Shown here one piece after another: positions 1-64,000 of a stretch of 64,000 nt of DNA. How positions within the stretch are numbered: the stretch's first letter is position 1; every line of letters starts with the position of its first letter. Origin of the DNA: Antarcticibacterium flavum (lineage in GTDB: Bacteria > Bacteroidota > Bacteroidia > Flavobacteriales > Flavobacteriaceae); contig NZ_CP040812.1 in assembly GCF_006159205.1 (NCBI RefSeq), positions 2,418,001 through 2,482,000 on the forward strand, given 5' to 3'. Made by a program: the position numbers and the translations under genes. Below the pieces are notes generated by a model, which worked only from the letters and a program-made list of their open reading frames with translations, was not told the origin of the DNA and did no database searches.

Positions 1-203
1 TAGGAAAAGCCACCCCGGCACTTTTATTAACACTTACAAGACAGGGTTTTTTCTTTATTCCGCTGGTGCTCGTGTTGCCGCTCTACCTGGGGGAGCTAGG
101 GGTTTGGATCTCCTTTCCACTGGCCGACCTGCTTTCCACGCTGGTGACGGGTTTTTTTCTTCGGAAGGAAATAAAGCAGAAGCTGGACACAGGATCAGGT
201 TAA
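1..203 (+). CDS. MATE family efflux transporter, C-terminal end (partial)
   Basis: Only the last 66 codons are in the window; the reading frame starts at base 3 and ends with TAA at 201-203. The peptide is very hydrophobic, with two membrane segments (about residues 15-30 and 34-52) followed by a short charged tail (FLRKEIKQKLDTGSG). The pattern of a Gln-Gly-Phe-Phe-Phe-Ile-Pro-Leu segment followed by GVWISFPLADLLS is typical of the last two helices of MATE (NorM/DinF-like) multidrug and organic cation exporters, which use a Na+ or H+ gradient in the inner membrane. The substrate cannot be inferred. The family call rests on this short tail alone. Confidence 0.7.
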   Translation, partial: GKATPALLLTLTRQGFFFIPLVLVLPLYLGELGVWISFPLADLLSTLVTGFFLRKEIKQKLDTGSG

Positions 204-227
204 TATTTTTCTGCTGAAGGAAATTCC

Positions 228-235
228 TATCTTTG
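228..235 (+). promoter_or_regulatory. Bacteroidota -7 box (TATCTTTG) upstream of hemJ
   Basis: Exact match to the flavobacterial/Bacteroides consensus TAnnTTTG. No clear -33 TTTG is seen about 20 bases upstream. If used, transcription would begin near 239 and leave a leader of about 120 bases before the hemJ GTG. Confidence 0.5.
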
Positions 236-240
236 TAAAG

Positions 241-300
241 GGAGCAACGGCCTGCACATGAAAATTATGAGGACGGGCTGCACCCCTTCCGAAGCATTTT
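241..300 (+). other. GC-rich hemJ leader with a direct repeat
   Basis: The segment is richer in G+C than the surrounding intergenic DNA. It carries two near-identical 11-mers, ACGGCCTGCAC at 247-257 and ACGGGCTGCAC at 273-283 (10 of 11 identical, period 26). A 5-bp pairing of AAGGG (238-242) with CCCTT (284-288) would enclose the repeats. No known riboswitch or small RNA family could be recognised. A structured leader of hemJ or a small RNA are possible readings; both are inference. Confidence 0.3.
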
Positions 301-360
301 AAAGTATCATTGCTTTTAACCAAGGATCTGTAACTGCAAGCAGACATTAAATAGAGAAAC

Positions 361-912
361 GTGCTGGAATATTATCAATACTTAAAGGCTTTACATCTAA
401 TTTTTGTTATCACCTGGTTTGCCGGGCTTTTTTATATTCCTCGATTATTTGTTTATCATATAGAAGCTGCAGATAAGAAGGAACCGGAACGCTCTATCCT
501 CACCACCCAGCTTAAAATGATGACCAGGCGGTTGTGGTACATCATCACCTGGCCCTCGGCTATCCTCGCAACGGGTTTTGCTTTATGGTTGCTTGTATTA
601 ATGCCTTTTTGGCTGGAGCAGGACTGGATGCTGGTGAAATTGGGTTTCGTGGTATTGTTATTTATCTATCATTTCAAGTGCCACCTCATTTTCAAAGAAT
701 TCCAGCAAGATGTTATTAAATGGACCTCCAATGGAATGAGGTTGTTTAATGAAGGTGCAACGATCATTCTTTTTGCAGTGATCTTTCTTGTGATATTGCG
801 AAATGCCCTGGATTGGATCTATGGAGTAATAGGGATTATATTGCTTTCTGTTATTTTAATGCTTGGCTTTAAGATGTATCAAAGAATCAGGTCAGGAAAT
901 CCTAATGCATAA
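361..912 (+). CDS. hemJ: HemJ-type protoporphyrinogen IX oxidase (CopD/UPF0093 family)
   Basis: A 183-residue integral membrane protein with about four or five transmembrane helices. It carries the family signature near the N-terminus (LKALHLIFVITWFAGLFY), including the conserved His12 that binds heme in characterised HemJ proteins. HemJ oxidises protoporphyrinogen IX to protoporphyrin IX in heme synthesis. The start is the GTG at 361: an in-frame TAG lies three codons upstream (352-354) and no ATG is available near the family N-terminus. The downstream neighbour is a histidine kinase 47 bases away on the same strand. Confidence in the family is high; the enzymatic role is taken from the family. 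Confidence 0.87.
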   Translation: MLEYYQYLKALHLIFVITWFAGLFYIPRLFVYHIEAADKKEPERSILTTQLKMMTRRLWYIITWPSAILATGFALWLLVLMPFWLEQDWMLVKLGFVVLLFIYHFKCHLIFKEFQQDVIKWTSNGMRLFNEGATIILFAVIFLVILRNALDWIYGVIGIILLSVILMLGFKMYQRIRSGNPNA

Positions 913-959
913 GATGGTGTGATAATTGATTAATGCTGGCTAAATCATTAAAAATTTAA

Positions 960-2414
960 ATGAGGCTTATCAAACTTTCCCTTAGAAACAGAATTTTCAT
1001 TTCCATGATCCTGTTGGTTTTGGGTGCTTCAATTTTGATCGTGGGGGTGACTGTTTATCAATATAAACAAGAGAGTGAAGCCTATCACCGGGAACGTTTG
1101 GAAAGAAAGGAGCAGGCCATAAGGGAAAACATAAAATTTGTTCTGGCCAGCACGACTCATGTGGTGAATACTCAAAATTTACCTGTGATCATGAAAGACC
1201 GGCAAAAGATCCATGAGATCTCCCAGGTTCATGATATGCAACTCAATATCTATGATCTTTCGGGTAAATTGCTCATCCAGTCCAACGAATCTTTCTTTCG
1301 TGACACCTCAAATGATCAAATCCCTCCCCAGGTCCTCAAAGAACTTGAATCTTCTTCAAGAAAAAGATATTTAAGAAGGAGCGAGGTAAACGGTCAGGTT
1401 TTCCAGTCCTCCTACTCCTATTTAAATGATAACCAGTTCAAGCCGCTGGCTATACTTTATCTTCCCTACCTGCAGGATGATGAATTACTTCAAAAGGACC
1501 TTAATGATTTCCTTATGAAAATGGCTGAGGTCTATTTATTCATGTTGGTCCTGGCTATCCTGCTGTCCTATTTCCTGTCAAAATACATTACCAAATCCCT
1601 GAAAATGGTTTCTGAGAAGATCGTGGAAACCCGGCTTGACAAAAAGAACCAAAAGATCGAGATCGAGAACGCATCTGAAGAAATATATACCCTGGTGGCT
1701 GCCTATAACAGTATGATCGATGATCTTGAAGAAAGTGCTGTGAAACTGGCCACAGGTGAGCGGGAGCAGGCGTGGCGGGAAATGGCAAAACAGGTAGCAC
1801 ATGAGATCAAGAACCCGCTTACCCCCATGAGGCTAAGTGTACAAAGCTTCCAGAGAAATTTTGACCCCAATGATCCTGAAATTAAGATGAAGGTTGAGGA
1901 ATATAGCAATACCCTCATTCATCAAATTGATACAATGAGTGCCATAGCATCTGCCTTTTCCAATTTCGCCAAAATGCCTGCGCAGCAAAATGAGATCCTT
2001 AATGTTCCAAAGATAGTAAAGCTGGCTTTGGATATTTTTAATGAAGAATATATCATCTTCTCTACAGAAAAAGAGGAGATCCTGGCAAAATTTGATCGCA
2101 CCCAGCTCATTAGGGTTGTGACAAATCTGGTTAAAAATGCCACCCAGGCCCTGCAGGATATACCAGATCCTAAAATCCTTGTGAGAGTAGAGGAGGTAGA
2201 GGATATGGTGAGTATAACCGTAAGTGATAACGGCGTAGGTATAGCCGAAGAGAATAAAGAAAAGGTTTTTGAGCCTAAGTTCACTACCAAATCCAGTGGG
2301 ATGGGTCTTGGACTTGCAATGGTTAAGAACCTTGTAGAGACCTATGGAGGTAGTATCACATTTACTTCAAAAAGAAATAAAGGGACTATCTTTACTGTAA
2401 AGTTTCCTAAATAA
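960..2414 (+). CDS. NtrY-like sensor histidine kinase with HAMP domain
   Basis: A 484-residue membrane sensor kinase. There is one helix at about 12-32, a periplasmic sensor segment to about 188, a second helix at about 190-207, then a HAMP linker (208-262). The dimerisation and phosphoacceptor box has His281 in HEIKNPLTPM, a variant typical of NtrY-like kinases. The ATP-binding domain shows the N box (Asn393 in NLVKNATQAL), G1 (DNGVGI, Asp423) and G2 (GMGLGLAMVKNL). All catalytic boxes are intact. No response regulator gene is adjacent, so the partner is unknown. The gene follows hemJ on the same strand and precedes a crotonase by 60 bases, so the three may be co-transcribed. The ligand cannot be inferred. 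Confidence 0.88.
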   Translation: MRLIKLSLRNRIFISMILLVLGASILIVGVTVYQYKQESEAYHRERLERKEQAIRENIKFVLASTTHVVNTQNLPVIMKDRQKIHEISQVHDMQLNIYDLSGKLLIQSNESFFRDTSNDQIPPQVLKELESSSRKRYLRRSEVNGQVFQSSYSYLNDNQFKPLAILYLPYLQDDELLQKDLNDFLMKMAEVYLFMLVLAILLSYFLSKYITKSLKMVSEKIVETRLDKKNQKIEIENASEEIYTLVAAYNSMIDDLEESAVKLATGEREQAWREMAKQVAHEIKNPLTPMRLSVQSFQRNFDPNDPEIKMKVEEYSNTLIHQIDTMSAIASAFSNFAKMPAQQNEILNVPKIVKLALDIFNEEYIIFSTEKEEILAKFDRTQLIRVVTNLVKNATQALQDIPDPKILVRVEEVEDMVSITVSDNGVGIAEENKEKVFEPKFTTKSSGMGLGLAMVKNLVETYGGSITFTSKRNKGTIFTVKFPK

Positions 2415-2474
2415 ACCATTAGTTGCCCTATAAGAAGCAGCCTAAGAAGTTTTGTCTAACCAAAAATAACCGAT

Positions 2475-3257
2475 ATGAAATTTGAGAATGTACTTGAGGA
2501 GAAAAATGATGGCATTTTAACCATTACTATAAACAGGCCTTCCAAGCTAAACGCATTAAATAAACAAACTATTGAAGAGCTTCACCAGGCCTTTACAGAT
2601 GCTGAACTGGATGATGAAGTTAAGGTTATCATTTTAACAGGTAGTGGTGAGAAAGCATTCGTTGCGGGAGCAGATATAAGCGAGTTTGCCAATTTCTCTA
2701 CTGAAGAAGGAAAGGAACTGGCGGCAAGGGGACAGGAAAAACTTTTTGATTTGGTAGCCAATTTCCCAAAGCCGGTAATCGCGGCGGTGAATGGTTTTGC
2801 GCTTGGCGGCGGACTTGAACTTGCGATGGCTGCTCATTTTCGAATTGCAAGTGAAACAGCAAAGATGGGATTACCTGAAGTTTCACTGGGAGTTATTCCG
2901 GGATATGGCGGGACCCAACGACTACCACAACTGGTAGGTAAGGGAAGGGCTATGGAAATGATCATGACAGCAGGAATGATAGATTCCAGCCAGGCCCTGC
3001 AGTATAACCTTGTGAACCACGTTACTACCCCAGAGGAGCTGCTGGAATTTACAGAAAATATAGCACGCAGGATCCTTAAGAATTCCCTGGTCGCAATAAG
3101 TGCAGCTATTAAAGCCGTGAACGCCAATTATGAAGATGGGGTAAACGGGTTTGACCGGGAAATCGAAGAATTTGGAAACTCCTTTGGCACAGCCGATTTC
3201 AAGGAGGGCACGAGCGCGTTTTTGAGCAAAAGAAAAGCCGATTTTCCCGGAAAATAG
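2475..3257 (+). CDS. enoyl-CoA hydratase/isomerase family protein (crotonase fold)
   Basis: A 260-residue crotonase, the usual family length. The oxyanion-hole segments are AGADISEF (64-71) and the GGG of ALGGGLELA. Glu115 and Glu135 (in GLPEVSLGVIPGYGGTQRL) occupy the places of the two catalytic glutamates of rat mitochondrial enoyl-CoA hydratase (Glu144/Glu164). It should therefore hydrate 2-trans-enoyl-CoA to 3-hydroxyacyl-CoA in beta-oxidation or butanoyl-CoA metabolism in the cytoplasm. No other beta-oxidation gene is nearby. Substrate chain length cannot be inferred. Confidence 0.88.
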   Translation: MKFENVLEEKNDGILTITINRPSKLNALNKQTIEELHQAFTDAELDDEVKVIILTGSGEKAFVAGADISEFANFSTEEGKELAARGQEKLFDLVANFPKPVIAAVNGFALGGGLELAMAAHFRIASETAKMGLPEVSLGVIPGYGGTQRLPQLVGKGRAMEMIMTAGMIDSSQALQYNLVNHVTTPEELLEFTENIARRILKNSLVAISAAIKAVNANYEDGVNGFDREIEEFGNSFGTADFKEGTSAFLSKRKADFPGK

Positions 3258-3326
3258 ATTTTATATTACAAATTTTAAATCATTGGTATCCTATTTATAT
3301 AGTGTGAATATACATTTAACCTTACT

Positions 3327-3467
3327 ATGTATAGTCTAAGGTCAAGTCAACCTCAATATGTGGCTGGTTTTGAATCTAAAATAGTTTATGGAAATCCAAG
3401 CTATTTAGAATTGGGTAAAGCAATGTTTTCCATTGAAGTAGATTTTAGTCCAGGTTCTATATTCTAG
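3327..3467 (+). CDS. possible 46-residue hypothetical peptide
   Basis: An ATG-started frame of 46 codons ending in TAG, beginning MYSLRSSQPQYVAGF and ending VDFSPGSIF. The composition is protein-like (balanced, with several aromatic residues), but there is no recognisable domain, no signal peptide, no clear ribosome binding site and no upstream promoter box. It could be a small protein, a remnant of a decayed gene or chance. No family is recognised. Confidence 0.2.
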   Translation: MYSLRSSQPQYVAGFESKIVYGNPSYLELGKAMFSIEVDFSPGSIF

Positions 3468-3512
3468 CAGCGGAAGCGGTCTAGGTTTTTTAACCAGACA
3501 TCAATGAATTAA

Positions 3513-3550
3513 ATATGGAATATTTCCTTTTATAAGGATATATTCCATAT
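3513..3550. repeat. palindrome overlapping the radical SAM gene promoter
   Basis: Left arm 3513-3527 (ATATGGAATATTTCC) pairs with right arm 3536-3550 (GGATATATTCCATAT): 14 of 15 positions match, with the 8-base loop TTTTATAA. A short T-run follows. It ends inside the -7 box at 3548-3555 and lies 9 bases before the ATG at 3560. It could be a terminator for upstream transcription or an operator for a dimeric repressor. Confidence 0.6.
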
Positions 3551-3555
3551 TTTTG
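3548..3555 (+). promoter_or_regulatory. -7 box TATTTTTG directly before the radical SAM ATG
   Basis: Exact TAnnTTTG. Only four bases (TTTT) separate it from the ATG at 3560, so the expected start of transcription coincides with or immediately precedes the start codon, giving a leaderless mRNA. No convincing -33 TTTG was found about 20 bases upstream, where the palindrome lies. Confidence 0.5.
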
Positions 3556-3559
3556 TTTT

Positions 3560-4636
3560 ATGAGCAATGGAGATGAAATAATAAAAGGCAGGGGAGCACA
3601 GTTGAATGTAGGGAACAGGTTTGATGCTCATAGCCACGAACTGCGGGATGATTTCCTCAATTATTGTGCAGTAGAAGGGGAAGAGGCCAGGGCGTCGGGA
3701 ACGACCTTAACAGACACTTTTCCTAAGACCATTGTAAATAAGGTCACCAGTCCCGATATACGAATGGGTTATTCCCTTAATCCCTACCAGGGCTGTGAGC
3801 ATGGATGTGTATACTGCTATGCGAGGAATTCTCATGAGTACTGGGGTTATAGTGCAGGCCTGGATTTTGAGCAAAAGATCCTTGTTAAGAGGAATGCCGT
3901 GGCGCTGCTGGAAAAGAAACTGCGCAGCAAGAGCTGGGAGGCAGAGCCTATAGTACTTTCAGGAAATACAGATTGTTACCAGCCTATAGAAAAAAAGCTG
4001 GAGATCACCCGTAGCTTATTGCAGTGCTTTTTGAAGTACAAACATCCAGTAGGTATAATTACCAAGAATGCATTAGTACAGCGGGATATGGATATATTAA
4101 AAGAGTTGGCTGCAGATAACCTGGTGCAGGTGAATATTTCTATTACCTCCCTTGAAGAGACTACCCGCAGGTTACTGGAGCCTCGCACTGCCAGTGTGAA
4201 AAAACGCCTGGAAACCGTAAGAAAACTTTCTGAGGCCAATATACCGGTAAGTGTGATGATGGCACCCATCATTCCCGGGATCAACAGTCATGAGATCCTA
4301 CCTTTGGTAAAAGCGATCTCAGAAAATGGCGCTCAAGGAGTGGGTTATACAATGGTTCGGTTAAATGGAGCCATAGGAGGAATTTTTACAGACTGGATAA
4401 AAAAAGCCATGCCTCACCGGGCAGAAAAGGTACTGCACCAAATAGCGGAATGCCACGGTGGGAATTTGAATGACAGCCGCTTTGGCAGGAGGATGAAAGG
4501 AGAAGGTAACATAGCAGAACAAGTGGAACAACAGTTTCGAATTGCAAGAAAGAAGTATTTTAAGGATAAGGGTATAATGCCTTTGAATTGTGAACTTCAC
4601 AGGGAGTATAAGGATGGGCAAATGAAATTGTTCTAG
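3560..4636 (+). CDS. PA0069-family radical SAM protein (SplB-like fold)
   Basis: A 358-residue radical SAM enzyme. Cys79, Cys83 and Cys86 form the CxxxCxxC cluster motif (QGCEHGCVYCYARN) that binds the [4Fe-4S] used to cleave S-adenosylmethionine. The N-terminus has the family hallmark KGRGAQLNVGNRFDAHSHE (residues 9-27), which supports the ATG at 3560. The family resembles spore photoproduct lyase in sequence, but its substrate is not established; a nucleic-acid-related role is only a guess. It appears monocistronic. Its start lies within a few bases of a -7 box and a palindrome. Confidence 0.85.
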   Translation: MSNGDEIIKGRGAQLNVGNRFDAHSHELRDDFLNYCAVEGEEARASGTTLTDTFPKTIVNKVTSPDIRMGYSLNPYQGCEHGCVYCYARNSHEYWGYSAGLDFEQKILVKRNAVALLEKKLRSKSWEAEPIVLSGNTDCYQPIEKKLEITRSLLQCFLKYKHPVGIITKNALVQRDMDILKELAADNLVQVNISITSLEETTRRLLEPRTASVKKRLETVRKLSEANIPVSVMMAPIIPGINSHEILPLVKAISENGAQGVGYTMVRLNGAIGGIFTDWIKKAMPHRAEKVLHQIAECHGGNLNDSRFGRRMKGEGNIAEQVEQQFRIARKKYFKDKGIMPLNCELHREYKDGQMKLF

Positions 4637-4731
4637 GAATACCGGTGGATTTGGCCAGTGAGGCTTTGCTATAGTTTCGTTAATGCCGTGTCATTTATAC
4701 TAATATTTTTTATCTTTAAAAAAAAGTAAAT

Positions 4732-5430
4732 ATGAGAATGAATAGATTTTTTGTGTGGGTATTGGTGATGACAAGTATGGGATTCATGTCCTGCAGCAGT
4801 GATGATGATGCTACTCCTGTGGCTACTCTTACCATGGAAGCGAGGCCTGTAATTACCAGCGAAACTTCTTCACCCAGTGTAGTGGGCGGTGCAAACCTGC
4901 TGGAGGCACAAATAAGATTAAGAGATATTGGAGTAATCAAAGCCGGCGAGAGTACCGGTAGCAGGACCCTTTTTGGTGATGGGAGTGTACGTCAAATCCC
5001 GCTTCTCAATAGTGGGTTACCGGCCCAGCCTACGCAGGTAGGATCTGCCCAGCTTGAACAAGGTAATTATGATAGGGTCACTCTAAGACTTGACAGGGGT
5101 CAACAACTCCCCGCAGCCGATCCTATGAATAACCGCTCACTTTCCATCTCGGGGACAGTGAATAATATGCTGCTTATGATACATACAGATGTGGAGGAAA
5201 TTATTACCAGGACCCTACAGGGAGGGGCACTTAACCTGGCCACAAATGAACGAATTTTTTTAAATATCAATATAAATACCCTCTTTACCGGGATAGATCT
5301 TACCACTGCAATGGACGGTAATGGGGATGGCACTATTGAAATTGAACCATCCAACATAGATGAGAACCGTAGCCTCTATACCAGAATGGTAGATAATCTA
5401 CCAAATGCCATTACGGTAACCCGGGAATAA
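4732..5430 (+). CDS. secreted lipoprotein, DUF4382-like
   Basis: A 232-residue lipoprotein. The signal peptide ends in a lipobox with Cys21 (FMSC), followed by SSDDD, which fits the acidic surface-export signal known for Bacteroidota lipoproteins. The mature part is rich in beta-strand-like sequence with segments such as LLEAQIRLRDIGVI and GNYDRVTLRLDRGQQLP, consistent with DUF4382-type domains (a tentative match by pattern). The function is not known. It converges with the secreted nuclease gene, with 6 bases between the two stop codons. Confidence 0.6.
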   Translation: MRMNRFFVWVLVMTSMGFMSCSSDDDATPVATLTMEARPVITSETSSPSVVGGANLLEAQIRLRDIGVIKAGESTGSRTLFGDGSVRQIPLLNSGLPAQPTQVGSAQLEQGNYDRVTLRLDRGQQLPAADPMNNRSLSISGTVNNMLLMIHTDVEEIITRTLQGGALNLATNERIFLNININTLFTGIDLTTAMDGNGDGTIEIEPSNIDENRSLYTRMVDNLPNAITVTRE

Positions 5431-5436
5431 TTTTTA

Positions 5437-6510
5437 TTAAGGCAATTCCCTAATAAGAAAAAGATAGACAGGGAAGTGGTCGCTATAACCTCCGGTGTAT
5501 CCACCGTAGTCATAACTGCGGTAGGGATACCCTTTGAATTGCCCGTGCGGGGTGATGAGATAATCAGGATTAAAGATCCCGGCCTTGTAGAACTGGTAGG
5601 AGGAATAATCTCCGGATAGAAACGCCCGGGAAATTATAATTTGATCAAACAAATTCCACCCATCCCTGTAAGCCAGTGTACCCTGTCCTCTTTTTAGCAT
5701 TTGTTCCATGGGATTATACAATAGAGCATCAGTGGCTTTAGATTTATCTCCTGTAGTACCCAGTACCTTCTTAATACTCTTATTATGGGGATCATCGTTA
5801 AAATCTCCCATTACAATGATCTTGGGATTTACCTCCAGCCTTGAAAGAGAATCGATAATTCTGCGATTGAGTTTTGCCGCCTGTTCCCGTTTATAACTAC
5901 TCCTGGCTTCACCCCCGCTTCTTGAAGGCCAGTGGTTAACTATAAAATGTACAGGTTCTCCATCCAGGTAACCACTTACCACCAGTTGGTCCCGGGTATA
6001 TACCCGTTTAGCAGGCTCATCCCTGTCATACAACAAAAGCCTGTGGGAACTGGAGGATCCTGGAATGAATACATCTTTTTTGTAAAGTAATCCTACGTCT
6101 ATACCCCTACTGTCTGGAGAATCAAAATGTATGATCCCATATTTCGAATCAAGCAGCAAAGGCCTATTTACCAGATCCTCAAGCACCGTGAGGTTTTCTA
6201 TCTCACAAACACCAATTATCGCAGGAGTAGTGTTAGTAGTCGCCTGCCCAATATCTGCTATTACCCTCGAAATCTTAGTGAGTTTATCCTGATATTTTTC
6301 CACAGTCCAAATGTCTTTTCCCTTGGGGGTTCTGTCCTCATCGAAGATCCATGGATCATCAATTGTATCAAATAAATTTTCTACGTTGTAAAATGCAATT
6401 GTTCTTATGAGAAATAATTTGTCATCCTGTGCATAGAAAGTACCCGGAAACAAAATTGACATTAACAAAATCGTAATAAACCTTCTTTTTAAATGTAAAA
6501 TTATTAACAT
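5437..6510 (-). CDS. secreted endonuclease/exonuclease/phosphatase (EEP) family protein
   Basis: A 357-residue EEP-fold metal-dependent phosphodiesterase with an N-terminal signal peptide (hydrophobic core about 11-26, then FYAQDD) and no lipobox, so it is periplasmic or exported. Catalytic residues of the fold are visible: Asn42/Asn45 in FYNVENLFD, Glu103 in GVCEIEN, Asn192-His193 in VNHWPSRSGG, Asp236/Asn238 in MGDFNDDP and Asp344-His345 in GYSDHFP. These predict hydrolysis of phosphodiester bonds, plausibly in DNA or RNA. It is divergent from the TonB receptor gene (113 bases between starts), and the trio nuclease/receptor/DUF5689 lipoprotein looks like one locus for use of extracellular nucleic acids or another phosphodiester. 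That role is inference. Confidence 0.85.
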   Translation of the reverse strand: MLIILHLKRRFITILLMSILFPGTFYAQDDKLFLIRTIAFYNVENLFDTIDDPWIFDEDRTPKGKDIWTVEKYQDKLTKISRVIADIGQATTNTTPAIIGVCEIENLTVLEDLVNRPLLLDSKYGIIHFDSPDSRGIDVGLLYKKDVFIPGSSSSHRLLLYDRDEPAKRVYTRDQLVVSGYLDGEPVHFIVNHWPSRSGGEARSSYKREQAAKLNRRIIDSLSRLEVNPKIIVMGDFNDDPHNKSIKKVLGTTGDKSKATDALLYNPMEQMLKRGQGTLAYRDGWNLFDQIIISRAFLSGDYSSYQFYKAGIFNPDYLITPHGQFKGYPYRSYDYGGYTGGYSDHFPVYLFLIRELP

Positions 6511-6623
6511 ATCATCTTTTTTTTATTAAAATTATATGAAAATAGCATCTTAAGGTAAGGAAAAAATAAAAATATAAAAATATAATTTTTAACTTAATTG
6601 TTGAAATCCAGACAATTATACAA
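6511..6623. promoter_or_regulatory. divergent promoter region, nuclease and TonB receptor
   Basis: A 113-base, very A+T-rich spacer between two divergent start codons. It must hold the promoters of both genes. No exact TAnnTTTG box was found in it, so a different sigma factor or an activator may be used; that is inference. Confidence 0.45.
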
Positions 6624-9455
6624 ATGAAGAGAAAAGGTTTTCTGCTCCTAACCTGGTTTTTGGGGCTGTTCCATATGGCTGCTCAGGAAACAATTATCAC
6701 AGGGAAAGTTATAGATGCTGTGACTTACGAACCGTTGGCAGATGTAGAAATCAGTATTTTGGGAAGTACCTTGACAATTACCACCGGGGAATCGGGTGAA
6801 TTTCAAATTGCTGGAGAGGATATCCCTGTAGGAAATCAAACTTTCATTTTCAATAAAACAAGATACCACGTTTTAAGAATGCCTGTGAATATTGAAAAAG
6901 ATAAAATGAAGAATTTAGATATAATCGCACTTGAGATTGATATGTTCAGAGATCAAATGCTTCTGGGTGTAGTGAGTCTGGGGGAAAGTGAACTTAATGA
7001 TGGAGAGGGCAGTGTTGATAATGTGGCGGGACTCCTGCAGGCATCACGGGATGTATTCCTTAATGCGGCCGCTTTTGATTTTAGCCAAACCTTTTTCAGG
7101 CCAAGAGGACTGGATAGTGAACACGGGAAAATCTTCATTAATGGAGTCGAAATGAACAAACTCTTTAATGGCAGGCCTCAATGGAGTAACTGGGGAGGAC
7201 TCAATGATGTGCAGCGCAACCAGGTATTCTCTATGGGACTCGTGCCGGCTGAAGTTGGTTTTGGTGGACTCGCAGGGAGTACAAATATTGTGATGAGGGC
7301 TTCTAAATATCAGGGTGGTGGCAGGATTTCCTATGCAGCGGCCAACAGAAGCTATACCGGGAGGCTAATGGCTACCTACAACTCCGGTGAAACACCCGCG
7401 GGTTGGTCATATTCTTTCTCCATGTCAAGGCGTTTTGCACAGGAAGCATATGTAGAAGGAACATTGTATGATGCCAATGCGTTTTTCTTTGCAGTTGAAA
7501 AAAAGATCGGTCTGCGGCACAGTCTTAATTTTACAACGTTTTATACACCCAATATTAGGGGGAGATCTTCAGCAAATACACAGGAGGTAATTGATTTGCG
7601 GGGGAGACGATACAACTCCTTCTGGGGATATCAAAATGGAGAATTGCGCAATTCCAGGGTAAGGGAAATAAAAGAGCCTGTATTAATGCTTAATCATTAC
7701 TGGCAAATTTCCGGCAAGACCCAATTAAATAGCAATCTCTCCTTTCAATTCGGGAAAACTGGAAACAGCCGTATCGATTTTGGAGGAACCCGTCTTGTGG
7801 TAGGCCCCGAGGGGCAGGAAAGTTATATTGGCGGAGGACGAAATCCAGATCCTGCCTATTATCAAAAACTTCCAAGCTATTTTTTTAGAAATATAAATAA
7901 TCCTAATTATGAAGCAGCTTATCGATCCAGGCAGGAGTTCACGCAAAATGGTCAGTTGGACTGGGAGAGCTTATATACTGCCAATGAGCTGTTCCTTGGC
8001 TCTGGAGGAAATGCCGTATATGTGATCGCAGAGGACAGGACAGATGATCAACAATTTACTGCAAATACTATTCTTGATCACAAATTTAATTCCTCCTGGA
8101 GCTTAAGCTCGAAGCTGAGATATACCCGGCTGTTTAGTGAGAATTATGCACAGTTAAAAGATCTTCTGGGAGGCACCGGCTACCTGGATATTGATTTCTT
8201 TGCTGAAGGTGATCAAACCTCGTCCCTGGGTGACCGTGCACAAAGTGATCTTGACAACCGTAACCGCATTGCCCGGCAAGGAGATAGATATAAGTATAAT
8301 TTTGAACTTCATGCAGAAGTTTTTGAGGCATATTCACAAGTACAGTTTAAACATAAGCAGGCAGACATATACCTCGCGGCAGAGGGTACCCAAACGCGGT
8401 ATCAAAGAAATGGTTTATACAGGGCCGGCAGCTATCCTGAAAATTCTCTTGGAAGGAGTGCGCTACAGGTCTTTAATAATTTCGGAATTAAATTTGGAGG
8501 CAATTACAGGATAACCGGGAGGCATTTGATCAATTTCAATTCAGGATATCTCACCAGGGCACCCACCCTTCGGAATACCTTTTCCAATTCGCGACAAAAC
8601 AATAATGTTGTTAGGGATATAAAGAGTAAAGAAATTCTATCGTTGGATTTGGGATATATTTACAGGTCTCCACAGTTTCGCTCCCGACTTACCGGTTATT
8701 TTACTGAATTCAAAGATGCCACAGAGATCTCATTTTTTTATGCCGATGGACTCAGCGGGCTTGGCAGGACAAGTACTACGGCCTTTGTACAGGAGGTCCT
8801 CCAGGGAATAGGGAAAAGGCACCTGGGTGTGGAGCTTGGCCTAGATTATCAAGTTACGTCCACAATAAAACTTAAGGCCGCTGTAGCCGTAGGGCAGTAT
8901 ACTTACAGCAACAACCCGCGCTTATATTTGACTTCAGATAGTTTTGCAGAAACTGTGGATTATGGAGAGTCAATGCTTCGCAATTACAGGATAGCAGGCG
9001 GTCCTCAACGCGCTGCACAGATAGGTTTTGAATACCGGGACCCCGGATTCTGGTGGTTTGGCTCCACCGTTAATTTTTTCTCTCACGCCTTTGCAGATAT
9101 TGCACCCCTTACCCGTACCTCAAATTTTCTTACCGATGCAGATGGCCTTCCCCTTCTTAACTATGACAGTAATACAGCAAGGGATCTTTTAAGACAGGAA
9201 CAGTTTGATAACTACATCCTGGTCAATGCCGTGGGCGGAAAGTCCTGGCGGGTGAAAAGTTCATATATAGGATTCTTCATAAGTCTCAATAACATATTTG
9301 ATGTGCTGTATAAAACAGGAGGTTTTGAACAATCAAGAAATGCTAATTACAGGACTCTCAAGGAAGACAGGGAAAGAGAACAGCCCGTTTTTGGTAATAA
9401 GTACTGGTACGGGACTGGCGCGAGTTATTATGCTAATGCCTATATAAGATTTTAA
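6624..9455 (+). CDS. TonB-dependent outer membrane receptor with carboxypeptidase-regulatory-like domain
   Basis: A 943-residue outer membrane protein. The signal peptide is at 1-20 (ends HMAAQE). It is followed by a carboxypeptidase D regulatory-like domain (about 24-105: TGKVIDAVTYEPLADVEIS), a plug domain (about 120-235, with RPRGLDSEHGKIFINGVEMN and GLAGSTNIVMRAS), and a 22-strand barrel region ending in the aromatic terminal residue Phe943 (YANAYIRF). Such receptors import large or scarce ligands using TonB-ExbBD energy. The DUF5689 lipoprotein gene follows after 3 bases, replacing the usual SusD partner. The nearby secreted nuclease suggests the ligand may be nucleic-acid-derived. The ligand assignment is inference. 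Confidence 0.9.
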   Translation: MKRKGFLLLTWFLGLFHMAAQETIITGKVIDAVTYEPLADVEISILGSTLTITTGESGEFQIAGEDIPVGNQTFIFNKTRYHVLRMPVNIEKDKMKNLDIIALEIDMFRDQMLLGVVSLGESELNDGEGSVDNVAGLLQASRDVFLNAAAFDFSQTFFRPRGLDSEHGKIFINGVEMNKLFNGRPQWSNWGGLNDVQRNQVFSMGLVPAEVGFGGLAGSTNIVMRASKYQGGGRISYAAANRSYTGRLMATYNSGETPAGWSYSFSMSRRFAQEAYVEGTLYDANAFFFAVEKKIGLRHSLNFTTFYTPNIRGRSSANTQEVIDLRGRRYNSFWGYQNGELRNSRVREIKEPVLMLNHYWQISGKTQLNSNLSFQFGKTGNSRIDFGGTRLVVGPEGQESYIGGGRNPDPAYYQKLPSYFFRNINNPNYEAAYRSRQEFTQNGQLDWESLYTANELFLGSGGNAVYVIAEDRTDDQQFTANTILDHKFNSSWSLSSKLRYTRLFSENYAQLKDLLGGTGYLDIDFFAEGDQTSSLGDRAQSDLDNRNRIARQGDRYKYNFELHAEVFEAYSQVQFKHKQADIYLAAEGTQTRYQRNGLYRAGSYPENSLGRSALQVFNNFGIKFGGNYRITGRHLINFNSGYLTRAPTLRNTFSNSRQNNNVVRDIKSKEILSLDLGYIYRSPQFRSRLTGYFTEFKDATEISFFYADGLSGLGRTSTTAFVQEVLQGIGKRHLGVELGLDYQVTSTIKLKAAVAVGQYTYSNNPRLYLTSDSFAETVDYGESMLRNYRIAGGPQRAAQIGFEYRDPGFWWFGSTVNFFSHAFADIAPLTRTSNFLTDADGLPLLNYDSNTARDLLRQEQFDNYILVNAVGGKSWRVKSSYIGFFISLNNIFDVLYKTGGFEQSRNANYRTLKEDREREQPVFGNKYWYGTGASYYANAYIRF

Positions 9456-9458
9456 GCT

Positions 9459-10844
9459 ATGAAAGAATTCAACATCATCCCGGTAATTCTCTTTGCACTT
9501 TTACTTTCCTCCTGCGTAAAATCAGATGATTTTGAACTGCCTGAAATGGTAACACCTGAACTGCCTGCTCAGGGAAATATCACGACTATTGACGCCGTAA
9601 AAGGTCATTACAATTTTAATACAAATACTATTTACACGTTCAGGGATACCAATATGTATTTTGAAGGTTATGTGGTCTCCAGCGATGAAGGTGGTAACTT
9701 TTATAAAAAGCTGGTCCTGCAGGACAAACCTGAAAATCCTACTGCAGGAATCCAGGTGCTTATTGATGACACCTCACTTTCAGATTCCTTTAATTTTGGC
9801 AGAAAAGTAATTGTGAAACTGGATGGACTAAGTTTGGGTTACAACAATGGTGTCATGCAATTGGGTAGGCAAAACCGGGGAGATGTTGTAGCTATTTCCA
9901 GGGCGATCCTGGATGACCATATTGTAAGGACCGGCATTACGGCGAACATTGTGCCTTTGCCCTTAAAAATAAGAGATTTTAGTGAAAGATATAAAAATCT
10001 GTTTATAAGGCTGGAGGGGGTACAGTTTAACAGGAACCTGGTGCGGGAAAATGATCGTTACACTTTCGCCGCAGAGAATTTCGATAGGTTTGACGGGGAG
10101 CGACAACTGGAGAGCTGCAGTGATGGTACCACTACTACCTTAAGCACCAGTACATTTTCAAACTTTAGATCATTGCTACTTCCGGCAGCTTCAGGAAATA
10201 TTGAAGGGGTATTAACCCGCAACTTTTATGATGATTATTATATCATTACGATGAATTCTCCTGAAGACCTGGATTTTAATAATGGCCCAAGATGTGATCC
10301 TGAATTCTTTAAATGCGGGGACCAATTTTCCCCGGGTGTAGAAACCGTTTTCCAGGAAAGTTTTGAGACCATAACTACTCAAAGAATGCTGGAAACAAGA
10401 GGCTGGACCAATTTTAATTCCAGCGGGGGGAGCAAAAGGTTTGAGCCGGGAGCGCAGGGAGGAAACCGGCACGTAAGAATATCGGCCTATAACACGCAGG
10501 AGAATCCGCTGGAAGCCTGGCTGGTCACTCCCCCAATAAATATTAATACCATTGAGAATGAGATTTTATCATTTGATCTTCGAGCCTCGTATGATAATGC
10601 AACGATTTTAAGGGTATATATTACAGCAGATTATACAGGAAATCCTTTGACCACAAACTGGTATTTGCTCGATGCTAATATTCCTGTTGGGCCAACAAAT
10701 CAAAATGCTGTTACATTCACAAGATCCCATATAGATATTTCCTGTCTTGAGGGAACAGTTCATGTAGCGTTCAGGTATCTGGGTGCAGCTTCAGAAAAAA
10801 CTACAACTTATGATATCGATAACGTAAGAGTAACAGGAAATTAA
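9459..10844 (+). CDS. DUF5689 surface lipoprotein with C-terminal jelly-roll (choice-of-anchor J-like) domain
   Basis: A 461-residue lipoprotein. Cys19 is in the lipobox (LLSSC) and is followed by VKSDDFELP, which contains the SDDFE-type surface-export signal described in Flavobacterium, so the protein should face outward. Residues about 35-270 match DUF5689 (TTIDAVKGHY, FEGYVVSSDEGGNFYKKLVLQD); about 295-461 resemble the choice-of-anchor J jelly-roll (FQESFETI, LVTPPININ, YDIDNVRV). It is translationally close to the TonB receptor gene (3-base gap), so it is probably the surface binding partner of that receptor, as SusD is for SusC. It contains four Cys residues in the 213-315 interval that could form disulfides. 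The ligand is unknown. Confidence 0.8.
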   Translation: MKEFNIIPVILFALLLSSCVKSDDFELPEMVTPELPAQGNITTIDAVKGHYNFNTNTIYTFRDTNMYFEGYVVSSDEGGNFYKKLVLQDKPENPTAGIQVLIDDTSLSDSFNFGRKVIVKLDGLSLGYNNGVMQLGRQNRGDVVAISRAILDDHIVRTGITANIVPLPLKIRDFSERYKNLFIRLEGVQFNRNLVRENDRYTFAAENFDRFDGERQLESCSDGTTTTLSTSTFSNFRSLLLPAASGNIEGVLTRNFYDDYYIITMNSPEDLDFNNGPRCDPEFFKCGDQFSPGVETVFQESFETITTQRMLETRGWTNFNSSGGSKRFEPGAQGGNRHVRISAYNTQENPLEAWLVTPPININTIENEILSFDLRASYDNATILRVYITADYTGNPLTTNWYLLDANIPVGPTNQNAVTFTRSHIDISCLEGTVHVAFRYLGAASEKTTTYDIDNVRVTGN

Positions 10845-10929
10845 GAATTTTCTGTTGTACTTTTGCCTACATTATATTATCTGGAATATACTGGCTATTC
10901 CTTTTTAAAAATTTCATCTAATTACGCGA

Positions 10930-11337
10930 ATGGTTAAAAAATTACAACTTGCATTTCTTTTGTTTTTCTTCATTACCTTATCCTCCAGCGGCCAGGATAT
11001 TGAGGGCTCCTGGAGCTGGAATTCCCAGGATGGCTCAAATATGTTCAGTATTGACCTTATGCGTATTTCAGAAAACAACTACAGGGGGAACCATTGCAGC
11101 GTTTACCTGGGAGGAGACAGGATTGATTGCAGGGAGAACGGAGAGGATTTCACCATTGTTCTGGTTCGAAAATCTGAAAATATTTTCCAGGGTAGCATCC
11201 GCAGCGGGTTGAGTAACTCCATTGGCAATGTGCAGTTGCAATATTTACCCAATGAGGATAATATTATTTTTAGTCTTAAAACTAATCCCAAGGGTGAATA
11301 TTATATGCCGCTGGAGGGAAGATTGCAACGGAATTAA
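10930..11337 (+). CDS. small secreted protein, unknown function
   Basis: A 135-residue protein with a signal peptide (residues 1-21, ends SSSGQ). The mature N-terminus, QDIEGSWSW, is followed by predicted beta strands and two Cys residues. The QD-x-x-GSW opening is shared with the converging gene on the other side of the terminator (QDLDGSW), a pattern common in lipocalin-like secreted Bacteroidota proteins. No specific family is recognised. The gene is probably monocistronic and ends at the bidirectional terminator 11361-11398. Confidence 0.6.
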   Translation: MVKKLQLAFLLFFFITLSSSGQDIEGSWSWNSQDGSNMFSIDLMRISENNYRGNHCSVYLGGDRIDCRENGEDFTIVLVRKSENIFQGSIRSGLSNSIGNVQLQYLPNEDNIIFSLKTNPKGEYYMPLEGRLQRN

Positions 11338-11360
11338 AATCTTTTCCGCAATAGCTTTTA

Positions 11361-11398
11361 AAACAAAAGATCAGCCTGAGTGGGCTGATCTTTTGTTT
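11361..11398. terminator. strong bidirectional intrinsic terminator
   Basis: A perfect 16-bp stem: AAACAAAAGATCAGCC (11361-11376) with its reverse complement at 11383-11398, and loop TGAGTG. Poly-T is on the 3' side for both strands. It serves the two converging small secreted-protein genes. Confidence 0.9.
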
Positions 11399-11422
11399 AA
11401 TATAGGTACAACAGGTTATCTA

Positions 11423-12148
11423 TTACTTTGTATATGCTTCCTCATAAGGAGACCAAATTTCATAAATAGGATCACCTTTCGAGCTTAGGCCTTTATGATG
11501 CCATTCCCCGTCCTTTACTTCATAATCAAACTCCAGGCTGGCACCCACGCGGCTGTCATCACGGGAAAAGAATTCTATATTCTCTGTGTATTTTCCATCT
11601 TTAGCAGTGTATGTTCCTCCCCCTGTCCCGCTGAACTCTCCTGTGGCAGAGTTAAAAGCGATCCACTGGAAGCGGTCCCCGCTTAGTATTTTAACGGTCC
11701 TCCTGTCCCCGGGGGTAGACCTGCTTAACTCCCCGTCGCGCTCCCTGCCTGTGAACACCCAATTACGGGTGAGCTCATTGCCGGTATTGGAGATCCTGTC
11801 CCAAACCATAGTATTAACGGGATCTGAGATCGTAAGGCGGTTGCCACTGTGATCAATGGTATAATTGATCTCCTTTCCAATAAATTCGGGGTTCTCTGTA
11901 TTAAAATTCTGGATCTCCATATAGCTGTCACCGTCGGTTTGAAATTCTCCTCCTCTCGCACTATGGAATTTATTTCCATCTTTCATTTTTTCACCTACTG
12001 CAAAATATCCATCCTGGATGATCTTGACAACTTCCATATCTTCCACCTGGTCTCCATTTCTTTCAATTAATTTCCAGGAGCCATCAAGGTCCTGGGAAAA
12101 GAGGATTCCGCAAAAGAGCATTAAAGGGATAAACAATATTTTTTTCAT
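11423..12148 (-). CDS. secreted lipocalin-like protein, unknown function
   Basis: A 241-residue protein with a signal peptide (MKKILFIPLMLFCGILFSQ) and a mature start QDLDGSWKLI. The sequence has two similar halves: the first is a GSW-x-L opening with EFQTDGDSYMEIQNF, the second has FQWIAFNSATGEFSGTGGGTY and KYTENIEFFS. This points to a repeated lipocalin-like beta-barrel unit, seen in proteins usually called membrane or secreted protein in Bacteroidota. The function is unknown. It converges with the gene at 10930-11337 on the same terminator; a 54-base gap separates it from hflX, its upstream neighbour on the same strand. Confidence 0.62.
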   Translation of the reverse strand: MKKILFIPLMLFCGILFSQDLDGSWKLIERNGDQVEDMEVVKIIQDGYFAVGEKMKDGNKFHSARGGEFQTDGDSYMEIQNFNTENPEFIGKEINYTIDHSGNRLTISDPVNTMVWDRISNTGNELTRNWVFTGRERDGELSRSTPGDRRTVKILSGDRFQWIAFNSATGEFSGTGGGTYTAKDGKYTENIEFFSRDDSRVGASLEFDYEVKDGEWHHKGLSSKGDPIYEIWSPYEEAYTK

Positions 12149-12202
12149 AATTAAAGGCTTTGATTTACACTAAGTTAATTAATAATAATCAAATTTTCAG
12201 GA

Positions 12203-13423
12203 TCATTCCTCTTCCCCGTATGTATCATATTCCGGATACAGGAAATTATTATAAGGAAAACGGGTGATGTGTATCTCCCTTACTGCCTCATAAACTTTTC
12301 TTCTGAAATCTTCCATATTCTCCTTATTAAGAGCAGAAATAAAAAGAACGTTGTCTCCCATCCTGTTCATCCAGGTTTGACGCCAGTCTTCGAGGGAATT
12401 ATGAGCAACTGTCCTTTTTGTCTCGAGATCATCCTCGGCAATTTTTTCCTGTTTATAGGCATCGATTTTATTGAAAACCATAAGGGTAGGCTTATCTGCA
12501 CTCTTGATATCTGCCAAAGTTTGGTTTACAGATTCAATGTGCTCTTCAAAATTTGGGTGTGAAATATCGACCACGTGTAATAGCAGGTCGGCCTCCCTAA
12601 CTTCATCCAGGGTTGATTTAAAAGATTCAATTAACTGGGTTGGCAACTTCCTTATAAAGCCCACAGTGTCGGTTAAAAGGAAAGGGAGGTTTCGAATTAC
12701 CACTTTTCTCACAGTGGTGTCAAGGGTTGCGAAGAGCTTATTTTCAGCAAATACGTCGCTTTTGCTTATCACATTCATAAGGGTGGATTTACCAACATTG
12801 GTATACCCTACAAGAGCTACCCGTACCAATTGGCCACGGTTGCCCCTTTGCACCTCCATTTGCTTGTCTATGGTCTCTATTTTCTTTTTAAGTAGTGAGA
12901 TCTTATCCCGTACTATACGCCTGTCTGTCTCGATCTCGGTTTCCCCGGGACCTCTCATTCCAATACCACCCCGTTGTCTTTCAAGGTGGGTCCACATTCC
13001 TGCAAGCCGCGGCAGTAGATACTGGTATTGTGCCAGTTCCACCTGGGTGCGGGCATAGCTTGTCTGGGCTCTTTGTGCAAAAATATCCAGGATAAGATTG
13101 GTCCTGTCCAGTACTTTACACTGGAGTACACGTTCTATGTTCTTTTGTTGAGCAGGCGAGAGTTCATCATCAAAAATCGCCGTGCCTACCTCATTCTCAT
13201 CTATAAATTTTTTAACGTCATTGATCTTTCCAGAACCTATAAAGGTTTTAGGATCTGGACGTTCCATTTTTTGTGTGAAACGTTTGATGACCTCCCCTCC
13301 GGCAGTATAGGTAAGGAATTCAAGTTCATCAAGATACTCTTCAAGCTTATCGGCGTCCTGATCCCTGGTAACGATCCCTATAAGGACTGCCTTTTCATAA
13401 TTTAAATCGGTCTTTTCTATCAT
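12203..13423 (-). CDS. hflX: ribosome-associated GTPase HflX
   Basis: A 406-residue GTPase. The N-terminal HflX domain includes the signature GIGMRGPGETEIETDRR (about 153-169). The G domain has the P-loop GYTNVGKS (206-213), a switch II/G3 DTVGF (252-256) and a G4 NKID near 322. A C-terminal extension ends in an acidic tail (YGEEE). HflX binds the 50S subunit and splits or rescues stalled 70S ribosomes, notably under heat stress. A -7 box (TAACTTTG, 13429-13436) ends five bases before the ATG, so the message may be leaderless or nearly so. Confidence 0.94.
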   Translation of the reverse strand: MIEKTDLNYEKAVLIGIVTRDQDADKLEEYLDELEFLTYTAGGEVIKRFTQKMERPDPKTFIGSGKINDVKKFIDENEVGTAIFDDELSPAQQKNIERVLQCKVLDRTNLILDIFAQRAQTSYARTQVELAQYQYLLPRLAGMWTHLERQRGGIGMRGPGETEIETDRRIVRDKISLLKKKIETIDKQMEVQRGNRGQLVRVALVGYTNVGKSTLMNVISKSDVFAENKLFATLDTTVRKVVIRNLPFLLTDTVGFIRKLPTQLIESFKSTLDEVREADLLLHVVDISHPNFEEHIESVNQTLADIKSADKPTLMVFNKIDAYKQEKIAEDDLETKRTVAHNSLEDWRQTWMNRMGDNVLFISALNKENMEDFRRKVYEAVREIHITRFPYNNFLYPEYDTYGEEE

Positions 13424-13428
13424 ATTAA

Positions 13429-13436
13429 CAAAGTTA
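13429..13436 (-). promoter_or_regulatory. -7 box TAACTTTG immediately before hflX ATG
   Basis: On the minus strand TAACTTTG is followed by TTAAT and the ATG at 13423. The expected transcription start is 0-2 bases before the start codon. No clear -33 TTTG was seen. Confidence 0.45.
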
Positions 13437-13501
13437 CATAATAGAATCTAATCGCTGTTTAAGCCGTAGGGTTTCAGTAAAAAATTAACTTGAATTTAGT
13501 G

Positions 13502-13535
13502 AAAAAAAATCCCGGAGACCATAAGTCCTCCGGGA
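13502..13535 (-). terminator. intrinsic terminator at the end of the suf operon
   Basis: On the minus strand an 8-bp stem, CTCCGGGA (plus-strand arm 13528-13535) with 13510-13517, is followed by a run of eight T. It lies 25 bases after the stop of the DUF3078 gene, the last gene of the operon. Confidence 0.88.
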
Positions 13536-13559
13536 GATCAAGTATAGAGAAAATTCTTC

Positions 13560-14447
13560 TTAAAAATTGTAATTGATGCCTGCTCCAAAAACCTCTCTAA
13601 TTTGAAAGGCACCAACCGCATTATCATCATAAATAGCCTGGAAAAGGAAGTTGGCAGAGAGGTATTTGTTTATTCCCATATCCAGGTTAAGAAGATAATC
13701 AATGTCTATATTCCCTGGCGAATCCAGGTAATTGGAATATAAGTTGATATTGTTTTCCATAGTGACATCCTCAAGGATATTAAATTTAAAATATCCGCTA
13801 AGGGATGCACCAAATTCAAACCTGCTGGTCTCTCCCTCATCTACGCCAAAATACCGACCGTCAACATATCCCGGGGTAGTAGTGAACTTTTTATCAACGA
13901 AGATAAATCTTGCGGTAGCGGGTGCTATGTTAATAACAAAATCTTCGGTCTTCTTCCACATAAATCCGGGCCCTGTTTGCAGGTATGCAGGAGAAAAGAA
14001 TTGAGTATATTCTGTTCTGGTAACCCTTCCTTCAGCATCCTGACCAAAATTATAGCCTTTATCAAACTGTGTCCTGAAATTAAGAAAGTAAGAATAATAC
14101 CAGTTCGAATTTTCCATTTGGAGACCGGCAATAGAATTTAATTCAAAACGGTCACTGGTCTTTCGCATGAACTCATCGGTTCGCACTTTAGTAAGACCGT
14201 AATTTGCAAAAATACGATTGGTCCAGGAGAAATTATCCTTACGATAGTTCTCCTCATAGTTCATTATGAGGTTTCCAGAGATACTTGATGTCCCACCTCC
14301 TGTCCACTCCTTGTTAAAGGCCGATTGGTTGAAGAGTAATTGAATATTACCCTGGTTTGTCCAACCGTTTGGTGGGATATTATTTTCCTGTGCGAAAACG
14401 GTGGTAATTAAAAGACTCAGAAGGCCAGAGAGTAATGCTTTTTTCAT
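13560..14447 (-). CDS. DUF3078 family outer membrane protein
   Basis: A 295-residue protein with a signal peptide (MKKALLSGLLSLLITTVFAQ). It is rich in alternating aromatic beta strands (WTNRIFANYGLTKV, WYYSYFLNFRTQFDKGYNFG) and ends in a terminal Phe (GAGINYNF), all consistent with an outer membrane beta-barrel. The N-terminal motif FNQSAFNKEWTGGGTSSIS is typical of DUF3078. The function is unknown. It is the last gene of the long suf operon: 3 bases separate it from the DUF2480 gene, and a terminator follows. Whether it takes part in Fe-S metabolism or just rides on the operon is not known. Confidence 0.82.
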   Translation of the reverse strand: MKKALLSGLLSLLITTVFAQENNIPPNGWTNQGNIQLLFNQSAFNKEWTGGGTSSISGNLIMNYEENYRKDNFSWTNRIFANYGLTKVRTDEFMRKTSDRFELNSIAGLQMENSNWYYSYFLNFRTQFDKGYNFGQDAEGRVTRTEYTQFFSPAYLQTGPGFMWKKTEDFVINIAPATARFIFVDKKFTTTPGYVDGRYFGVDEGETSRFEFGASLSGYFKFNILEDVTMENNINLYSNYLDSPGNIDIDYLLNLDMGINKYLSANFLFQAIYDDNAVGAFQIREVFGAGINYNF

Positions 14448-14450
14448 ATG

Positions 14451-14963
14451 CTATTTCTTGGATTTTTTGTAAAGTGGAACAGAGGAACAGGCCTCCCCAT
14501 ACATAAGGCTCTTTGCAACCGGTTGTAGCTTTGCGATCAAGAGAAGATAGGCGTTTTGTGGTACCGGTTTGTGAGAACAACCCTTTATGATGACCGGTTT
14601 ATCCTGCAGGTCTTCAACATCAAGATTGCTTATTATCTCTGTATAAAGAATGGTTTCAAGAACATCGAGATCTCCCACAATCACTTTTTTTGCATAAGGT
14701 TGTAAATAGGTTGAGAGCAGCATATAGGCCCAGGCAGGTATAATAGCATCTGTAGAACAGTTAAGGGCAACATAAGCATCTTTATACCTGCTCCAGTCAT
14801 GGGCTGCAGCTTTCTCTCTAAAGACACCTTCACGCAGTACCAGGCCCTCCAGAAGCCAGTCCTTTATATCAAAAAGTACACGCTCCCCCCGGGGGTAAAA
14901 ATCTTCCAGATCAAAGGTGACCAGTTTACTGTTGGCAACCCTGTTTACTATTTCTGTTGACAT
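14451..14963 (-). CDS. DUF2480 family protein
   Basis: A 170-residue cytoplasmic protein with no signal peptide. It matches the Bacteroidota-restricted DUF2480 family (NRVANSKLVTFDLEDFYP, RYKDAYVALNCSTDAIIPAW, KPVIIKGCSHKPVPQNAYLL). Conserved Cys residues occur at CSTDA, GCS and ACSS and could bind a metal or cluster, which would suit its place in the suf operon directly after the SufT-like gene (33 bases). The biochemical role is unknown; the Fe-S link is inference from position. Confidence 0.8.
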   Translation of the reverse strand: MSTEIVNRVANSKLVTFDLEDFYPRGERVLFDIKDWLLEGLVLREGVFREKAAAHDWSRYKDAYVALNCSTDAIIPAWAYMLLSTYLQPYAKKVIVGDLDVLETILYTEIISNLDVEDLQDKPVIIKGCSHKPVPQNAYLLLIAKLQPVAKSLMYGEACSSVPLYKKSKK

Positions 14964-14996
14964 GTCTCTTAATTTGGTTTTAATACAGAGTAAGGC

Positions 14997-15320
14997 TTAT
15001 AGCATTCCCAATTCCAACTTGGCTTCTTCACTCATAAGTTCCTGTGTCCAGGGAGGATCAAAAGTGATCTCCACTTCACAACCGTTCACTTCATCAAGGG
15101 ACTTCACCCTTTCCTCCACTTCCTGGGGTAAACTTTCGGCTACAGGACAGTTTGGAGTTGTAAGGGTCATAAGTATTTTTACATCATAATCTGTATTCAC
15201 CATAACATCATATATAAGCCCCAGCTCGTAAATGTCTACCGGTATCTCGGGATCATATATTGTTTTTAAGACCCTAACGATCTTTTCTCCCAATGCCTCT
15301 GTGTCTATTTCCTGTTCCAT
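14997..15320 (-). CDS. SufT-like DUF59/MIP18 family Fe-S assembly protein
   Basis: A 107-residue DUF59 protein. Motifs visible are DPEIPVDIYELGLIYDV (23-39) and TTPNCPVAESLP with Cys58. DUF59 proteins (SufT, PaaD, eukaryotic MIP18/CIA2) assist Fe-S cluster maturation or transfer to target proteins. The start at 15320 is preferred over a start 11 codons upstream because it places the gene 1 base after sufE and matches the family N-terminus; the longer form would overlap sufE by 32 bases. Confidence 0.88.
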   Translation of the reverse strand: MEQEIDTEALGEKIVRVLKTIYDPEIPVDIYELGLIYDVMVNTDYDVKILMTLTTPNCPVAESLPQEVEERVKSLDEVNGCEVEITFDPPWTQELMSEEAKLELGML

Positions 15321-15321
15321 T

Positions 15322-15753
15322 TTAATCAAGTTGTGTTTGGTATGCGATGGCATACATTTTTAATTGTTTGATCATACTCACCAGGCCATTAGCCCGGGTG
15401 GGTGAGAGATGTTCCTTTAGACCAATTTCATCTATAAACTGTGTGTCGGCTTCAAGTATGTCGGCCGGATGTTGATTTGAAAACACCCGTATTAGAATGG
15501 CGACGATACCCTTGGTTATAATGGCATCACTATCTGCCGTGAAAACGAGTTTGTCGCCCTGCAGCTCTGCATGAACCCAAACCTTGCTTTGACAGCCCTT
15601 AATAAGGTTTTCATCAACTTTATATTTTTCATCAATAAGGGGCAGTGATTTTCCCAGCTCTATCATATATTCATAGCGCTGCATCCAGTCATCAAACATG
15701 GAAAACTCGTCGACTACCTCTTCCTGCTTTTCTTTTATATTACTCACGTTCAT
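15322..15753 (-). CDS. sufE: SufE, cysteine desulfurase sulfur acceptor
   Basis: A 143-residue SufE. The sulfur-accepting Cys54 lies in LIKGCQSKVWV. SufE takes persulfide from SufS and passes it to SufB in the SufBCD scaffold. The start at 15753 (MNVSNIKEKQ) is chosen as the one matching family length; it overlaps the end of the META-domain lipoprotein gene by 14 bases, which indicates translational coupling. A start 14 codons earlier is also open. Confidence 0.92.
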   Translation of the reverse strand: MNVSNIKEKQEEVVDEFSMFDDWMQRYEYMIELGKSLPLIDEKYKVDENLIKGCQSKVWVHAELQGDKLVFTADSDAIITKGIVAILIRVFSNQHPADILEADTQFIDEIGLKEHLSPTRANGLVSMIKQLKMYAIAYQTQLD

Positions 15754-16180
15754 TTGTTTTTTTTGCCCTGAATACAGGGTCTCCATTATCATCAAGGAAA
15801 ATTACGTTTTCTTCATCCATTTCTACGGAAGATATTGTAGAGAATAAATCCATAATTTCCTTTTCCCGCTCCATTTTTCCTTCACAAAACATTTTAGTAC
15901 TTACCGGGTCCTGAAAGCTTATCTCTTTCCCGGTCGCATTATAACGAATGCTAAACCTGTTGCAGCCTGCATTCCCCATGATTTCCTGTCTGGTGGTATC
16001 TATACGAAGGCTTATTTGCTCAAAAGAGATGTCCTTTCCTCGTAATTGAGAAAGTATATAACTGCCTAAGAGGTCCATTTCACCTGTGACTGCTCTTTGG
16101 GGCTGCATAGGATCTTTCTTATCTTTCTGTTCACCACACGAAACCATAAAGACCAGAAATATTAATAGCATATTTTTCAT
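15740..16180 (-). CDS. META domain-containing lipoprotein
   Basis: A 146-residue lipoprotein with Cys15 in the lipobox (FMVSC). The mature part has the META/HslJ-like pattern: GSYILSQLRGKDI, ISLRIDTTRQEIMGNAGCNRFSIRY and FQDPVSTKMFCEG. META domain proteins are small periplasmic or outer membrane proteins of unclear role (HslJ is linked to novobiocin resistance and heat). It sits inside the suf operon between sufS (11-base gap) and sufE (14-base overlap), so it is expressed with the Fe-S genes. Confidence 0.85.
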   Translation of the reverse strand: MKNMLLIFLVFMVSCGEQKDKKDPMQPQRAVTGEMDLLGSYILSQLRGKDISFEQISLRIDTTRQEIMGNAGCNRFSIRYNATGKEISFQDPVSTKMFCEGKMEREKEIMDLFSTISSVEMDEENVIFLDDNGDPVFRAKKTNERE

Positions 16181-16191
16181 AGGCTTCTCTT

Positions 16192-17430
16192 TTAACTGAG
16201 CATGGTTTTCGCTCTTTTTACTGCTTCTATAAATTTATCAATTTCTTCAGTAGTATTATAAAAAGAAAAGGAAGCCCTTACAGTTCCCGGGATCCCATAG
16301 TAATCCATAATTGGTTGTGCACAATGATGGCCGGTCCTTACTGCTATTCCTAACTTGTCTATGATCGTACCTATATCATAGGGGTGGATGCCTTCAATGT
16401 TGAAGGAGATCACTGCTGTTTTTTTTCTTGATATTCCATAGATCCTTACTCCCGGGATCTCCAGAAGCTTCTCTGTGCCGTAATCCAGGAGCTGCTTCTC
16501 ATAAGCGGCTATGTTGTCAAAGCCAATGGAATTCATATAGTCCAGTGCGGCTCCAAAGGCTATTCCCCCACATATATTTGGAGTTCCTGCTTCAAATTTA
16601 TGAGGAAGGTCAGCATAGGTGGTTTTTTCAAAGGTAACCGTTGCTATCATTTCCCCGCCTCCCTGGTAAGGAGGTAATTTTTTTAGCCATTCTTCTTTTC
16701 CATAAAGAACACCCACGCCTGTTGGTCCACACATTTTGTGGGCAGAGGCCACGTAGAAATCCACGTCAAGTGCCTGTACATCGGCCTTAATATGAGGTGC
16801 TGCCTGCGCCCCGTCAACTAATACCGCGGCACCTTTTTCATGTGCAGCCTTTATGATCTCCTCAATTGGATTCACCGTACCCAGTGCGTTGGACACGTGG
16901 TTTATGAAGACGATCCTGGTTTTATTGGATAAAAGCCTGTAAAAATCTTCCATGACCAGTTCCCCGTCCTGGTTCATTGGGATAACCTTTAGAATACTCC
17001 CGGTCTTCGCGGTGAGCATTTGCCAGGGTACAATGTTGGAATGATGTTCCAGGGCAGAGACAAGGATCTCATCCCCCTCTTTGAGCAAAGAGGCAAAGCC
17101 ACTGGCAACAAGATTTATCCCGTGGGTTGTACCCGAGGTGAAAATGATCTCATAGGAATGGGCAGCATTAAAATGATCCTGCACCTTTTTACGTGCAGCC
17201 TCATACTTATCTGTCGCTTCCTGGGAAAGCGTATGTACTCCCCTGTGTATGTTGGAATTGTAGTTGGAATAATAATCGACTATAGCATCTATTACCTGTT
17301 GCGGGGTTTGAGAAGTTGCAGCATTATCCATATAGACCAAAGGATGGCCGTTTACCTCTCGCTTAAGGATTGGGAAATCTTTTCTTATTTCTTCTATCTC
17401 AAAGGGGATCTTGCCTGCAACTGCCTTCAT
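16192..17430 (-). CDS. sufS: SufS cysteine desulfurase
   Basis: A 412-residue PLP enzyme of the group II cysteine desulfurases. Lys232 (ASAHKMCGPTGVG) is the Schiff-base lysine, and Cys370 in VRTGHHCAQP is the persulfide-forming cysteine. It converts L-cysteine to L-alanine, with the sulfur handed to SufE. It is the fifth gene of the operon, 19 bases after sufD. Confidence 0.96.
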   Translation of the reverse strand: MKAVAGKIPFEIEEIRKDFPILKREVNGHPLVYMDNAATSQTPQQVIDAIVDYYSNYNSNIHRGVHTLSQEATDKYEAARKKVQDHFNAAHSYEIIFTSGTTHGINLVASGFASLLKEGDEILVSALEHHSNIVPWQMLTAKTGSILKVIPMNQDGELVMEDFYRLLSNKTRIVFINHVSNALGTVNPIEEIIKAAHEKGAAVLVDGAQAAPHIKADVQALDVDFYVASAHKMCGPTGVGVLYGKEEWLKKLPPYQGGGEMIATVTFEKTTYADLPHKFEAGTPNICGGIAFGAALDYMNSIGFDNIAAYEKQLLDYGTEKLLEIPGVRIYGISRKKTAVISFNIEGIHPYDIGTIIDKLGIAVRTGHHCAQPIMDYYGIPGTVRASFSFYNTTEEIDKFIEAVKRAKTMLS

Positions 17431-17449
17431 AAAATGGTTTTAAAAAATA

Positions 17450-18766
17450 TTATAGGTCAAATCCAAGGTTCACCCCAAGCTTCAGGGCTATTTGGCGAAG
17501 TATTCTCTTCTTAATCTCTGGGATCCTTACGCTTTCCAGTACATTATTGGCAAAGGCATACATAAGTAAAGCCTGTGCTTCCTTTAATGGAATACCTCTG
17601 GATCTAAGGTAAAAAAGAGATTCTTTATCCAGCTGTCCTATAGTACAACCGTGGCTGCATTTTACATCATCTGCAAAGATCTCCAGCTGTGGTTTTGAAT
17701 TAATAGTAGCCCGGTCATTCAACAAAATATTATTGTTTGCCTGGAAGGCATTGATCTTCTGGGCTTCTTTTTCAACCACTACCTTCCCATTAAAGACCCC
17801 GGTAGAATTATCGGCATAAATACCTTTATAATCCTGGTGACTCTCGCAATTCGGGAAAATATGATGTACCAGTGTATTATGGTCTACGTGTTGCTTATCT
17901 TCTATGATAGTAACCCCTTTTAAAGTGGAATCACAATGTTCCCCTCGTTGAAAGAAATTAAGGTTGTTACGGGTTAACTTCCCTCCAAAGGAGAAGGTAT
18001 GGATAGAGCAATTGCTGTTGTCCTTTTGTTCGATAAAAGTGTTATCTATTAAAGATGCTGAAGACCGGTCGTTCTGGATCTTATAGTAATCTACGATCGC
18101 ATTCTTACCCGCGAACACTTCAGTAACCGAATTTGTAAGTACAGGATTATCTGTCAAACTTTGATGTCTTTCAATAATTTGAACCTGTGCATTCTCTTCT
18201 ACCACAATTAGATTTCTGGGTTGCACCATAAGTGCAGCCTCATTTCCTGTAGAGAAATTCACAATTTGAATAGGCTTATCGGCAACCTTGTTCTTGTGGA
18301 TACGTATATATGCCCCTTCTTTGGAAAACGCAGTATTTAGTGGTGTAAAACCATTTTCCCTGGTGACCAGCTTATTGAAATACTGGTCGATTACAGGTTT
18401 ATATTTTGGTTTTGCCAGGGCAGAAGACATAAGACAAATATCATGCTTGTCATGTGTCGTTTGTGAAAGATGGGATGAGAATATTCCATCGATGAACACC
18501 AGGTTATAAGTATCTATATCGTGAATAAGATACTTTTTAATATCCTTGTACTCAATAGTGTCTTCCTTCTTAGGGAATACACTGTAATCGTGTTTAAGAA
18601 CCGAATTAAGGGAGGTGTACTTCCAGGCTTCTTCCTTTTTTGAAGGAAAGCCCATGGTTTCAAACTCCTTTATGGCTTCTGTTCTTAAATTATGTATATC
18701 TGCATCCACATCACAGGCTTCTTCAAAAGCAAGGAATGAGGATATTAATTTTTCTTTTAATTCCAT
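17450..18766 (-). CDS. sufD: SufD, Fe-S scaffold complex subunit
   Basis: A 438-residue SufD. It has a typical N-terminal helical part (KKEEAWKYTSLNSVLKHDY) and the beta-helix core ending in the family signature KCSHGCTIGQLDKESLFYLRSRGI (about 375-398), which contains His and Cys residues used at the SufB-SufD interface. SufD forms SufBC2D with SufB and SufC, the scaffold for cluster assembly. It lies 64 bases after sufC on the operon. Confidence 0.96.
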   Translation of the reverse strand: MELKEKLISSFLAFEEACDVDADIHNLRTEAIKEFETMGFPSKKEEAWKYTSLNSVLKHDYSVFPKKEDTIEYKDIKKYLIHDIDTYNLVFIDGIFSSHLSQTTHDKHDICLMSSALAKPKYKPVIDQYFNKLVTRENGFTPLNTAFSKEGAYIRIHKNKVADKPIQIVNFSTGNEAALMVQPRNLIVVEENAQVQIIERHQSLTDNPVLTNSVTEVFAGKNAIVDYYKIQNDRSSASLIDNTFIEQKDNSNCSIHTFSFGGKLTRNNLNFFQRGEHCDSTLKGVTIIEDKQHVDHNTLVHHIFPNCESHQDYKGIYADNSTGVFNGKVVVEKEAQKINAFQANNNILLNDRATINSKPQLEIFADDVKCSHGCTIGQLDKESLFYLRSRGIPLKEAQALLMYAFANNVLESVRIPEIKKRILRQIALKLGVNLGFDL

Positions 18767-18830
18767 TTGGTATAAATTTTATTCTGAATAAATCCTTCCG
18801 AAAATGAAAGGAAATCTTACCCGGAACTTC

Positions 18831-19580
18831 TTAAACGGTTTCTGGCTTTAACCAGTCATAGCCTTTTTCTTCCAACTCGTAAGCCAGCTCCTTCGTGCCA
18901 GATTTTACGATCTTTCCATCTACCATCACGTGAACAAAATCTGGAACTATATAATCCAACAGGCGCTGGTAATGTGTGATCACCAATACTGCGTTGTCTT
19001 TGCTCCTTAATTTATTCACACCCTTCGCTACAACTTTTAATGCATCGATATCAAGACCTGAATCTGTCTCGTCGAGAATAGCCAGTTTAGGATTGAGCAT
19101 CGCCATCTGGAAGATCTCATTTCTCTTCTTTTCCCCTCCTGAAAATCCCTGGTTAAGGGACCGCGACAAGAACTTCCTGTCAATTTCAAGCATTTCAGAC
19201 TTTTCCCTTATGAGCTTCAACATTTCATTTGCAGGCATATCCTCAAGTCCCTGTGATTTCCTGTGAGCATTTATGGATGCTTTCATGAAATTGGTAACGG
19301 ATACACCAGGGATCTCTACAGGGTACTGAAAAGAAAGGAAAATCCCCCTGTGAGCCCTTTCCTCGGGATCCAGTTCTGTGAGGTCTTCATTTTCAAATAC
19401 GATCTCCCCGCGGGTCATCTCATATTCTTCTTTTCCGGCAATCACAGAGGATAATGTACTCTTCCCGGAGCCATTAGGCCCCATGATCGCATGAACTTCC
19501 CCTGCATTGATTTGAAGGTCGATTCCTTTAAGGATTTCTTTATCCTCTATATTGGCGTGTAAATCTTTAATTTTGAGCAT
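18831..19580 (-). CDS. sufC: SufC, ATPase of the SufBCD complex
   Basis: A 249-residue ABC-type ATPase. Walker A is GPNGSGKS (34-41), the signature motif is GFSGGEKKR, and Walker B is LAILDETDSGLD. The variant signature and the DETDSGLD segment are diagnostic of SufC rather than of transport ABC proteins. It powers conformational change of the SufBC2D scaffold in the cytoplasm. Confidence 0.97.
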   Translation of the reverse strand: MLKIKDLHANIEDKEILKGIDLQINAGEVHAIMGPNGSGKSTLSSVIAGKEEYEMTRGEIVFENEDLTELDPEERAHRGIFLSFQYPVEIPGVSVTNFMKASINAHRKSQGLEDMPANEMLKLIREKSEMLEIDRKFLSRSLNQGFSGGEKKRNEIFQMAMLNPKLAILDETDSGLDIDALKVVAKGVNKLRSKDNAVLVITHYQRLLDYIVPDFVHVMVDGKIVKSGTKELAYELEEKGYDWLKPETV

Positions 19581-19613
19581 AGTATTGAATATATATCCGG
19601 ATGTTTCCGGTCT

Positions 19614-20000
19614 TTATTTTTGTACTTCTGTTTCTTGTGTTTCCTTCTTGCCGGTTATCTCCAGCACTTCTTTGATCTCAATGATCTGGGAATAGCCAGC
19701 CGGCATAGGATTATCTGTCACCTTACCTTTGACTTTGACGGGAAAAACCCCGCCGTTATTGTCCTGGTAATTTTTTAGATCCTGTTTTAGATTCGTTGAA
19801 ATCGAATCGATTTTAACCATATAAACAAATTGGTTACCTTTTAAAACTGCAGCATTTCCTGCTGTAATGAAATTCCCTTCATAAACCTTGATGCTATCCT
19901 CTGCCGTCATTACAGGCGAAGGTTCTGACGCAGTTCCCTGCTCACTTTCACAGGAAGATATAAGGAAAACCAATGTTAAGATGAAAAGTAACTTCTTCAT
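19614..20000 (-). CDS. small lipoprotein encoded between sufB and sufC
   Basis: A 128-residue lipoprotein with Cys17 in the lipobox (LISSC), followed by an acidic/Ser stretch (ESEQGTASEPSP). The mature domain (FITAGNAAVLKGNQFVYMVKI, FPVKVKGKVTDNPM, IIEIKEVLEI) reads like a small beta-barrel of OB type; a distant relation to NlpE C-terminal domains is possible but unproven. It is 23 bases after sufB and 33 bases before sufC, so it is a bona fide operon member. No role in Fe-S assembly is known for it; the periplasmic or surface location is unexpected for this pathway. Confidence 0.7.
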   Translation of the reverse strand: MKKLLFILTLVFLISSCESEQGTASEPSPVMTAEDSIKVYEGNFITAGNAAVLKGNQFVYMVKIDSISTNLKQDLKNYQDNNGGVFPVKVKGKVTDNPMPAGYSQIIEIKEVLEITGKKETQETEVQK

Positions 20001-20023
20001 ATCCTGTCTTGAGTTTTACAATC

Positions 20024-21469
20024 TTATCCTACCGAGCCTTCAAGAGAGATCTCAAGCAATTTTTGAGCTTCCACCGCAAATTCCATAGGCAGTTTATTCA
20101 AAACCTCTTTGCTGAAACCATTCACAATAAGTGCTATGGCTTTTTCTGTATCTATACCTCTCTGGTTACAATAGAATATCTGGTCTTCTCCAATTTTACT
20201 TGTGGTGGCTTCGTGCTCCACCTGTGCCGACTTGTTCTTTACCTCAATATAAGGGAAAGTATGTGCGCCACATTTATTCCCCATCAACAATGAGTCACAC
20301 TGGGAGAAATTACGGGCATTCTCTGCACGGCTGTTTATTTGTACAAGCCCCCTGTAAGAATTTTGGGATTGCCCGGCAGAGATCCCTTTGGAAATGATGG
20401 TACTCTTGGTGTTCTTGCCAAGATGGATCATTTTGGTCCCGGTATCTGCCTGCTGGAAATTATTGGTAACGGCAATGGAATAGAATTCCCCAATTGAATT
20501 ATCCCCTTTTAAGATACAGGAAGGATATTTCCAGGTAATGGCACTTCCTGTCTCTACCTGTGTCCAGGAGATCTTGGCATTCTTCTCGCAAATTCCTCTT
20601 TTTGTAACGAAATTATATACTCCACCTTTTCCTTCTTTGTTTCCGGGGAACCAGTTTTGTACCGTCGAATATTTAATTTCAGCACCATCCAGTGCTACCA
20701 GTTCCACAACTGCAGCATGCAATTGATTCTCATCGCGGGAAGGTGCGGTACACCCTTCAAGGTAGCTTACATAGCTATCCTCATCTGCAACCACAAGGGT
20801 TCTTTCAAACTGACCGGTTCCAGCCTGGTTGATACGGAAGTAAGTTGAAAGTTCCATAGGGCATCTTACCCCTTTTGGGATATAACAAAAAGAGCCGTCA
20901 CTGAAAACTGCAGAATTCAATGCAGCATAGAAATTATCCCTTTGCGGCACTACAGATCCTATGTATTTCTTCACCAGTTCAGGATGCTCCCTTATCGCTT
21001 CTGAAATTGAGCAAAATATGATCCCTTTTTCAGCAAGGGTCTTTTTAAATGTCGTGGTAACCGAAACCGAATCCATTACAATATCAACCGCCACACCTGC
21101 AAGCTTCTTTTGCTCATCTATAGAAATACCCAGCTTCTCAAAAGTCTCCCGTAACTCAGGATCGACTTCGTCAAGGCTGTCATATTTTGGTTTTTTATTG
21201 GGGGCAGAGTAATAGGAAATATTCTGGAAATCTGGTTTCTTGTATTTCACATTTGCCCACTCGGGTTCTATCATCTCTTCCCAGGCTCTGTAAGCCTCAA
21301 GACGCCATTGCGTCATCCACTCCGGCTCTTCTTTCTTAAGAGAGATAGCCCGTACAATGTCTTCATTTAATCCAACAGGAAAAGTGTCAGATTCTATATC
21401 TGTATAGAAACCATATTCATACTCCTTGGTTTCCAGTTCCTTTTTTAAATCGTCCTCTGTATATGCCAT
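20024..21469 (-). CDS. sufB: SufB, Fe-S cluster scaffold protein
   Basis: A 481-residue SufB of usual length. The beta-helix core carries [42 protein letters not shown] and the C-terminal [21 protein letters not shown], all diagnostic. SufB is the platform where sulfide and iron are joined. It is the first gene of the ten-gene operon. The 286 bases upstream hold its promoter and leader. A small inverted repeat, GTTCTT-T-AAGAAC (21497-21509), lies 28 bases before the ATG. Confidence 0.97.
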
Positions 21470-21755
21470 AACTTTTATTCTAGATTTAAAGCTTTAGTTC
21501 TTTAAGAACCTTGCTTATTGAATTGCCGATTATAATTGTGTGAAGAACTTCTAGTGGAGCTCTTATGAATTTGCTCTCGGCAACATGTCAAATTCCATTT
21601 TATATAGTACCATTTCCGGTCTTGCTTACCCGGTATGCCTGGATCGAACAGTAAAGAAAGCGTTTGGGTCCTGGTAAGGTTGCTTTTAATTTAACTCTCA
21701 AAAATCAAGCAGTTTTTAATTAAAAGAACACTTAGGTTTTTCCCTGCAATAATAA
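21470..21755. other. spacer between sufA and sufB; sufB leader
   Basis: A 286-base stretch with no convincing gene. It carries the inverted repeat GTTCTTTAAGAAC (21497-21509) close to the sufB start and a wider pairing TTGCCGA (21523-21529) with TCGGCAA (21577-21583). No exact TAnnTTTG box was found on the minus strand. It probably holds the suf promoter and may hold an Fe-S or iron-responsive site, but no known operator was recognised. Confidence 0.4.
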
Positions 21756-22085
21756 TTACAGTGAAAAACTTTCACCGCACCCACAAGTTCTTTGTGCATT
21801 TGGATTATTAAACACAAACCCTTTGCCATTTAAACCTCCGGAATATTCCAGGATGGTTCCCGCCAGGTAAAGAACACTCTTTTTGTCAACCACGATCTTT
21901 ACTTCGTTGTCTTCAAATAATTTATCTGTCTCTCCCTGGGATTTGTCAAACTTAAGTTCATATGATAATCCAGAGCATCCACCACTCTTAACCCCAACAC
22001 GTACAAAGTCATTGCCGGCGTCGTAACCCTCTTCGGTCATCAATAATGCGATCCTTCTTTTTGCGTCTTCGCTAACCTTTATCAT
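21756..22085 (-). CDS. sufA: SufA/IscA-type Fe-S carrier (HesB family)
   Basis: A 109-residue A-type carrier with the three cluster-binding cysteines Cys37 (SGGCSGLSYEL), Cys101 and Cys103 (RTCGCGESFSL). It accepts clusters from SufBCD and delivers them to apoproteins. The ATG at 22085 (MIKVSEDAK) is chosen; a start 20 codons upstream would add a non-conserved N-terminus and would lie upstream of the likely promoter region. A TATATTTG box lies at about 22115-22122 on the minus strand, 30 bases before this start. Confidence 0.93.
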   Translation of the reverse strand: MIKVSEDAKRRIALLMTEEGYDAGNDFVRVGVKSGGCSGLSYELKFDKSQGETDKLFEDNEVKIVVDKKSVLYLAGTILEYSGGLNGKGFVFNNPNAQRTCGCGESFSL

Positions 22086-22319
22086 TGTTAAACAGATTAA
22101 TTCTAAATTGGGGACAAATATACTACAAAACAAACGGTTTACCATAACCTATGTATATGTTTTGGGAATGTTGTCATAGGTGACCCCAATATGATTTTGA
22201 TTAAATTTTTTACTTATTTTCCAAGGGTTTGAATACTATTTGCCATTTCTTTTTTTTTAGAATAAAACACTGTTTTTGAGATTGCCTACTATATATGGCC
22301 GCTTAAATTATAAATCCTT

Positions 22320-22327
22320 TATTTTTG
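22320..22327 (+). promoter_or_regulatory. -7 box TATTTTTG of thiL
   Basis: Exact TAnnTTTG ending 19 bases before the thiL ATG at 22347, giving a predicted leader of about 16 bases. Confidence 0.6.
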
Positions 22328-22346
22328 CAAATTAAAATTTAGACCC

Positions 22347-23402
22347 ATGATAGAAGATAGTCACAATAGCAGGACAAACCTTTCAGAATTAGGAGAATTT
22401 GGTTTAATAGATCTACTTACCAAAAACCTGGCTGTGAAATTGCCATCCACAATAAAAGGGATTGGAGACGATGCCGCAGTTATGGATTTTAAAGATCAAA
22501 AAACTATTATTTCTACAGATCTTCTTGTTGAAGGGGTTCATTTTGACCTTGCATATATGCCTTTGAAGCATTTAGGTTACAAGGCAGTAATGGTGAATTT
22601 GAGTGATATCTATGCAATGAATGCGACTGCCACCCAGGTGACCGTCTCACTTGCAGTCTCCAATAGGTTCCCTGTGGAAGCGCTGGAGGAGCTCTATTCG
22701 GGAATAGAACTGGCATCAAAAATATATAATGTTGATGTGGTGGGAGGTGACACCACCTCCTCCACGAAAGGTTTGCTTATAAGTGTAACAGCTATTGGAA
22801 AGGCGTCTTTAGAGGAGATAGTTTACAGGAATGGGGCAAAACCCAATGACCTCCTGGTGGTGACAGGTGATCTGGGAGCAGCTTATATGGGGTTACAAAT
22901 CCTGGAACGTGAAAAGGAAGTATTCAAAGTGAATCCTAATTCCCAGCCAGACCTTGATGCTTACACCTACCTTATTGAGAGGCAGCTTAAACCTGAGGCA
23001 AGAAAGGATGTTCCACCCATGTTAAAGGAGCTGGGCGTTTTACCTACTTCCATGATAGATATAAGCGATGGCCTTTCTTCTGAAATTATTCACCTTTGCA
23101 AGAACTCCAAAACAGGGGTGAATCTCTTTGAAGAAAAGATCCCACTGGATCCTGCCGTGATATCGGCCTGTGAGGAATTTGAGATTGACAGCACCACTAT
23201 TGCTCTAAGCGGTGGTGAAGATTATGAATTACTTTTCACTGTCTCCCAGACAGATTTTGACAAGATCAAAGGGAATCCTCATTTTTCCATTATTGGGCAT
23301 ATGACAGAGGAAAGGGAAGGAATGCACCTTGTTACCAGGGCAAATGCCAAAATCCCTTTAATAGCAAAGGGTTGGAATGCAATGGAAAGAGAGGAGGATT
23401 AA
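22347..23402 (+). CDS. thiL: thiamine-monophosphate kinase
   Basis: A 351-residue ThiL of the PurM/ThiL fold. Motifs seen are GIGDDAAVMDF (metal and ATP binding), STDLLVEGVHFDL, VVGGDTTSS, SMIDISDGLSSEI and SGGEDYELLF. It phosphorylates thiamine monophosphate to thiamine diphosphate with ATP in the cytoplasm. No other thiamine gene is adjacent. Its 3' end overlaps the converging small gene at 23399-23650 by 4 bases. Confidence 0.95.
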   Translation: MIEDSHNSRTNLSELGEFGLIDLLTKNLAVKLPSTIKGIGDDAAVMDFKDQKTIISTDLLVEGVHFDLAYMPLKHLGYKAVMVNLSDIYAMNATATQVTVSLAVSNRFPVEALEELYSGIELASKIYNVDVVGGDTTSSTKGLLISVTAIGKASLEEIVYRNGAKPNDLLVVTGDLGAAYMGLQILEREKEVFKVNPNSQPDLDAYTYLIERQLKPEARKDVPPMLKELGVLPTSMIDISDGLSSEIIHLCKNSKTGVNLFEEKIPLDPAVISACEEFEIDSTTIALSGGEDYELLFTVSQTDFDKIKGNPHFSIIGHMTEEREGMHLVTRANAKIPLIAKGWNAMEREED

Positions 23403-23650
23403 GAAGCGCTTGCGTAGAACCTTTCTTTGCGTCTTTGATGGATCTTTGCCAGGTAGTCATTAGTTTCCTTGAATCTTGGGGTAAGACGGGCAAGGAAACC
23501 ATTAGCAGTATCTGTCATTTCTACTCCACAGTTTGCGCATTGGTATTCGTGAATGTGGTTTGTAACATTCTTTGACACCTTTAATTTATGTCCAAAGAAG
23601 TTACAATAAGCCTTTGCGAACGGAAATTTTTTGGGGGTAAATTTCTTCAT
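23399..23650 (-). CDS. small conserved zinc-ribbon-like protein
   Basis: An 83-residue basic protein. It has a lone CxxC pair in EYQCANCGVEM plus nearby His and Cys residues (YCNFFGH, HIHEYQC) that could complete a zinc site. It is followed by a basic helical tail (RLTPRFKETNDYLAKIHQRRKERF). The function is unknown; such small proteins in this phylum are often nucleic-acid-associated, which is a guess here. It converges with and overlaps thiL by 4 bases. Confidence 0.6.
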   Translation of the reverse strand: MKKFTPKKFPFAKAYCNFFGHKLKVSKNVTNHIHEYQCANCGVEMTDTANGFLARLTPRFKETNDYLAKIHQRRKERFYASAS

Positions 23651-23722
23651 AAAAGGTTGATATTGTTGTTTCTGAAATATAAAAGTATAAAAAAAAGTTA
23701 ATTATTCGTCAAAAAGTATTAT

Positions 23723-24493
23723 TTAATCGATGAAATGCAGTAGTTCTTCGATTTCTGACGGCTGTTCCAGGTAAGAAAGATGACCGGTATTCACCAGAAT
23801 AATCTCAGTGTTTGTCGCTTCACCAATCGATTTAACTCTTTTCCAGGGCATTAGTGAATCATCTTTCCCTGCAACCAAAATTTTTCTTCTGTTAAATTCC
23901 TTTAACACATCTGTTTTGTCTGTGCGAATTTTCATACCTTCAATTGTAGCAACTATACCTGAAGTAGGAAAACGCACTGCTTCTTTTTTTAATTTATCCA
24001 GTTCTTTCTTATGTTTATACTGCTCTTTTGGGGATACCAAATTGGAGATTGCCATTCTTACAAAGGCGCTTTTGTTTTTTTGGATCATTTCAATTCCCCG
24101 GTTCCGGTTCTCGATCCTTTCAGGGGTATCGGCTTCTGGTGTGGAGTTGAGCAACAGTAATGTATTTACCATAGTAGCAAATTGATCCAAATAAGACAGG
24201 CATACATAACCGCCCAGGGAATGCCCTGCCAAAGTAATCCGGTTCAAATTTAATTTATCCAAAACTGCCTTGACCACCAGGGCCATTTCTTCCATGGTGT
24301 GAATGCTTCCTAAATTTCCAGATTTACCATGGCCAGGGAGATCAATACAAACCACCTGCCTTTTTACAGCCAGAGCGGGAACAAATGGTTTTCATATTTT
24401 ACTGCTTTCCAAAAATCCGTGTAATAAAACCAATGGTTTTCCGGTACCTTTGGACTCGTAAAAAATGTTTGTATTGTTATAGTTAAGGATCAT
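23723..24493 (-). pseudogene. alpha/beta hydrolase interrupted by an in-frame TGA at codon 34
   Basis: Read from the ATG at 24493, one continuous frame encodes a 256-codon alpha/beta hydrolase: MILNYNNTNIFYESKGTGKP, LVLLHGFLESSKI, stop, KPFVPALAVKRQVVCIDLPG, and so on. The nucleophile motif GHSLGG and a C-terminal catalytic His (NTGHLSYLEQP) are intact. Only codon 34 (24392-24394) is TGA, where relatives have Trp (TGG) in this position, a one-base change. Reinitiation at GTG 24355 would give a 210-residue protein lacking the HGF oxyanion segment, so it would probably be inactive. The cause may be a recent nonsense mutation, a sequencing error or readthrough. The substrate is unknown. Confidence 0.8.
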
Positions 24494-24527
24494 AGCCAAA
24501 ATTTACCATTATAATTTACAACTAAAA

Positions 24528-25817
24528 ATGAAATTTAATAAGGAAACCCTCATTTTGGGTTTTGCGCTTTTTGCCCTGTTCTTTGGGGCGGGAAATCTTA
24601 TACTGCCACCAGCCCTTGGTTTCTTCGCAGGTTCGCAATGGTACCTGGTTGCAATTGGATTCATTCTCTCTGCAGTTGGACTTCCCCTTCTGGGAATTGT
24701 TGCTCATGCCCGTTTGCAGGGGAGCATCCTTGATTTTGGAAATAGAGTTTCCCCTGTCTTCAGTTTGATCTTTAGTATATTGATTTACCTTATAAGTATT
24801 TCCCTTCCCGCTCCAAGGACGGCAGCGGTAACTCACGAAATTGCTGTTGAACCATTTTTTGAAGTTGGCGGACTTTTTACCAGTATAATCTATTTCACGC
24901 TGGTTCTTTTTTTTGTGATAAAACGCTCCCAGGTCATCAATAATATTGGTAAATATCTTACTCCCACAATTTTGGTCCTTTTGCTGGTTGTGATCGTTAA
25001 AAGTCTCTTCCCGGGTTATTCCCAAATGAAAGAGCCGGAAACAACATTTCCGGTCCTGTCCGGCTTTTTTGAAGGGTATCAAACATTTGATGCGATTGCG
25101 GCCCTTGTAGTTGGGGGAGTGATCTTAATCTCTGTCAAGCTTAAGCGCACGGTAGAGCCACGTGAGCTGCAAGTAACGGTCACAACTGCTGCTGTTCTTG
25201 CGGGACTTGCTCTTTTGATAGTTTACAGCGGCCTTATTTATACCGGCGCAAGGGTCAATGGCGAATTCTCGCAGGATATCTCCCGCGTTCAATTATTGTC
25301 CGGGATCAGCATTCTTAATTTGGGAAATTTTGGAGGCGTTGCCCTTGCTTTGCTTGTCACACTGGCCTGTTTCACAACTGCTGTAGGCATTGTGACAGGT
25401 ACTGCCGATTTTATGGCGACAACGATTAAAAAACCGGGTACCTATCCCTTCACTGTGGTGGTAGCATGTGTATTAGGGGTTATAATGGGTGCCTTTTCTG
25501 TCAACCAGATCATCGACATCGCCCTGCCGGTTCTTATGGTTATCTATCCTCTTACTATCATTCTTATTCTATTAAACGTCCTGCCGGAAAGATACAGGAG
25601 CAGGAGGGTTATGAGAAGTGTGGTCCTGGTGACCGTTATACTTAGCCTGCCCGATGTCTTAAAGATCTATTTCACTGAAGAGCAATTACAAAGCCTGCTG
25701 CAGTGGGTGCCGCTCTCCTCCTACAACCTGGGCTGGGTTCTCCCGGCGATCATAACATTTACTGTAGTCAACCTGCTGGAATATTATTGGGAAAATAAAA
25801 CACTGCCCCAAAAATAA
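24528..25817 (+). CDS. brnQ: branched-chain amino acid:cation symporter (BrnQ/LIVCS family)
   Basis: A 429-residue inner membrane carrier with about 12 predicted helices. Family hallmarks are FALFFGAGNLILPPALGFFAG near the N-terminus and PAPRTAAVTHEIAVEP. It takes up leucine, isoleucine and valine with Na+ or H+. The gene is divergent from the interrupted hydrolase gene, with 34 bases between their starts. It ends in a hairpin that overlaps its stop codon. Confidence 0.93.
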   Translation: MKFNKETLILGFALFALFFGAGNLILPPALGFFAGSQWYLVAIGFILSAVGLPLLGIVAHARLQGSILDFGNRVSPVFSLIFSILIYLISISLPAPRTAAVTHEIAVEPFFEVGGLFTSIIYFTLVLFFVIKRSQVINNIGKYLTPTILVLLLVVIVKSLFPGYSQMKEPETTFPVLSGFFEGYQTFDAIAALVVGGVILISVKLKRTVEPRELQVTVTTAAVLAGLALLIVYSGLIYTGARVNGEFSQDISRVQLLSGISILNLGNFGGVALALLVTLACFTTAVGIVTGTADFMATTIKKPGTYPFTVVVACVLGVIMGAFSVNQIIDIALPVLMVIYPLTIILILLNVLPERYRSRRVMRSVVLVTVILSLPDVLKIYFTEEQLQSLLQWVPLSSYNLGWVLPAIITFTVVNLLEYYWENKTLPQK

Positions 25818-25836
25818 TTTTCAGGGCAGTGTTTTT
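25797..25836. terminator. bidirectional terminator between brnQ and aminopeptidase P genes
   Basis: Arms AAAACACTGCCC (25797-25808) and GGGCAGTGTTTT (25824-25835) form a 12-bp stem with T-runs on both strands. The left arm is inside the last codons of brnQ. Confidence 0.85.
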
Positions 25837-25860
25837 GATTTTTTAAACTTCAGTGAATTT

Positions 25861-27153
25861 CTAGGCGTTCATGAGTTCCTCGATCTCTTCAGCTTCAATA
25901 GGAATATTGCGCATAAGATTGAATGGTTCCCCTTTTTTCTGGATTACCACGTCATCCTCCAGGCGAATCCCAAAACCTTCCGCAGGAATATAGATGCCGG
26001 GTTCCACAGTGAACACCTGGTTCTCTTGCATTGGTTCTGTAAGAATTCCGTAATCATGGGTGTCAAGCCCTATGTGGTGGGAGGTCCCGTGCATAAAATA
26101 TTTTTTATATGCAGGCCAGTCCGGATTCTCATTCTTAACATCGGCTTTATCCAGTAAACCAAGTCCAAGAAGTTCAGAGGTCATGATTTTTCCTACCTCC
26201 ACATGATATTCTGCCCATATGGTGCCGGGAACCAATAATTTTGTGGCCTCATTCTTCACCCGGTTCACAGCGTTATAAACTTCCTTCTGTCTCTTACTGT
26301 ATTTACCCGAGACGGGGATAGTACGGGAAAGATCGCTGGAATAATTTGCATATTCTGCCCCGGTATCCAGCAGGATCAAATCCCCTGCCTTGCACTGGCG
26401 GTTATTCTCTACATAATGTAGCACATTAGCACTGTTACCACTTGCGATAATGGGGGTGTAGGCAAAACCTTTTGAGCGGTTCCTTAGCATTTCGTGCATA
26501 TACTCTGCCTCAATCTCGTATTCCCAAACACCCGGTTTTACAAAACCAAGGGTCCTTCTAAAAGCTTTTTCTGTAATGTCACAGGCTTGTTGCATTAGGT
26601 CCAGCTCTATCTTATCTTTTACAGAGCGCAGTCGCTGCAGGATTGGATTGCTCTTTGCCACCTGGTGTGCCGGATATTTCTGTTTACACCACTCTATAAA
26701 CCGGTCTTCCCTGGTTTGCGTCTCTACATTGGCCCGGTAGTGCTCATTGGTATTAAAATATACCGTTTCACACTGGGTCATGACCTCAAAGAAGACTTTT
26801 TCAAAATCCTTGAGCCAGTATACTGTTTTGATCCCACTTGTTTCATAAGCCTGCTCTTTGTCAAGCTTTGCTCCTTCCCAAACCGCAATATGGTCGTTGG
26901 TTTTAGTAAGGAAAAGGATTTCCCTGTGTTTTTCCATGGGGGCATCCGGAAAGAGAACAAGGATACTTTTATCCTGATCTACTCCACTTAGATAAAAAAT
27001 ATCCCGTGCTTGCTGAAATGGCATTGTGCTGTCTGCACTTATGGGATATATATCATTGGAATTGAAGACCGCAAGGCTGTTTGGTTTCATGGCTTCCATG
27101 AAATTTTTGCGGTTTTTAATAAAGAGTTTTTTGTCTATTGGATCGTATTTCAT
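25861..27153 (-). CDS. pepP: Xaa-Pro aminopeptidase (aminopeptidase P, M24B family)
   Basis: A 430-residue metallopeptidase. An N-terminal creatinase-like domain is followed by the pita-bread catalytic domain. The five metal ligands are visible: the two Asp in LLDTGAEYANYSSDLSRTIP, His in GTSHHIGLDTHD, Glu in FTVEPGIYIP and Glu in GIRLEDDVV. It removes N-terminal residues that precede proline. It is cytoplasmic, with no signal peptide. Confidence 0.93.
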   Translation of the reverse strand: MKYDPIDKKLFIKNRKNFMEAMKPNSLAVFNSNDIYPISADSTMPFQQARDIFYLSGVDQDKSILVLFPDAPMEKHREILFLTKTNDHIAVWEGAKLDKEQAYETSGIKTVYWLKDFEKVFFEVMTQCETVYFNTNEHYRANVETQTREDRFIEWCKQKYPAHQVAKSNPILQRLRSVKDKIELDLMQQACDITEKAFRRTLGFVKPGVWEYEIEAEYMHEMLRNRSKGFAYTPIIASGNSANVLHYVENNRQCKAGDLILLDTGAEYANYSSDLSRTIPVSGKYSKRQKEVYNAVNRVKNEATKLLVPGTIWAEYHVEVGKIMTSELLGLGLLDKADVKNENPDWPAYKKYFMHGTSHHIGLDTHDYGILTEPMQENQVFTVEPGIYIPAEGFGIRLEDDVVIQKKGEPFNLMRNIPIEAEEIEELMNA

Positions 27154-27451
27154 TTCGATTAAGTTATTTTTTAATAAAACTGTAGGAGTGGAATACCGAT
27201 TATTATTTTTTATGCTGAAGGACCTCAGGGTTTACCAATTTTCTACTCTCCATTAATAGCTGTAAAAAAATACTGTTCCTATAAGGTTTAAAGCTGCTGA
27301 AGGTTTTGCAGGACCCCTAGTGGCTGGTTTATTGAATAATTTTGAATCTTCATTTATTTCTTCCGGAATGTTTCCGGGGCTTTAAAAGGCACATTTAAGT
27401 ATCGATTTTCCACTTCATACAAAGGTATCAATATTAGACAGAGTAGAAAAC
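27154..27451. other. 298-base spacer, pepP leader
   Basis: No gene seen. On the minus strand a TACCTTTG -7 box lies at 27420-27427, which would give pepP a leader of about 260 bases. Within it a short perfect hairpin, CCGGAA-TGT-TTCCGG (27363-27377), is present. The stretch also contains the 3' untranslated region of cbpM. Confidence 0.4.
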
Positions 27452-27748
27452 CTAGTCGCCTTCATATAGCCTGAGGCGGTTGCGCAATTTTCTGTTCTTT
27501 TTTTGCAATTTCTCAACCTGTCTTAATAAATGATGTATAGCCTCAATACCTTCCAGATTAATTTCCAGGTCATAATGCAGTCTGTGTAATTTTTCAAAAT
27601 CTCCCAGGTTGTCGCAATGCACATATTCCTTTTGTTCCACCTGTATCACCTCAATGAGACCGCTGTCACCCAGGTATCTAATAAAGGTGTGCTCTACCCT
27701 GTAACGGGTGCATAACTCTTCTGTAGATATCAATTCTTCAAAATTCAT
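27452..27748 (-). CDS. cbpM: CbpM-type modulator of the CbpA co-chaperone
   Basis: A 98-residue MerR-like protein. The N-terminal winged-helix-like part (STEELCTRYRVEHTFIRYLGDSGLIEV) is followed by a helical tail rich in Lys/Arg/Leu (LRQVEKLQKKNRKLRNRLRLY). In E. coli, CbpM binds the J domain of CbpA and blocks its co-chaperone and DNA-binding activity. Its start codon overlaps the stop codon of the J-protein gene by 4 bases, the conserved cbpA-cbpM arrangement. Confidence 0.88.
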   Translation of the reverse strand: MNFEELISTEELCTRYRVEHTFIRYLGDSGLIEVIQVEQKEYVHCDNLGDFEKLHRLHYDLEINLEGIEAIHHLLRQVEKLQKKNRKLRNRLRLYEGD

Positions 27749-28689
27749 GAGCGCAGTTTTTGTAATTCTTTAAAAAGTTCTTTTTCTCTATTAGTAAGCT
27801 TCTTTGGCATTATTACATTATAGGTTATGTATAGATCTCCAAACTGGCCTTCTTTTTTATATTTTGGGAACCCTTTGCCTTTTAGTTTTACTTGTGTGCC
27901 GGGTTGTGTCTCAGGTTTAATGTTGAGCTTCACCTTGCCAGTAAAGGTGTCTATTGTAATCTCTCCTCCCAGGAGTGCAGTGTAAAAATCTACATCAACC
28001 GTTTTGTAAAGGTTTTCTTTTTCCCTTTTAAAAGGGGTGTTGTTTATTATTTTGAAAGTTATATAAAGATCTCCCTTAGGTCCTCCCTGTATTCCAGGTC
28101 CACCGTGTCCTTTAATTTTTATGGTTTGACCATTTTCAACACCTGCGGGAATGGTAAGGCGAATATTTTTACCGTTGACGGTAAGGGTGTGTTTTTGACT
28201 TGTATAAACATCCTTAAGATTTAGCTGAAGTTCTGCATTAAAATCCTGGCCTTTATATTGGGGGCTTCTTCCTGTTCCCCGTGACCTGGCTCCCCCGCCA
28301 AACATTTGTTCGAAAAAGTCGGAAAAAGTGTCGTCATCAAAATTACCCGAATAAGTATATCCTCCTCCCGGTCCACCAAAGCCTTCTCCAAAACCGCCGG
28401 AATAGCTACCTGCAAAACCACCTTCTTGTTGCTGTTGTTGTCTTGCCTGTTCATACTGCTCGGCATGCTGCCAGTCTTTCCCGTACTGGTCGTATTTTTT
28501 CCTTTTTTCAGGATCATTTAATACTTCGTGTGCTTCATTTATTTGTTGGAACCTTGCCTGGGCAGTTTTATCATTAGGGTTAAGGTCCGGGTGATATTTT
28601 CGGGCCAGTTTTCTGTAAGCCTTCTTTATATCTGCCTGGGAGGCAGATTTGTCCAGTTCAAGTACTTTGTAATAATCTATAAAATCCAT
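27745..28689 (-). CDS. cbpA: CbpA-like J-domain protein (class B DnaJ)
   Basis: A 314-residue co-chaperone. The J domain is at 1-70 with the HPD motif (His33-Asp35) that stimulates DnaK ATPase. It is followed by a Gly/Phe-rich linker (about 90-130: GGFAGSYSGGFGEGFGGPGG), then two C-terminal substrate-binding domains. There is no DnaJ-type zinc finger, which separates it from DnaJ proper. CbpA proteins also bind curved DNA in stationary phase in E. coli. Confidence 0.92.
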   Translation of the reverse strand: MDFIDYYKVLELDKSASQADIKKAYRKLARKYHPDLNPNDKTAQARFQQINEAHEVLNDPEKRKKYDQYGKDWQHAEQYEQARQQQQQEGGFAGSYSGGFGEGFGGPGGGYTYSGNFDDDTFSDFFEQMFGGGARSRGTGRSPQYKGQDFNAELQLNLKDVYTSQKHTLTVNGKNIRLTIPAGVENGQTIKIKGHGGPGIQGGPKGDLYITFKIINNTPFKREKENLYKTVDVDFYTALLGGEITIDTFTGKVKLNIKPETQPGTQVKLKGKGFPKYKKEGQFGDLYITYNVIMPKKLTNREKELFKELQKLRS

Positions 28690-28900
28690 AATTTTTTTCA
28701 GAAAAAATAGCTATTACCAAATTACGAAACCTACGGCGCTTTGCTGCAAAAAAGCTTTCAAAAATTCTGTGATATTTAAATTTACAAGACGCCACTGATG
28801 CTTTTTTATACCAGACATACCCTTGAAAATGAAGGCCTGATATAACAATTCATAAATTATTTTAAATTAGTTCTAAATTGAATTTTAAATAAGCCTAAAG
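28690..28900. other. spacer upstream of sdhC
   Basis: Divergent intergenic DNA between cbpA and the sdh operon. No gene, repeat or terminator was recognised. Confidence 0.4.
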
Positions 28901-28932
28901 TTTGTTAAAAACTATAAGGAGGTGTATTTTTG
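28901..28932 (+). promoter_or_regulatory. full Bacteroidota promoter of sdhCAB
   Basis: A -33 TTTG (28901-28904) is separated by 20 bases from a -7 TATTTTTG (28925-28932). This is the best two-part match to the Bacteroidota primary sigma consensus in the window. The ATG at 28962 follows after 29 bases. Confidence 0.82.
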
Positions 28933-28961
28933 TCCAACTCTTTTTTAATATAAAATTATCT

Positions 28962-29687
28962 ATGGCAAAATCTGCGCTATTAAAGTCATCTTTAGCAAAA
29001 AAATACTGGATGGCTTTCACGGGCCTCTTCCTTTGCATATTTTTAGTTGGACATCTTTTAGGAAATTTACAGCTACTCCTTCCTGTAAGTGAAGCGGCAA
29101 GGGATCAATTCAATGAATACGGTCTTTTTATGACCACGAATCCTTTGGTGATGATCCTGTCATATATTACCTATTTCAGTATCCTCTTCCACGCTATAGA
29201 CGGGGTTATCCTTACCATAAATAATAATAAGGCAAGGCCTAAGGGGTATGTGAGCTATAAGCCTTCTACAAATTCTACCTGGTCCTCCAGGAATATGGGA
29301 TTGCTTGGAACGGTGATCTTTGCATTCATTGTTTTACATATGAACGCATTTTGGGCCAAAATGAAGTTTGGGGGGCTTGACAATACAATTTATACAACAG
29401 AAAGCGGGGCGCAGGTAAAAGACCTTTATAGCCTTACTATAGGTACCTTCCAGGATCCCGATTATGGTTTGATCTTCGTGATCATTTACCTGGTAGCCAT
29501 GATCGCCATCGCCTTTCACCTTATTCATGGATTCTCCAGTGGCTTCCAGTCATTGGGTGTAAACCATCCAAAATATAATGGTTTCATTAGAAAACTTGGA
29601 TATGCTTTTGCCATACTTATACCCTTGGCTTTCGCTATTATTCCTTTCTACGTCCACTTTGTTTTGGATAATATAAATACAATTTAA
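28962..29687 (+). CDS. sdhC: succinate dehydrogenase cytochrome b subunit (SdhC, B-type)
   Basis: A 241-residue membrane anchor with five predicted helices and His residues in the helices (FLVGHLLGN, LFHAIDGVI, AFHLIHGFSSGFQSLG) that would bind two hemes b. One large anchor polypeptide without SdhD marks the B-type, menaquinone-reducing enzyme of Bacteroidota. The start at 28962 is chosen because the promoter lies inside the longer frame, 20 codons upstream. sdhA follows after 3 bases. Confidence 0.93.
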   Translation: MAKSALLKSSLAKKYWMAFTGLFLCIFLVGHLLGNLQLLLPVSEAARDQFNEYGLFMTTNPLVMILSYITYFSILFHAIDGVILTINNNKARPKGYVSYKPSTNSTWSSRNMGLLGTVIFAFIVLHMNAFWAKMKFGGLDNTIYTTESGAQVKDLYSLTIGTFQDPDYGLIFVIIYLVAMIAIAFHLIHGFSSGFQSLGVNHPKYNGFIRKLGYAFAILIPLAFAIIPFYVHFVLDNINTI

Positions 29688-29690
29688 GCT

Positions 29691-31694
29691 ATGGGAAAAC
29701 TAGATTCAAAAATACCAAAAGGCCCATTGGCAGATAAGTGGACCAAACATAAGAATGAAATAAACCTTGTTAATCCCGCCAACAAAAGAAACATAGACGT
29801 TATTATGGTTGGAACGGGTCTTGCCGGTGGAAGTGCCGCTGCAACCCTTGCAGAACTTGGTTATAACGTAAAGACATTTTGTTACCAGGATTCCCCTCGT
29901 AGGGCGCATTCCATTGCTGCCCAGGGTGGGATCAATGCTGCCAAGAATTACCAGGGGGACGGCGACTCAAATTACAGGTTATTCTACGATACTATAAAAG
30001 GAGGCGATTACCGCTCCCGTGAGGCAAATGTTTACAGGCTTGCCGAGGTGTCTGCCAATATCATTGACCAGTGTGTTGCGCAGGGAGTTCCCTTTGCCCG
30101 TGAATATGGTGGTTTACTTGATAACCGCTCCTTTGGAGGGGTTTTGGTTTCCCGTACATTCTACGCAAAAGGTCAAACCGGGCAACAGTTATTGCTTGGT
30201 GCTTATTCTGCAATGAACAGGCAAATCAACCGTGGAAAGATCCAGTCTTACACGCGTCATGAGATGCTGGACCTGGTGATTGTAGATGGTAAGGCTAGAG
30301 GAATTATAGCCAGGAACCTGGTGACGGGAGAAATAGAAAGGCATAGTGCTCACGCAGTTGTGATAGCATCTGGTGGATATGGAAATGTTTTCTTTTTATC
30401 TACCAATGCCATGGGAAGCAACGTAACTGCTTCCTGGAAAATACACAAAAAAGGAGCTTTTTTTGCTAATCCTTGTTTTACACAAATTCACCCTACCTGT
30501 ATACCGGTTTCGGGAGAGCACCAGTCCAAGCTTACGCTTATGTCTGAGTCTCTTAGGAATGACGGTAGGATTTGGGTGCCTAAAAAGCTGGAGGATGCGA
30601 AAGCAATTAGAGAGGGAAGGTTAAAACCAACAGAACTTAAAGAAGAGGACCGGGATTATTATCTTGAAAGAAGATATCCTGCATTTGGAAACCTTGTGCC
30701 CCGGGACGTGGCATCGAGAGCTGCAAAAGAACGTTGTGACGCAGGTTTTGGAGTGAATAAGACAGGAGAGGCTGTTTACCTTGACTTTGGATCGGCATTT
30801 ATGCGTTATGGTCGTGAGGCTGCCAATACCCAGCACATTGAGAATGCATCTGAAGAACAAATAAAAAAATTAGGACAGGAAGTTGTTGAGGCCAAGTATG
30901 GAAACCTTTTCCAGATGTACGAGAAGATCGTGGATCAAAATCCATATGAGACCCCAATGATGATATATCCTGCCGTACACTATACTATGGGAGGTATCTG
31001 GGTAGATTATAACCTTGAAACCACTATCCCGGGATGTTTTGCTACCGGGGAAGCCAATTTCTCAGATCACGGCGCCAACAGGCTTGGAGCTTCAGCTTTG
31101 ATGCAGGGGCTGGCAGATGGGTACTTTGTTTTACCTTATACAATTGGAGATTATCTTTCCAAGGATATTAGAACCGGTAAGATCTCAACTGACTCTCCCG
31201 AGTTTGAGGAGGCGGAAAATGCCGTAAGAGCCCAGCTTGAGAAATTTGTAAATAATAACGGGACAAAATCTGTTGACCACTTCCATAAGCGTCTTGGAAA
31301 GATCATGTGGGATAAAGTTGGGATGTCCAGGAATGAAGTGCATTTAAAGGAAGCTATTAGTGAAATAAAAGCTCTTAGACAGGAATTCTGGCAGGATGTA
31401 AAAGTGCCCGGAGGTACCAATGAAATGAACACGGAATTGGAAAAAGCCTCTCGTGTAGCCGATTTTCTTGAACTTGGAGAACTGTTTGCAAAAGATGCGC
31501 TGCACAGGAATGAATCTTGTGGAGGCCACTTTAGGGAAGAATATCAAACTGAAGAAGGTGAAGCCTTAAGGGATGACGAGAACTTCATGTATGTAGCGGC
31601 CTGGGAATATACGGGAGAACCGGGAGACGCTGTCCTGCACAAGGAAGATCTCATTTATGAAAATATAGAAGTTAAACAAAGGAGTTATAAATAG
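29691..31694 (+). CDS. sdhA: succinate dehydrogenase/fumarate reductase flavoprotein subunit
   Basis: A 667-residue flavoprotein. The dinucleotide fold motif [10 protein letters not shown] is at 41-50, and the FAD-attaching His73 lies in [11 protein letters not shown]. The catalytic segment [24 protein letters not shown] and the C-terminal FAD contact [13 protein letters not shown] are present. It oxidises succinate to fumarate in the TCA cycle, on the cytoplasmic face of the membrane with SdhB and SdhC. A palindromic repeat fills the 76 bases between it and sdhB. Confidence 0.96.
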
Positions 31695-31703
31695 AACTGG
31701 ATC

Positions 31704-31765
31704 TTGAGTAATGAGTAGTTGGACCTACTCAATACTCAATACCCAGTACTCATTACTCAATACAT
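31704..31765 (+). repeat. ATTGAGTA-type palindromic repeat between sdhA and sdhB
   Basis: A perfect 14-base inverted repeat, TTGAGTAATGAGTA (31704-31717) and its complement (31747-31760), encloses further copies of the CTCAATA unit (31727-31741). A closely related element lies between atpD and atpC at 59287-59369. It ends 5 bases before the sdhB ATG. Confidence 0.85.
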
Positions 31766-31770
31766 AAAGT

Positions 31771-32514
31771 ATGAAGCTTACACTAAAAATATGGCGTCAA
31801 AAAAACGCCGCTGCAAAGGGAGCTATTCAAACCTATCAATTAGGTGGGGTAGATCCAGATATGTCTTTCCTGGAAATGCTGGACGTGCTCAATGAGGACC
31901 TGGTAGGTAAGGGAGAAGAGCCTGTAGTGTTTGATCACGACTGCAGGGAAGGCATCTGTGGCTCCTGTAGTTTACAAATAAATGGAGAACCTCATGGACC
32001 CGACAGGGCAATTACGACCTGCCAGCTACATATGCGTAAATTCAACGATGGGGATACTATTGTAATAGAGCCTTTTCGTGCAAAGGCATTTCCCGTTATT
32101 AAGGACCTGGTGGTAGACCGTAGTTCCTTTGAAAGGATACAGCAGGCAGGAGGATATATATCTGTGAATACTTCCGGAAATACCCAGGATGCCAATTCCA
32201 TTCCTATTCCAAAAGAAGATGCAGATCTTGCATTCTTCGCTGCGACCTGTATTGGCTGTGGAGCCTGCGTGGCTGCCTGTAAGAATGCCAGTGCCATGTT
32301 GTTCACCTCGGCCAAGGTTAGCCAGATGGCTTTATTGCCACAGGGGAAAGTGGAAGCCACAAAGCGGGTTCTTGCCATGGTGGAGCAAATGGATGCTGAA
32401 GGTTTTGGTAACTGTACCAATACTGGTGCCTGCGAGACAGAATGTCCTAAAGAGATCTCTCTTGAGAATATCGCCAGGATGAACAGGGAATACCTGAAGG
32501 CAAGTATTAAATAA
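31771..32514 (+). CDS. sdhB: succinate dehydrogenase iron-sulfur subunit
   Basis: A 247-residue protein with three clusters. A plant-type ferredoxin region ([16 protein letters not shown] ... TTCQLH) holds [2Fe-2S]. [11 protein letters not shown] and [14 protein letters not shown] hold the cubane and [3Fe-4S] clusters. It passes electrons from SdhA to menaquinone. The sequence length and lack of extra domains fit the B-type family. Confidence 0.96.
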
Positions 32515-32539
32515 GGTTAAATGAAACTTATATATAATT

Positions 32540-32566
32540 CCCGGGCTTTGCAGTCCGGGTTTTTTT
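32540..32566 (+). terminator. sdh operon terminator
   Basis: A stem CCCGGGC/GTCCGGG (with one G-T pair), loop TTTGCA, is followed by a run of seven T. It lies 25 bases after the sdhB stop. Confidence 0.85.
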
Positions 32567-32591
32567 ATGCATATTATTTAAAATTTTAATT

Positions 32592-33746
32592 ATGCCTTTA
32601 GATTCATTGCCTTCATCAAAACTACCAGGCCAGCAGGAAAGTATTTTCTCCAAAATGAGCCGGCTTTCTGCAAAAAATAAAGCTGTAGACCTTTCCCAGG
32701 GTTTTCCAGATTTTCCAACAGATGACAGGTTAAAGGAGCTGGTGACCAGGGCCATGAATAGCGGTTATAATCAATATGCTCCAATGGCCGGAGTTTATGA
32801 ACTCCGGGAACAGATCTCAAATAAAATAAGTAAGCTCTATTCAAGGGAGTATGATCCTGAAAGGGAGATCACCATAACGAATGGAGCTACCCAGGCCATT
32901 TATTCGGCAATTACTGCTTTTGTAGGAAAAGGTGATGAGGTTATTGTTCTAAAACCGGCTTATGACAGTTATGAACCTACAATTAAATTAAATGGGGGAG
33001 TTCCTGTTCTCATTCAGCTAAAAGGGAAGGACTATAAGGTAGACTGGCAGGAAGTTAAAGATAAGATTACCTCCAGGACCAGGATGATGATCATCAATAC
33101 CCCACATAATCCTACAGGTACGGTACTTTCCCGTGAAGACATGCATCGCCTGGAGGAAACCCTAAAAGGAAAAGATATCATTCTCTTAAGTGATGAGGTC
33201 TATGAGCATCTCATATTTGATGGCCAAACCCATCAAAGTGCTGCTCTTTTTCCCGACCTGGCATCACGGGCTATTATTTGTGCCTCTTTTGGAAAAACCT
33301 TTCATAATACGGGCTGGAAAACCGGCTATTGCGTTGCCCCGGCTGAACTTATGGCCGAAATTTGGAAAGTTCACCAATTCCAGGTCTTTTGTATAAATCA
33401 CCCTATGCAAAGAGCCTATGCAGAATACTTAAAAGATCCTGAAAATTATCTTGGACTTCCAGAATTTTACGAGAAAAAGAGGGATAAATTCCTGGAGCTA
33501 ATCGATGGCAGTAGATTTAAAGCCGTGCCTTCAGGAGGGACCTATTTTCAGTTACTGGATTATTCAGAAATTACCACTGAGGCAGATACGAAGTTTGCTG
33601 AAAGACTGGTTAGTGAACATAAGCTTGCCACAATACCAATTTCAGTTTTTAATATAGATAACCGGGATAATAATCAGCTAAGATTTTGCTTTGCAAAGAC
33701 AGTGGAAACTTTGGAAAAAGCTTCAGAAATTATTCATAGGATTTAA
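32592..33746 (+). CDS. methionine aminotransferase-like PLP enzyme (class I)
   Basis: A 384-residue fold-type I aminotransferase. The PLP lysine is Lys235 (SFGKTFHNTGWKTGY), with Asp201 and Tyr204 (LSDEVYEHL) as cofactor contacts, and PHNPTG as the substrate loop. The sequence is closest in style to the YbdL/methionine aminotransferase and kynurenine aminotransferase group (LSQGFPDFPTD, YNQYAPMAG). The neighbouring omega-amidase (34444) is a functional match: omega-amidase removes the alpha-ketoglutaramate-like products of glutamine-dependent transamination, as in the methionine salvage pathway. The 3' end overlaps the converging DUF1440 gene by 17 bases. Confidence 0.86.
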   Translation: MPLDSLPSSKLPGQQESIFSKMSRLSAKNKAVDLSQGFPDFPTDDRLKELVTRAMNSGYNQYAPMAGVYELREQISNKISKLYSREYDPEREITITNGATQAIYSAITAFVGKGDEVIVLKPAYDSYEPTIKLNGGVPVLIQLKGKDYKVDWQEVKDKITSRTRMMIINTPHNPTGTVLSREDMHRLEETLKGKDIILLSDEVYEHLIFDGQTHQSAALFPDLASRAIICASFGKTFHNTGWKTGYCVAPAELMAEIWKVHQFQVFCINHPMQRAYAEYLKDPENYLGLPEFYEKKRDKFLELIDGSRFKAVPSGGTYFQLLDYSEITTEADTKFAERLVSEHKLATIPISVFNIDNRDNNQLRFCFAKTVETLEKASEIIHRI

Positions 33747-34257
33747 GATCTCGACCCCCTTTAAGTTTTTCATTTACGGCACTTCTCACGATCTCTGTAG
33801 TGATACCAAACAGTACGTGGGCCAGTAACTCATTAATCTGCATTCTTATAGGAATATCTGTAGGTTTTGGCTCCAGTCCAAGAATAGGAAGGGAGGTTTC
33901 GTGGGTAGACACCCAGGTAGATGCACCCAGAATAACCCCATCACTTATGTTGTAGGCATCCTTGTCCTTTTTTCCATAGCCATAAGCAGCTCCAATACTT
34001 GCCCCAAAAGGAAAGCTTACCAGCTGCTCGGCCAGGGCTTCATTTTGAGTGCTTATTGGACTCCCTGTGATCTTGGTTGAAAGGTCATCCACGATCTTTA
34101 TCTGGGCACTTCGTTGCTCGACCTTGCGCACTGGGAGAAATTCCTCCACGAGGCTCTTGATCGCAGTTCCTGCCAGGCCACCTATAAAACCTGCTATTAC
34201 TCCTCTTGCTGTGCTGGAGGCGAAAGACTTCTGACTAAAAAAATTAGGTGATCTCAT
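33730..34257 (-). CDS. DUF1440 (YagU-like) membrane-associated protein
   Basis: A 175-residue protein. The N-terminal ARGVIAGFIGGLAGTAIKSLVEEFLPVR and the later FPFGASIGAAYGYG segments fit the DUF1440/YagU family of inner membrane proteins. E. coli YagU is linked to acid resistance; the role here is unknown. The ATG at 34257 is chosen because it begins the conserved part; a start 26 codons upstream would add a sequence without family support. It overlaps the aminotransferase gene by 17 bases at the 3' ends. Confidence 0.7.
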   Translation of the reverse strand: MRSPNFFSQKSFASSTARGVIAGFIGGLAGTAIKSLVEEFLPVRKVEQRSAQIKIVDDLSTKITGSPISTQNEALAEQLVSFPFGASIGAAYGYGKKDKDAYNISDGVILGASTWVSTHETSLPILGLEPKPTDIPIRMQINELLAHVLFGITTEIVRSAVNEKLKGGRDLKSYE

Positions 34258-34432
34258 ATATAGCAATTTTATAATTATTAATGGTTGTATGGGTCGACAT
34301 ACGAGTTTCAGCTTATCCTGTTGTTCCTGAATCAACGGCCTGTATGACTCCCAATTTTGATTAAAACTATTTATATTACCTTTTCAATCCAACCATTTAA
34401 CAAGTATTTAGGAGGCAACGCTATATTTTTTA

Positions 34433-34440
34433 TAAATTTG
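34433..34440 (+). promoter_or_regulatory. -7 box TAAATTTG immediately before the omega-amidase ATG
   Basis: Exact TAnnTTTG with only AGT between it and the ATG at 34444, so the predicted transcription start is the A of the start codon. It also excludes the longer upstream start, since the box lies within that longer frame. Confidence 0.5.
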
Positions 34441-34443
34441 AGT

Positions 34444-35223
34444 ATGAAAGAAAATTTAAATGTAGCGGTGCTCCAATTGGACCTGGCCTGGGAAAATGCC
34501 AGGAAAAATCTGGAGATATTTTCTAATAGAATAAATGCTTTAAAGGAGGATGTGGATTTGATTGTCCTGCCTGAAATGTTTACAACAGGTTTTTCAATGA
34601 ATGCCGAATCTCTTGCTGAGGAGGCCGAAGGGGCGGCTTTTGATTGGATGAAAAAAATTGCCCTGGAGAAGGATAGCGCAGTGACTGGAAGTGTCATTGT
34701 AAAAGAAGCGGGGAACTACTATAATCGGCTGTACTTCATTTTCCCAAATGGGGATTATAAAACCTATGACAAGAAACACACCTTCACACTTGCAAAAGAA
34801 GATCAAACATATACCGCAGGTAAGGAAAGATTAATAGTAGAATACAAAGGCTGGAAAATATGCCCCCTTATTTGTTATGACTTACGTTTCCCGGTATGGG
34901 CGAGGAATACGGTAAACTATGATCTTTTGATCTATGTTGCCAACTGGCCCGAAACCAGGATACATGCCTGGGATACCCTGCTACAGGCCCGTGCGATAGA
35001 GAATATGGCCTGGTGTATAGGTGTGAACCGAACCGGGAAAGACGGGAATGAATATAACTATAATGGCCATACCGCAATATATGATTGCCTTGGCAAAAGT
35101 TTATTTGATCATAATCGTAAGGAAGAATTCACCGAAGTCGTTTCTATAGACAGGGACAGCCTAATAGAAACTCGAAATAAATTGAAATTCCTGCAGGACC
35201 GGGATTCCTTTACCTTAAATTAA
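34444..35223 (+). CDS. omega-amidase (nitrilase superfamily, YafV-like)
   Basis: A 259-residue nitrilase-fold amidase with the Glu-Lys-Cys triad: Glu44 (VLPEMFTTGF), Lys110 (YDKKHTF) and Cys144 (PLICYDLRFPVWAR). The sequence around the triad matches Nit2/YafV omega-amidases, which hydrolyse alpha-ketoglutaramate and alpha-ketosuccinamate. The nearby methionine aminotransferase-like gene supports this. The start at 34444 is preferred over one 29 codons upstream because the promoter box ends three bases before it. The 3' end overlaps the converging Ig-like lipoprotein gene by 14 bases. Confidence 0.88.
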   Translation: MKENLNVAVLQLDLAWENARKNLEIFSNRINALKEDVDLIVLPEMFTTGFSMNAESLAEEAEGAAFDWMKKIALEKDSAVTGSVIVKEAGNYYNRLYFIFPNGDYKTYDKKHTFTLAKEDQTYTAGKERLIVEYKGWKICPLICYDLRFPVWARNTVNYDLLIYVANWPETRIHAWDTLLQARAIENMAWCIGVNRTGKDGNEYNYNGHTAIYDCLGKSLFDHNRKEEFTEVVSIDRDSLIETRNKLKFLQDRDSFTLN

Positions 35224-36817
35224 AGGGTTGATTCACATCCCAGTTTGGCCTTACATCCAGAGGTTCAGGAAAATAGATGATCTCTTCAGGAGCTCGTTTT
35301 TCGAGATAATTTCCTGTATCCCATACCCCATTCTCATTTCTGTCATAGATCACACGCAGCAGGAAATTACCGGGGTTTAGATACTCAAATCTTATGCTGG
35401 TCTCAGAGGTAGAATATTTTTCAGCCTTAACTACACCTTTCTCATCTGTAAGCTGCACTATGATTGGGAAACTTGCAACGTTGGAAAGGTTTACCGTAAC
35501 ATTGCCATATTCTGAAAATGCCTTTGTTTTAAAAGAACGTTGGATGGTATCATTAGTAGAGCCGTAGAAATCCTGTAAAGCACCCGGCAGAACGGTGAGC
35601 CTGTAGGTTTGGCTTTCCTGCTTTGGGAAGATTACAGCTACAGCATTATCCGGTCGCAGTTCAGTGGTGAACTCAACATTGACAGAATCCCGGTCCATCA
35701 CAGAAATTCTTTCGCTGTTTTGTGATTCCAGCGGGGTATTGGAGCGAAGGATGATATTTTTACCGAAATCAAGGGTTCCTGAAGGTTCAGGAGTGATTTG
35801 TAAAGTGTCTGCTGCCATGCTGGTAATCCTTGTTAGCAAGGTATCCACCCGGTTTTGGCTTACCAGCCTGAATTTTAAGCTATCCACCTCCAGTTGTGGT
35901 TTGATCCAAACGTGTAAACTATCTTTATCTGGGACCCTGGTAAACCTGTACTCAAAATTGTCTGGTACATTGGTGATGGGTTCAATTCTTAAGCTGTCTG
36001 GCAAAGCTCTTCCTCTGTAACCCAACAAGAGCTTATTTCCCGCAAGTTGTTTTGGCCTTTCGGGCTGGAAAGGCTGTATTTCTCTAAAAAGTACAAGGTT
36101 ATAAGAAGTGTCTGTAGGGACCGTTACAGGTTGCTCAATAAATCCTATTTTTTCTCTGCCTGGATCATACCGGAAATTATTATTACGGTCCTTGACGGCT
36201 ACAAGTTGATACGTACCTTCTTTAAGGTTGGTTAATTCAAAGCTTTGCAAACTGTCAAGCGTATTGGTAATATAGCGTGGAGGTTGTTTATATACGAGGG
36301 AATCTGTAAAATTTTCATCTCTTTCGTATAACATGACAGATATAAAAGTTTCAGGTTCTTTTAAAGTCGCATCTGCTACCGTTCCTTTGACAGTTAGGGA
36401 ATCGATATAACTTCCTGTAGAAAAAACATATTTAAAGAAAGGAAGGGGATTCCCCTCATTATTGTCTACTACACTATTTCCAAAATTAAATACGTAGGTT
36501 GTGTTCTCTTGTAGCGTATCTGTGATCCTTATTCTTATATACTTTTGAGGGCTACCCATTGGGGTGATCTCCGGTTTAGGATCCATTGGCGGTGATATGA
36601 TCAACTGCTCCTGGGGTTTTTCCAGTTTTATATATTCATCAAAGTAGATCCTTATCTCATCCCTTTTAAAATTGGTGGAATAATTCTCTGGAGTAGCTCT
36701 TATGAATTTTGGAGGCTCCATATCGATCTCTCCACCCGTGGGGGTTCCCCGTTTAGCACACTGCGCCAGGCTAAGAATGAGGATAAGTAGGAATAAAAGC
36801 TTACTAAAATATTTCAT
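35210..36817 (-). CDS. Ig-like (Big_5) domain lipoprotein
   Basis: A 535-residue lipoprotein. Cys20 is in the lipobox (SLAQC), followed by AKRGTPTGGEIDMEPP, the usual opening of this Bacteroidota family. An N-terminal Big_5 Ig-like domain (about 25-125: PPKFIRATPENYSTNFKRDEIRIYFDEYIKL) precedes further beta-rich domains; ENGVWDTGNYLEKRAPEEIIYF near the end is conserved in homologues. The role is unknown, probably structural at the outer membrane. The start at 36817 is chosen over one 24 codons upstream because the signal peptide begins there; either way it overlaps or abuts comF. Confidence 0.82.
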   Translation of the reverse strand: MKYFSKLLFLLILILSLAQCAKRGTPTGGEIDMEPPKFIRATPENYSTNFKRDEIRIYFDEYIKLEKPQEQLIISPPMDPKPEITPMGSPQKYIRIRITDTLQENTTYVFNFGNSVVDNNEGNPLPFFKYVFSTGSYIDSLTVKGTVADATLKEPETFISVMLYERDENFTDSLVYKQPPRYITNTLDSLQSFELTNLKEGTYQLVAVKDRNNNFRYDPGREKIGFIEQPVTVPTDTSYNLVLFREIQPFQPERPKQLAGNKLLLGYRGRALPDSLRIEPITNVPDNFEYRFTRVPDKDSLHVWIKPQLEVDSLKFRLVSQNRVDTLLTRITSMAADTLQITPEPSGTLDFGKNIILRSNTPLESQNSERISVMDRDSVNVEFTTELRPDNAVAVIFPKQESQTYRLTVLPGALQDFYGSTNDTIQRSFKTKAFSEYGNVTVNLSNVASFPIIVQLTDEKGVVKAEKYSTSETSIRFEYLNPGNFLLRVIYDRNENGVWDTGNYLEKRAPEEIIYFPEPLDVRPNWDVNQPFNLR

Positions 36818-36860
36818 TAAGTACCGGGATTGAGATACAAAGAAACAATTTTTTCCAATG

Positions 36861-37541
36861 TTACCAGGCAATGGCCATTGTGGCCACACTTATTTTAACA
36901 CCCCCGGCCTCTTTTAATACGCTTGCGCAGGCTTCCAGGGTAGCTCCCGTAGTGATGATATCATCTACAAGTAGGATATGCCGGTTAGCTACAACTCCAG
37001 GATCTGCCAGGACAAAACTTTCTTCCATGTTGCCCCAGCGCGCCAGGCGTGCTTTAATAGTTTGGGTGGAGGAGAAGGATTTTTTAACCAAAGCCGTATC
37101 TATATATGGCATCTGCAAGGCAAGGCTTATTTCTCTGCCGAATTTCTCTACCTGGTTATAGCCTCGGTGCTTTAATTTTTTCCTGTGCAGGGGAACCGGG
37201 ATCACCATTTCCACTCCCGGAAAAGTGCTATTTTCCAATATTTGGGCCGCCATCCACTGTCCAAGGAATGTTCCTATTTCCTGTTGTCCTTTATATTTAA
37301 GCTGATGGATCAATTTTTGGACCCCACTTTTCTTATGAAATTCCAAAAGTGCAGTTGCGTTTTCTACCTCTACCCGGCCGTAAAATACTTTTTTCACGGG
37401 ATTCTCGTTGTTAAGGTGGTAAGTGGTCACCGGCAGGTCGTGGATACACTTTGCGCATATAACAGGTTCATTCTTTACCAGCTCCTGCTCACAAATGCTG
37501 CACAATCTTGGATAAAATAAATTAATTAAATCGTGAAACAT
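36861..37541 (-). CDS. comF: ComF family phosphoribosyltransferase-like protein
   Basis: A 226-residue protein. An N-terminal zinc ribbon is formed by Cys14, Cys17, Cys29 and Cys32. The PRTase domain has the PRPP-binding loop HILLVDDIITTGATL (about 189-203) and the RGYNQ segment. ComF proteins are needed for natural transformation, where they assist ssDNA uptake or processing; related genes exist in non-competent bacteria. It lies upstream of the Ig-like lipoprotein gene. Confidence 0.9.
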   Translation of the reverse strand: MFHDLINLFYPRLCSICEQELVKNEPVICAKCIHDLPVTTYHLNNENPVKKVFYGRVEVENATALLEFHKKSGVQKLIHQLKYKGQQEIGTFLGQWMAAQILENSTFPGVEMVIPVPLHRKKLKHRGYNQVEKFGREISLALQMPYIDTALVKKSFSSTQTIKARLARWGNMEESFVLADPGVVANRHILLVDDIITTGATLEACASVLKEAGGVKISVATMAIAW

Positions 37542-37605
37542 ATGTTAATGAATTGTAACTTCAATTCAGATTCCTATAAATTTACAAACTAAATTAACAT
37601 TTATT

Positions 37606-38487
37606 ATGACCGAAAACAAAAGTAATACCGCATTGAAGATCTTAACCGGTATCTTAGCCGTAGCTCTTATTGCGCTGGGGATATACACGGTTAAATTTTA
37701 TAATGAAGAAAAGGAGAATAAAGAGATCCTGCAGCGCGAAAAAGCTGTAATAGAGGATGAGCTTAATGATCTTATTATCAAATATGATGAGGCTATTGCC
37801 ACCAATGAGGTCATGGACCAAAATTTGGTGGATGCCAGGCAAAGGATCAATGTCCTGCTTGATTCAGTAAAGGATGCTGAGGCCAATCTCGTTTTGATCT
37901 CCAGGTACAGAAGGGAAATAACTTCACTTAGGAATGAAAAGGACAGGCTTTTCAGGGTTGTTGATAGCCTTAGTAACCAGAACAGAATGCTTTCTACTGC
38001 AATAGACAGTACGAACATGGTCCTGGCAGAACGTACCCGTATGTCCGATTCCCTTCAGCAAACAAATCAAAACCTATCTACAAAAGTTGACCGGGCTGCA
38101 CAGCTTAAGGTTACATCCCTTAGGGGAGAAGGTGTGATCGTTAGGAATAGCGGAAGGTTGGTAGAAAATGACCGCACAAGAAGAATAGACCAAATTAGAA
38201 CCTGTTTCACAGTAACAGAAAATGCACTGGCAGAAGCAGGTGAGAAAAATATGTACGTACAGGTATATAACCCCGAGAATGAACTTGTTGGAGATCAAAT
38301 TGCCGTACAGCACGACGGCGGGGTGATGGTTTACAGTGCAGCCTCCAAGATCTATTATGAGAACGAGGAGCTGGACGTTTGTATACTTTCCAATACAGAC
38401 AGTGACAGGCTTGTAGCCGGTACCTACAAGGTGTATGTTTATGCCGGTCCACAATTGATTGGTACTTCCTCTTTCGATTTGAGATAA
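37606..38487 (+). CDS. membrane-anchored coiled-coil protein, unknown function
   Basis: A 293-residue protein. An N-terminal helix (about 10-30, ILTGILAVALIALGIYTV) is followed by a long coiled coil (about 33-165, heptads rich in Glu/Leu/Arg/Asp) and a C-terminal beta-rich domain (about 170-293: VTSLRGEGVIVRNSG, NMYVQVYNPENELVGDQIAV, GTYKVYVYAGPQLIGTSSFDL). The topology is type II: short cytoplasmic tail, large periplasmic part. No known family was recognised, but this layout recurs in Bacteroidota. It ends in a terminator that merges into the glyQS promoter. Confidence 0.65.
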   Translation: MTENKSNTALKILTGILAVALIALGIYTVKFYNEEKENKEILQREKAVIEDELNDLIIKYDEAIATNEVMDQNLVDARQRINVLLDSVKDAEANLVLISRYRREITSLRNEKDRLFRVVDSLSNQNRMLSTAIDSTNMVLAERTRMSDSLQQTNQNLSTKVDRAAQLKVTSLRGEGVIVRNSGRLVENDRTRRIDQIRTCFTVTENALAEAGEKNMYVQVYNPENELVGDQIAVQHDGGVMVYSAASKIYYENEELDVCILSNTDSDRLVAGTYKVYVYAGPQLIGTSSFDLR

Positions 38488-38511
38488 TTAATATTTATTA
38501 AATAATAACAG

Positions 38512-38542
38512 CCGCCTTGACCTTAATCGAGGCGGTTTTTTT
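38512..38542 (+). terminator. terminator after the coiled-coil gene, fused to the glyQS promoter
   Basis: A stem CCGCCT(TGA) 38512-38520 with (TCG)AGGCGG 38527-38535 is followed by seven T. The T-run is also the start of the glyQS -7 box. Confidence 0.85.
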
Positions 38543-38549
38543 ATTTTTG
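38542..38549 (+). promoter_or_regulatory. -7 box TATTTTTG immediately before glyQS ATG
   Basis: Exact TAnnTTTG; four bases (CGCT) then the ATG at 38554. A TTG at 38517-38519, 22 bases upstream, could be a weak -33. The predicted start of transcription is at or next to the ATG. Confidence 0.55.
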
Positions 38550-38553
38550 CGCT

Positions 38554-40089
38554 ATGGCAAAACAAGAAGATCTTTTTAAAAATGTGATATCCCATGCTAA
38601 GGAGTATGGGTATATATTCGGTTCAAGCGAAATCTATGATGGTTTAAGTGCTGTTTATGATTATGGACAAAACGGTGCAGAACTTAAAAAGAATATAAGG
38701 GATTACTGGTGGAAGAGCATGGTGCAAATGAACCAGAACATTGTAGGGCTGGACGCTGCAATCCTTATGCATCCCAAGACCTGGAAAGCTTCCGGGCACG
38801 TGGATGCGTTTAACGATCCCTTGATCGATAATAAGGATTCCAAAAAGCGTTACCGGGCAGATGTGCTGGTGGAGGATTATGCAGAGAAGCTTCTTCAAAA
38901 GGCACAAAAAGAAATTGAGAAAGCCCGCAAGCGATTTGGCGATGCGTTTGATGAGGAGCAGTTTGTTGCTACAAACGACCGTGTGAAAAGATATCTGGGA
39001 CAAAGACAGGAGATCCTTTCCCGGCTTGCCGATTCACTAACCAGGGAAGATCTTAAAGATGTTAAAGCTTTAATTGAGGAGCTGGAGATCGCAGATCCTG
39101 AGACCGGTTCAAAAAACTGGACAGAAGTAAGGCAGTTTAACCTTATGTTCGGAACAAAACTGGGAGCTTCAGCTGAATCTTCTTCAGATCTTTATTTGAG
39201 ACCCGAAACAGCACAGGGGATCTTTGTGAACTTTTCCAATGTCCAAAAAACGGGTAGGATGAAAATTCCATTCGGGATTGCTCAAACAGGAAAAGCTTTC
39301 AGAAATGAGATCGTTGCCAGGCAGTTTATTTTCAGAATGCGGGAGTTTGAACAAATGGAGATGCAATTTTTCGTTAGACCGGGAGATGAAATGAAGTGGT
39401 ATGAACACTGGAAGGAACAACGCATAAAATGGCATTACTCCCTAAAACTCGGGAAAGAAAATTACCGTTTTCACGACCACGAAAAATTAGCTCATTATGC
39501 AAATGCTGCGGCCGATATTGAATTTGACTTCCCATTTGGCTTCAAAGAACTGGAAGGGATACATTCCAGGACAGATTTTGACCTCAAGGCTCACGAAGAG
39601 CATTCGGGCAGGAAATTAAGGTTCTTTGACCCCGAGCTTAATGAGAATTATGTTCCTTACGTTATTGAAACATCTATTGGACTTGACAGGATGTTCCTCG
39701 CAGTACTTTCTTCGTCATTGATAGAAGAGACCCTGGAGGATGGTTCTTCAAGAACCGTATTAAAATTACCGGCTGTTCTTGCTCCTACCAAAGCTGCAAT
39801 TCTGCCTTTGGTAAAGAAAGATAGACTGCCTGAACTTGCTCAAAAGATTATAGATGAGCTTAAATGGGATTTCCAGGTGCAGTATGATGAAAAAGATGCA
39901 ATTGGAAGGAGATACCGTAGACAGGATGCAGCAGGTACTCCCCTTTGTATAACAGTAGACCATGATTCTCTTGAAGATAACACCGTGACAGTAAGGTACA
40001 GGGATAGTATGGAGCAAAAACGGGTCAAAATTGAGGAATTATATACCATTATAAAGGAAGAAGTGGACTTTCGTAAATGGTTTGAATAG
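38554..40089 (+). CDS. glyQS: glycyl-tRNA synthetase (dimeric class II type)
   Basis: A 511-residue alpha2-type GlyRS. It shows class II motif 2 (GIAQTGKAFRNEI, FIFRMREFEQMEMQFF), class II motif 3 (YVIETSIGLDRMFLAVL) and a C-terminal anticodon-binding domain. It charges tRNA-Gly. The 4-base-only gap to its -7 box suggests translation from a leaderless message, unusual for such a highly expressed gene. Confidence 0.95.
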   Translation: MAKQEDLFKNVISHAKEYGYIFGSSEIYDGLSAVYDYGQNGAELKKNIRDYWWKSMVQMNQNIVGLDAAILMHPKTWKASGHVDAFNDPLIDNKDSKKRYRADVLVEDYAEKLLQKAQKEIEKARKRFGDAFDEEQFVATNDRVKRYLGQRQEILSRLADSLTREDLKDVKALIEELEIADPETGSKNWTEVRQFNLMFGTKLGASAESSSDLYLRPETAQGIFVNFSNVQKTGRMKIPFGIAQTGKAFRNEIVARQFIFRMREFEQMEMQFFVRPGDEMKWYEHWKEQRIKWHYSLKLGKENYRFHDHEKLAHYANAAADIEFDFPFGFKELEGIHSRTDFDLKAHEEHSGRKLRFFDPELNENYVPYVIETSIGLDRMFLAVLSSSLIEETLEDGSSRTVLKLPAVLAPTKAAILPLVKKDRLPELAQKIIDELKWDFQVQYDEKDAIGRRYRRQDAAGTPLCITVDHDSLEDNTVTVRYRDSMEQKRVKIEELYTIIKEEVDFRKWFE

Positions 40090-40117
40090 AATTTTATAAT
40101 ATTTTTAACTAGGTAGG

Positions 40118-40149
40118 AGAGGCAATTATTCATTTAATTGCCTCTTTTA
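40118..40149 (+). terminator. glyQS terminator
   Basis: A perfect 11-bp stem AGAGGCAATTA (40118-40128) with 40135-40145, followed by TTTT. It is 29 bases after the glyQS stop. Confidence 0.8.
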
Positions 40150-40209
40150 AGTTTTATTAAATGCCTATTTTTAGACACTCAATTCTTAAGCAGCTCCTTA
40201 TTTTTAATT

Positions 40210-43179
40210 ATGAAAAGATTTAAACTCATTCTGTCCTTAAGCATTTTCTTTATTGTACTACAGGCTACTGCACAGGAAAGGGAAGTATCCGGGCCGGTAT
40301 ATTTGGATTCGGCAAGGGCTGTTCCGGTTTCAGCTATTTCAAAAAAGAAATTAATTCCGCCTTCTACAGAGTTTAAAATAGTAAACCCTCGTAACAGAGG
40401 TATTAATCAAGTGGTTCCGGGGAAAGGATTGCCTAAAACAATGGATCCCACGCGGCAGGCAGAGCCGGGAGAATTGCCATCCAAAGCGACTATTCTTTCC
40501 TTTGATGCTGCATCCTCGCGTTCAACACCTACAGATCCTACGGGCGCTGCAGGGCCCAATCATTATGTCAATGGTTGGAACTCTGCATTCTCAATATTTG
40601 ATAAGAATGGAAACCAAATAGTCCCGCCGGCATCACTGGCGAGTATTGGAGGAGAATTTACAAATGAGACCCTGGGTGATCCCATCATCCTGTATGATGA
40701 GTTTGCCGACAGGTTTTTGATCACCCAGTTTAGTGATACCCCAGAAAGTTTTTTGGTTGCCGTTTCCCGGGGGCCAGACCCCGTGAATGATGGATGGTAT
40801 ACTTACCGCTTTACTACCAATGGGGCATTGCCAGACTACCCTAAGATCTCTGTATGGAGTGACGGGTATTATGTTACCACTAATAAGAATTCCAGGACCG
40901 CCAGCACAAGCCAGGTGGTATATGTTTTTGAAAGGGACAGGATGCTGCAGGGGGAAACTGCCCAGGTTGTAGGTTTCCCGTTGCCCGGGATAAATACAAA
41001 CGGGTTCTACAGCCCCGCTGGTTTTCACGCAATGGGCGGGGAATTGCCTCCCCGGGGAAATTCTCCTGTTATCTATATGCAGGATGATTCCTGGGCAGGA
41101 GTCTCTGAGGATCACTTAAAGCTTTGGAACATCAATATGAACTGGACTTCCCCCGGACTTTCTACCATACAGGAACATCAGGAACTTGGAGCCGCTCAGG
41201 GGGTAAGCCCTTTTATTGCGACTTTTGATGGAGGTGCCTTCTCTAATCTCGCACAGCCTGGCAGCGCACCAGATCTTGATGCCCTGCAGGCTACCATGAT
41301 GTACATGACACAGTACAGGAGATTCCCAACCCATAATTCTGTAGTTCTTAATTTTGTGGTAGACATAGATCCAACTGCTGCAGAACATGCCGGGATCCGT
41401 TGGTATGAGCTAAGGCAGGCAGGTGATGGAGAACCCTGGGACGTCTTCCAGGAAGGTACCTACGCCCCAGATAAAAGTGACAGGTTTAGCGGCAGTATAG
41501 GTATGGACCGCGAAGGTAATATAGGATTAGGCTTTACAGTACTGGATGACAGTCCAGAGACTCCTATCTATCCTTCTATAAGATACACCGGCAGGTATGC
41601 AACAGATCCTCCCGGGGTAATGACGGTAGAGGAAACCACAATTGTGGAGGGCCTTAGTCCCAATCCCTCCTCCAGGTATGGCGATTATGCCCACCTGGTG
41701 CTGGACCCGCTGGATGATGTAACCTTTTGGCATAATGGTGAATATTTTGAGGGTGTAGACCGCCGCAACAGGGTAGGGGTTTTTAAGCTCGCACCAGATT
41801 TCACGAATGATGTAGGAGTTATAGGACTTGTAGCACCTCGAAACGCCACGCTTTCAAATGCTGAAGAGATCACGGTGGTCATAAGAAATTTCGGAACAAA
41901 TGCCCAGTCAAATTTCCAGGTGAGTTATGCTGTCGAAGGGGGAGAACCGGTTACCGAAATGTTTACGGGAACAGTGCCAGGAACAAGCTCTGTAGAATTC
42001 ACATTCTCTACTACTGCAAACCTTGGGGAAATAGGAACAGATTATGAAATTACAGCTCAAACTTTTCTCCCGGGAGATGAAAATGACGAGAATGATGAGT
42101 ATACGACAACAGTAAGAAACCTTTTTCCCAAAGATGTGGGTGTGACATCAATAGATGCTCCTAAGACAGGACTTGAGTTAACAAGTGCAGAGGAAGTGAC
42201 CATCACGATAGAGAATTTTGGAGGGGAACCCCAGTCTAATATTCCGGTTGCATATATGCTGGAAAATAATATAAGGGTAAGAGAAGTTTTCCCGGGAACA
42301 ATTCCTGTGGGCCAGAATGCGGTATATACTTTTTCGCGCACAGCAAATCTTTCAGCTTTTGGAAGATTCAGGATAACTGCTGAAACGATGCTGGAAGGGG
42401 ATGCTATTCCCGCCAATGATGCGTTTTCAACTTCTGTTGCGAACCTGGATTGTATTCCAACTGGATCAGATTGTACTTCACACGGGGATGGGATCCATTC
42501 TTTTGAACTTGCAGGTATCCTTAATGAGAGAATACCATGTGTAGATGGCTATGCCGATTTTATTCAATATTCCACAGATTTGGACCGGGCACAGGGCACA
42601 TATATTGTAAGGGTTAAAACCCTTTATGACTCCCCGCAGGATGAGCAATTCTCACTTTGGATAGATTTTAATGACAATGGGGTCTTTGATGAAGAGGAAA
42701 GATTAATATCCAGTGCTGTCATCCCAAGTGCCAACACCTGGCATGAATATGAATTGGATCTTCCTGCCAACGCTGCACTTGGGGAACATCTTATGCGAGT
42801 AAGAGGTGGAGATGTAACTTTCTCAGGAGACCTAAATGATCCCTGTAGTGTTATGGAGTATGGTTCCACTCATGATTATAGTGTAAGGATAATTGACAGT
42901 AGTCTTTCCCTGGACGACTTTTTGCTTAACGAAGCAAGGCTGGAGATCGCAGAGCAGGGGAATGGTGTTTTCAGGGTTTTTCTGGAAACAGATTTTGATC
43001 GTCCGCTTAGGGTTACCGTCCACAACCTTCTTGGCCAAAAATTAATAGAAAACCAGGTTGAAAGTACAGGCAGGGGATACCTTTATGAATTTGATATGTC
43101 CTATGCCGCTACGGGAGTGTACTTACTTAGAATTGGTACCAGGGAAGTAGGAAAGGTAAAACGTTTCCTTGTAAAATAG
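40210..43179 (+). CDS. large secreted T9SS cargo protein with CARDB and GEVED domains
   Basis: A 989-residue secreted protein. The signal peptide is at 1-22 (IFFIVLQATAQE). A beta-rich N-terminal part of about 500 residues is followed by two CARDB-type repeats (DVGVIGLVAPRN ... and DVGVTSIDAPKTG ...), then a GEVED domain (FSLWIDFNDNGVFDEEERLI ... HDYSVRI). It ends with a type A T9SS sorting domain (LRVTVHNLLGQKLIENQV ... GVYLLRIGTREVGKVKRFLVK). It is expected on the cell surface or outside the cell. No catalytic motif is seen. The start at 40210 is chosen because the signal peptide begins there; a longer frame from 40138 would overlap the glyQS terminator. Confidence 0.85.
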   Translation: MKRFKLILSLSIFFIVLQATAQEREVSGPVYLDSARAVPVSAISKKKLIPPSTEFKIVNPRNRGINQVVPGKGLPKTMDPTRQAEPGELPSKATILSFDAASSRSTPTDPTGAAGPNHYVNGWNSAFSIFDKNGNQIVPPASLASIGGEFTNETLGDPIILYDEFADRFLITQFSDTPESFLVAVSRGPDPVNDGWYTYRFTTNGALPDYPKISVWSDGYYVTTNKNSRTASTSQVVYVFERDRMLQGETAQVVGFPLPGINTNGFYSPAGFHAMGGELPPRGNSPVIYMQDDSWAGVSEDHLKLWNINMNWTSPGLSTIQEHQELGAAQGVSPFIATFDGGAFSNLAQPGSAPDLDALQATMMYMTQYRRFPTHNSVVLNFVVDIDPTAAEHAGIRWYELRQAGDGEPWDVFQEGTYAPDKSDRFSGSIGMDREGNIGLGFTVLDDSPETPIYPSIRYTGRYATDPPGVMTVEETTIVEGLSPNPSSRYGDYAHLVLDPLDDVTFWHNGEYFEGVDRRNRVGVFKLAPDFTNDVGVIGLVAPRNATLSNAEEITVVIRNFGTNAQSNFQVSYAVEGGEPVTEMFTGTVPGTSSVEFTFSTTANLGEIGTDYEITAQTFLPGDENDENDEYTTTVRNLFPKDVGVTSIDAPKTGLELTSAEEVTITIENFGGEPQSNIPVAYMLENNIRVREVFPGTIPVGQNAVYTFSRTANLSAFGRFRITAETMLEGDAIPANDAFSTSVANLDCIPTGSDCTSHGDGIHSFELAGILNERIPCVDGYADFIQYSTDLDRAQGTYIVRVKTLYDSPQDEQFSLWIDFNDNGVFDEEERLISSAVIPSANTWHEYELDLPANAALGEHLMRVRGGDVTFSGDLNDPCSVMEYGSTHDYSVRIIDSSLSLDDFLLNEARLEIAEQGNGVFRVFLETDFDRPLRVTVHNLLGQKLIENQVESTGRGYLYEFDMSYAATGVYLLRIGTREVGKVKRFLVK

Positions 43180-43224
43180 TGGTATTTTAATACGTTGGAA
43201 TTATTAAAACCATGAGGTAATGCT

Positions 43225-43232
43225 TATTTTTG
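43225..43232 (+). promoter_or_regulatory. -7 box TATTTTTG of xth
   Basis: Exact TAnnTTTG, 18 bases before the ATG at 43251. The leader would be about 14 bases and ends in CCCCC next to the ATG, with no Shine-Dalgarno sequence. Confidence 0.55.
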
Positions 43233-43250
43233 GGGAATTAAAATACCCCC

Positions 43251-44015
43251 ATGAAAATAATTTCTTACAACGTTAATGGAATACGGGCAGCTATTCGAAA
43301 AGGGTTTATGGACTGGTTGCAACAGGCCAATCCAGATATAGTTTGCCTTCAGGAAATAAAAGCCACGCCGGAACAACTCGACCTGGATATTTTTGAAGAA
43401 GCAGGATACCCCTATCACTACTGGTATCCGGCAACTAAAAAAGGTTATAGTGGAGTAGCTATTCTAAGCAAACATGAACCGGAACATATAGAATACGGTA
43501 CCGGGATCGATTATATGGATTTTGAGGGCCGTAACCTGCGCGTAGATTTTGAGAACTTTTCTGTAATGAGCCTTTATCTTCCATCTGGCACCAACATCAA
43601 CAGGCTGGAACATAAACTACAATACATGGCAGATTTCCAGCGTTATGTAGATCAACTAAAGCTGGAGGTTCCAAACCTTATAATTTGCGGTGATTATAAT
43701 ATATGCCACCGGGCAATTGATATCCACGACCCGGTAAGGCTGCAAAACACTTCCGGATTTCTTCCAGTGGAGAGGGAATGGATAGACAGCTTTATGAAAA
43801 GTGGTTTTATAGATTCTTTCAGGCATTTTAACGAAGATGGTGATCATTACTCCTGGTGGAGCTACAGAGCAAATGCACGGAATAATAATAAAGGATGGAG
43901 AATAGATTATAACCTAGTGGCAGAACCACTTGCCGACAGGTTAAAAAGGGCGGTAATTCTTCCAGATGCCATGCACAGCGACCACTGCCCTGTTCTTTTG
44001 GAAATTGAACATTAA
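43251..44015 (+). CDS. xth: exodeoxyribonuclease III (AP endonuclease)
   Basis: A 254-residue EEP-fold DNA repair nuclease with no signal peptide, which separates it from the secreted EEP protein at 5437-6510. Active-site residues: Asn7 (SYNVNGIRAAI), Glu35 (CLQEIKATP), Asp/Asn in CGDYNICH, and Asp-His in SDHCPVLLEIEH. It incises abasic sites and has 3'-5' exonuclease activity. Confidence 0.94.
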   Translation: MKIISYNVNGIRAAIRKGFMDWLQQANPDIVCLQEIKATPEQLDLDIFEEAGYPYHYWYPATKKGYSGVAILSKHEPEHIEYGTGIDYMDFEGRNLRVDFENFSVMSLYLPSGTNINRLEHKLQYMADFQRYVDQLKLEVPNLIICGDYNICHRAIDIHDPVRLQNTSGFLPVEREWIDSFMKSGFIDSFRHFNEDGDHYSWWSYRANARNNNKGWRIDYNLVAEPLADRLKRAVILPDAMHSDHCPVLLEIEH

Positions 44016-44033
44016 AATTTAATTCTACTTAAT

Positions 44034-44990
44034 ATGTCAACAAGAATCATATTGAGCTTTTTGCTCTCAGGCTTATTATTTACCTCCTGTGTTTCATCAA
44101 AAGCACACAAGGAATTACAGTCCAGGTATGAGAATCTGGAAAACCGAAATCAAAGATTAAACAATGACCTTAGAGAAACCCGTGCAAAGGGAGAAAGCGA
44201 CCTGGCATCGCTGCAAGAACAATATGACAGGCTCCAGGCAGAACGCGATCAACTTCAACAGGAACTGGAAAATAGCAGGGCAAGATATAAAAGTCTAACG
44301 GAATCTTATGATGCCCTGGAAGCCAATAGTTCTACCGCCCTTGCTGAAAACTCAAGGAGAAACAGGGAGCTTATTGCTCAATTGGATGAAAAGGAAAATA
44401 AACTGGCAGCAGAACAGGCGCGCCTGGAAAAATTGCAAAAAGACCTTGCAGCCAGGTCCAGCAGGATTGATGAGCTGGAAAACCTTATTGCGGCCAAGGA
44501 TGCAAAAATGAATGCTCTTAAAACTGCTGTTTCCAATGCGCTAACAAACTTTGAGGGAAAAGGTCTTACTGTGGAGCAACGCGATGGTAAGGTTTACGTT
44601 TCTATGGAAAATAAGCTCCTTTTTAGTTCCGGTAGCTGGGCCGTTAATGCTGAAGGAAGAAGGGCTGTTCAACAGTTGGGAGAAGTCCTGGCTCAAAACC
44701 CTGATATAGCCGTACTAATTGAAGGGCATACAGATAATGTTCCCTATGGAGGCAGTGGCCAGCTACAAGATAACTGGGACCTTTCAACCAAACGTGCAAC
44801 TTCGATCGTGCAAATTCTTCGTGAGAACAACAGGATAGATCCCCAAAATTTAACAGCGGCAGGAAGAGGCGAATATGCCCCTGTAGCTTCAAATGAAACG
44901 GCAGAGGGGAAAGCTAAGAATCGTAGAATTGAGGTAATCCTTACTCCAAAGTTAGATGAAATAAGCCAGATGCTTAATGAGATAGAGTAA
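44034..44990 (+). CDS. OmpA family lipoprotein with coiled-coil linker
   Basis: A 318-residue lipoprotein. Cys19 is in the lipobox (LLFTSC). A long charged coiled coil (about 25-165) is followed by a C-terminal OmpA-like peptidoglycan-binding domain (about 185-305: IEGHTDNVPYGGSGQLQDNWDLSTKRATSIVQIL, NRRIEVILTP). It should link the outer membrane to the cell wall. It lies 18 bases after xth on the same strand. Confidence 0.93.
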   Translation: MSTRIILSFLLSGLLFTSCVSSKAHKELQSRYENLENRNQRLNNDLRETRAKGESDLASLQEQYDRLQAERDQLQQELENSRARYKSLTESYDALEANSSTALAENSRRNRELIAQLDEKENKLAAEQARLEKLQKDLAARSSRIDELENLIAAKDAKMNALKTAVSNALTNFEGKGLTVEQRDGKVYVSMENKLLFSSGSWAVNAEGRRAVQQLGEVLAQNPDIAVLIEGHTDNVPYGGSGQLQDNWDLSTKRATSIVQILRENNRIDPQNLTAAGRGEYAPVASNETAEGKAKNRRIEVILTPKLDEISQMLNEIE

Positions 44991-45040
44991 TATCCCAGAA
45001 GAATAGCTGTTTATTAAAACTTACCCGACCATAAGAAATA

Positions 45041-46009
45041 TCAGGAATAGTTTTCAGCCATTATGGCTTCGGTTTCTTCAAGGTTTTTAAAAACTTCATA
45101 GGTTTTTCCCTGGGTCCTTAAAGCTCCCAGGGTATTGGCATATTGAGCCGCTTTTACAGGGTCATTATGAAAGGCAAAACCATATCCCAAACCTCCGGCA
45201 AAAGAATCCCCACAACCGGTGGTGTCTACAACCTCCTCCACAGGGACAGATTTTATAAATTTTTTTTGGGTTTTTCCATTTTGACGGGTGTAACAAACGC
45301 ATCCTCTGGCATCCAGGGTGACATAAAGAACGCTCACCCCATTATCCAGGACATGTTCGGCAAAATCTGCAAGATGGCTGGTGTCCTCTTCATTATATTT
45401 CCCCATTTCTTCCTGGCTGTATTCGTTTTTAAACCAGCAGCACTGCGACTCCTCCAAATTCATTTTTAGCACATCTATGTAAGGCAGCCATTCATCACGG
45501 TCTACCCAAAATTTTCTTTCTCGTGTACCATTGATATTAAGAGAAGTAGTAGGGCCGTGAGCATCAAAGATGATTAAACCCTTACTGTTTTCCTTAATAT
45601 GCCGCAAGGTGCTAAGGGATATTTCAAAATCTGTTATAGGAACAAAAATAAATACATTGGAATCCAGGAATGGTTCCACATCCTGCGGCAGGATAGGATT
45701 CATAAAAGCTGTTTGTTTTTCAAGCCTGTTATTTTGATCTGTAAACCGTAATTCTATAACCGTTCCCCTGTCCTGGTCTGCATCAATACCCTGTAGATTT
45801 ACATTTTGAAATTCTGAGAAAAGATCCTTAACGGCCTCTTTGTCCTTTTGATGAATATGGGAGATGACTTCCACCCGGCCACGATCCTCCATAAGCCGTG
45901 AAAGGGCTATGGCTGGATGGGTTACACACCCATATTTGTGGATTGTTTCATTTTTATAAGTTATAATGGTATCGCGGGGGACAGGGCCTAAAACTGCTAT
46001 CTTCTTCAT
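45041..46009 (-). CDS. PfkB family carbohydrate kinase
   Basis: A 322-residue ribokinase-fold kinase. The C-terminal PfkB signature, VVDTTGCGDSFAGGLGYG, holds the catalytic Asp and the anion hole. The N-terminal GPVPRDTI segment is characteristic of a subset annotated as sugar kinase. The substrate is unknown; adenosine, ribose, fructose or related sugars are possible. It converges with the OmpA gene and is divergent from the aldo-keto reductase. Confidence 0.85.
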   Translation of the reverse strand: MKKIAVLGPVPRDTIITYKNETIHKYGCVTHPAIALSRLMEDRGRVEVISHIHQKDKEAVKDLFSEFQNVNLQGIDADQDRGTVIELRFTDQNNRLEKQTAFMNPILPQDVEPFLDSNVFIFVPITDFEISLSTLRHIKENSKGLIIFDAHGPTTSLNINGTRERKFWVDRDEWLPYIDVLKMNLEESQCCWFKNEYSQEEMGKYNEEDTSHLADFAEHVLDNGVSVLYVTLDARGCVCYTRQNGKTQKKFIKSVPVEEVVDTTGCGDSFAGGLGYGFAFHNDPVKAAQYANTLGALRTQGKTYEVFKNLEETEAIMAENYS

Positions 46010-46115
46010 AAAATCAGGGTGTTGAATTCAAGAGATACTAATTACACATGATCTCTAAATAACAGGAATTCTGAAATGAGAACCCTATTAATTCTAAATA
46101 TAACAAAAAGCTCTT

Positions 46116-46123
46116 TATTTTTG
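46116..46123 (+). promoter_or_regulatory. -7 box TATTTTTG of the aldo-keto reductase gene
   Basis: Exact TAnnTTTG, 68 bases before the ATG at 46192. Confidence 0.45.
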
Positions 46124-46191
46124 ATGCTTTAGATGAGGAGAAAGTAAAATCCCATCTTTATATTAGAAAAATCAAGAAACAGGATAATACA

Positions 46192-47223
46192 ATGAAGTAT
46201 ACAAAATTACCTCAAACCGATATAGAAGTAAGCACAATTTGCCTTGGAACAATGACCTGGGGCGAGCAAAATACAGAAGCCGAAGGTCACAGCCAAATCG
46301 ATTTTGCATTGGAGGAGGGGGTAAATTTCCTGGATACGGCAGAGATGTATCCTGTTCCAGCCAATGAAGAAACACAGGGTAGAACCGAGGAGATCATAGG
46401 CACATGGTTCAAAAACCACGGCAAGCGTGAAAAGGTAGTCCTGGCTTCCAAGATCGCCGGCCCGGGAAGGGCTATGGCGCATATAAGACCGAATCTTAAT
46501 TTTAAAAAAGAGGCACTGCAGGACGCACTGCATAAAAGCCTGAAAAGATTACAAACAGATTATATAGATCTTTATCAACTGCACTGGCCTGTGAGAGAAA
46601 CAAATTTCTTTGGTAAACTGGATTATGAATGGAATGAAGAGAAATGGCAGGACGATTTTAAAGAAGTGTTATTTAACCTCCAGGAATTTGTCAAAGCCGG
46701 GAAGATTAGGCATATAGGTTTGTCCAATGAAACTCCCTACGGAGTTATGAGATGCATGGAGGAGACCAGAAAAGGTGCACCCAAAATATCCACAGTTCAA
46801 AATCCATATAGCCTGTTGAACAGAAAAGATGAAATTGGGTTGACAGAGGTTTTACAGCGGGAGGAGATAGGCTTGTTCCCGTATTCCCCATTAGGCATGG
46901 GGACCCTAACAGGCAAATATTTAAATGCTGCGCCCAAAAATGCCCGCCTTACCTTGTTTACAAATTATAAACGCTACTCAAATAAAAAGGCGGTAGAGGC
47001 CACTGCCCGGTATTTTGAAATAGCCGATCGTTTTAACCTTTCCCCTGCTCAAATGGCCCTGGCATTTGTGCAAATGCAACCCTTTGTTACCAGTACGATC
47101 ATAGGGGCTACCAGTTTGGAGCAATTAAAGGAGAATATAGATAGTGTCGATGTAAATTTAAGCCCTGAAGTAATTTCAGAAATTAATGAGGTCCATGCCG
47201 CAATCCCTAACCCTGCTCCTTAA
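46192..47223 (+). CDS. aldo/keto reductase (Tas-like)
   Basis: A 343-residue NADPH-dependent TIM-barrel reductase. The catalytic tetrad is Asp48 (FLDTAEMYP), Tyr53, Lys87 (LASKIAG) and His131 (YQLHWPVR). The 343-residue length and the motif MYPVPANEETQGRTEEIIGTW match Tas-type members rather than the short AKR5 type. Substrates are unknown carbonyls. Its last 4 bases overlap the converging M23 peptidase gene. Confidence 0.9.
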   Translation: MKYTKLPQTDIEVSTICLGTMTWGEQNTEAEGHSQIDFALEEGVNFLDTAEMYPVPANEETQGRTEEIIGTWFKNHGKREKVVLASKIAGPGRAMAHIRPNLNFKKEALQDALHKSLKRLQTDYIDLYQLHWPVRETNFFGKLDYEWNEEKWQDDFKEVLFNLQEFVKAGKIRHIGLSNETPYGVMRCMEETRKGAPKISTVQNPYSLLNRKDEIGLTEVLQREEIGLFPYSPLGMGTLTGKYLNAAPKNARLTLFTNYKRYSNKKAVEATARYFEIADRFNLSPAQMALAFVQMQPFVTSTIIGATSLEQLKENIDSVDVNLSPEVISEINEVHAAIPNPAP

Positions 47224-48359
47224 ATTGGGCTCACAAGGCTTTCGTGTATGAAAGCAGCCTGTTTTTGAGCAGTTCGTATATGGAACCATTCTTTTGCCTT
47301 ACCAAGCATTTGCAGGGTATCCTGTGCTGTTAGATTTCCTATGATCCTGGAATTCCTGGTGGTGGGTTGGTCTCTAAGATTTGAAGTGGTCCTTGTCACC
47401 AGCCTGTCCTGCACCAGAGTGTCCACGGTGGCCACTGCAAAATCAGGTTCAGGAATTTGATATACAAAAGACAGAGGGTCTATTGCGCCACTATATCCCT
47501 TGTAAATTCCGAAATGCAAATGCGGGGCAGTTGTTCTTGCATTACCTGTATTACCTACAAACCCAAGGGTGTCTCCCTTTTTTACGCGGGAATTTCCCAG
47601 GGGAGCAATACTGTCCAGGTGGGCATAATAAAGGGATTGGCCTCGCTCTGTATCTCTAAGCCATACCTGTTTCCCACCCAATCCCCTTTCTCCTGATGAT
47701 GTTATACGGCCATTTGTGGCGGCAATGACAGGGGTACCTCTGAGTGCAAAAATATCGATGCCCTCATGGCTTCTCCTGCCTCCATCCCGGGAGGCTCCCC
47801 ACAAGCTCTGAATATTCTTATTGGCACCTCCTGCCACCGGAAAATCATACACAGAGGACTTCCTCATTTTGATGCTAAAAGCAGAGTTCGCATTTATTTC
47901 AGGCTGAATTACAATTTTGTAAAGCCCGGGTTCCTTTATCTCATTCCTTAGGTAGCGCTTGTCGTATTCCGTTCCGGTAACTTTCCTATAAGCAGCTACT
48001 GAATCATTTTCCCGCACAAAGAGATCAATAAAAACAAGGGAGGAGGCGCTATCTGGCTCAACTGCTATATCTATCCTTTCGCCGGGGTTTAATTGAACAT
48101 TATAGGAATATACCTGGAATGATTTAGGCAGAAAACGTCCGGTTTGCAAATAGGGTAATTCAATTTGTATGCTATCACTCAAGGCCAGCCGTGCCTGTTC
48201 TTCCCAAATTTGGAACAAATCACTGGAGATGTTAAAATCCCGTTGATAACGTTCCCTGGCTGTAGGATTTGTCACCAGGTCTTTAGCCCGGTTAAGTTGG
48301 GAACAACCGCTTAAAAAAACAAAAATAAGTAGTAAAGGTATGATTATCAATCTCTTCAT
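47220..48359 (-). CDS. M23 family metallopeptidase lipoprotein with SH3 domain
   Basis: A 379-residue lipoprotein with Cys19 in the lipobox (FLSGC). The LytM/M23 zinc peptidase domain has RRSHEGIDIFALRGTPV (HxxxD, zinc ligands) and PHLHFGIYKG (HxH). The C-terminal 60 residues (TRTTSNLRDQPTTRNSRIIGNL ... WFHIRT) form an SH3-like domain. It should cut peptidoglycan cross-links in the periplasm. The catalytic residues are present, so it is likely active. Confidence 0.9.
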   Translation of the reverse strand: MKRLIIIPLLLIFVFLSGCSQLNRAKDLVTNPTARERYQRDFNISSDLFQIWEEQARLALSDSIQIELPYLQTGRFLPKSFQVYSYNVQLNPGERIDIAVEPDSASSLVFIDLFVRENDSVAAYRKVTGTEYDKRYLRNEIKEPGLYKIVIQPEINANSAFSIKMRKSSVYDFPVAGGANKNIQSLWGASRDGGRRSHEGIDIFALRGTPVIAATNGRITSSGERGLGGKQVWLRDTERGQSLYYAHLDSIAPLGNSRVKKGDTLGFVGNTGNARTTAPHLHFGIYKGYSGAIDPLSFVYQIPEPDFAVATVDTLVQDRLVTRTTSNLRDQPTTRNSRIIGNLTAQDTLQMLGKAKEWFHIRTAQKQAAFIHESLVSPI

Positions 48360-48402
48360 CGATCTTTTTCTTTCCCATACTTAAGCAGGAATTATGCCAT
48401 TT

Positions 48403-49767
48403 TTAGCCGAAAAGATAACTCACCACATCTTCAATTTTTGCTACTTTTTGGACACGGATCGTGTAATTTGTGGCAGGAAGCTTAGTTTGTTTTGAGACCA
48501 TAATAGTGGCAAATCCAAGTTTTTCTGCTTCAGATATTCTTTGATCGGCACGGGTCACTGGTCTTATTTCACCGGCAAGTCCAACTTCAGCAGCAAAACA
48601 AATATCTTTTTCAATAGTGATATCTTCATTGGATGAAAGTATAGCTGCTATAACTGCAAGATCTATTGCAGGATCGTCTACGGTTATACCTCCTGTAATA
48701 TTAAGGAATACATCTTTTGCTCCAAGTCTAAAGCCTGCTCGTTTTTCAAGCACTGCAAGGAGCATATTAAGCCTCTTGGCATTATACCCGGTAGCAGATC
48801 GTTGTGGGGTGCCGTACACTGCAGAGCTTACCAGCGCCTGGATCTCGATCATCAACGGCCGCATTCCCTCCAGGGTAGCTGCTATGGCGGTACCGCTAAG
48901 CCCTTCATCATTTTTAGAAATAAGGATCTCTGATGGGTTGGAGACTTCCCTCAACCCGCTTCCCTGCATCTCATAGATGCCTAATTCATGGGTTGAGCCA
49001 AATCTATTCTTATGGGCCCGCAAAATTCTATATACGTGATTACGATCTCCTTCAAATTGCAGCACCGTATCTACCATATGCTCCAGGACCTTTGGCCCGG
49101 CAATACTGCCTTCTTTGGTTATATGGCCAATAAGGATCACCGGGACCCCTGTTTCCTTGGCATATTTTATTAATTCTGCAGTGCATTCCCGTATTTGGGA
49201 TATGCTTCCCGGGGAGCTCTCGATATAATCTGTATGCAGGGTTTGTATAGAATCAATAATAACGATTTCCGGCTGAAGCTCTTCAATTTGCCTGAAGATA
49301 TTCTGCGTTTTCGTCTCGGTAAGAATATAGCAATTTGCCGGATTTGGATTGATACGTTCTGCCCGCATCTTAATTTGTTGCTGGCTCTCTTCGCCTGAAA
49401 CATAGAGCGTTTTTTGGTTTAAATGAAGAGAGATTTGGAGCAGGAGCGTACTCTTTCCAATCCCGGGCTCCCCACCCAGGAGCGTTAAAGAACCGGGTAC
49501 AAGGCCACCGCCCAGCACCCGGTTTAATTCTGAATTATTGGTGTTTAACCTGGGCTGGCTGCCAATTTCGATCTCTGCAATGCGTAAGGGTTTTGCAGTT
49601 CTTTTTACCTCCCTTGCCGCCTGTGGTTTCCAGTCCTTTTGATCTGGTTTTTGAATTACCTCTTCTACAAGAGTATTCCATTCTTTACAGGAACTGCATT
49701 GTCCCTGCCATTTGGAATGTTGGGTTCCACAATTTTGACAGTAAAAGGTAGTTTTGGTTTTTGCCAT
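48403..49767 (-). CDS. radA: DNA repair protein RadA
   Basis: A 454-residue RadA. The N-terminal zinc finger has Cys10, Cys13, Cys24 and Cys27. The RecA-like core has Walker A GEPGIGKS (99-106), Walker B EIVIIDSIQTL, and the KNRFG motif (RAHKNRFGSTHELG). The C-terminus has a Lon-like domain. RadA is a branch-migration helicase in recombination. It is followed after 19 bases by the esterase-like gene on the same strand upstream. Confidence 0.96.
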   Translation of the reverse strand: MAKTKTTFYCQNCGTQHSKWQGQCSSCKEWNTLVEEVIQKPDQKDWKPQAAREVKRTAKPLRIAEIEIGSQPRLNTNNSELNRVLGGGLVPGSLTLLGGEPGIGKSTLLLQISLHLNQKTLYVSGEESQQQIKMRAERINPNPANCYILTETKTQNIFRQIEELQPEIVIIDSIQTLHTDYIESSPGSISQIRECTAELIKYAKETGVPVILIGHITKEGSIAGPKVLEHMVDTVLQFEGDRNHVYRILRAHKNRFGSTHELGIYEMQGSGLREVSNPSEILISKNDEGLSGTAIAATLEGMRPLMIEIQALVSSAVYGTPQRSATGYNAKRLNMLLAVLEKRAGFRLGAKDVFLNITGGITVDDPAIDLAVIAAILSSNEDITIEKDICFAAEVGLAGEIRPVTRADQRISEAEKLGFATIMVSKQTKLPATNYTIRVQKVAKIEDVVSYLFG

Positions 49768-49786
49768 ACAGGTGTTAAAGTGTTAT

Positions 49787-50935
49787 TTAATATCCGAAAT
49801 CTCTTTTTATGGCTTCGGCTTTATCCAGCATAAAATCTACAGTTAAAAAAGCAACAGGTTCCTGGCCGTAGGCATTTTGATAACTGCGCATGGCTTTTTT
49901 TGGATTCCCAATCTCCTCCTCATATCTTGCCTCAAAATAAGTAGCCAGCATGGTCTTTGGATAATGTTTTGAGGCCAGTTTGGAAAGGTCTCTTAATCCA
50001 TCCCAATTTCGGGTTTTTTCCATGGCGTTGTATACCGCCATGAAGTCATTGAGCCTTATTTGCTTTTGTAAGCCAAAGAGTTCTTCAATGGTTTCATACT
50101 TTTCAATGAGATAATCATAACCTGAAACAGAGGTTTGTAACAGGATACGGTTATAATCCTGAAGGGAAATTGGCCGGTATACCTGGAAAATTTGTTCTAT
50201 TGCTTTTGGTATTGCCATTCCAACAAGGCTATAATGTGTTGCCCCTTCAAAGTTGTCAAACTGGTAATTGATATTTTTGTTATTGAGATTTTTTAATTTC
50301 TCATCAAGGGACATTATTCCTTCTTTGAGTTGTGGTATGTCTTCGCTGCCCGTTGCCAGGTAATACCACGTCTTGTTTGAAGATCTGTCCAGGACATCGG
50401 CCAGCCTTGTAATCATCTCGGGTGCCAGATCTGGACTTAAGTTGATATATCCCTGAAATAACGGATTTTCCTTCAGCAAGTAATAGTTCATGAAATTTGC
50501 AGTGAAATCGTGACCTATTATAACCCTGAAGGGTGCTGTTCTGTATTTTTTTTCCAGATGGGGGATTAATTCCATTCCAATGAACTCAAAAAAAGCAGCT
50601 CCCGGTCCTGCCGGTAGAAATCTTTGCTCATCGTAATACCCGTCATCTTCCCTGGAAGATGCCTGGTTAATTCCCACTACGATCATTTCAGGGATGTCCT
50701 CCCAATATGAATAATAGTCTACGTTACCTGCTACAGGTTCAAATAAATAATCGCCGTCTAGGACCACCATCACGGGATAGGATTTCTCCTTGTTCGCATC
50801 ATAATTGCGTGGTAGCTGGATCTTTATTTGCCTGGTTTCTCCTAGTTTTGTCGAGTTAAGGGTCTCGTGTGTTATCTGGGCGTAGGTGACATATGGACCT
50901 GCCAATAACAGTAAGAAAAGTAGTTTTTTTATCAT
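49787..50935 (-). CDS. esterase-D-like alpha/beta hydrolase with Asp at the nucleophile position
   Basis: A 382-residue secreted protein (signal peptide 1-20, ends VTYAQ). Residues about 25-245 have the putative esterase fold (IKIQLPRNYDANKEKSYPVMVVLDG). The nucleophile elbow reads IIGHDFTANFM, with Asp143 where esterases have Ser; the acid (Asp/Glu in ATGSEDIP) and His234 (GATHYSL) remain. The C-terminal part (about 255-382) is helical and resembles a TPR-like module (YPKTMLATYFEARYEEEIGNPKKAMRSYQ). The substrate is unknown. The Asp may be a different nucleophile or may mean the protein is not an esterase. Confidence 0.75.
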   Translation of the reverse strand: MIKKLLFLLLLAGPYVTYAQITHETLNSTKLGETRQIKIQLPRNYDANKEKSYPVMVVLDGDYLFEPVAGNVDYYSYWEDIPEMIVVGINQASSREDDGYYDEQRFLPAGPGAAFFEFIGMELIPHLEKKYRTAPFRVIIGHDFTANFMNYYLLKENPLFQGYINLSPDLAPEMITRLADVLDRSSNKTWYYLATGSEDIPQLKEGIMSLDEKLKNLNNKNINYQFDNFEGATHYSLVGMAIPKAIEQIFQVYRPISLQDYNRILLQTSVSGYDYLIEKYETIEELFGLQKQIRLNDFMAVYNAMEKTRNWDGLRDLSKLASKHYPKTMLATYFEARYEEEIGNPKKAMRSYQNAYGQEPVAFLTVDFMLDKAEAIKRDFGY

Positions 50936-50970
50936 AAGGTTAGGTTAAATTACTGTACGCAAGATACTTA

Positions 50971-51936
50971 TTATTTCTTACGGTTAAAAACAGGAAGAAA
51001 AAGAAAGGAAAATCCGCCGAGAAGAAGAACCAAAAGGGTTTGGGAGCCCCAGGTGATCCAACCCAGTGCCTCGCCTCCCTGTTTGCTAATTCCAAATAGC
51101 ATAAGGGCGGCACCAATAGCCACGGGATAAACTCCAATCCCGCCATTTGTAGCAGAGATCGTAAAGGAACCAACTACAAATATGACCATAACAATCCCAA
51201 AGGAGAGCCCGGCGGTTTCGGGAATGGTAAAAATAAGCACATAGGTCATAAGAACATACATCAACCAAATGAAAAGCGTATGAAAAATGAAAGCCCACTT
51301 TTGCTTCATCCTTAGAATACTGCGCATTCCTTCCAACAGCCCTTTAGCGAACTTCTTGATCTTGATCATAAGCGGTAAAGAAGATCTTTTAATGAACTTA
51401 AGTGTGAAAATACCTGCGATCAAAAGAATAAGAAAAATACCAAGGGTTACAAGAGGGTTAATTTCATTTTCCCTGAAGTAGGTAAGCAAGTAATCTGCCT
51501 GCAGTAGTAGAGTAAAGCCAATGATGAGAAGTAGCATAATAAAATCTGCAATCCTTTCAGAAATTATGGTTCCAAAGGCTTTTTCAAAGGGGATATCCTC
51601 ATAACCTGAAACTGTAAGGCCCCGAAGGACTTCACCGGAACGCGGAATTCCAAAATTTGCAAGATACCCGGCCATAACAGCCATAAATCTATTGGCAAAT
51701 TTGGGATTATATCCCATTGGCTGTAAAAGATACTTCCAACGATAGGCCCTGGACAGGTGGGAAAGGAGGCCGCAGAGGAGCGATAGTGCTATCCAGCCCG
51801 GGTGAGCAGAGGTGATATTTTCCCATAGCTCCAGTCTTTCTTCTGGAGTGGCACTCTTGATAGAGTAATAAATGAAAAATACTCCCAGGAGTAGTGGGAG
51901 TATTATTTTCAGGACCTTTTTGGTGGTTCTTTTCAA
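50971..51936 (-). CDS. lysylphosphatidylglycerol synthase/flippase-like membrane protein (UPF0104)
   Basis: A 321-residue inner membrane protein with about eight helices, of the UPF0104/AglD-MprF flippase-domain family (SHLSRAYRWKYLLQPMGY, LANFGIPRSGEVLRGL, ISATNGGIGVYPVAIGAAL). It lacks the aminoacyltransferase domain of MprF. The lipid it handles is not known. The TTG at 51936 is preferred as start: it lies just after the panD stop codon and starts at the conserved KRTTKKVLKIILPLLLG; a start at 52008 (ATG) would overlap panD by 68 bases. Confidence 0.78.
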   Translation of the reverse strand: MKRTTKKVLKIILPLLLGVFFIYYSIKSATPEERLELWENITSAHPGWIALSLLCGLLSHLSRAYRWKYLLQPMGYNPKFANRFMAVMAGYLANFGIPRSGEVLRGLTVSGYEDIPFEKAFGTIISERIADFIMLLLIIGFTLLLQADYLLTYFRENEINPLVTLGIFLILLIAGIFTLKFIKRSSLPLMIKIKKFAKGLLEGMRSILRMKQKWAFIFHTLFIWLMYVLMTYVLIFTIPETAGLSFGIVMVIFVVGSFTISATNGGIGVYPVAIGAALMLFGISKQGGEALGWITWGSQTLLVLLLGGFSFLFLPVFNRKK

Positions 51937-51940
51937 AAGA

Positions 51941-52291
51941 TCAATTAAGCAAATTATTTTCTTCGTTAGGAAACACAAGTGCAGGTTTAAATGCTTTTGC
52001 TTCCTCAATATCCATAATGGCGTATGTGATCAATATTAGGACATCCCCTTTTGCCACTCTTCTTGCGGCAGCGCCATTAAGGGTGATCTCCCCCGAGTTA
52101 CGTGGTCCCGGGATTGCATAGGTTTCCAGCCTCTCGCCGTTATTGTTGTTGACGATCTGGACCTTTTCCCCTTCAATAATATTCGCAGCGTCCATTAGAT
52201 CTTCATCGATGGTGATACTGCCAATATAATTAAGATCGGCCCCAGTACATTTAACGCGGTGAATTTTTGATTTTACTACGTGAATCTGCAT
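51941..52291 (-). CDS. panD: aspartate 1-decarboxylase (PanD)
   Basis: A 116-residue pyruvoyl-dependent enzyme. Self-cleavage should occur between Gly24 and Ser25 (NYIGSITID), creating the pyruvoyl group. It decarboxylates L-aspartate to beta-alanine for pantothenate. It follows panC with a 9-base gap. The C-terminal ends EENNLLN, slightly longer than in E. coli. Confidence 0.96.
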
Positions 52292-52300
52292 TTGTATAAA

Positions 52301-53152
52301 TTAGTTATCTAAAGCAATATTATCTATTAAGCGCACATCTCCAGCATAAGCTGCAATAAATGCCCTGTAAGTTGCGCCGGTCTCCTTCTCACTGGTTGTT
52401 TTCAGGGAATTGGTATCGGCTATTTCAAAATATTCCAGTTTCAAAGTAGGATGTTCAGCAAATTGAGAAGTCACCCACTCATTGATGTATTTTGCACTTT
52501 CTGTGCCAAATTTTTCTTTTACCTTTTTAAGGGTTAGATAAATAAATGAAGCCTCGCGGCGTATTTCGGGACTTAGTCGTTCATTTCTGGAACTCCTTGC
52601 AAGTCCGTTCTCCTCCCGGTCTATAGGACATCCAATAATCTCCACCGGCAAATTGGCCTTTTCTGTAAGCTTGCGAATGATTTGTAGTTGCTGGAAATCC
52701 TTCTCTCCAAAAAAAGCTTTGTGTGGCTGTACTATCTCAAATAGCTTTTTTACTACTGTTCCCACGCCATTAAAGTGGCCTGACCTGAATTTTCCTTCCA
52801 TTTCGTGCTCAAGGCCGTCGAAGATAAAAGCCTCTGCTTCCACTTTTTCACCATATAATTCGGTCGCATTGGGAGCAAAAATTATAAGATTTAGATTGAG
52901 ATCCTTCAGCAATAAAATATCAGATTCCAGGGTGCGGGGATAATTAATAAGGTCCTGCGGATTGTCGAACTGGGTGGGGTTTATAAAAATGCTTATAACC
53001 ACTGTGTCACAAGCTTTTGCAGCTTGTTTTACCAGCGAGAGATGTCCCTCATGTAAAGCACCCATGGTAGGAACAAACCCAATGGTTTTTCCTTCTTTTT
53101 TTAATGCCGAAACTGTGCTTTGTAAGGCGGCTTTCTCTCTAAAAATCTGCAT
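52301..53152 (-). CDS. panC: pantothenate synthetase (PanC)
   Basis: A 283-residue PanC. The N-terminal HIGH-like motif is FVPTMGALHEGHLSL (27-40), and the second nucleotide segment is GLARSSRNERL. It joins pantoate and beta-alanine using ATP. A TAAGTTTG -7 box (minus strand, 53176-53183) is located 23 bases upstream of its ATG, so panC-panD and perhaps the UPF0104 gene form one operon. Confidence 0.96.
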   Translation of the reverse strand: MQIFREKAALQSTVSALKKEGKTIGFVPTMGALHEGHLSLVKQAAKACDTVVISIFINPTQFDNPQDLINYPRTLESDILLLKDLNLNLIIFAPNATELYGEKVEAEAFIFDGLEHEMEGKFRSGHFNGVGTVVKKLFEIVQPHKAFFGEKDFQQLQIIRKLTEKANLPVEIIGCPIDREENGLARSSRNERLSPEIRREASFIYLTLKKVKEKFGTESAKYINEWVTSQFAEHPTLKLEYFEIADTNSLKTTSEKETGATYRAFIAAYAGDVRLIDNIALDN

Positions 53153-53254
53153 TTTATTATAAAATTAACAGCGTGCAAACTTAAGATATCTCTGGCAAAC
53201 TGCATAAATTTTTGTAATTTTGCATGTTTTTTATTCGCAAAAGCCAATATATAT
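53153..53254. promoter_or_regulatory. divergent promoters of panCD and the GT5-domain gene
   Basis: Two exact -7 boxes face opposite ways: TAAGTTTG on the minus strand at 53176-53183 (panC) and TAATTTTG on the plus strand at 53215-53222 (GT5 gene, ATG 53255). Confidence 0.65.
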
Positions 53255-54067
53255 ATGAAAGATAAGAGGATATTGTACGTATCATCTGAAGTTATACCTT
53301 ACCTGCCCGAAACCGATATATCATCTATGTCTTTTGAAGCCGCTAGAATGGTAAATGGCCTGGGAGGCCAAATCCGGATCTTCATGCCTCGCTATGGGAA
53401 TATAAATGAAAGACGTCACCAGTTACACGAGGTGATAAGACTCTCGGGGATGAACCTGGTGATAGATGACCTTGACATGCCTCTTATAATAAAAGTAGCA
53501 TCTATACCCAAAGAAAGGATGCAGGTGTATTTTATTGATAACGAAGATTACTTTAAAAGAAAAGCTACGCTCACAGATGAGGACGGGAATCTTTTTCCAG
53601 ATAATGATGAGAGGGCAATTTTCTTTGCTAAAGGAGTTATAGAAACCGTTAAGAAACTTAACTGGGCGCCCGATATTATTCACGTTCATGGCTGGCTTTC
53701 ATCGCTGCTGCCGCTTTACCTGCGCAATTATTACGGGAAAGAACCACTGTTTGCCGATGCAAAAATTGTGACATCGATATACAATCAAAGCTTTGATGAA
53801 ACGTTAGATGATAACCTGGCCAAAAAGATCCTGTTTGACGGTCTGGAAAATTCTGATGTTAAACACCTTAAGAAGCCTACGTATGTGAATCTCATGAAAA
53901 CTGCAATTGATAATTCAGATGCCGTTATCATTGGTGGAGATGATATTCCTGAGGAATTAAAAAAATACCTTAACAAAGTGGAAAAACCCGTATTAGATTA
54001 TAAAACTCCTGAAGAATTCTCCACTGCTTACCAGGAATTTTATAATTCCCACGTTTTATCCCAATAA
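53255..54067 (+). CDS. stand-alone glycogen/starch synthase-type (GT5) N-terminal domain
   Basis: A 270-residue protein resembling only the N-terminal half of GlgA (usual 470-490 residues): YVSSEVIPYLPETDISSMSFEAARM, RIFMPRYGNINERR, PDIIHVHGWLSSLLPLYLRN. The C-terminal nucleotide-sugar-binding Rossmann domain is absent, and the KTGG loop after SSEV in GlgA (here PETDIS) is not conserved. It is thus unlikely to be a glycogen synthase by itself. It is 14 bases upstream of the DUF4270 lipoprotein gene, which in turn is 5 bases before glmS. Confidence 0.8.
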   Translation: MKDKRILYVSSEVIPYLPETDISSMSFEAARMVNGLGGQIRIFMPRYGNINERRHQLHEVIRLSGMNLVIDDLDMPLIIKVASIPKERMQVYFIDNEDYFKRKATLTDEDGNLFPDNDERAIFFAKGVIETVKKLNWAPDIIHVHGWLSSLLPLYLRNYYGKEPLFADAKIVTSIYNQSFDETLDDNLAKKILFDGLENSDVKHLKKPTYVNLMKTAIDNSDAVIIGGDDIPEELKKYLNKVEKPVLDYKTPEEFSTAYQEFYNSHVLSQ

Positions 54068-54081
54068 GTAATTTATACCGA

Positions 54082-55626
54082 ATGATTTTATTGAAAAGAT
54101 TTCGCTCCATACCGGCGGTAATACTCATGGTATTGGCTTTTATCTCCTGTGATGATGATTTTCACTCTATAGGCGGGGAACTTGTTGGAGGGCAAATTGA
54201 TGCCCTTCCTAAATATGATGCAGGAGTGGTGGCATATAGCAAGAAGCTTCCACCTGTTCAAACTAATAACCTGCCCTTACACCTCCTGGGAGTTTATAAC
54301 GGGCCGGTATATGGAAGCCATACAGCTAATGTACTTACCCAGCTTTCCCTTCCATCTGGAAATCCATCTTTTGGCAACCGGCCAAGGCTGGACAGTGTAG
54401 TGCTTACCCTACCATATTTTAGCACAAGACTGGAAGCAGACGAGCAGGGAAATAATGTGTACAGGCTGGATTCTGTTTATGGAAATTCCCCTATTAAACT
54501 CACAGTTTCCAGGACTAACTATTTCATAAACGATTTTGATCCCGATGCGAATTTCGAGAACAGGCAGCGATATTACTCAGATAAGGGTGCAGTATTTGAA
54601 AACTCGATCATTGGGGACCCATTATATGAAAACGATTCATTTGTGCCGTCTACTGCAGAGGTTAGTTTTCGTGAACCTAATCAAACCGGTGTTCTGGATA
54701 CAGTAACTGTTGCTCCACGGTTAAGGGTGCACCTTCCGCTGGAATTCTTCCAGGAGAATATAATCGATAGAGAGGGTTCTACAGAATTGTTCAATAATAA
54801 TAACTTCAGGAACTTCATTCGCGGCCTTTACTTTAAGGCAGAGCCGATAAATGATGATGGTACTATGATGTTGCTCAATTTTAGAGATTCAAACGCGGGC
54901 ATTATCCTTTATTACACTAATACCATTGAAGAGGAAGGGGAGGAAGACGTTTTGGAAGAGAATAGCTTTAAATTAAACTTTGGTCCTAACCTTATCAATA
55001 CCTATTCCCAGGAGCTTTCACCGCAAATTGAAGCAGGCATCCAGGCATCTAACGAAGAAACAGGAGGTGAACGTCTTTACCTCAAAGGCGGGCAGGGCAG
55101 TATGGCGGTCATAGACCTTTTTGATGAGGAAGAGCTGGAAGAACTGAGATCAAGAGATTGGCTTATAAATGAAGCAAATCTTACTTTTTACGTTGACCAG
55201 GCTACAGTCCAGGGTGGAAGTACAGAGTCCGAGAATATTTACTTATATGATTTGACAACCAACCAGCCACTCAGTGATTTTTACAGTGGCCGGGATCAAA
55301 GTGGAAACTTAATTAGGAATCCTATACATGCACCGGTTCTTGAACGGGATGAGGATGCCAATGGGATATTTTATAAAATTAGGATTACCAGTCATATTCG
55401 GGAAATATTAGAAGGAAATACAGATAATGTAAAGCTAGGGTTGGTTGTTACTCAAAACACCGGGTTAATAAACCCTGCTGCGCTAAGAACACCTGTTGGA
55501 CCTGTTTCACAAGTACCTATTGGTTCAGTTCTTACCCCCAGAGGAACAATATTACATGGGAATTTATCTTCCAACGAGGATAAAAGATTAAAATTCAATA
55601 TTTATTATACAGATATAAGCAATTAG
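54082..55626 (+). CDS. DUF4270 family outer membrane lipoprotein
   Basis: A 514-residue lipoprotein. Cys23 is in the lipobox (LAFISC) and is followed by DDDFHSIG, a fit to the Bacteroidota surface-export signal. Family motifs are GVYNGPVYGSHTANVLTQL, SVVLTLPYFST and FIRGLYFKAEPINDDGTMML; it ends LSSNEDKRLKFNIYYTDIS. The function is unknown. It is part of a three-gene cluster with the GT5-domain gene upstream and glmS downstream. Confidence 0.85.
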   Translation: MILLKRFRSIPAVILMVLAFISCDDDFHSIGGELVGGQIDALPKYDAGVVAYSKKLPPVQTNNLPLHLLGVYNGPVYGSHTANVLTQLSLPSGNPSFGNRPRLDSVVLTLPYFSTRLEADEQGNNVYRLDSVYGNSPIKLTVSRTNYFINDFDPDANFENRQRYYSDKGAVFENSIIGDPLYENDSFVPSTAEVSFREPNQTGVLDTVTVAPRLRVHLPLEFFQENIIDREGSTELFNNNNFRNFIRGLYFKAEPINDDGTMMLLNFRDSNAGIILYYTNTIEEEGEEDVLEENSFKLNFGPNLINTYSQELSPQIEAGIQASNEETGGERLYLKGGQGSMAVIDLFDEEELEELRSRDWLINEANLTFYVDQATVQGGSTESENIYLYDLTTNQPLSDFYSGRDQSGNLIRNPIHAPVLERDEDANGIFYKIRITSHIREILEGNTDNVKLGLVVTQNTGLINPAALRTPVGPVSQVPIGSVLTPRGTILHGNLSSNEDKRLKFNIYYTDISN

Positions 55627-55631
55627 AAAAT

Positions 55632-57479
55632 ATGTGCGGAATTGTTGGTTATATAGGACACAGGGAGGCGTATCCCATCGTTCTTAAAGGATTAAAGCGG
55701 TTGGAATACCGGGGATATGATAGTGCCGGGATCGCCCTTTTTGACGGGACAGCCCTAAATCTTTGTAAGACAAAAGGTAAGGTGGCAGATCTTGAGAAGA
55801 AATTTGAAGAAACCACTTCTACCTCTGGAAATATAGGAATTGGGCACACACGCTGGGCAACTCACGGGGTGCCGAATGATGTAAACTCTCACCCTCATTA
55901 CTCAAATTCAGGTAACCTGGTGATCATACATAATGGGATCATCGAGAACTACGACTCTCTAAAGAAAGAACTTTCTAAAAGGGGTTATACATTTGAATCT
56001 GATACAGATACAGAGGTGCTCGTAAATCTTATTGAGGATGTTATGGTCAATGAAGAGGTAAAGCTTGGAAAAGCGGTACAAATTGCATTGAACCAAACTG
56101 TTGGAGCATATGCTATCACAGTTTTTGATAAAAGAAAACCAAATGAACTGGTAGTTGCCCGCTTGGGTAGCCCACTGGCCATTGGGATTGGGGAAGATGA
56201 ATATTTCATCGCATCTGATGCTTCACCGTTTATTGAATTTACCAGCAATGCGATCTATCTTGAAGATGGAGAAATGGCGGTGGTAAGAAGAGGAAAGCCT
56301 ATCAAAGTAAGAAAAATTCACGATGATTCCCTTGTAGATCCTTATGTACAGGAGCTGCAGCTTAACCTGGAACAAATTGAAAAGGGGGGCTATGACCACT
56401 TTATGCTTAAGGAGATCTATGAGCAACCAGATGCCATAACCGATACTTACCGCGGTAGAATGCTGGTAGATGAAGGTATTATAAGAATGGCAGGGGTAGA
56501 TGACAATATTGAAAGAATTGCCAATGCAAAAAGGATCATTATTGTCGCCTGTGGTACTTCCTGGCACGCCGGCCTGGTCTCAGAATATATCTTTGAAGAT
56601 CTTGCAAGAATACCTGTTGAGGTGGAATACGCTTCAGAATTCAGGTATAGGAATCCGGTGATTTATGAGAATGATGTGGTAATCGCTATTTCTCAAAGTG
56701 GTGAAACGGCAGATACTATGGCGGCCATAAAGCTTGCAAAGGAAAAAGGAGCTTTCGTATTTGGAGTTTGTAATGTAGTGGGTTCATCCATTTCCAGGGA
56801 AACCAATGCAGGCGCCTATACACACGCAGGGCCCGAGATTGGAGTTGCATCAACCAAAGCTTTTACTACTCAAATTACGGTGCTTACTCTTATCGCTCTA
56901 AAACTTGCGAAATACAGGGGAACTATCTCAGATTCTGATTTTAGGTACCATTTGCAGGAGCTGGACAGGATTCCGGCAAAGATCTCCAAAGTACTGGAGG
57001 AGAATGAACATGTTAAAATTATTGCTGAAAAGTATAAAGATGCTCCAAACTGTCTTTACCTGGGCAGGGGGTATAATTTCCCCGTTGCGCTTGAAGGTGC
57101 TTTAAAACTGAAAGAAATTTCATATATTCATGCTGAAGGTTACCCTGCTGCTGAAATGAAGCACGGGCCAATAGCACTTATCGATGAACAAATGCCTGTG
57201 GTGGTGATCGCTACCCGCAAAGGTCATTATGAGAAAGTGGTAAGCAACGTGCAGGAAATAAAATCAAGAAAAGGGAAGATCATTGGTATTGTTACTGAAG
57301 GTGATGAGGCCGTAAGAGAACTTGCAGATTATGTAATCGAAGTTCCGGAAACAATGGAATCACTTACCCCATTGTTAACCACTATTCCTTTACAATTATT
57401 ATCCTATCACATAGCAGTGATGTTAGGCAAGAATGTGGACCAGCCACGTAACCTGGCAAAATCTGTGACAGTAGAATAG
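55632..57479 (+). CDS. glmS: glutamine-fructose-6-phosphate aminotransferase (isomerizing)
   Basis: A 615-residue GlmS. The N-terminal Cys2 (MCGIVGYIG) is the glutaminase nucleophile. Two SIS domains include CGTSWHAGLVSEY, SQSGETADTM and AEGYPAAEMKHGP; it ends LAKSVTVE, the family C-terminus. It makes glucosamine-6-phosphate for cell wall and LPS. The gene ends at an intrinsic terminator. Confidence 0.97.
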   Translation: MCGIVGYIGHREAYPIVLKGLKRLEYRGYDSAGIALFDGTALNLCKTKGKVADLEKKFEETTSTSGNIGIGHTRWATHGVPNDVNSHPHYSNSGNLVIIHNGIIENYDSLKKELSKRGYTFESDTDTEVLVNLIEDVMVNEEVKLGKAVQIALNQTVGAYAITVFDKRKPNELVVARLGSPLAIGIGEDEYFIASDASPFIEFTSNAIYLEDGEMAVVRRGKPIKVRKIHDDSLVDPYVQELQLNLEQIEKGGYDHFMLKEIYEQPDAITDTYRGRMLVDEGIIRMAGVDDNIERIANAKRIIIVACGTSWHAGLVSEYIFEDLARIPVEVEYASEFRYRNPVIYENDVVIAISQSGETADTMAAIKLAKEKGAFVFGVCNVVGSSISRETNAGAYTHAGPEIGVASTKAFTTQITVLTLIALKLAKYRGTISDSDFRYHLQELDRIPAKISKVLEENEHVKIIAEKYKDAPNCLYLGRGYNFPVALEGALKLKEISYIHAEGYPAAEMKHGPIALIDEQMPVVVIATRKGHYEKVVSNVQEIKSRKGKIIGIVTEGDEAVRELADYVIEVPETMESLTPLLTTIPLQLLSYHIAVMLGKNVDQPRNLAKSVTVE

Positions 57480-57498
57480 TTGTTTTTAAACGAGTTTG

Positions 57499-57533
57499 AA
57501 ATGCCCCTTCTATTCCCGGAAGGGGCATTTTTT
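57499..57533 (+). terminator. glmS terminator
   Basis: An 11-bp perfect stem AAATGCCCCTT (57499-57509) with AAGGGGCATTT (57520-57530), followed by a T-run. Confidence 0.9.
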
Positions 57534-59285
<1,752 letters not shown>

Positions 59286-59286
59286 A

Positions 59287-59369
59287 TAGTATTGAGTATT
59301 GAGTAGTTAGTATTGAGAGCTTAGCTCCCGCACTACTACTCAATACTCAATTCTCATTACTCAATACTA
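59287..59369 (+). repeat. ATTGAGTA-type palindromic repeat between atpD and atpC
   Basis: A perfect 17-base inverted repeat, ATTGAGTATTGAGTAGT (59291-59307) with its complement (59335-59351), plus an outer pair TAGTATTGA (59287-59295)/TCAATACTA (59361-59369). It uses the same unit as the element at 31704-31765 and, like it, lies just before the start codon of the downstream gene (8 bases before the atpC ATG). Confidence 0.88.
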
Positions 59370-59377
59370 GAAAAAAT

Positions 59378-59665
59378 ATGTATTTAGAAATAGTTACTCC
59401 TGAAGCAGTAGTATTTGGGGCTGAGGTTGAAGCAGTAAAAGTTCCCGGTGTCGATGGAGAATTCCAGATGCTTAATAATCACGCACCTATTGTTTCTCTT
59501 CTTATCGAAGGCGAGGTTAAGATAAATCTTGCGGCAGGAGCTGCTGCAGATATGAAAAAACTTTCGGATGCTTTTAGAAAAGAAGGGAATAATGTTCTTT
59601 ACTATAATGTAAAGGGAGGAGTTCTTGAAATGAAAGATAATAAAGCCATTATTCTGGCAGATTAA
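59378..59665 (+). CDS. atpC: F0F1 ATP synthase subunit epsilon
   Basis: A 95-residue short epsilon subunit: only the N-terminal beta-sandwich (MYLEIVTPEAVVFGAEVEAVKVPG, GEFQMLNNHAPIVSLL) is present, without the C-terminal helical hairpin that inhibits hydrolysis in E. coli. This is a shortened form, seen in several Bacteroidota. The gene is 92 bases after atpD, with the palindromic repeat between. Confidence 0.93.
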   Translation: MYLEIVTPEAVVFGAEVEAVKVPGVDGEFQMLNNHAPIVSLLIEGEVKINLAAGAAADMKKLSDAFRKEGNNVLYYNVKGGVLEMKDNKAIILAD

Positions 59666-59684
59666 GATATTGATAATATATTTT

Positions 59685-59716
59685 AAAAACCCTGTTGAGC
59701 GATCAACAGGGTTTTT
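59685..59716. terminator. bidirectional terminator between atpC and the XRE/DUF2975 operon
   Basis: A perfect 14-bp stem, AAAAACCCTGTTGA (59685-59698) with TCAACAGGGTTTTT (59703-59716), loop GCGA, and T-runs on both sides. Confidence 0.92.
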
Positions 59717-59775
59717 AATTTATTAAATTTTAATATAAATATGCCGCTCCGGAGCTAACAAGGAGATTAGTTATA

Positions 59776-59982
59776 CTATTCTTCTTTGTATTCCAAAATA
59801 TCCCCTGGTTGGCAATCAAGGGCTTTGCAAATGGCCTCCAGGGTGGAGAACCTTACTGCTTTCGCTTTTCCCGTCTTGAGAATGGAGAGATTCGCATTGG
59901 TGATCCCAATGGCTTCTGCCAGCTCATAGCTCTTCATATTCCTTTCTTCAAGGATCCTGTCCAGGTTTATAAGAATTGGCAT
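59776..59982 (-). CDS. XRE-family helix-turn-helix regulator (YozG-like)
   Basis: A 68-residue Cro/CI-type regulator. The helix-turn-helix is at about 16-40 (KSYELAEAIGITNANLSILKTGK), with LEAICKALDCQPGDILEY at the end, a pattern of short YozG-type regulators. It is the last gene of the DUF2975 operon, 1 base after the second DUF2975 stop. It may bind the long inverted repeat at the operon promoter; that is inference. Confidence 0.88.
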   Translation of the reverse strand: MPILINLDRILEERNMKSYELAEAIGITNANLSILKTGKAKAVRFSTLEAICKALDCQPGDILEYKEE

Positions 59983-59983
59983 T

Positions 59984-60553
59984 TTATACTGTGAATTTAT
60001 TTTCTTCCATCAAATTATTTCCTTCCTTAAATATTTCAGCAAGAATGAAAGCAATGAGGGCCACAAGTAAAATGTCAAGGGATACCGAAAAAGAAGTCGT
60101 TGCATGATTCCCAAATTCCCAATAATTAAAAATTGAAAAAGCAGTTATAAGTAGACAGTAATATCCAATATTCTTAAATGCATCAACATTCGCCTGATGG
60201 AATGTCTCAAGTTTTCTAACAGATTGTAAAACCTTCTGAAACTGACTAATTGAGAGATAAATTAAAAATAGAATCCCCGCAAACTTTAAATAATTAAAAT
60301 ATAAAGAGGCTAATTTCCAATCTGTAAATCTTAAGTCCTCCTCATGCGCAGGTATTTGGCCAGTGGAAGTTTCTGTTTTAATAAATACGATTGAATCTAC
60401 CTCCGGCTTGTTTACCTTCCACTCACTATAAAAATCCGGTTCAAATTGGGAGTGAATAAAAACTGCAGTGATCATAATAATTGTAATACCAATAATTACT
60501 TTAAATAACTGGCAAAAGAAATTTGCGATGTTCAATAGTGAATTTCTGTTCAT
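59984..60553 (-). CDS. DUF2975 family membrane protein (second copy)
   Basis: A 189-residue membrane protein with four predicted helices, two at each end of the protein (FKVIIGITIIMITAVF, FAGILFLIYLSISQFQ, CLLITAFSIFNYW, ILLVALIAFILAEIF). It ends with MEENKFTV, the DUF2975 tail. A larger soluble loop lies between helix 1 and helix 2 (about 35-90). The start at 60553 is chosen because the family N-terminus begins there; a frame open upstream would overlap the first copy. DUF2975 proteins are often encoded with an XRE regulator, as here. The role is unknown. Confidence 0.8.
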   Translation of the reverse strand: MNRNSLLNIANFFCQLFKVIIGITIIMITAVFIHSQFEPDFYSEWKVNKPEVDSIVFIKTETSTGQIPAHEEDLRFTDWKLASLYFNYLKFAGILFLIYLSISQFQKVLQSVRKLETFHQANVDAFKNIGYYCLLITAFSIFNYWEFGNHATTSFSVSLDILLVALIAFILAEIFKEGNNLMEENKFTV

Positions 60554-60615
60554 AGGAATTATGGCTAGTTTACTTAAATGAATGCCTTTTATAGGTTTAC
60601 CAGATTTTAGGTCTA

Positions 60616-61143
60616 TTAAACCGTTAAGTCGTTTTCCTGCTGCAAACTTCTCGCGTAACTGAACGCTTTTGAAAGAAGAAGGAAGAAAAGTCCTATTGCC
60701 AGGATAAACCAAACAGAATTAAAAGAAGAATCAAATGCTCCTCCCGCCTTAATTTCCCTCTCGAATACTATGGGCAATGTAAATTCCAGTATTATTTCAA
60801 ATAAAACCGTAAAAATTAGTAATTGCCCAATTAACTTAAGTCCTGAGATTTGTAAAGGAGTGAAAAGTTTTCTCTTAAAAAAACTCCGAACCACCTTTCT
60901 CATAATATAGACAGCATAAATGAAAAGAGTGGAAATGAGGAGCTTTAAAAATATTCCAACTGCAAATGCAAAATTAAACTCTGTGATTTGATAATGATGA
61001 ATAGTAAGATTAACGGGGATATCTGTAAAAAAATAAAATACAGTAAAAAGTAAGCGGAAAATTAGACCAATGAGGGTAAACCAGAATATTACGTCCAGTA
61101 AAGTTTTTAATAATACCGGAGGTTTCAAAACAGAAGATTTCAT
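60616..61143 (-). CDS. DUF2975 family membrane protein (first copy)
   Basis: A 175-residue membrane protein with four predicted helices (LLDVIFWFTLIGLIFRLLF, FAVGIFLKLLISTLFIYAVYIM, LIGQLLIFTVLFEIILEF, VWFILAIGLFFLLLSKAF). It ends SLQQENDLTV, the family tail. It shares the general layout with the next gene but little close sequence identity, so an old duplication is likely. The ATG at 61143 is chosen; a TTG at 61167 is inside the -7 box (TACATTTG, 61165-61172). Confidence 0.8.
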   Translation of the reverse strand: MKSSVLKPPVLLKTLLDVIFWFTLIGLIFRLLFTVFYFFTDIPVNLTIHHYQITEFNFAFAVGIFLKLLISTLFIYAVYIMRKVVRSFFKRKLFTPLQISGLKLIGQLLIFTVLFEIILEFTLPIVFEREIKAGGAFDSSFNSVWFILAIGLFFLLLSKAFSYARSLQQENDLTV

Positions 61144-61200
61144 TTTTTTATTGTTTATCGATAACAAATGTAAATTATATTATTGATAAACAATAAAAAA
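61144..61200 (-). promoter_or_regulatory. promoter and long inverted repeat of the DUF2975/XRE operon
   Basis: A perfect 16-base inverted repeat, TTTTTTATTGTTTATC (61144-61159) and its complement (61185-61200), separated by 25 bases. Between them lie the -7 box TACATTTG (minus strand, 61165-61172) and a perfect 10-base palindrome, TTATCGATAA (61155-61164), that overlaps the left arm. The position over the promoter suggests operator sites for the encoded XRE regulator. Confidence 0.7.
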
Positions 61201-61224
61201 AGCGAATATATATGTGTGGGATTT

Positions 61225-62064
61225 TTAATTCGCCAATCTCTCAGCAGCAACTGCTATCTTTTCCCCGGCTCCATTCACGGCGAGACGGGAGATGTTATGT
61301 AATTTGTATTCGGCCAGATCTGCTATCTGTATCCACTTGCTTTCTCCAAGCATATCATACATTAAAAGCTTATTGTCCTGGCCCGCCAGGATCCTGTTTT
61401 TATCCAGCCATACGTAATCCTGCACATCCTGGGGTAGCGCCGTGAGGAAATAACTTTCGGGCTCCCCATCTACGTTATCTATAAGATAGAGGTCCAGCTC
61501 ATTTTGGTCATTTCTTACAGTGTAACTCATCGAGCCCGTTCCCGGAACTTTGTGCAGGGAACGACCTGCCCGGCTAACAATCTTCGTGGCGATATCCTCT
61601 TCGAGATCGAGTAAAACGAGGTCCATCCCCGTACCATTGAGGACAGTAGTAAGAATTCTCAATTCATCGTAAAAGGCGAAATAACCTATTTTAAGATCCT
61701 TGTGCAGCAATTTGGAGTCATCTTGCATCATCCAGTCATACCTGTAGAGCCTTTGAAGCCCTGTGGTGTCAAGTCTTACAGCGGCGACATCATTTGTACC
61801 GGGAATGCGGGCGGGAGAATATTCGCTGCCATGGCGTGTTATGCTTTTAATTTCTTCTTCGTGGATGCCAATATTATGTGCTGCAATTTCAGTTTGGCCA
61901 TTAATGGTCCTGGAGTATAAGATAATATCGTTAGAATAAAAGGATGGCTGATTGTCATACCCGGGATTATTGGAAATATTTTTTCCGTTTTTGAATTGCA
62001 GTTCCTTGCCTTCAGCAACTATATCAAACACAAAGATCTCGGGATTTGAATTTTCCTGTGCCAT
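61225..62064 (-). CDS. TolB-like beta-propeller protein, start disrupted
   Basis: A 279-residue protein from the ATG at 62064: SNDIILYSRTINGQTEIAAH, GSEYSPARIPGTNDVAAVRL and later segments repeat in a WD40/PD40-like style (one repeat about every 45-55 residues), typical of TolB-like propellers. Upstream, in the same frame, 13 codons (NYKYAIIILCFPL) form a signal-peptide-like stretch that runs into the MAQE start and reaches a stop codon (62104-62106) with no ATG, GTG or TTG. The mature protein would start around MAQ/E, so the annotated start lacks an export signal. The start is thus uncertain and the gene may be partly decayed. Confidence 0.65.
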   Translation of the reverse strand: MAQENSNPEIFVFDIVAEGKELQFKNGKNISNNPGYDNQPSFYSNDIILYSRTINGQTEIAAHNIGIHEEEIKSITRHGSEYSPARIPGTNDVAAVRLDTTGLQRLYRYDWMMQDDSKLLHKDLKIGYFAFYDELRILTTVLNGTGMDLVLLDLEEDIATKIVSRAGRSLHKVPGTGSMSYTVRNDQNELDLYLIDNVDGEPESYFLTALPQDVQDYVWLDKNRILAGQDNKLLMYDMLGESKWIQIADLAEYKLHNISRLAVNGAGEKIAVAAERLAN

Positions 62065-62271
62065 TAGTGGAAAACACAGAATAATGATCGCATATTTGTA
62101 GTTTTAGGGAAGATATTTCAAAAAACATAAAACTTCGGCAATTCACACGAAGATTTTCTCAATAATTACATAAAAAATAATTACCATTTTTTCATATCCA
62201 TCTCGAACTCCAGTCCTTTATTTGCAATTCTTATAAGCCGCTTTTGTTTATTGAACTTCAATAATAACTGT

Positions 62272-62279
62272 TATATTTG
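62272..62279 (+). promoter_or_regulatory. -7 box TATATTTG of the antiporter gene, with -33 TTG
   Basis: Exact TAnnTTTG; a TTG at 62251-62253 lies 18 bases upstream. The ATG at 62307 follows after 27 bases. Confidence 0.6.
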
Positions 62280-62306
62280 CGTATTACAGACATTTTAAAT
62301 TACCAC

Positions 62307-64000
62307 ATGCTCGTAGCAATACTATTAGGATTTATATTTTCAATGTTAATGCCGGTGGCAGGAAAGTTCTTTAAAGGGAAATTTGCCATCGTTTCTTCCT
62401 TAGTCCCATTAGTATTGTTCGCATATTTTGCTCAATTCATACCACAGGTATCTAACGGTGACCTGGTGGTTCATAGCTATTCCTGGGTCCCTGCATTCGG
62501 GGTGAATCTCGATTTTAACCTGGATGGGCTTTCCCTTCTTTTCTCCTTAATGATCACGGGAATTGGATTCCTGGTCTTTGTTTATACGGCATCATATCTT
62601 AAGGGTCACGAATATCTGGACAGGTTCTATGGCTATTTGGGGATGTTTATGGCTGCCATGCTGGGGCTGGTATTGTCAGATAATCTTATATCCATGTTCA
62701 TCTTTTGGGAACTTACGAGTATAAGTTCCTTTTTTCTCATAGGTTTTAATAATTCCAATCCTGAATCCCGTAGGAGCGCAGTCATGGCATTGGCAATTAC
62801 AGGTTTTGGAGGACTTTTTCTCCTGGTAGGTGCCTTGTTCCTGGGAGCTGTGGGAGGTAGTTATAGTATCACAGAACTTTTAAGCTCAAGTGAGGCTATT
62901 GCAGATAGTCCTTATTACATTTTGATCGCGGTAATGATTTTCATGGCTGCCTTTACAAAATCTGCCCAGTTTCCCTTCCATTTTTGGTTGCCGGGGGCAA
63001 TGAAGGCGCCCACTCCGGTTTCTACCTATCTGCATTCTGCAACGATGGTAAAGGCAGGTATATATCTCCTTATGAGATTAACCCCTGTGTTGGGTAGTAC
63101 AGAATTCTGGAATTCTACCCTTTTAATTGTTGGGGCCATAACCATGACCTATGCAGCTGTCCACACCCTCTTTCGTACAGATCTTAAAGGAATATTGGCA
63201 TATTCCACGATCTCTGCCCTGGGGATCCTGGTATTTCTTATTGGTCAGGGAACAGAAGGTGCATTACTTGCAGCTGCTGTCTTTATAGTTGTTCATGCTC
63301 TTTATAAGGCCACACTATTCCTTGTGACAGGAATAATAGATCATCAAACCCATTCCAGGGATGTAACCTTTCTTAAAGGTTTGCGCAAAGTTATGCTGCC
63401 GGTAGCCATAGCCGGTTTTCTGGCTGCAATTTCCAGTGCAGGAGTTCCTCCAACCATTGGTTTCCTTGGGAAGGAGCTCACCTATGAGAGTACCCTGGCG
63501 GTGGTGGGGACCCCAATTTTATGGATTGCGCTTATTCTTATTACGAAGATTCTTTTGCTACACGCAGGATTCGTGGCCGGTATTAGTCCTTTTATGGGGA
63601 AATTACCCGCCAAACTTCAAAATACAAAAACTCCCGGGCCTCTGTTATGGGTTCCTCCATTAATTTTAGCAACAGGTGGAATTCTGTTGGGAATTTTTCC
63701 CGGTCTTATAGATGGACCGCTTATAAAACCTGTGGTAACTGCAATGGGTGAAAATGTAGGAGATCAATACCTGGCATTATGGCATGGATTCAATACTGTC
63801 CTGTGGTTAAGCGTTGCTACTATCGTAATAGGTACAGTGCTGTATTTTGTATTAAAACCTTCTCAACGGCTGGTTGCCACTGCCGCGAGAGTTGAATTTC
63901 TATCGCCTAAATCCCTTATGACCGGAGCCTGGAATATTTTTAATACTATTTCCTCTTTTTGGACCGGGACTTTTCAAAATGGATATTTAAGAAATTATGT
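62307..64000 (+). CDS. mrpA: Mrp-type Na+/H+ antiporter subunit A (MnhA/MrpA, partial)
   Basis: 564 codons of a very hydrophobic protein that runs off the right edge without a stop. It has the NuoL/MrpA core: NLDGLSLLFSLMITGIGF, FWELTSISSFFLIGFNN (conserved Glu in a helix), FTKSAQFPFHFWLPGAMKAPTPVSTYLHSATMVKAG (conserved Lys and the signature HSATMVKAG) and ALYKATLFLVTGIIDHQT. The length already seen and the KPSQRL-type linker after the NuoL-like part fit MrpA rather than NuoL. Mrp complexes exchange Na+ for H+ and give salt and pH tolerance, fitting a marine or saline organism. Confidence 0.88.
   Translation, partial: MLVAILLGFIFSMLMPVAGKFFKGKFAIVSSLVPLVLFAYFAQFIPQVSNGDLVVHSYSWVPAFGVNLDFNLDGLSLLFSLMITGIGFLVFVYTASYLKGHEYLDRFYGYLGMFMAAMLGLVLSDNLISMFIFWELTSISSFFLIGFNNSNPESRRSAVMALAITGFGGLFLLVGALFLGAVGGSYSITELLSSSEAIADSPYYILIAVMIFMAAFTKSAQFPFHFWLPGAMKAPTPVSTYLHSATMVKAGIYLLMRLTPVLGSTEFWNSTLLIVGAITMTYAAVHTLFRTDLKGILAYSTISALGILVFLIGQGTEGALLAAAVFIVVHALYKATLFLVTGIIDHQTHSRDVTFLKGLRKVMLPVAIAGFLAAISSAGVPPTIGFLGKELTYESTLAVVGTPILWIALILITKILLLHAGFVAGISPFMGKLPAKLQNTKTPGPLLWVPPLILATGGILLGIFPGLIDGPLIKPVVTAMGENVGDQYLALWHGFNTVLWLSVATIVIGTVLYFVLKPSQRLVATAARVEFLSPKSLMTGAWNIFNTISSFWTGTFQNGYLRNY

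What the first reader, a model, noticed from the sequence alone, without database searches (positions are those of the whole stretch)
5437..10844. Secreted nuclease, TonB receptor and DUF5689 lipoprotein as one uptake locus
A secreted EEP-type phosphodiesterase is divergent from a TonB receptor gene whose 3-base-spaced partner is a surface lipoprotein with a DUF5689 domain instead of SusD. The arrangement suggests that a polymer such as extracellular DNA or RNA is cut outside and its products imported. No SusD-like glycan-binding protein or glycosidase is present, so this is not an ordinary polysaccharide utilisation locus.
Basis: partly seen in the sequence, partly recalled or inferred. Interest (0 to 1): 0.72.

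Follow-up and report, generated by a model that had tools for sequence, protein, structure and literature searches.

The report
TonB receptor locus for DNA uptake
Three neighbouring genes (an outer-membrane TonB receptor, a surface lipoprotein and a nuclease) include the counterparts of a gene pair that a duck bacterium needs to take up foreign DNA, and the nuclease that keeps turning up beside the pair is a good candidate for a missing part of that machine.

Summary
In detail: a PF19580 nuclease (5437-6510, -) is divergent to a TonB receptor (6624-9455, +), followed after 3 bp by a DUF5689/choice-of-anchor-J lipoprotein (9459-10844, +). The nuclease is divergent and adjacent in 44 of 60 receptor-bearing genomes of the order and in 68 of 80 named loci; the triad also occurs in other orders. 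Receptor and lipoprotein are orthologues of RA0C_RS04915/RS04920 of Riemerella anatipestifer, whose clean deletions abolish natural transformation (PMC8459023). Gene order there implies that RA0C_RS04910 is the same nuclease; I found no published test of it. In two genomes of another order the triad lies in a five-gene run with a second nuclease, which points independently to nucleic acid as cargo. Best reading: an outer-membrane DNA-uptake complex; its nuclease, predicted periplasmic, processes incoming DNA. Against a dedicated nuclease: exported homologues occur without the pair, and 13 of 17 genomes of one genus do not keep it adjacent. Function in this organism is inferred.

The parts
5437..6510 (-). 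PF19580 endonuclease/exonuclease/phosphatase-family protein, 357 aa; signal-peptide-like start, no lipobox, no type IX tail; predicted periplasmic nuclease; orthologue of the gene that gene order identifies as RA0C_RS04910
   Evidence: 41% identical to the G458 protein
6511..6623 (.). 113-bp divergent intergenic region, presumably with both promoters (not analysed)
6624..9455 (+). TonB-dependent receptor, 943 aa, with N-terminal carboxypeptidase-regulatory-like domain; orthologue of RA0C_RS04915
   Evidence: 32-34% identical to the two Riemerella proteins
9459..10844 (+). Lipoprotein, 461 aa: lipobox Cys19 and acidic stretch, DUF5689, C-terminal jelly roll (choice-of-anchor J); orthologue of RA0C_RS04920
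   Evidence: 27-29% identical to the two Riemerella proteins

Best explanation
The locus encodes an outer-membrane DNA-uptake complex of the kind used for natural transformation in Bacteroidota. The surface lipoprotein (DUF5689 plus jelly roll) captures DNA over the receptor, TonB energy opens the receptor, and DNA enters the periplasm, where a helix-hairpin-helix protein holds it; ComEC, DprA and RecA then bring a single strand to the chromosome. The divergent PF19580 nuclease, predicted periplasmic, nicks, trims or single-strands the incoming DNA, a step that the Riemerella authors assign to an unidentified protein. Shown by sequence here: the three genes, orthology of the pair, conserved linkage of the nuclease, and homologues of other parts of the machinery in the same genome. 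Shown in print for the orthologues: both pair genes are essential for transformation in R. anatipestifer, and two tonB mutants transform less. Inferred: that DNA itself passes the receptor, the role and place of the nuclease, and that this organism is competent.
For: PMC8459023: markerless deletions of RA0C_RS04915 and RS04920 transform below detection against 5.4e-5 in the wild type. Orthology: G458 has recA to comEC to nuclease, receptor and DUF5689 in an order that fits the RA0C numbers; 6 of 6 genomes of the genus have one DUF5689 gene; identities to a Chryseobacterium species (65.7% and 43.0%) are close to the paper's Table 4 (65.9% and 43.01%). R. columbina, reported as competent (PMC7965970 abstract), has the same triad. 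Linkage of the nuclease: 44 of 60, 68 of 80, 9 of 11 outside the order. Second nuclease PF01223 in the same run in L189 and L191. Key nuclease residues invariant in 88 of 88 aligned homologues. tonBA and tonBB mutants transform less. ComEC, DprA, a two-HHH protein and NamZ/DUF1343 in the window's genome.
Against: No DNA binding, passage or nuclease activity was measured by anyone I saw. PF19580 proteins occur in 67 of 136 genomes without the receptor; 15 of these that I fetched look exported and have no linked pair. In genus g2 the nuclease is adjacent in only 4 of 17 genomes. G087 keeps the pair but its only PF19580 match lacks a signal peptide. F. johnsoniae, said to have all homologues, was not competent in the same conditions. 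The nuclease was not among the genes hit in the 3,000-mutant Riemerella screen. The tonBB effect is put down to iron by its authors. ComEC, DprA and HHH proteins also occur in most of the 14 control genomes, so their presence here is weak support.
Confidence: 0.6

Rival explanations
1. Nucleic-acid scavenging. The receptor and lipoprotein import DNA or RNA pieces as a source of phosphate, nitrogen and nucleosides, and the nuclease digests them in the periplasm; transformation in Riemerella is a by-product.
For: Two nucleases in one run with receptor and lipoprotein in L189 and L191, which looks like a digest-and-import locus. Peptone and phosphate alter transformation in Riemerella, though in opposite directions in the two species (abstracts).
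Against: Both pair genes are essential for transformation in R. anatipestifer, which needs long intact DNA. No periplasmic phosphatase or nucleoside transporter was identified among the 9 ORFs scanned. No growth test exists that I found.
Confidence: 0.22
2. The receptor imports another nutrient (for example an iron compound) that cells need to become competent, so the transformation defect is indirect.
For: Transformation of R. anatipestifer needs iron (abstract); most solved relatives by fold are siderophore or metal receptors, as expected for the fold in general.
Against: The lipoprotein partner is equally essential; linkage to nucleases. Not tested for siderophore genes beyond the 9 neighbours.
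Confidence: 0.1
3. The pair takes up DNA, but the PF19580 nuclease is a general periplasmic enzyme that merely sits beside it and is not part of the uptake step.
For: 15 of 15 fetched homologues from genomes without the pair look exported and have no linked receptor or DUF5689 gene by my models, save a weak receptor match 4.9 kb away in L230; in 13 of 17 g2 genomes the nuclease is not adjacent.
Against: Adjacency persists across orders and in two layouts, divergent and co-directional, while the outer flanks change: in 34 loci that I picked by hand, and that favour loci with the nuclease, the next most common neighbour occurs in 8 against 33 for the nuclease.
Confidence: 0.25

Closest known systems
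RA0C_RS04915/RA0C_RS04920, natural-transformation pair of Riemerella anatipestifer ATCC 11845 (PMC8459023)
   Same: Receptor with carboxypeptidase-regulatory-like domain, directly followed by a DUF5689 lipoprotein with a jelly-roll C-terminus; orthologous, and with the same nuclease divergent upstream in the Riemerella genomes
   Different: 32-34% (receptor) and 27-29% (lipoprotein) identity only; function not tested in this organism; the paper does not treat the nuclease as part of the system in the sections I saw
SusC/SusD-type polysaccharide utilisation loci
   Same: TonB receptor with a surface lipoprotein and a degrading enzyme gene side by side
   Different: DUF5689 lipoprotein in place of SusD, nuclease in place of glycosidase
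Competence nucleases of Gram-positive bacteria (EndA, NucA; recalled)
   Same: Proposed role: make single-stranded DNA for ComEC
   Different: PF19580 is another fold family; the role here is inferred. The PF01223 nuclease of L189/L191 is of the non-specific endonuclease family to which EndA belongs (recalled)
Type IX-secreted multi-domain nuclease of the same genome (L221:3587-7588)
   Same: DUF5689 together with an endonuclease/exonuclease/phosphatase domain
   Different: One fused protein with a sorting-tail match (E 4e-5, just under Pfam's cut-off); not the triad

Membership tests
Riemerella-type transformation pair | Receptor orthologous to RA0C_RS04915, carboxypeptidase-regulatory-like domain | tested here: met
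Riemerella-type transformation pair | DUF5689 lipoprotein directly downstream | tested here: met
   the only such gene in 6 of 6 Riemerella-genus genomes
Riemerella-type transformation pair | ComEC, DprA, HHH and DUF1343 proteins in the genome | tested here: met
   ComF and RecA not searched
Riemerella-type transformation pair | Required for natural transformation in this organism | not testable with these tools
   Only shown for the orthologues
SusCD polysaccharide locus | SusD-like protein beside the receptor | tested here: not met
   DUF5689 instead
SusCD polysaccharide locus | Glycosidase or lyase gene nearby | tested here: not met
   among 9 ORFs scanned between 2475 and 14447
PF19580 endonuclease/exonuclease/phosphatase family | Profile match over cut-off and intact catalytic motifs | tested here: met
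   that the motif residues are catalytic is recalled from the superfamily
Type IX-secreted nuclease | C-terminal sorting domain | tested here: not met
   No Por_Secre_tail match; 9-18 residues follow the last motif in 88 aligned proteins
TonB-dependent transporter | Plug and 22-strand barrel fold | tested here: inconclusive
   Fold matches strong for the barrel; plug poorly predicted and weak in Pfam; strands not counted
Siderophore or iron receptor | Siderophore genes or iron regulation nearby | not tested
   None seen among the 9 ORFs; regulation not examined

The most novel reading that the evidence does not exclude
Bacteroidota have their own outer-membrane route for DNA: a TonB-energised receptor capped by a DUF5689 lipoprotein, with a built-in periplasmic PF19580 nuclease that prepares single strands for ComEC. 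It does the work of the secretin/type IV pilus machine of other Gram-negative bacteria and exists in variants, one with an added lipoprotein nuclease (PF01223) in the same gene run.
Probability: 0.4. Interest if true: 0.85.

Novelty: new variant of a known kind. Interest (0 to 1): 0.66.

Why it matters
How DNA crosses the outer membrane in Bacteroidota, and which enzyme makes the single strand, are open; the one genetic study I found leaves the latter to an unidentified protein. The linkage found here names one candidate gene (RA0C_RS04910 by gene order, and its orthologues), shows that the system reaches beyond the family and order, and turns the question into a few deletions and binding assays. 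If true it would be a TonB-driven importer of a polymer as large as DNA.

Tried and rejected
Ordinary glycan locus: rejected, no SusD or glycosidase among 9 ORFs scanned. Anti-phage defence: no PADLOC match for 5 proteins. Solved relatives by sequence: domain-level or chance-level matches only; the nuclease profile matches 9sf8/9sf9, an endonuclease/exonuclease/phosphatase protein, weakly (E 8e-4). A nuclease used only by this system: rejected. PF01223 elsewhere: a two-sequence model found it in L189 and L191 only, among the loci over 9 kb then held; so narrow a model may miss distant ones. Papers: searches listed no study of the nuclease and no follow-up on the pair in the held open-licence library, which lacks most subscription journals; I opened 4 papers.

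Counts and their limits. One search's rule counted 77 of 80 lipoprotein genes as adjacent; the other three (L082, L090, L095) overlap the receptor end by 92-137 nt because of start choice. In 16 of the 80 a gene of about 200 aa comes first and the DUF5689 gene second, about 630-660 nt after the receptor; the one of these that I scanned (L119) matches DUF5017 weakly. Of 12 loci without the nuclease, 2 end at a contig edge next to the receptor and 10 (Flavobacterium by record title) do not. The 80 loci were the best 80 of 584, so near relatives of Riemerella dominate. One search used coordinates typed, one nuclease match per genome; 3 of 60 lack an adjacent PF18942 match (G168, G003, G010), though G003 has a related neighbour. 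The match lists were cut off by the tool. One search also fetched G200 and G011, which showed no linked nuclease or lipoprotein with my models, though one search has a PF18942 match beside the weak receptor match of G011. The 15 loci L229-L243 are a hand-picked part of the 67 genomes with PF19580 and without the receptor; signal peptides were judged by eye throughout. PF18942 itself occurs in 115 of 196 genomes, often in long proteins unlike this one. My notebook entry ascribes BACON matches to both first genes of the L189/L191 runs; only the L189 one was scanned, with a weak match.

Full report

Is it a real unit? Of 196 genomes of the order, 60 have the receptor at E below 1e-100. PF18942 lies just downstream in 57 of 60. 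The nuclease is divergent and adjacent in 44 of 60, elsewhere on the same contig (8.6-56 kb) in 12, and on another contig in 4; by group: 11 of 12 in the window's family outside genus g2, 4 of 17 in g2, 29 of 31 in other families. In the 80 named loci found with the receptor alignment, the nuclease is divergent and adjacent in 68, missing from the locus in 10, and the contig ends at the receptor in 2. In a phylum-wide sample of 296 genomes, 11 genomes of other orders of the class have the receptor at E below 1e-140; 10 of the 11 have a lipoprotein of this kind adjacent and 9 the nuclease, 7 divergent and 2 in the same direction.

A second line of evidence for nucleic acid. In the two co-directional cases (L189, L191, one genus) the run is: a gene of 586 or 887 aa with a lipoprotein-like start (weak BACON match for the L189 one, E 0.006; the other not scanned), a DNA/RNA non-specific endonuclease PF01223 (E 1.6e-41 and 2.9e-42, DRGH motif intact), the PF19580 nuclease, the receptor and the DUF5689 lipoprotein; the gaps are 73-78 bp after the first gene and 7-22 bp after that. 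The window's own genome also has a 1333-aa protein with lamin-tail, DUF5689, Exo_endo_phos and SprB matches and a weak sorting-tail match.

What the pair is. Full-text search for DUF5689 gave one paper: the Riemerella anatipestifer transposon screen PMC8459023, of which I saw the abstract, passages, part 1 of 2 of the Results and the Discussion. It reports RA0C_RS04915 (carboxypeptidase-regulatory-like domain) and RA0C_RS04920 (DUF5689, DUF5017) as adjacent and both essential: markerless deletions transform below detection against 5.4e-5 in the wild type. G458 is probably R. anatipestifer ATCC 11845 (contig of 2,164,087 bp; that this is the strain's length is recalled). Its order is recA, dinB, sdhB, two further sdh genes (by eye), comEC, a 145-aa ORF, a carboxyltransferase, the nuclease, the receptor, DUF5689. 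With five steps per gene this fits recA = RS04870, comEC = RS04895, receptor = RS04915 and lipoprotein = RS04920, and makes RS04910 the nuclease. In the library that name occurs once, in that paper, as the upstream gene whose transcription did not change. The G458 receptor is 93.6% identical to P0244, a protein named R. anatipestifer; the receptors of G456 and G457 are equally close (93.8 and 93.2%), so the strain is not proved. Identities to Chryseobacterium gambrini, 65.7% and 43.0%, are close to the paper's Table 4 (65.9% and 43.01%). All 6 genomes of the genus have one DUF5689 match and 5 more of them show the triad.

Mechanism. In print, tonBA and tonBB mutants transform less; the tonBB mutant, not the tonBA mutant, is short of iron, and the authors explain the tonBB effect by iron (PMC8383284, abstract and one section). 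The authors' model for RS04915/RS04920 has DNA bound by RS04920, carried through RS04915, helped by an HHH protein, made single-stranded by an unidentified protein, and passed by ComEC. I propose that the linked nuclease is that protein. The window's genome has ComEC, DprA, a 294-aa protein with two HHH_3 stretches and a DUF1343/NamZ protein.

What speaks against it. R. columbina is competent but F. johnsoniae was not under the same conditions (PMC7965970, abstract), although PMC8459023 says it has all homologues. PF19580 matches occur in 67 of the 136 genomes without the receptor (127 of 196 in all, less the 60 with it); 15 that I fetched look exported by eye and have no linked pair by my models. 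Five further copies (L244-L248: four second copies in genomes with the receptor, one in G109, which lacks the pair) have no signal peptide by eye. G087 has the pair, but its only PF19580 match lacks a signal peptide and lies 8.6 kb away (sequence). So the nuclease may be a general periplasmic enzyme recruited to the locus. The screen of 3,000 mutants did not report it. Feeding on DNA remains open.

Verdict. A new variant of a known kind: the receptor-lipoprotein logic of SusCD loci, the genes of the Riemerella transformation pair, and a nuclease partner for which I found no earlier report (searches).

Noticed in passing
L189:6904-14786 and L191:6527-15289: Five-gene co-directional run with an added PF01223 DNA/RNA endonuclease (lipoprotein-like start) in one genus of another order; a richer version of the locus.
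   Followed up: partly
G000:C1:3508680-3509297 and 3518384-3518767: Homologues of two other Riemerella transformation genes (DUF1343/NamZ and the HHH protein) lie within 10 kb of each other in the window's genome.
   Followed up: no
L221:3587-7588 (-): 1333-aa protein with lamin-tail, DUF5689, Exo_endo_phos, SprB and a weak sorting-tail match: DUF5689 joined to a nuclease domain in one chain.
   Followed up: no
G138, G133, G079, G031, G040, G005 and others (coordinates): A second, more distant TonB receptor lies about 4-15 kb from the triad in many genomes, including those that look like Chryseobacterium.
   Followed up: no
G109, L073: Genome of the window's family without the pair: its exported nuclease (55% identical to the window's) sits 1.2 kb from a different, more typical TonB receptor.
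   Followed up: partly
L119, L121, L122, L124, L131, L147, L149 and others (16 of 80): A gene of about 200 aa (weak DUF5017 match in the one scanned) sits between receptor and DUF5689 gene.
   Followed up: partly
L127, L132: Records titled Candidatus Nitrotoga and Rhizobium (metagenome bins) carry Flavobacterium-like loci; probably contaminated or misnamed bins.
   Followed up: no
43251-44015: Another endonuclease/exonuclease/phosphatase-family gene (PF03372, 254 aa) in the window.
   Followed up: no
4732-5430: 232-aa probable lipoprotein without a Pfam match, ending 6 bp before the convergent nuclease gene.
   Followed up: no
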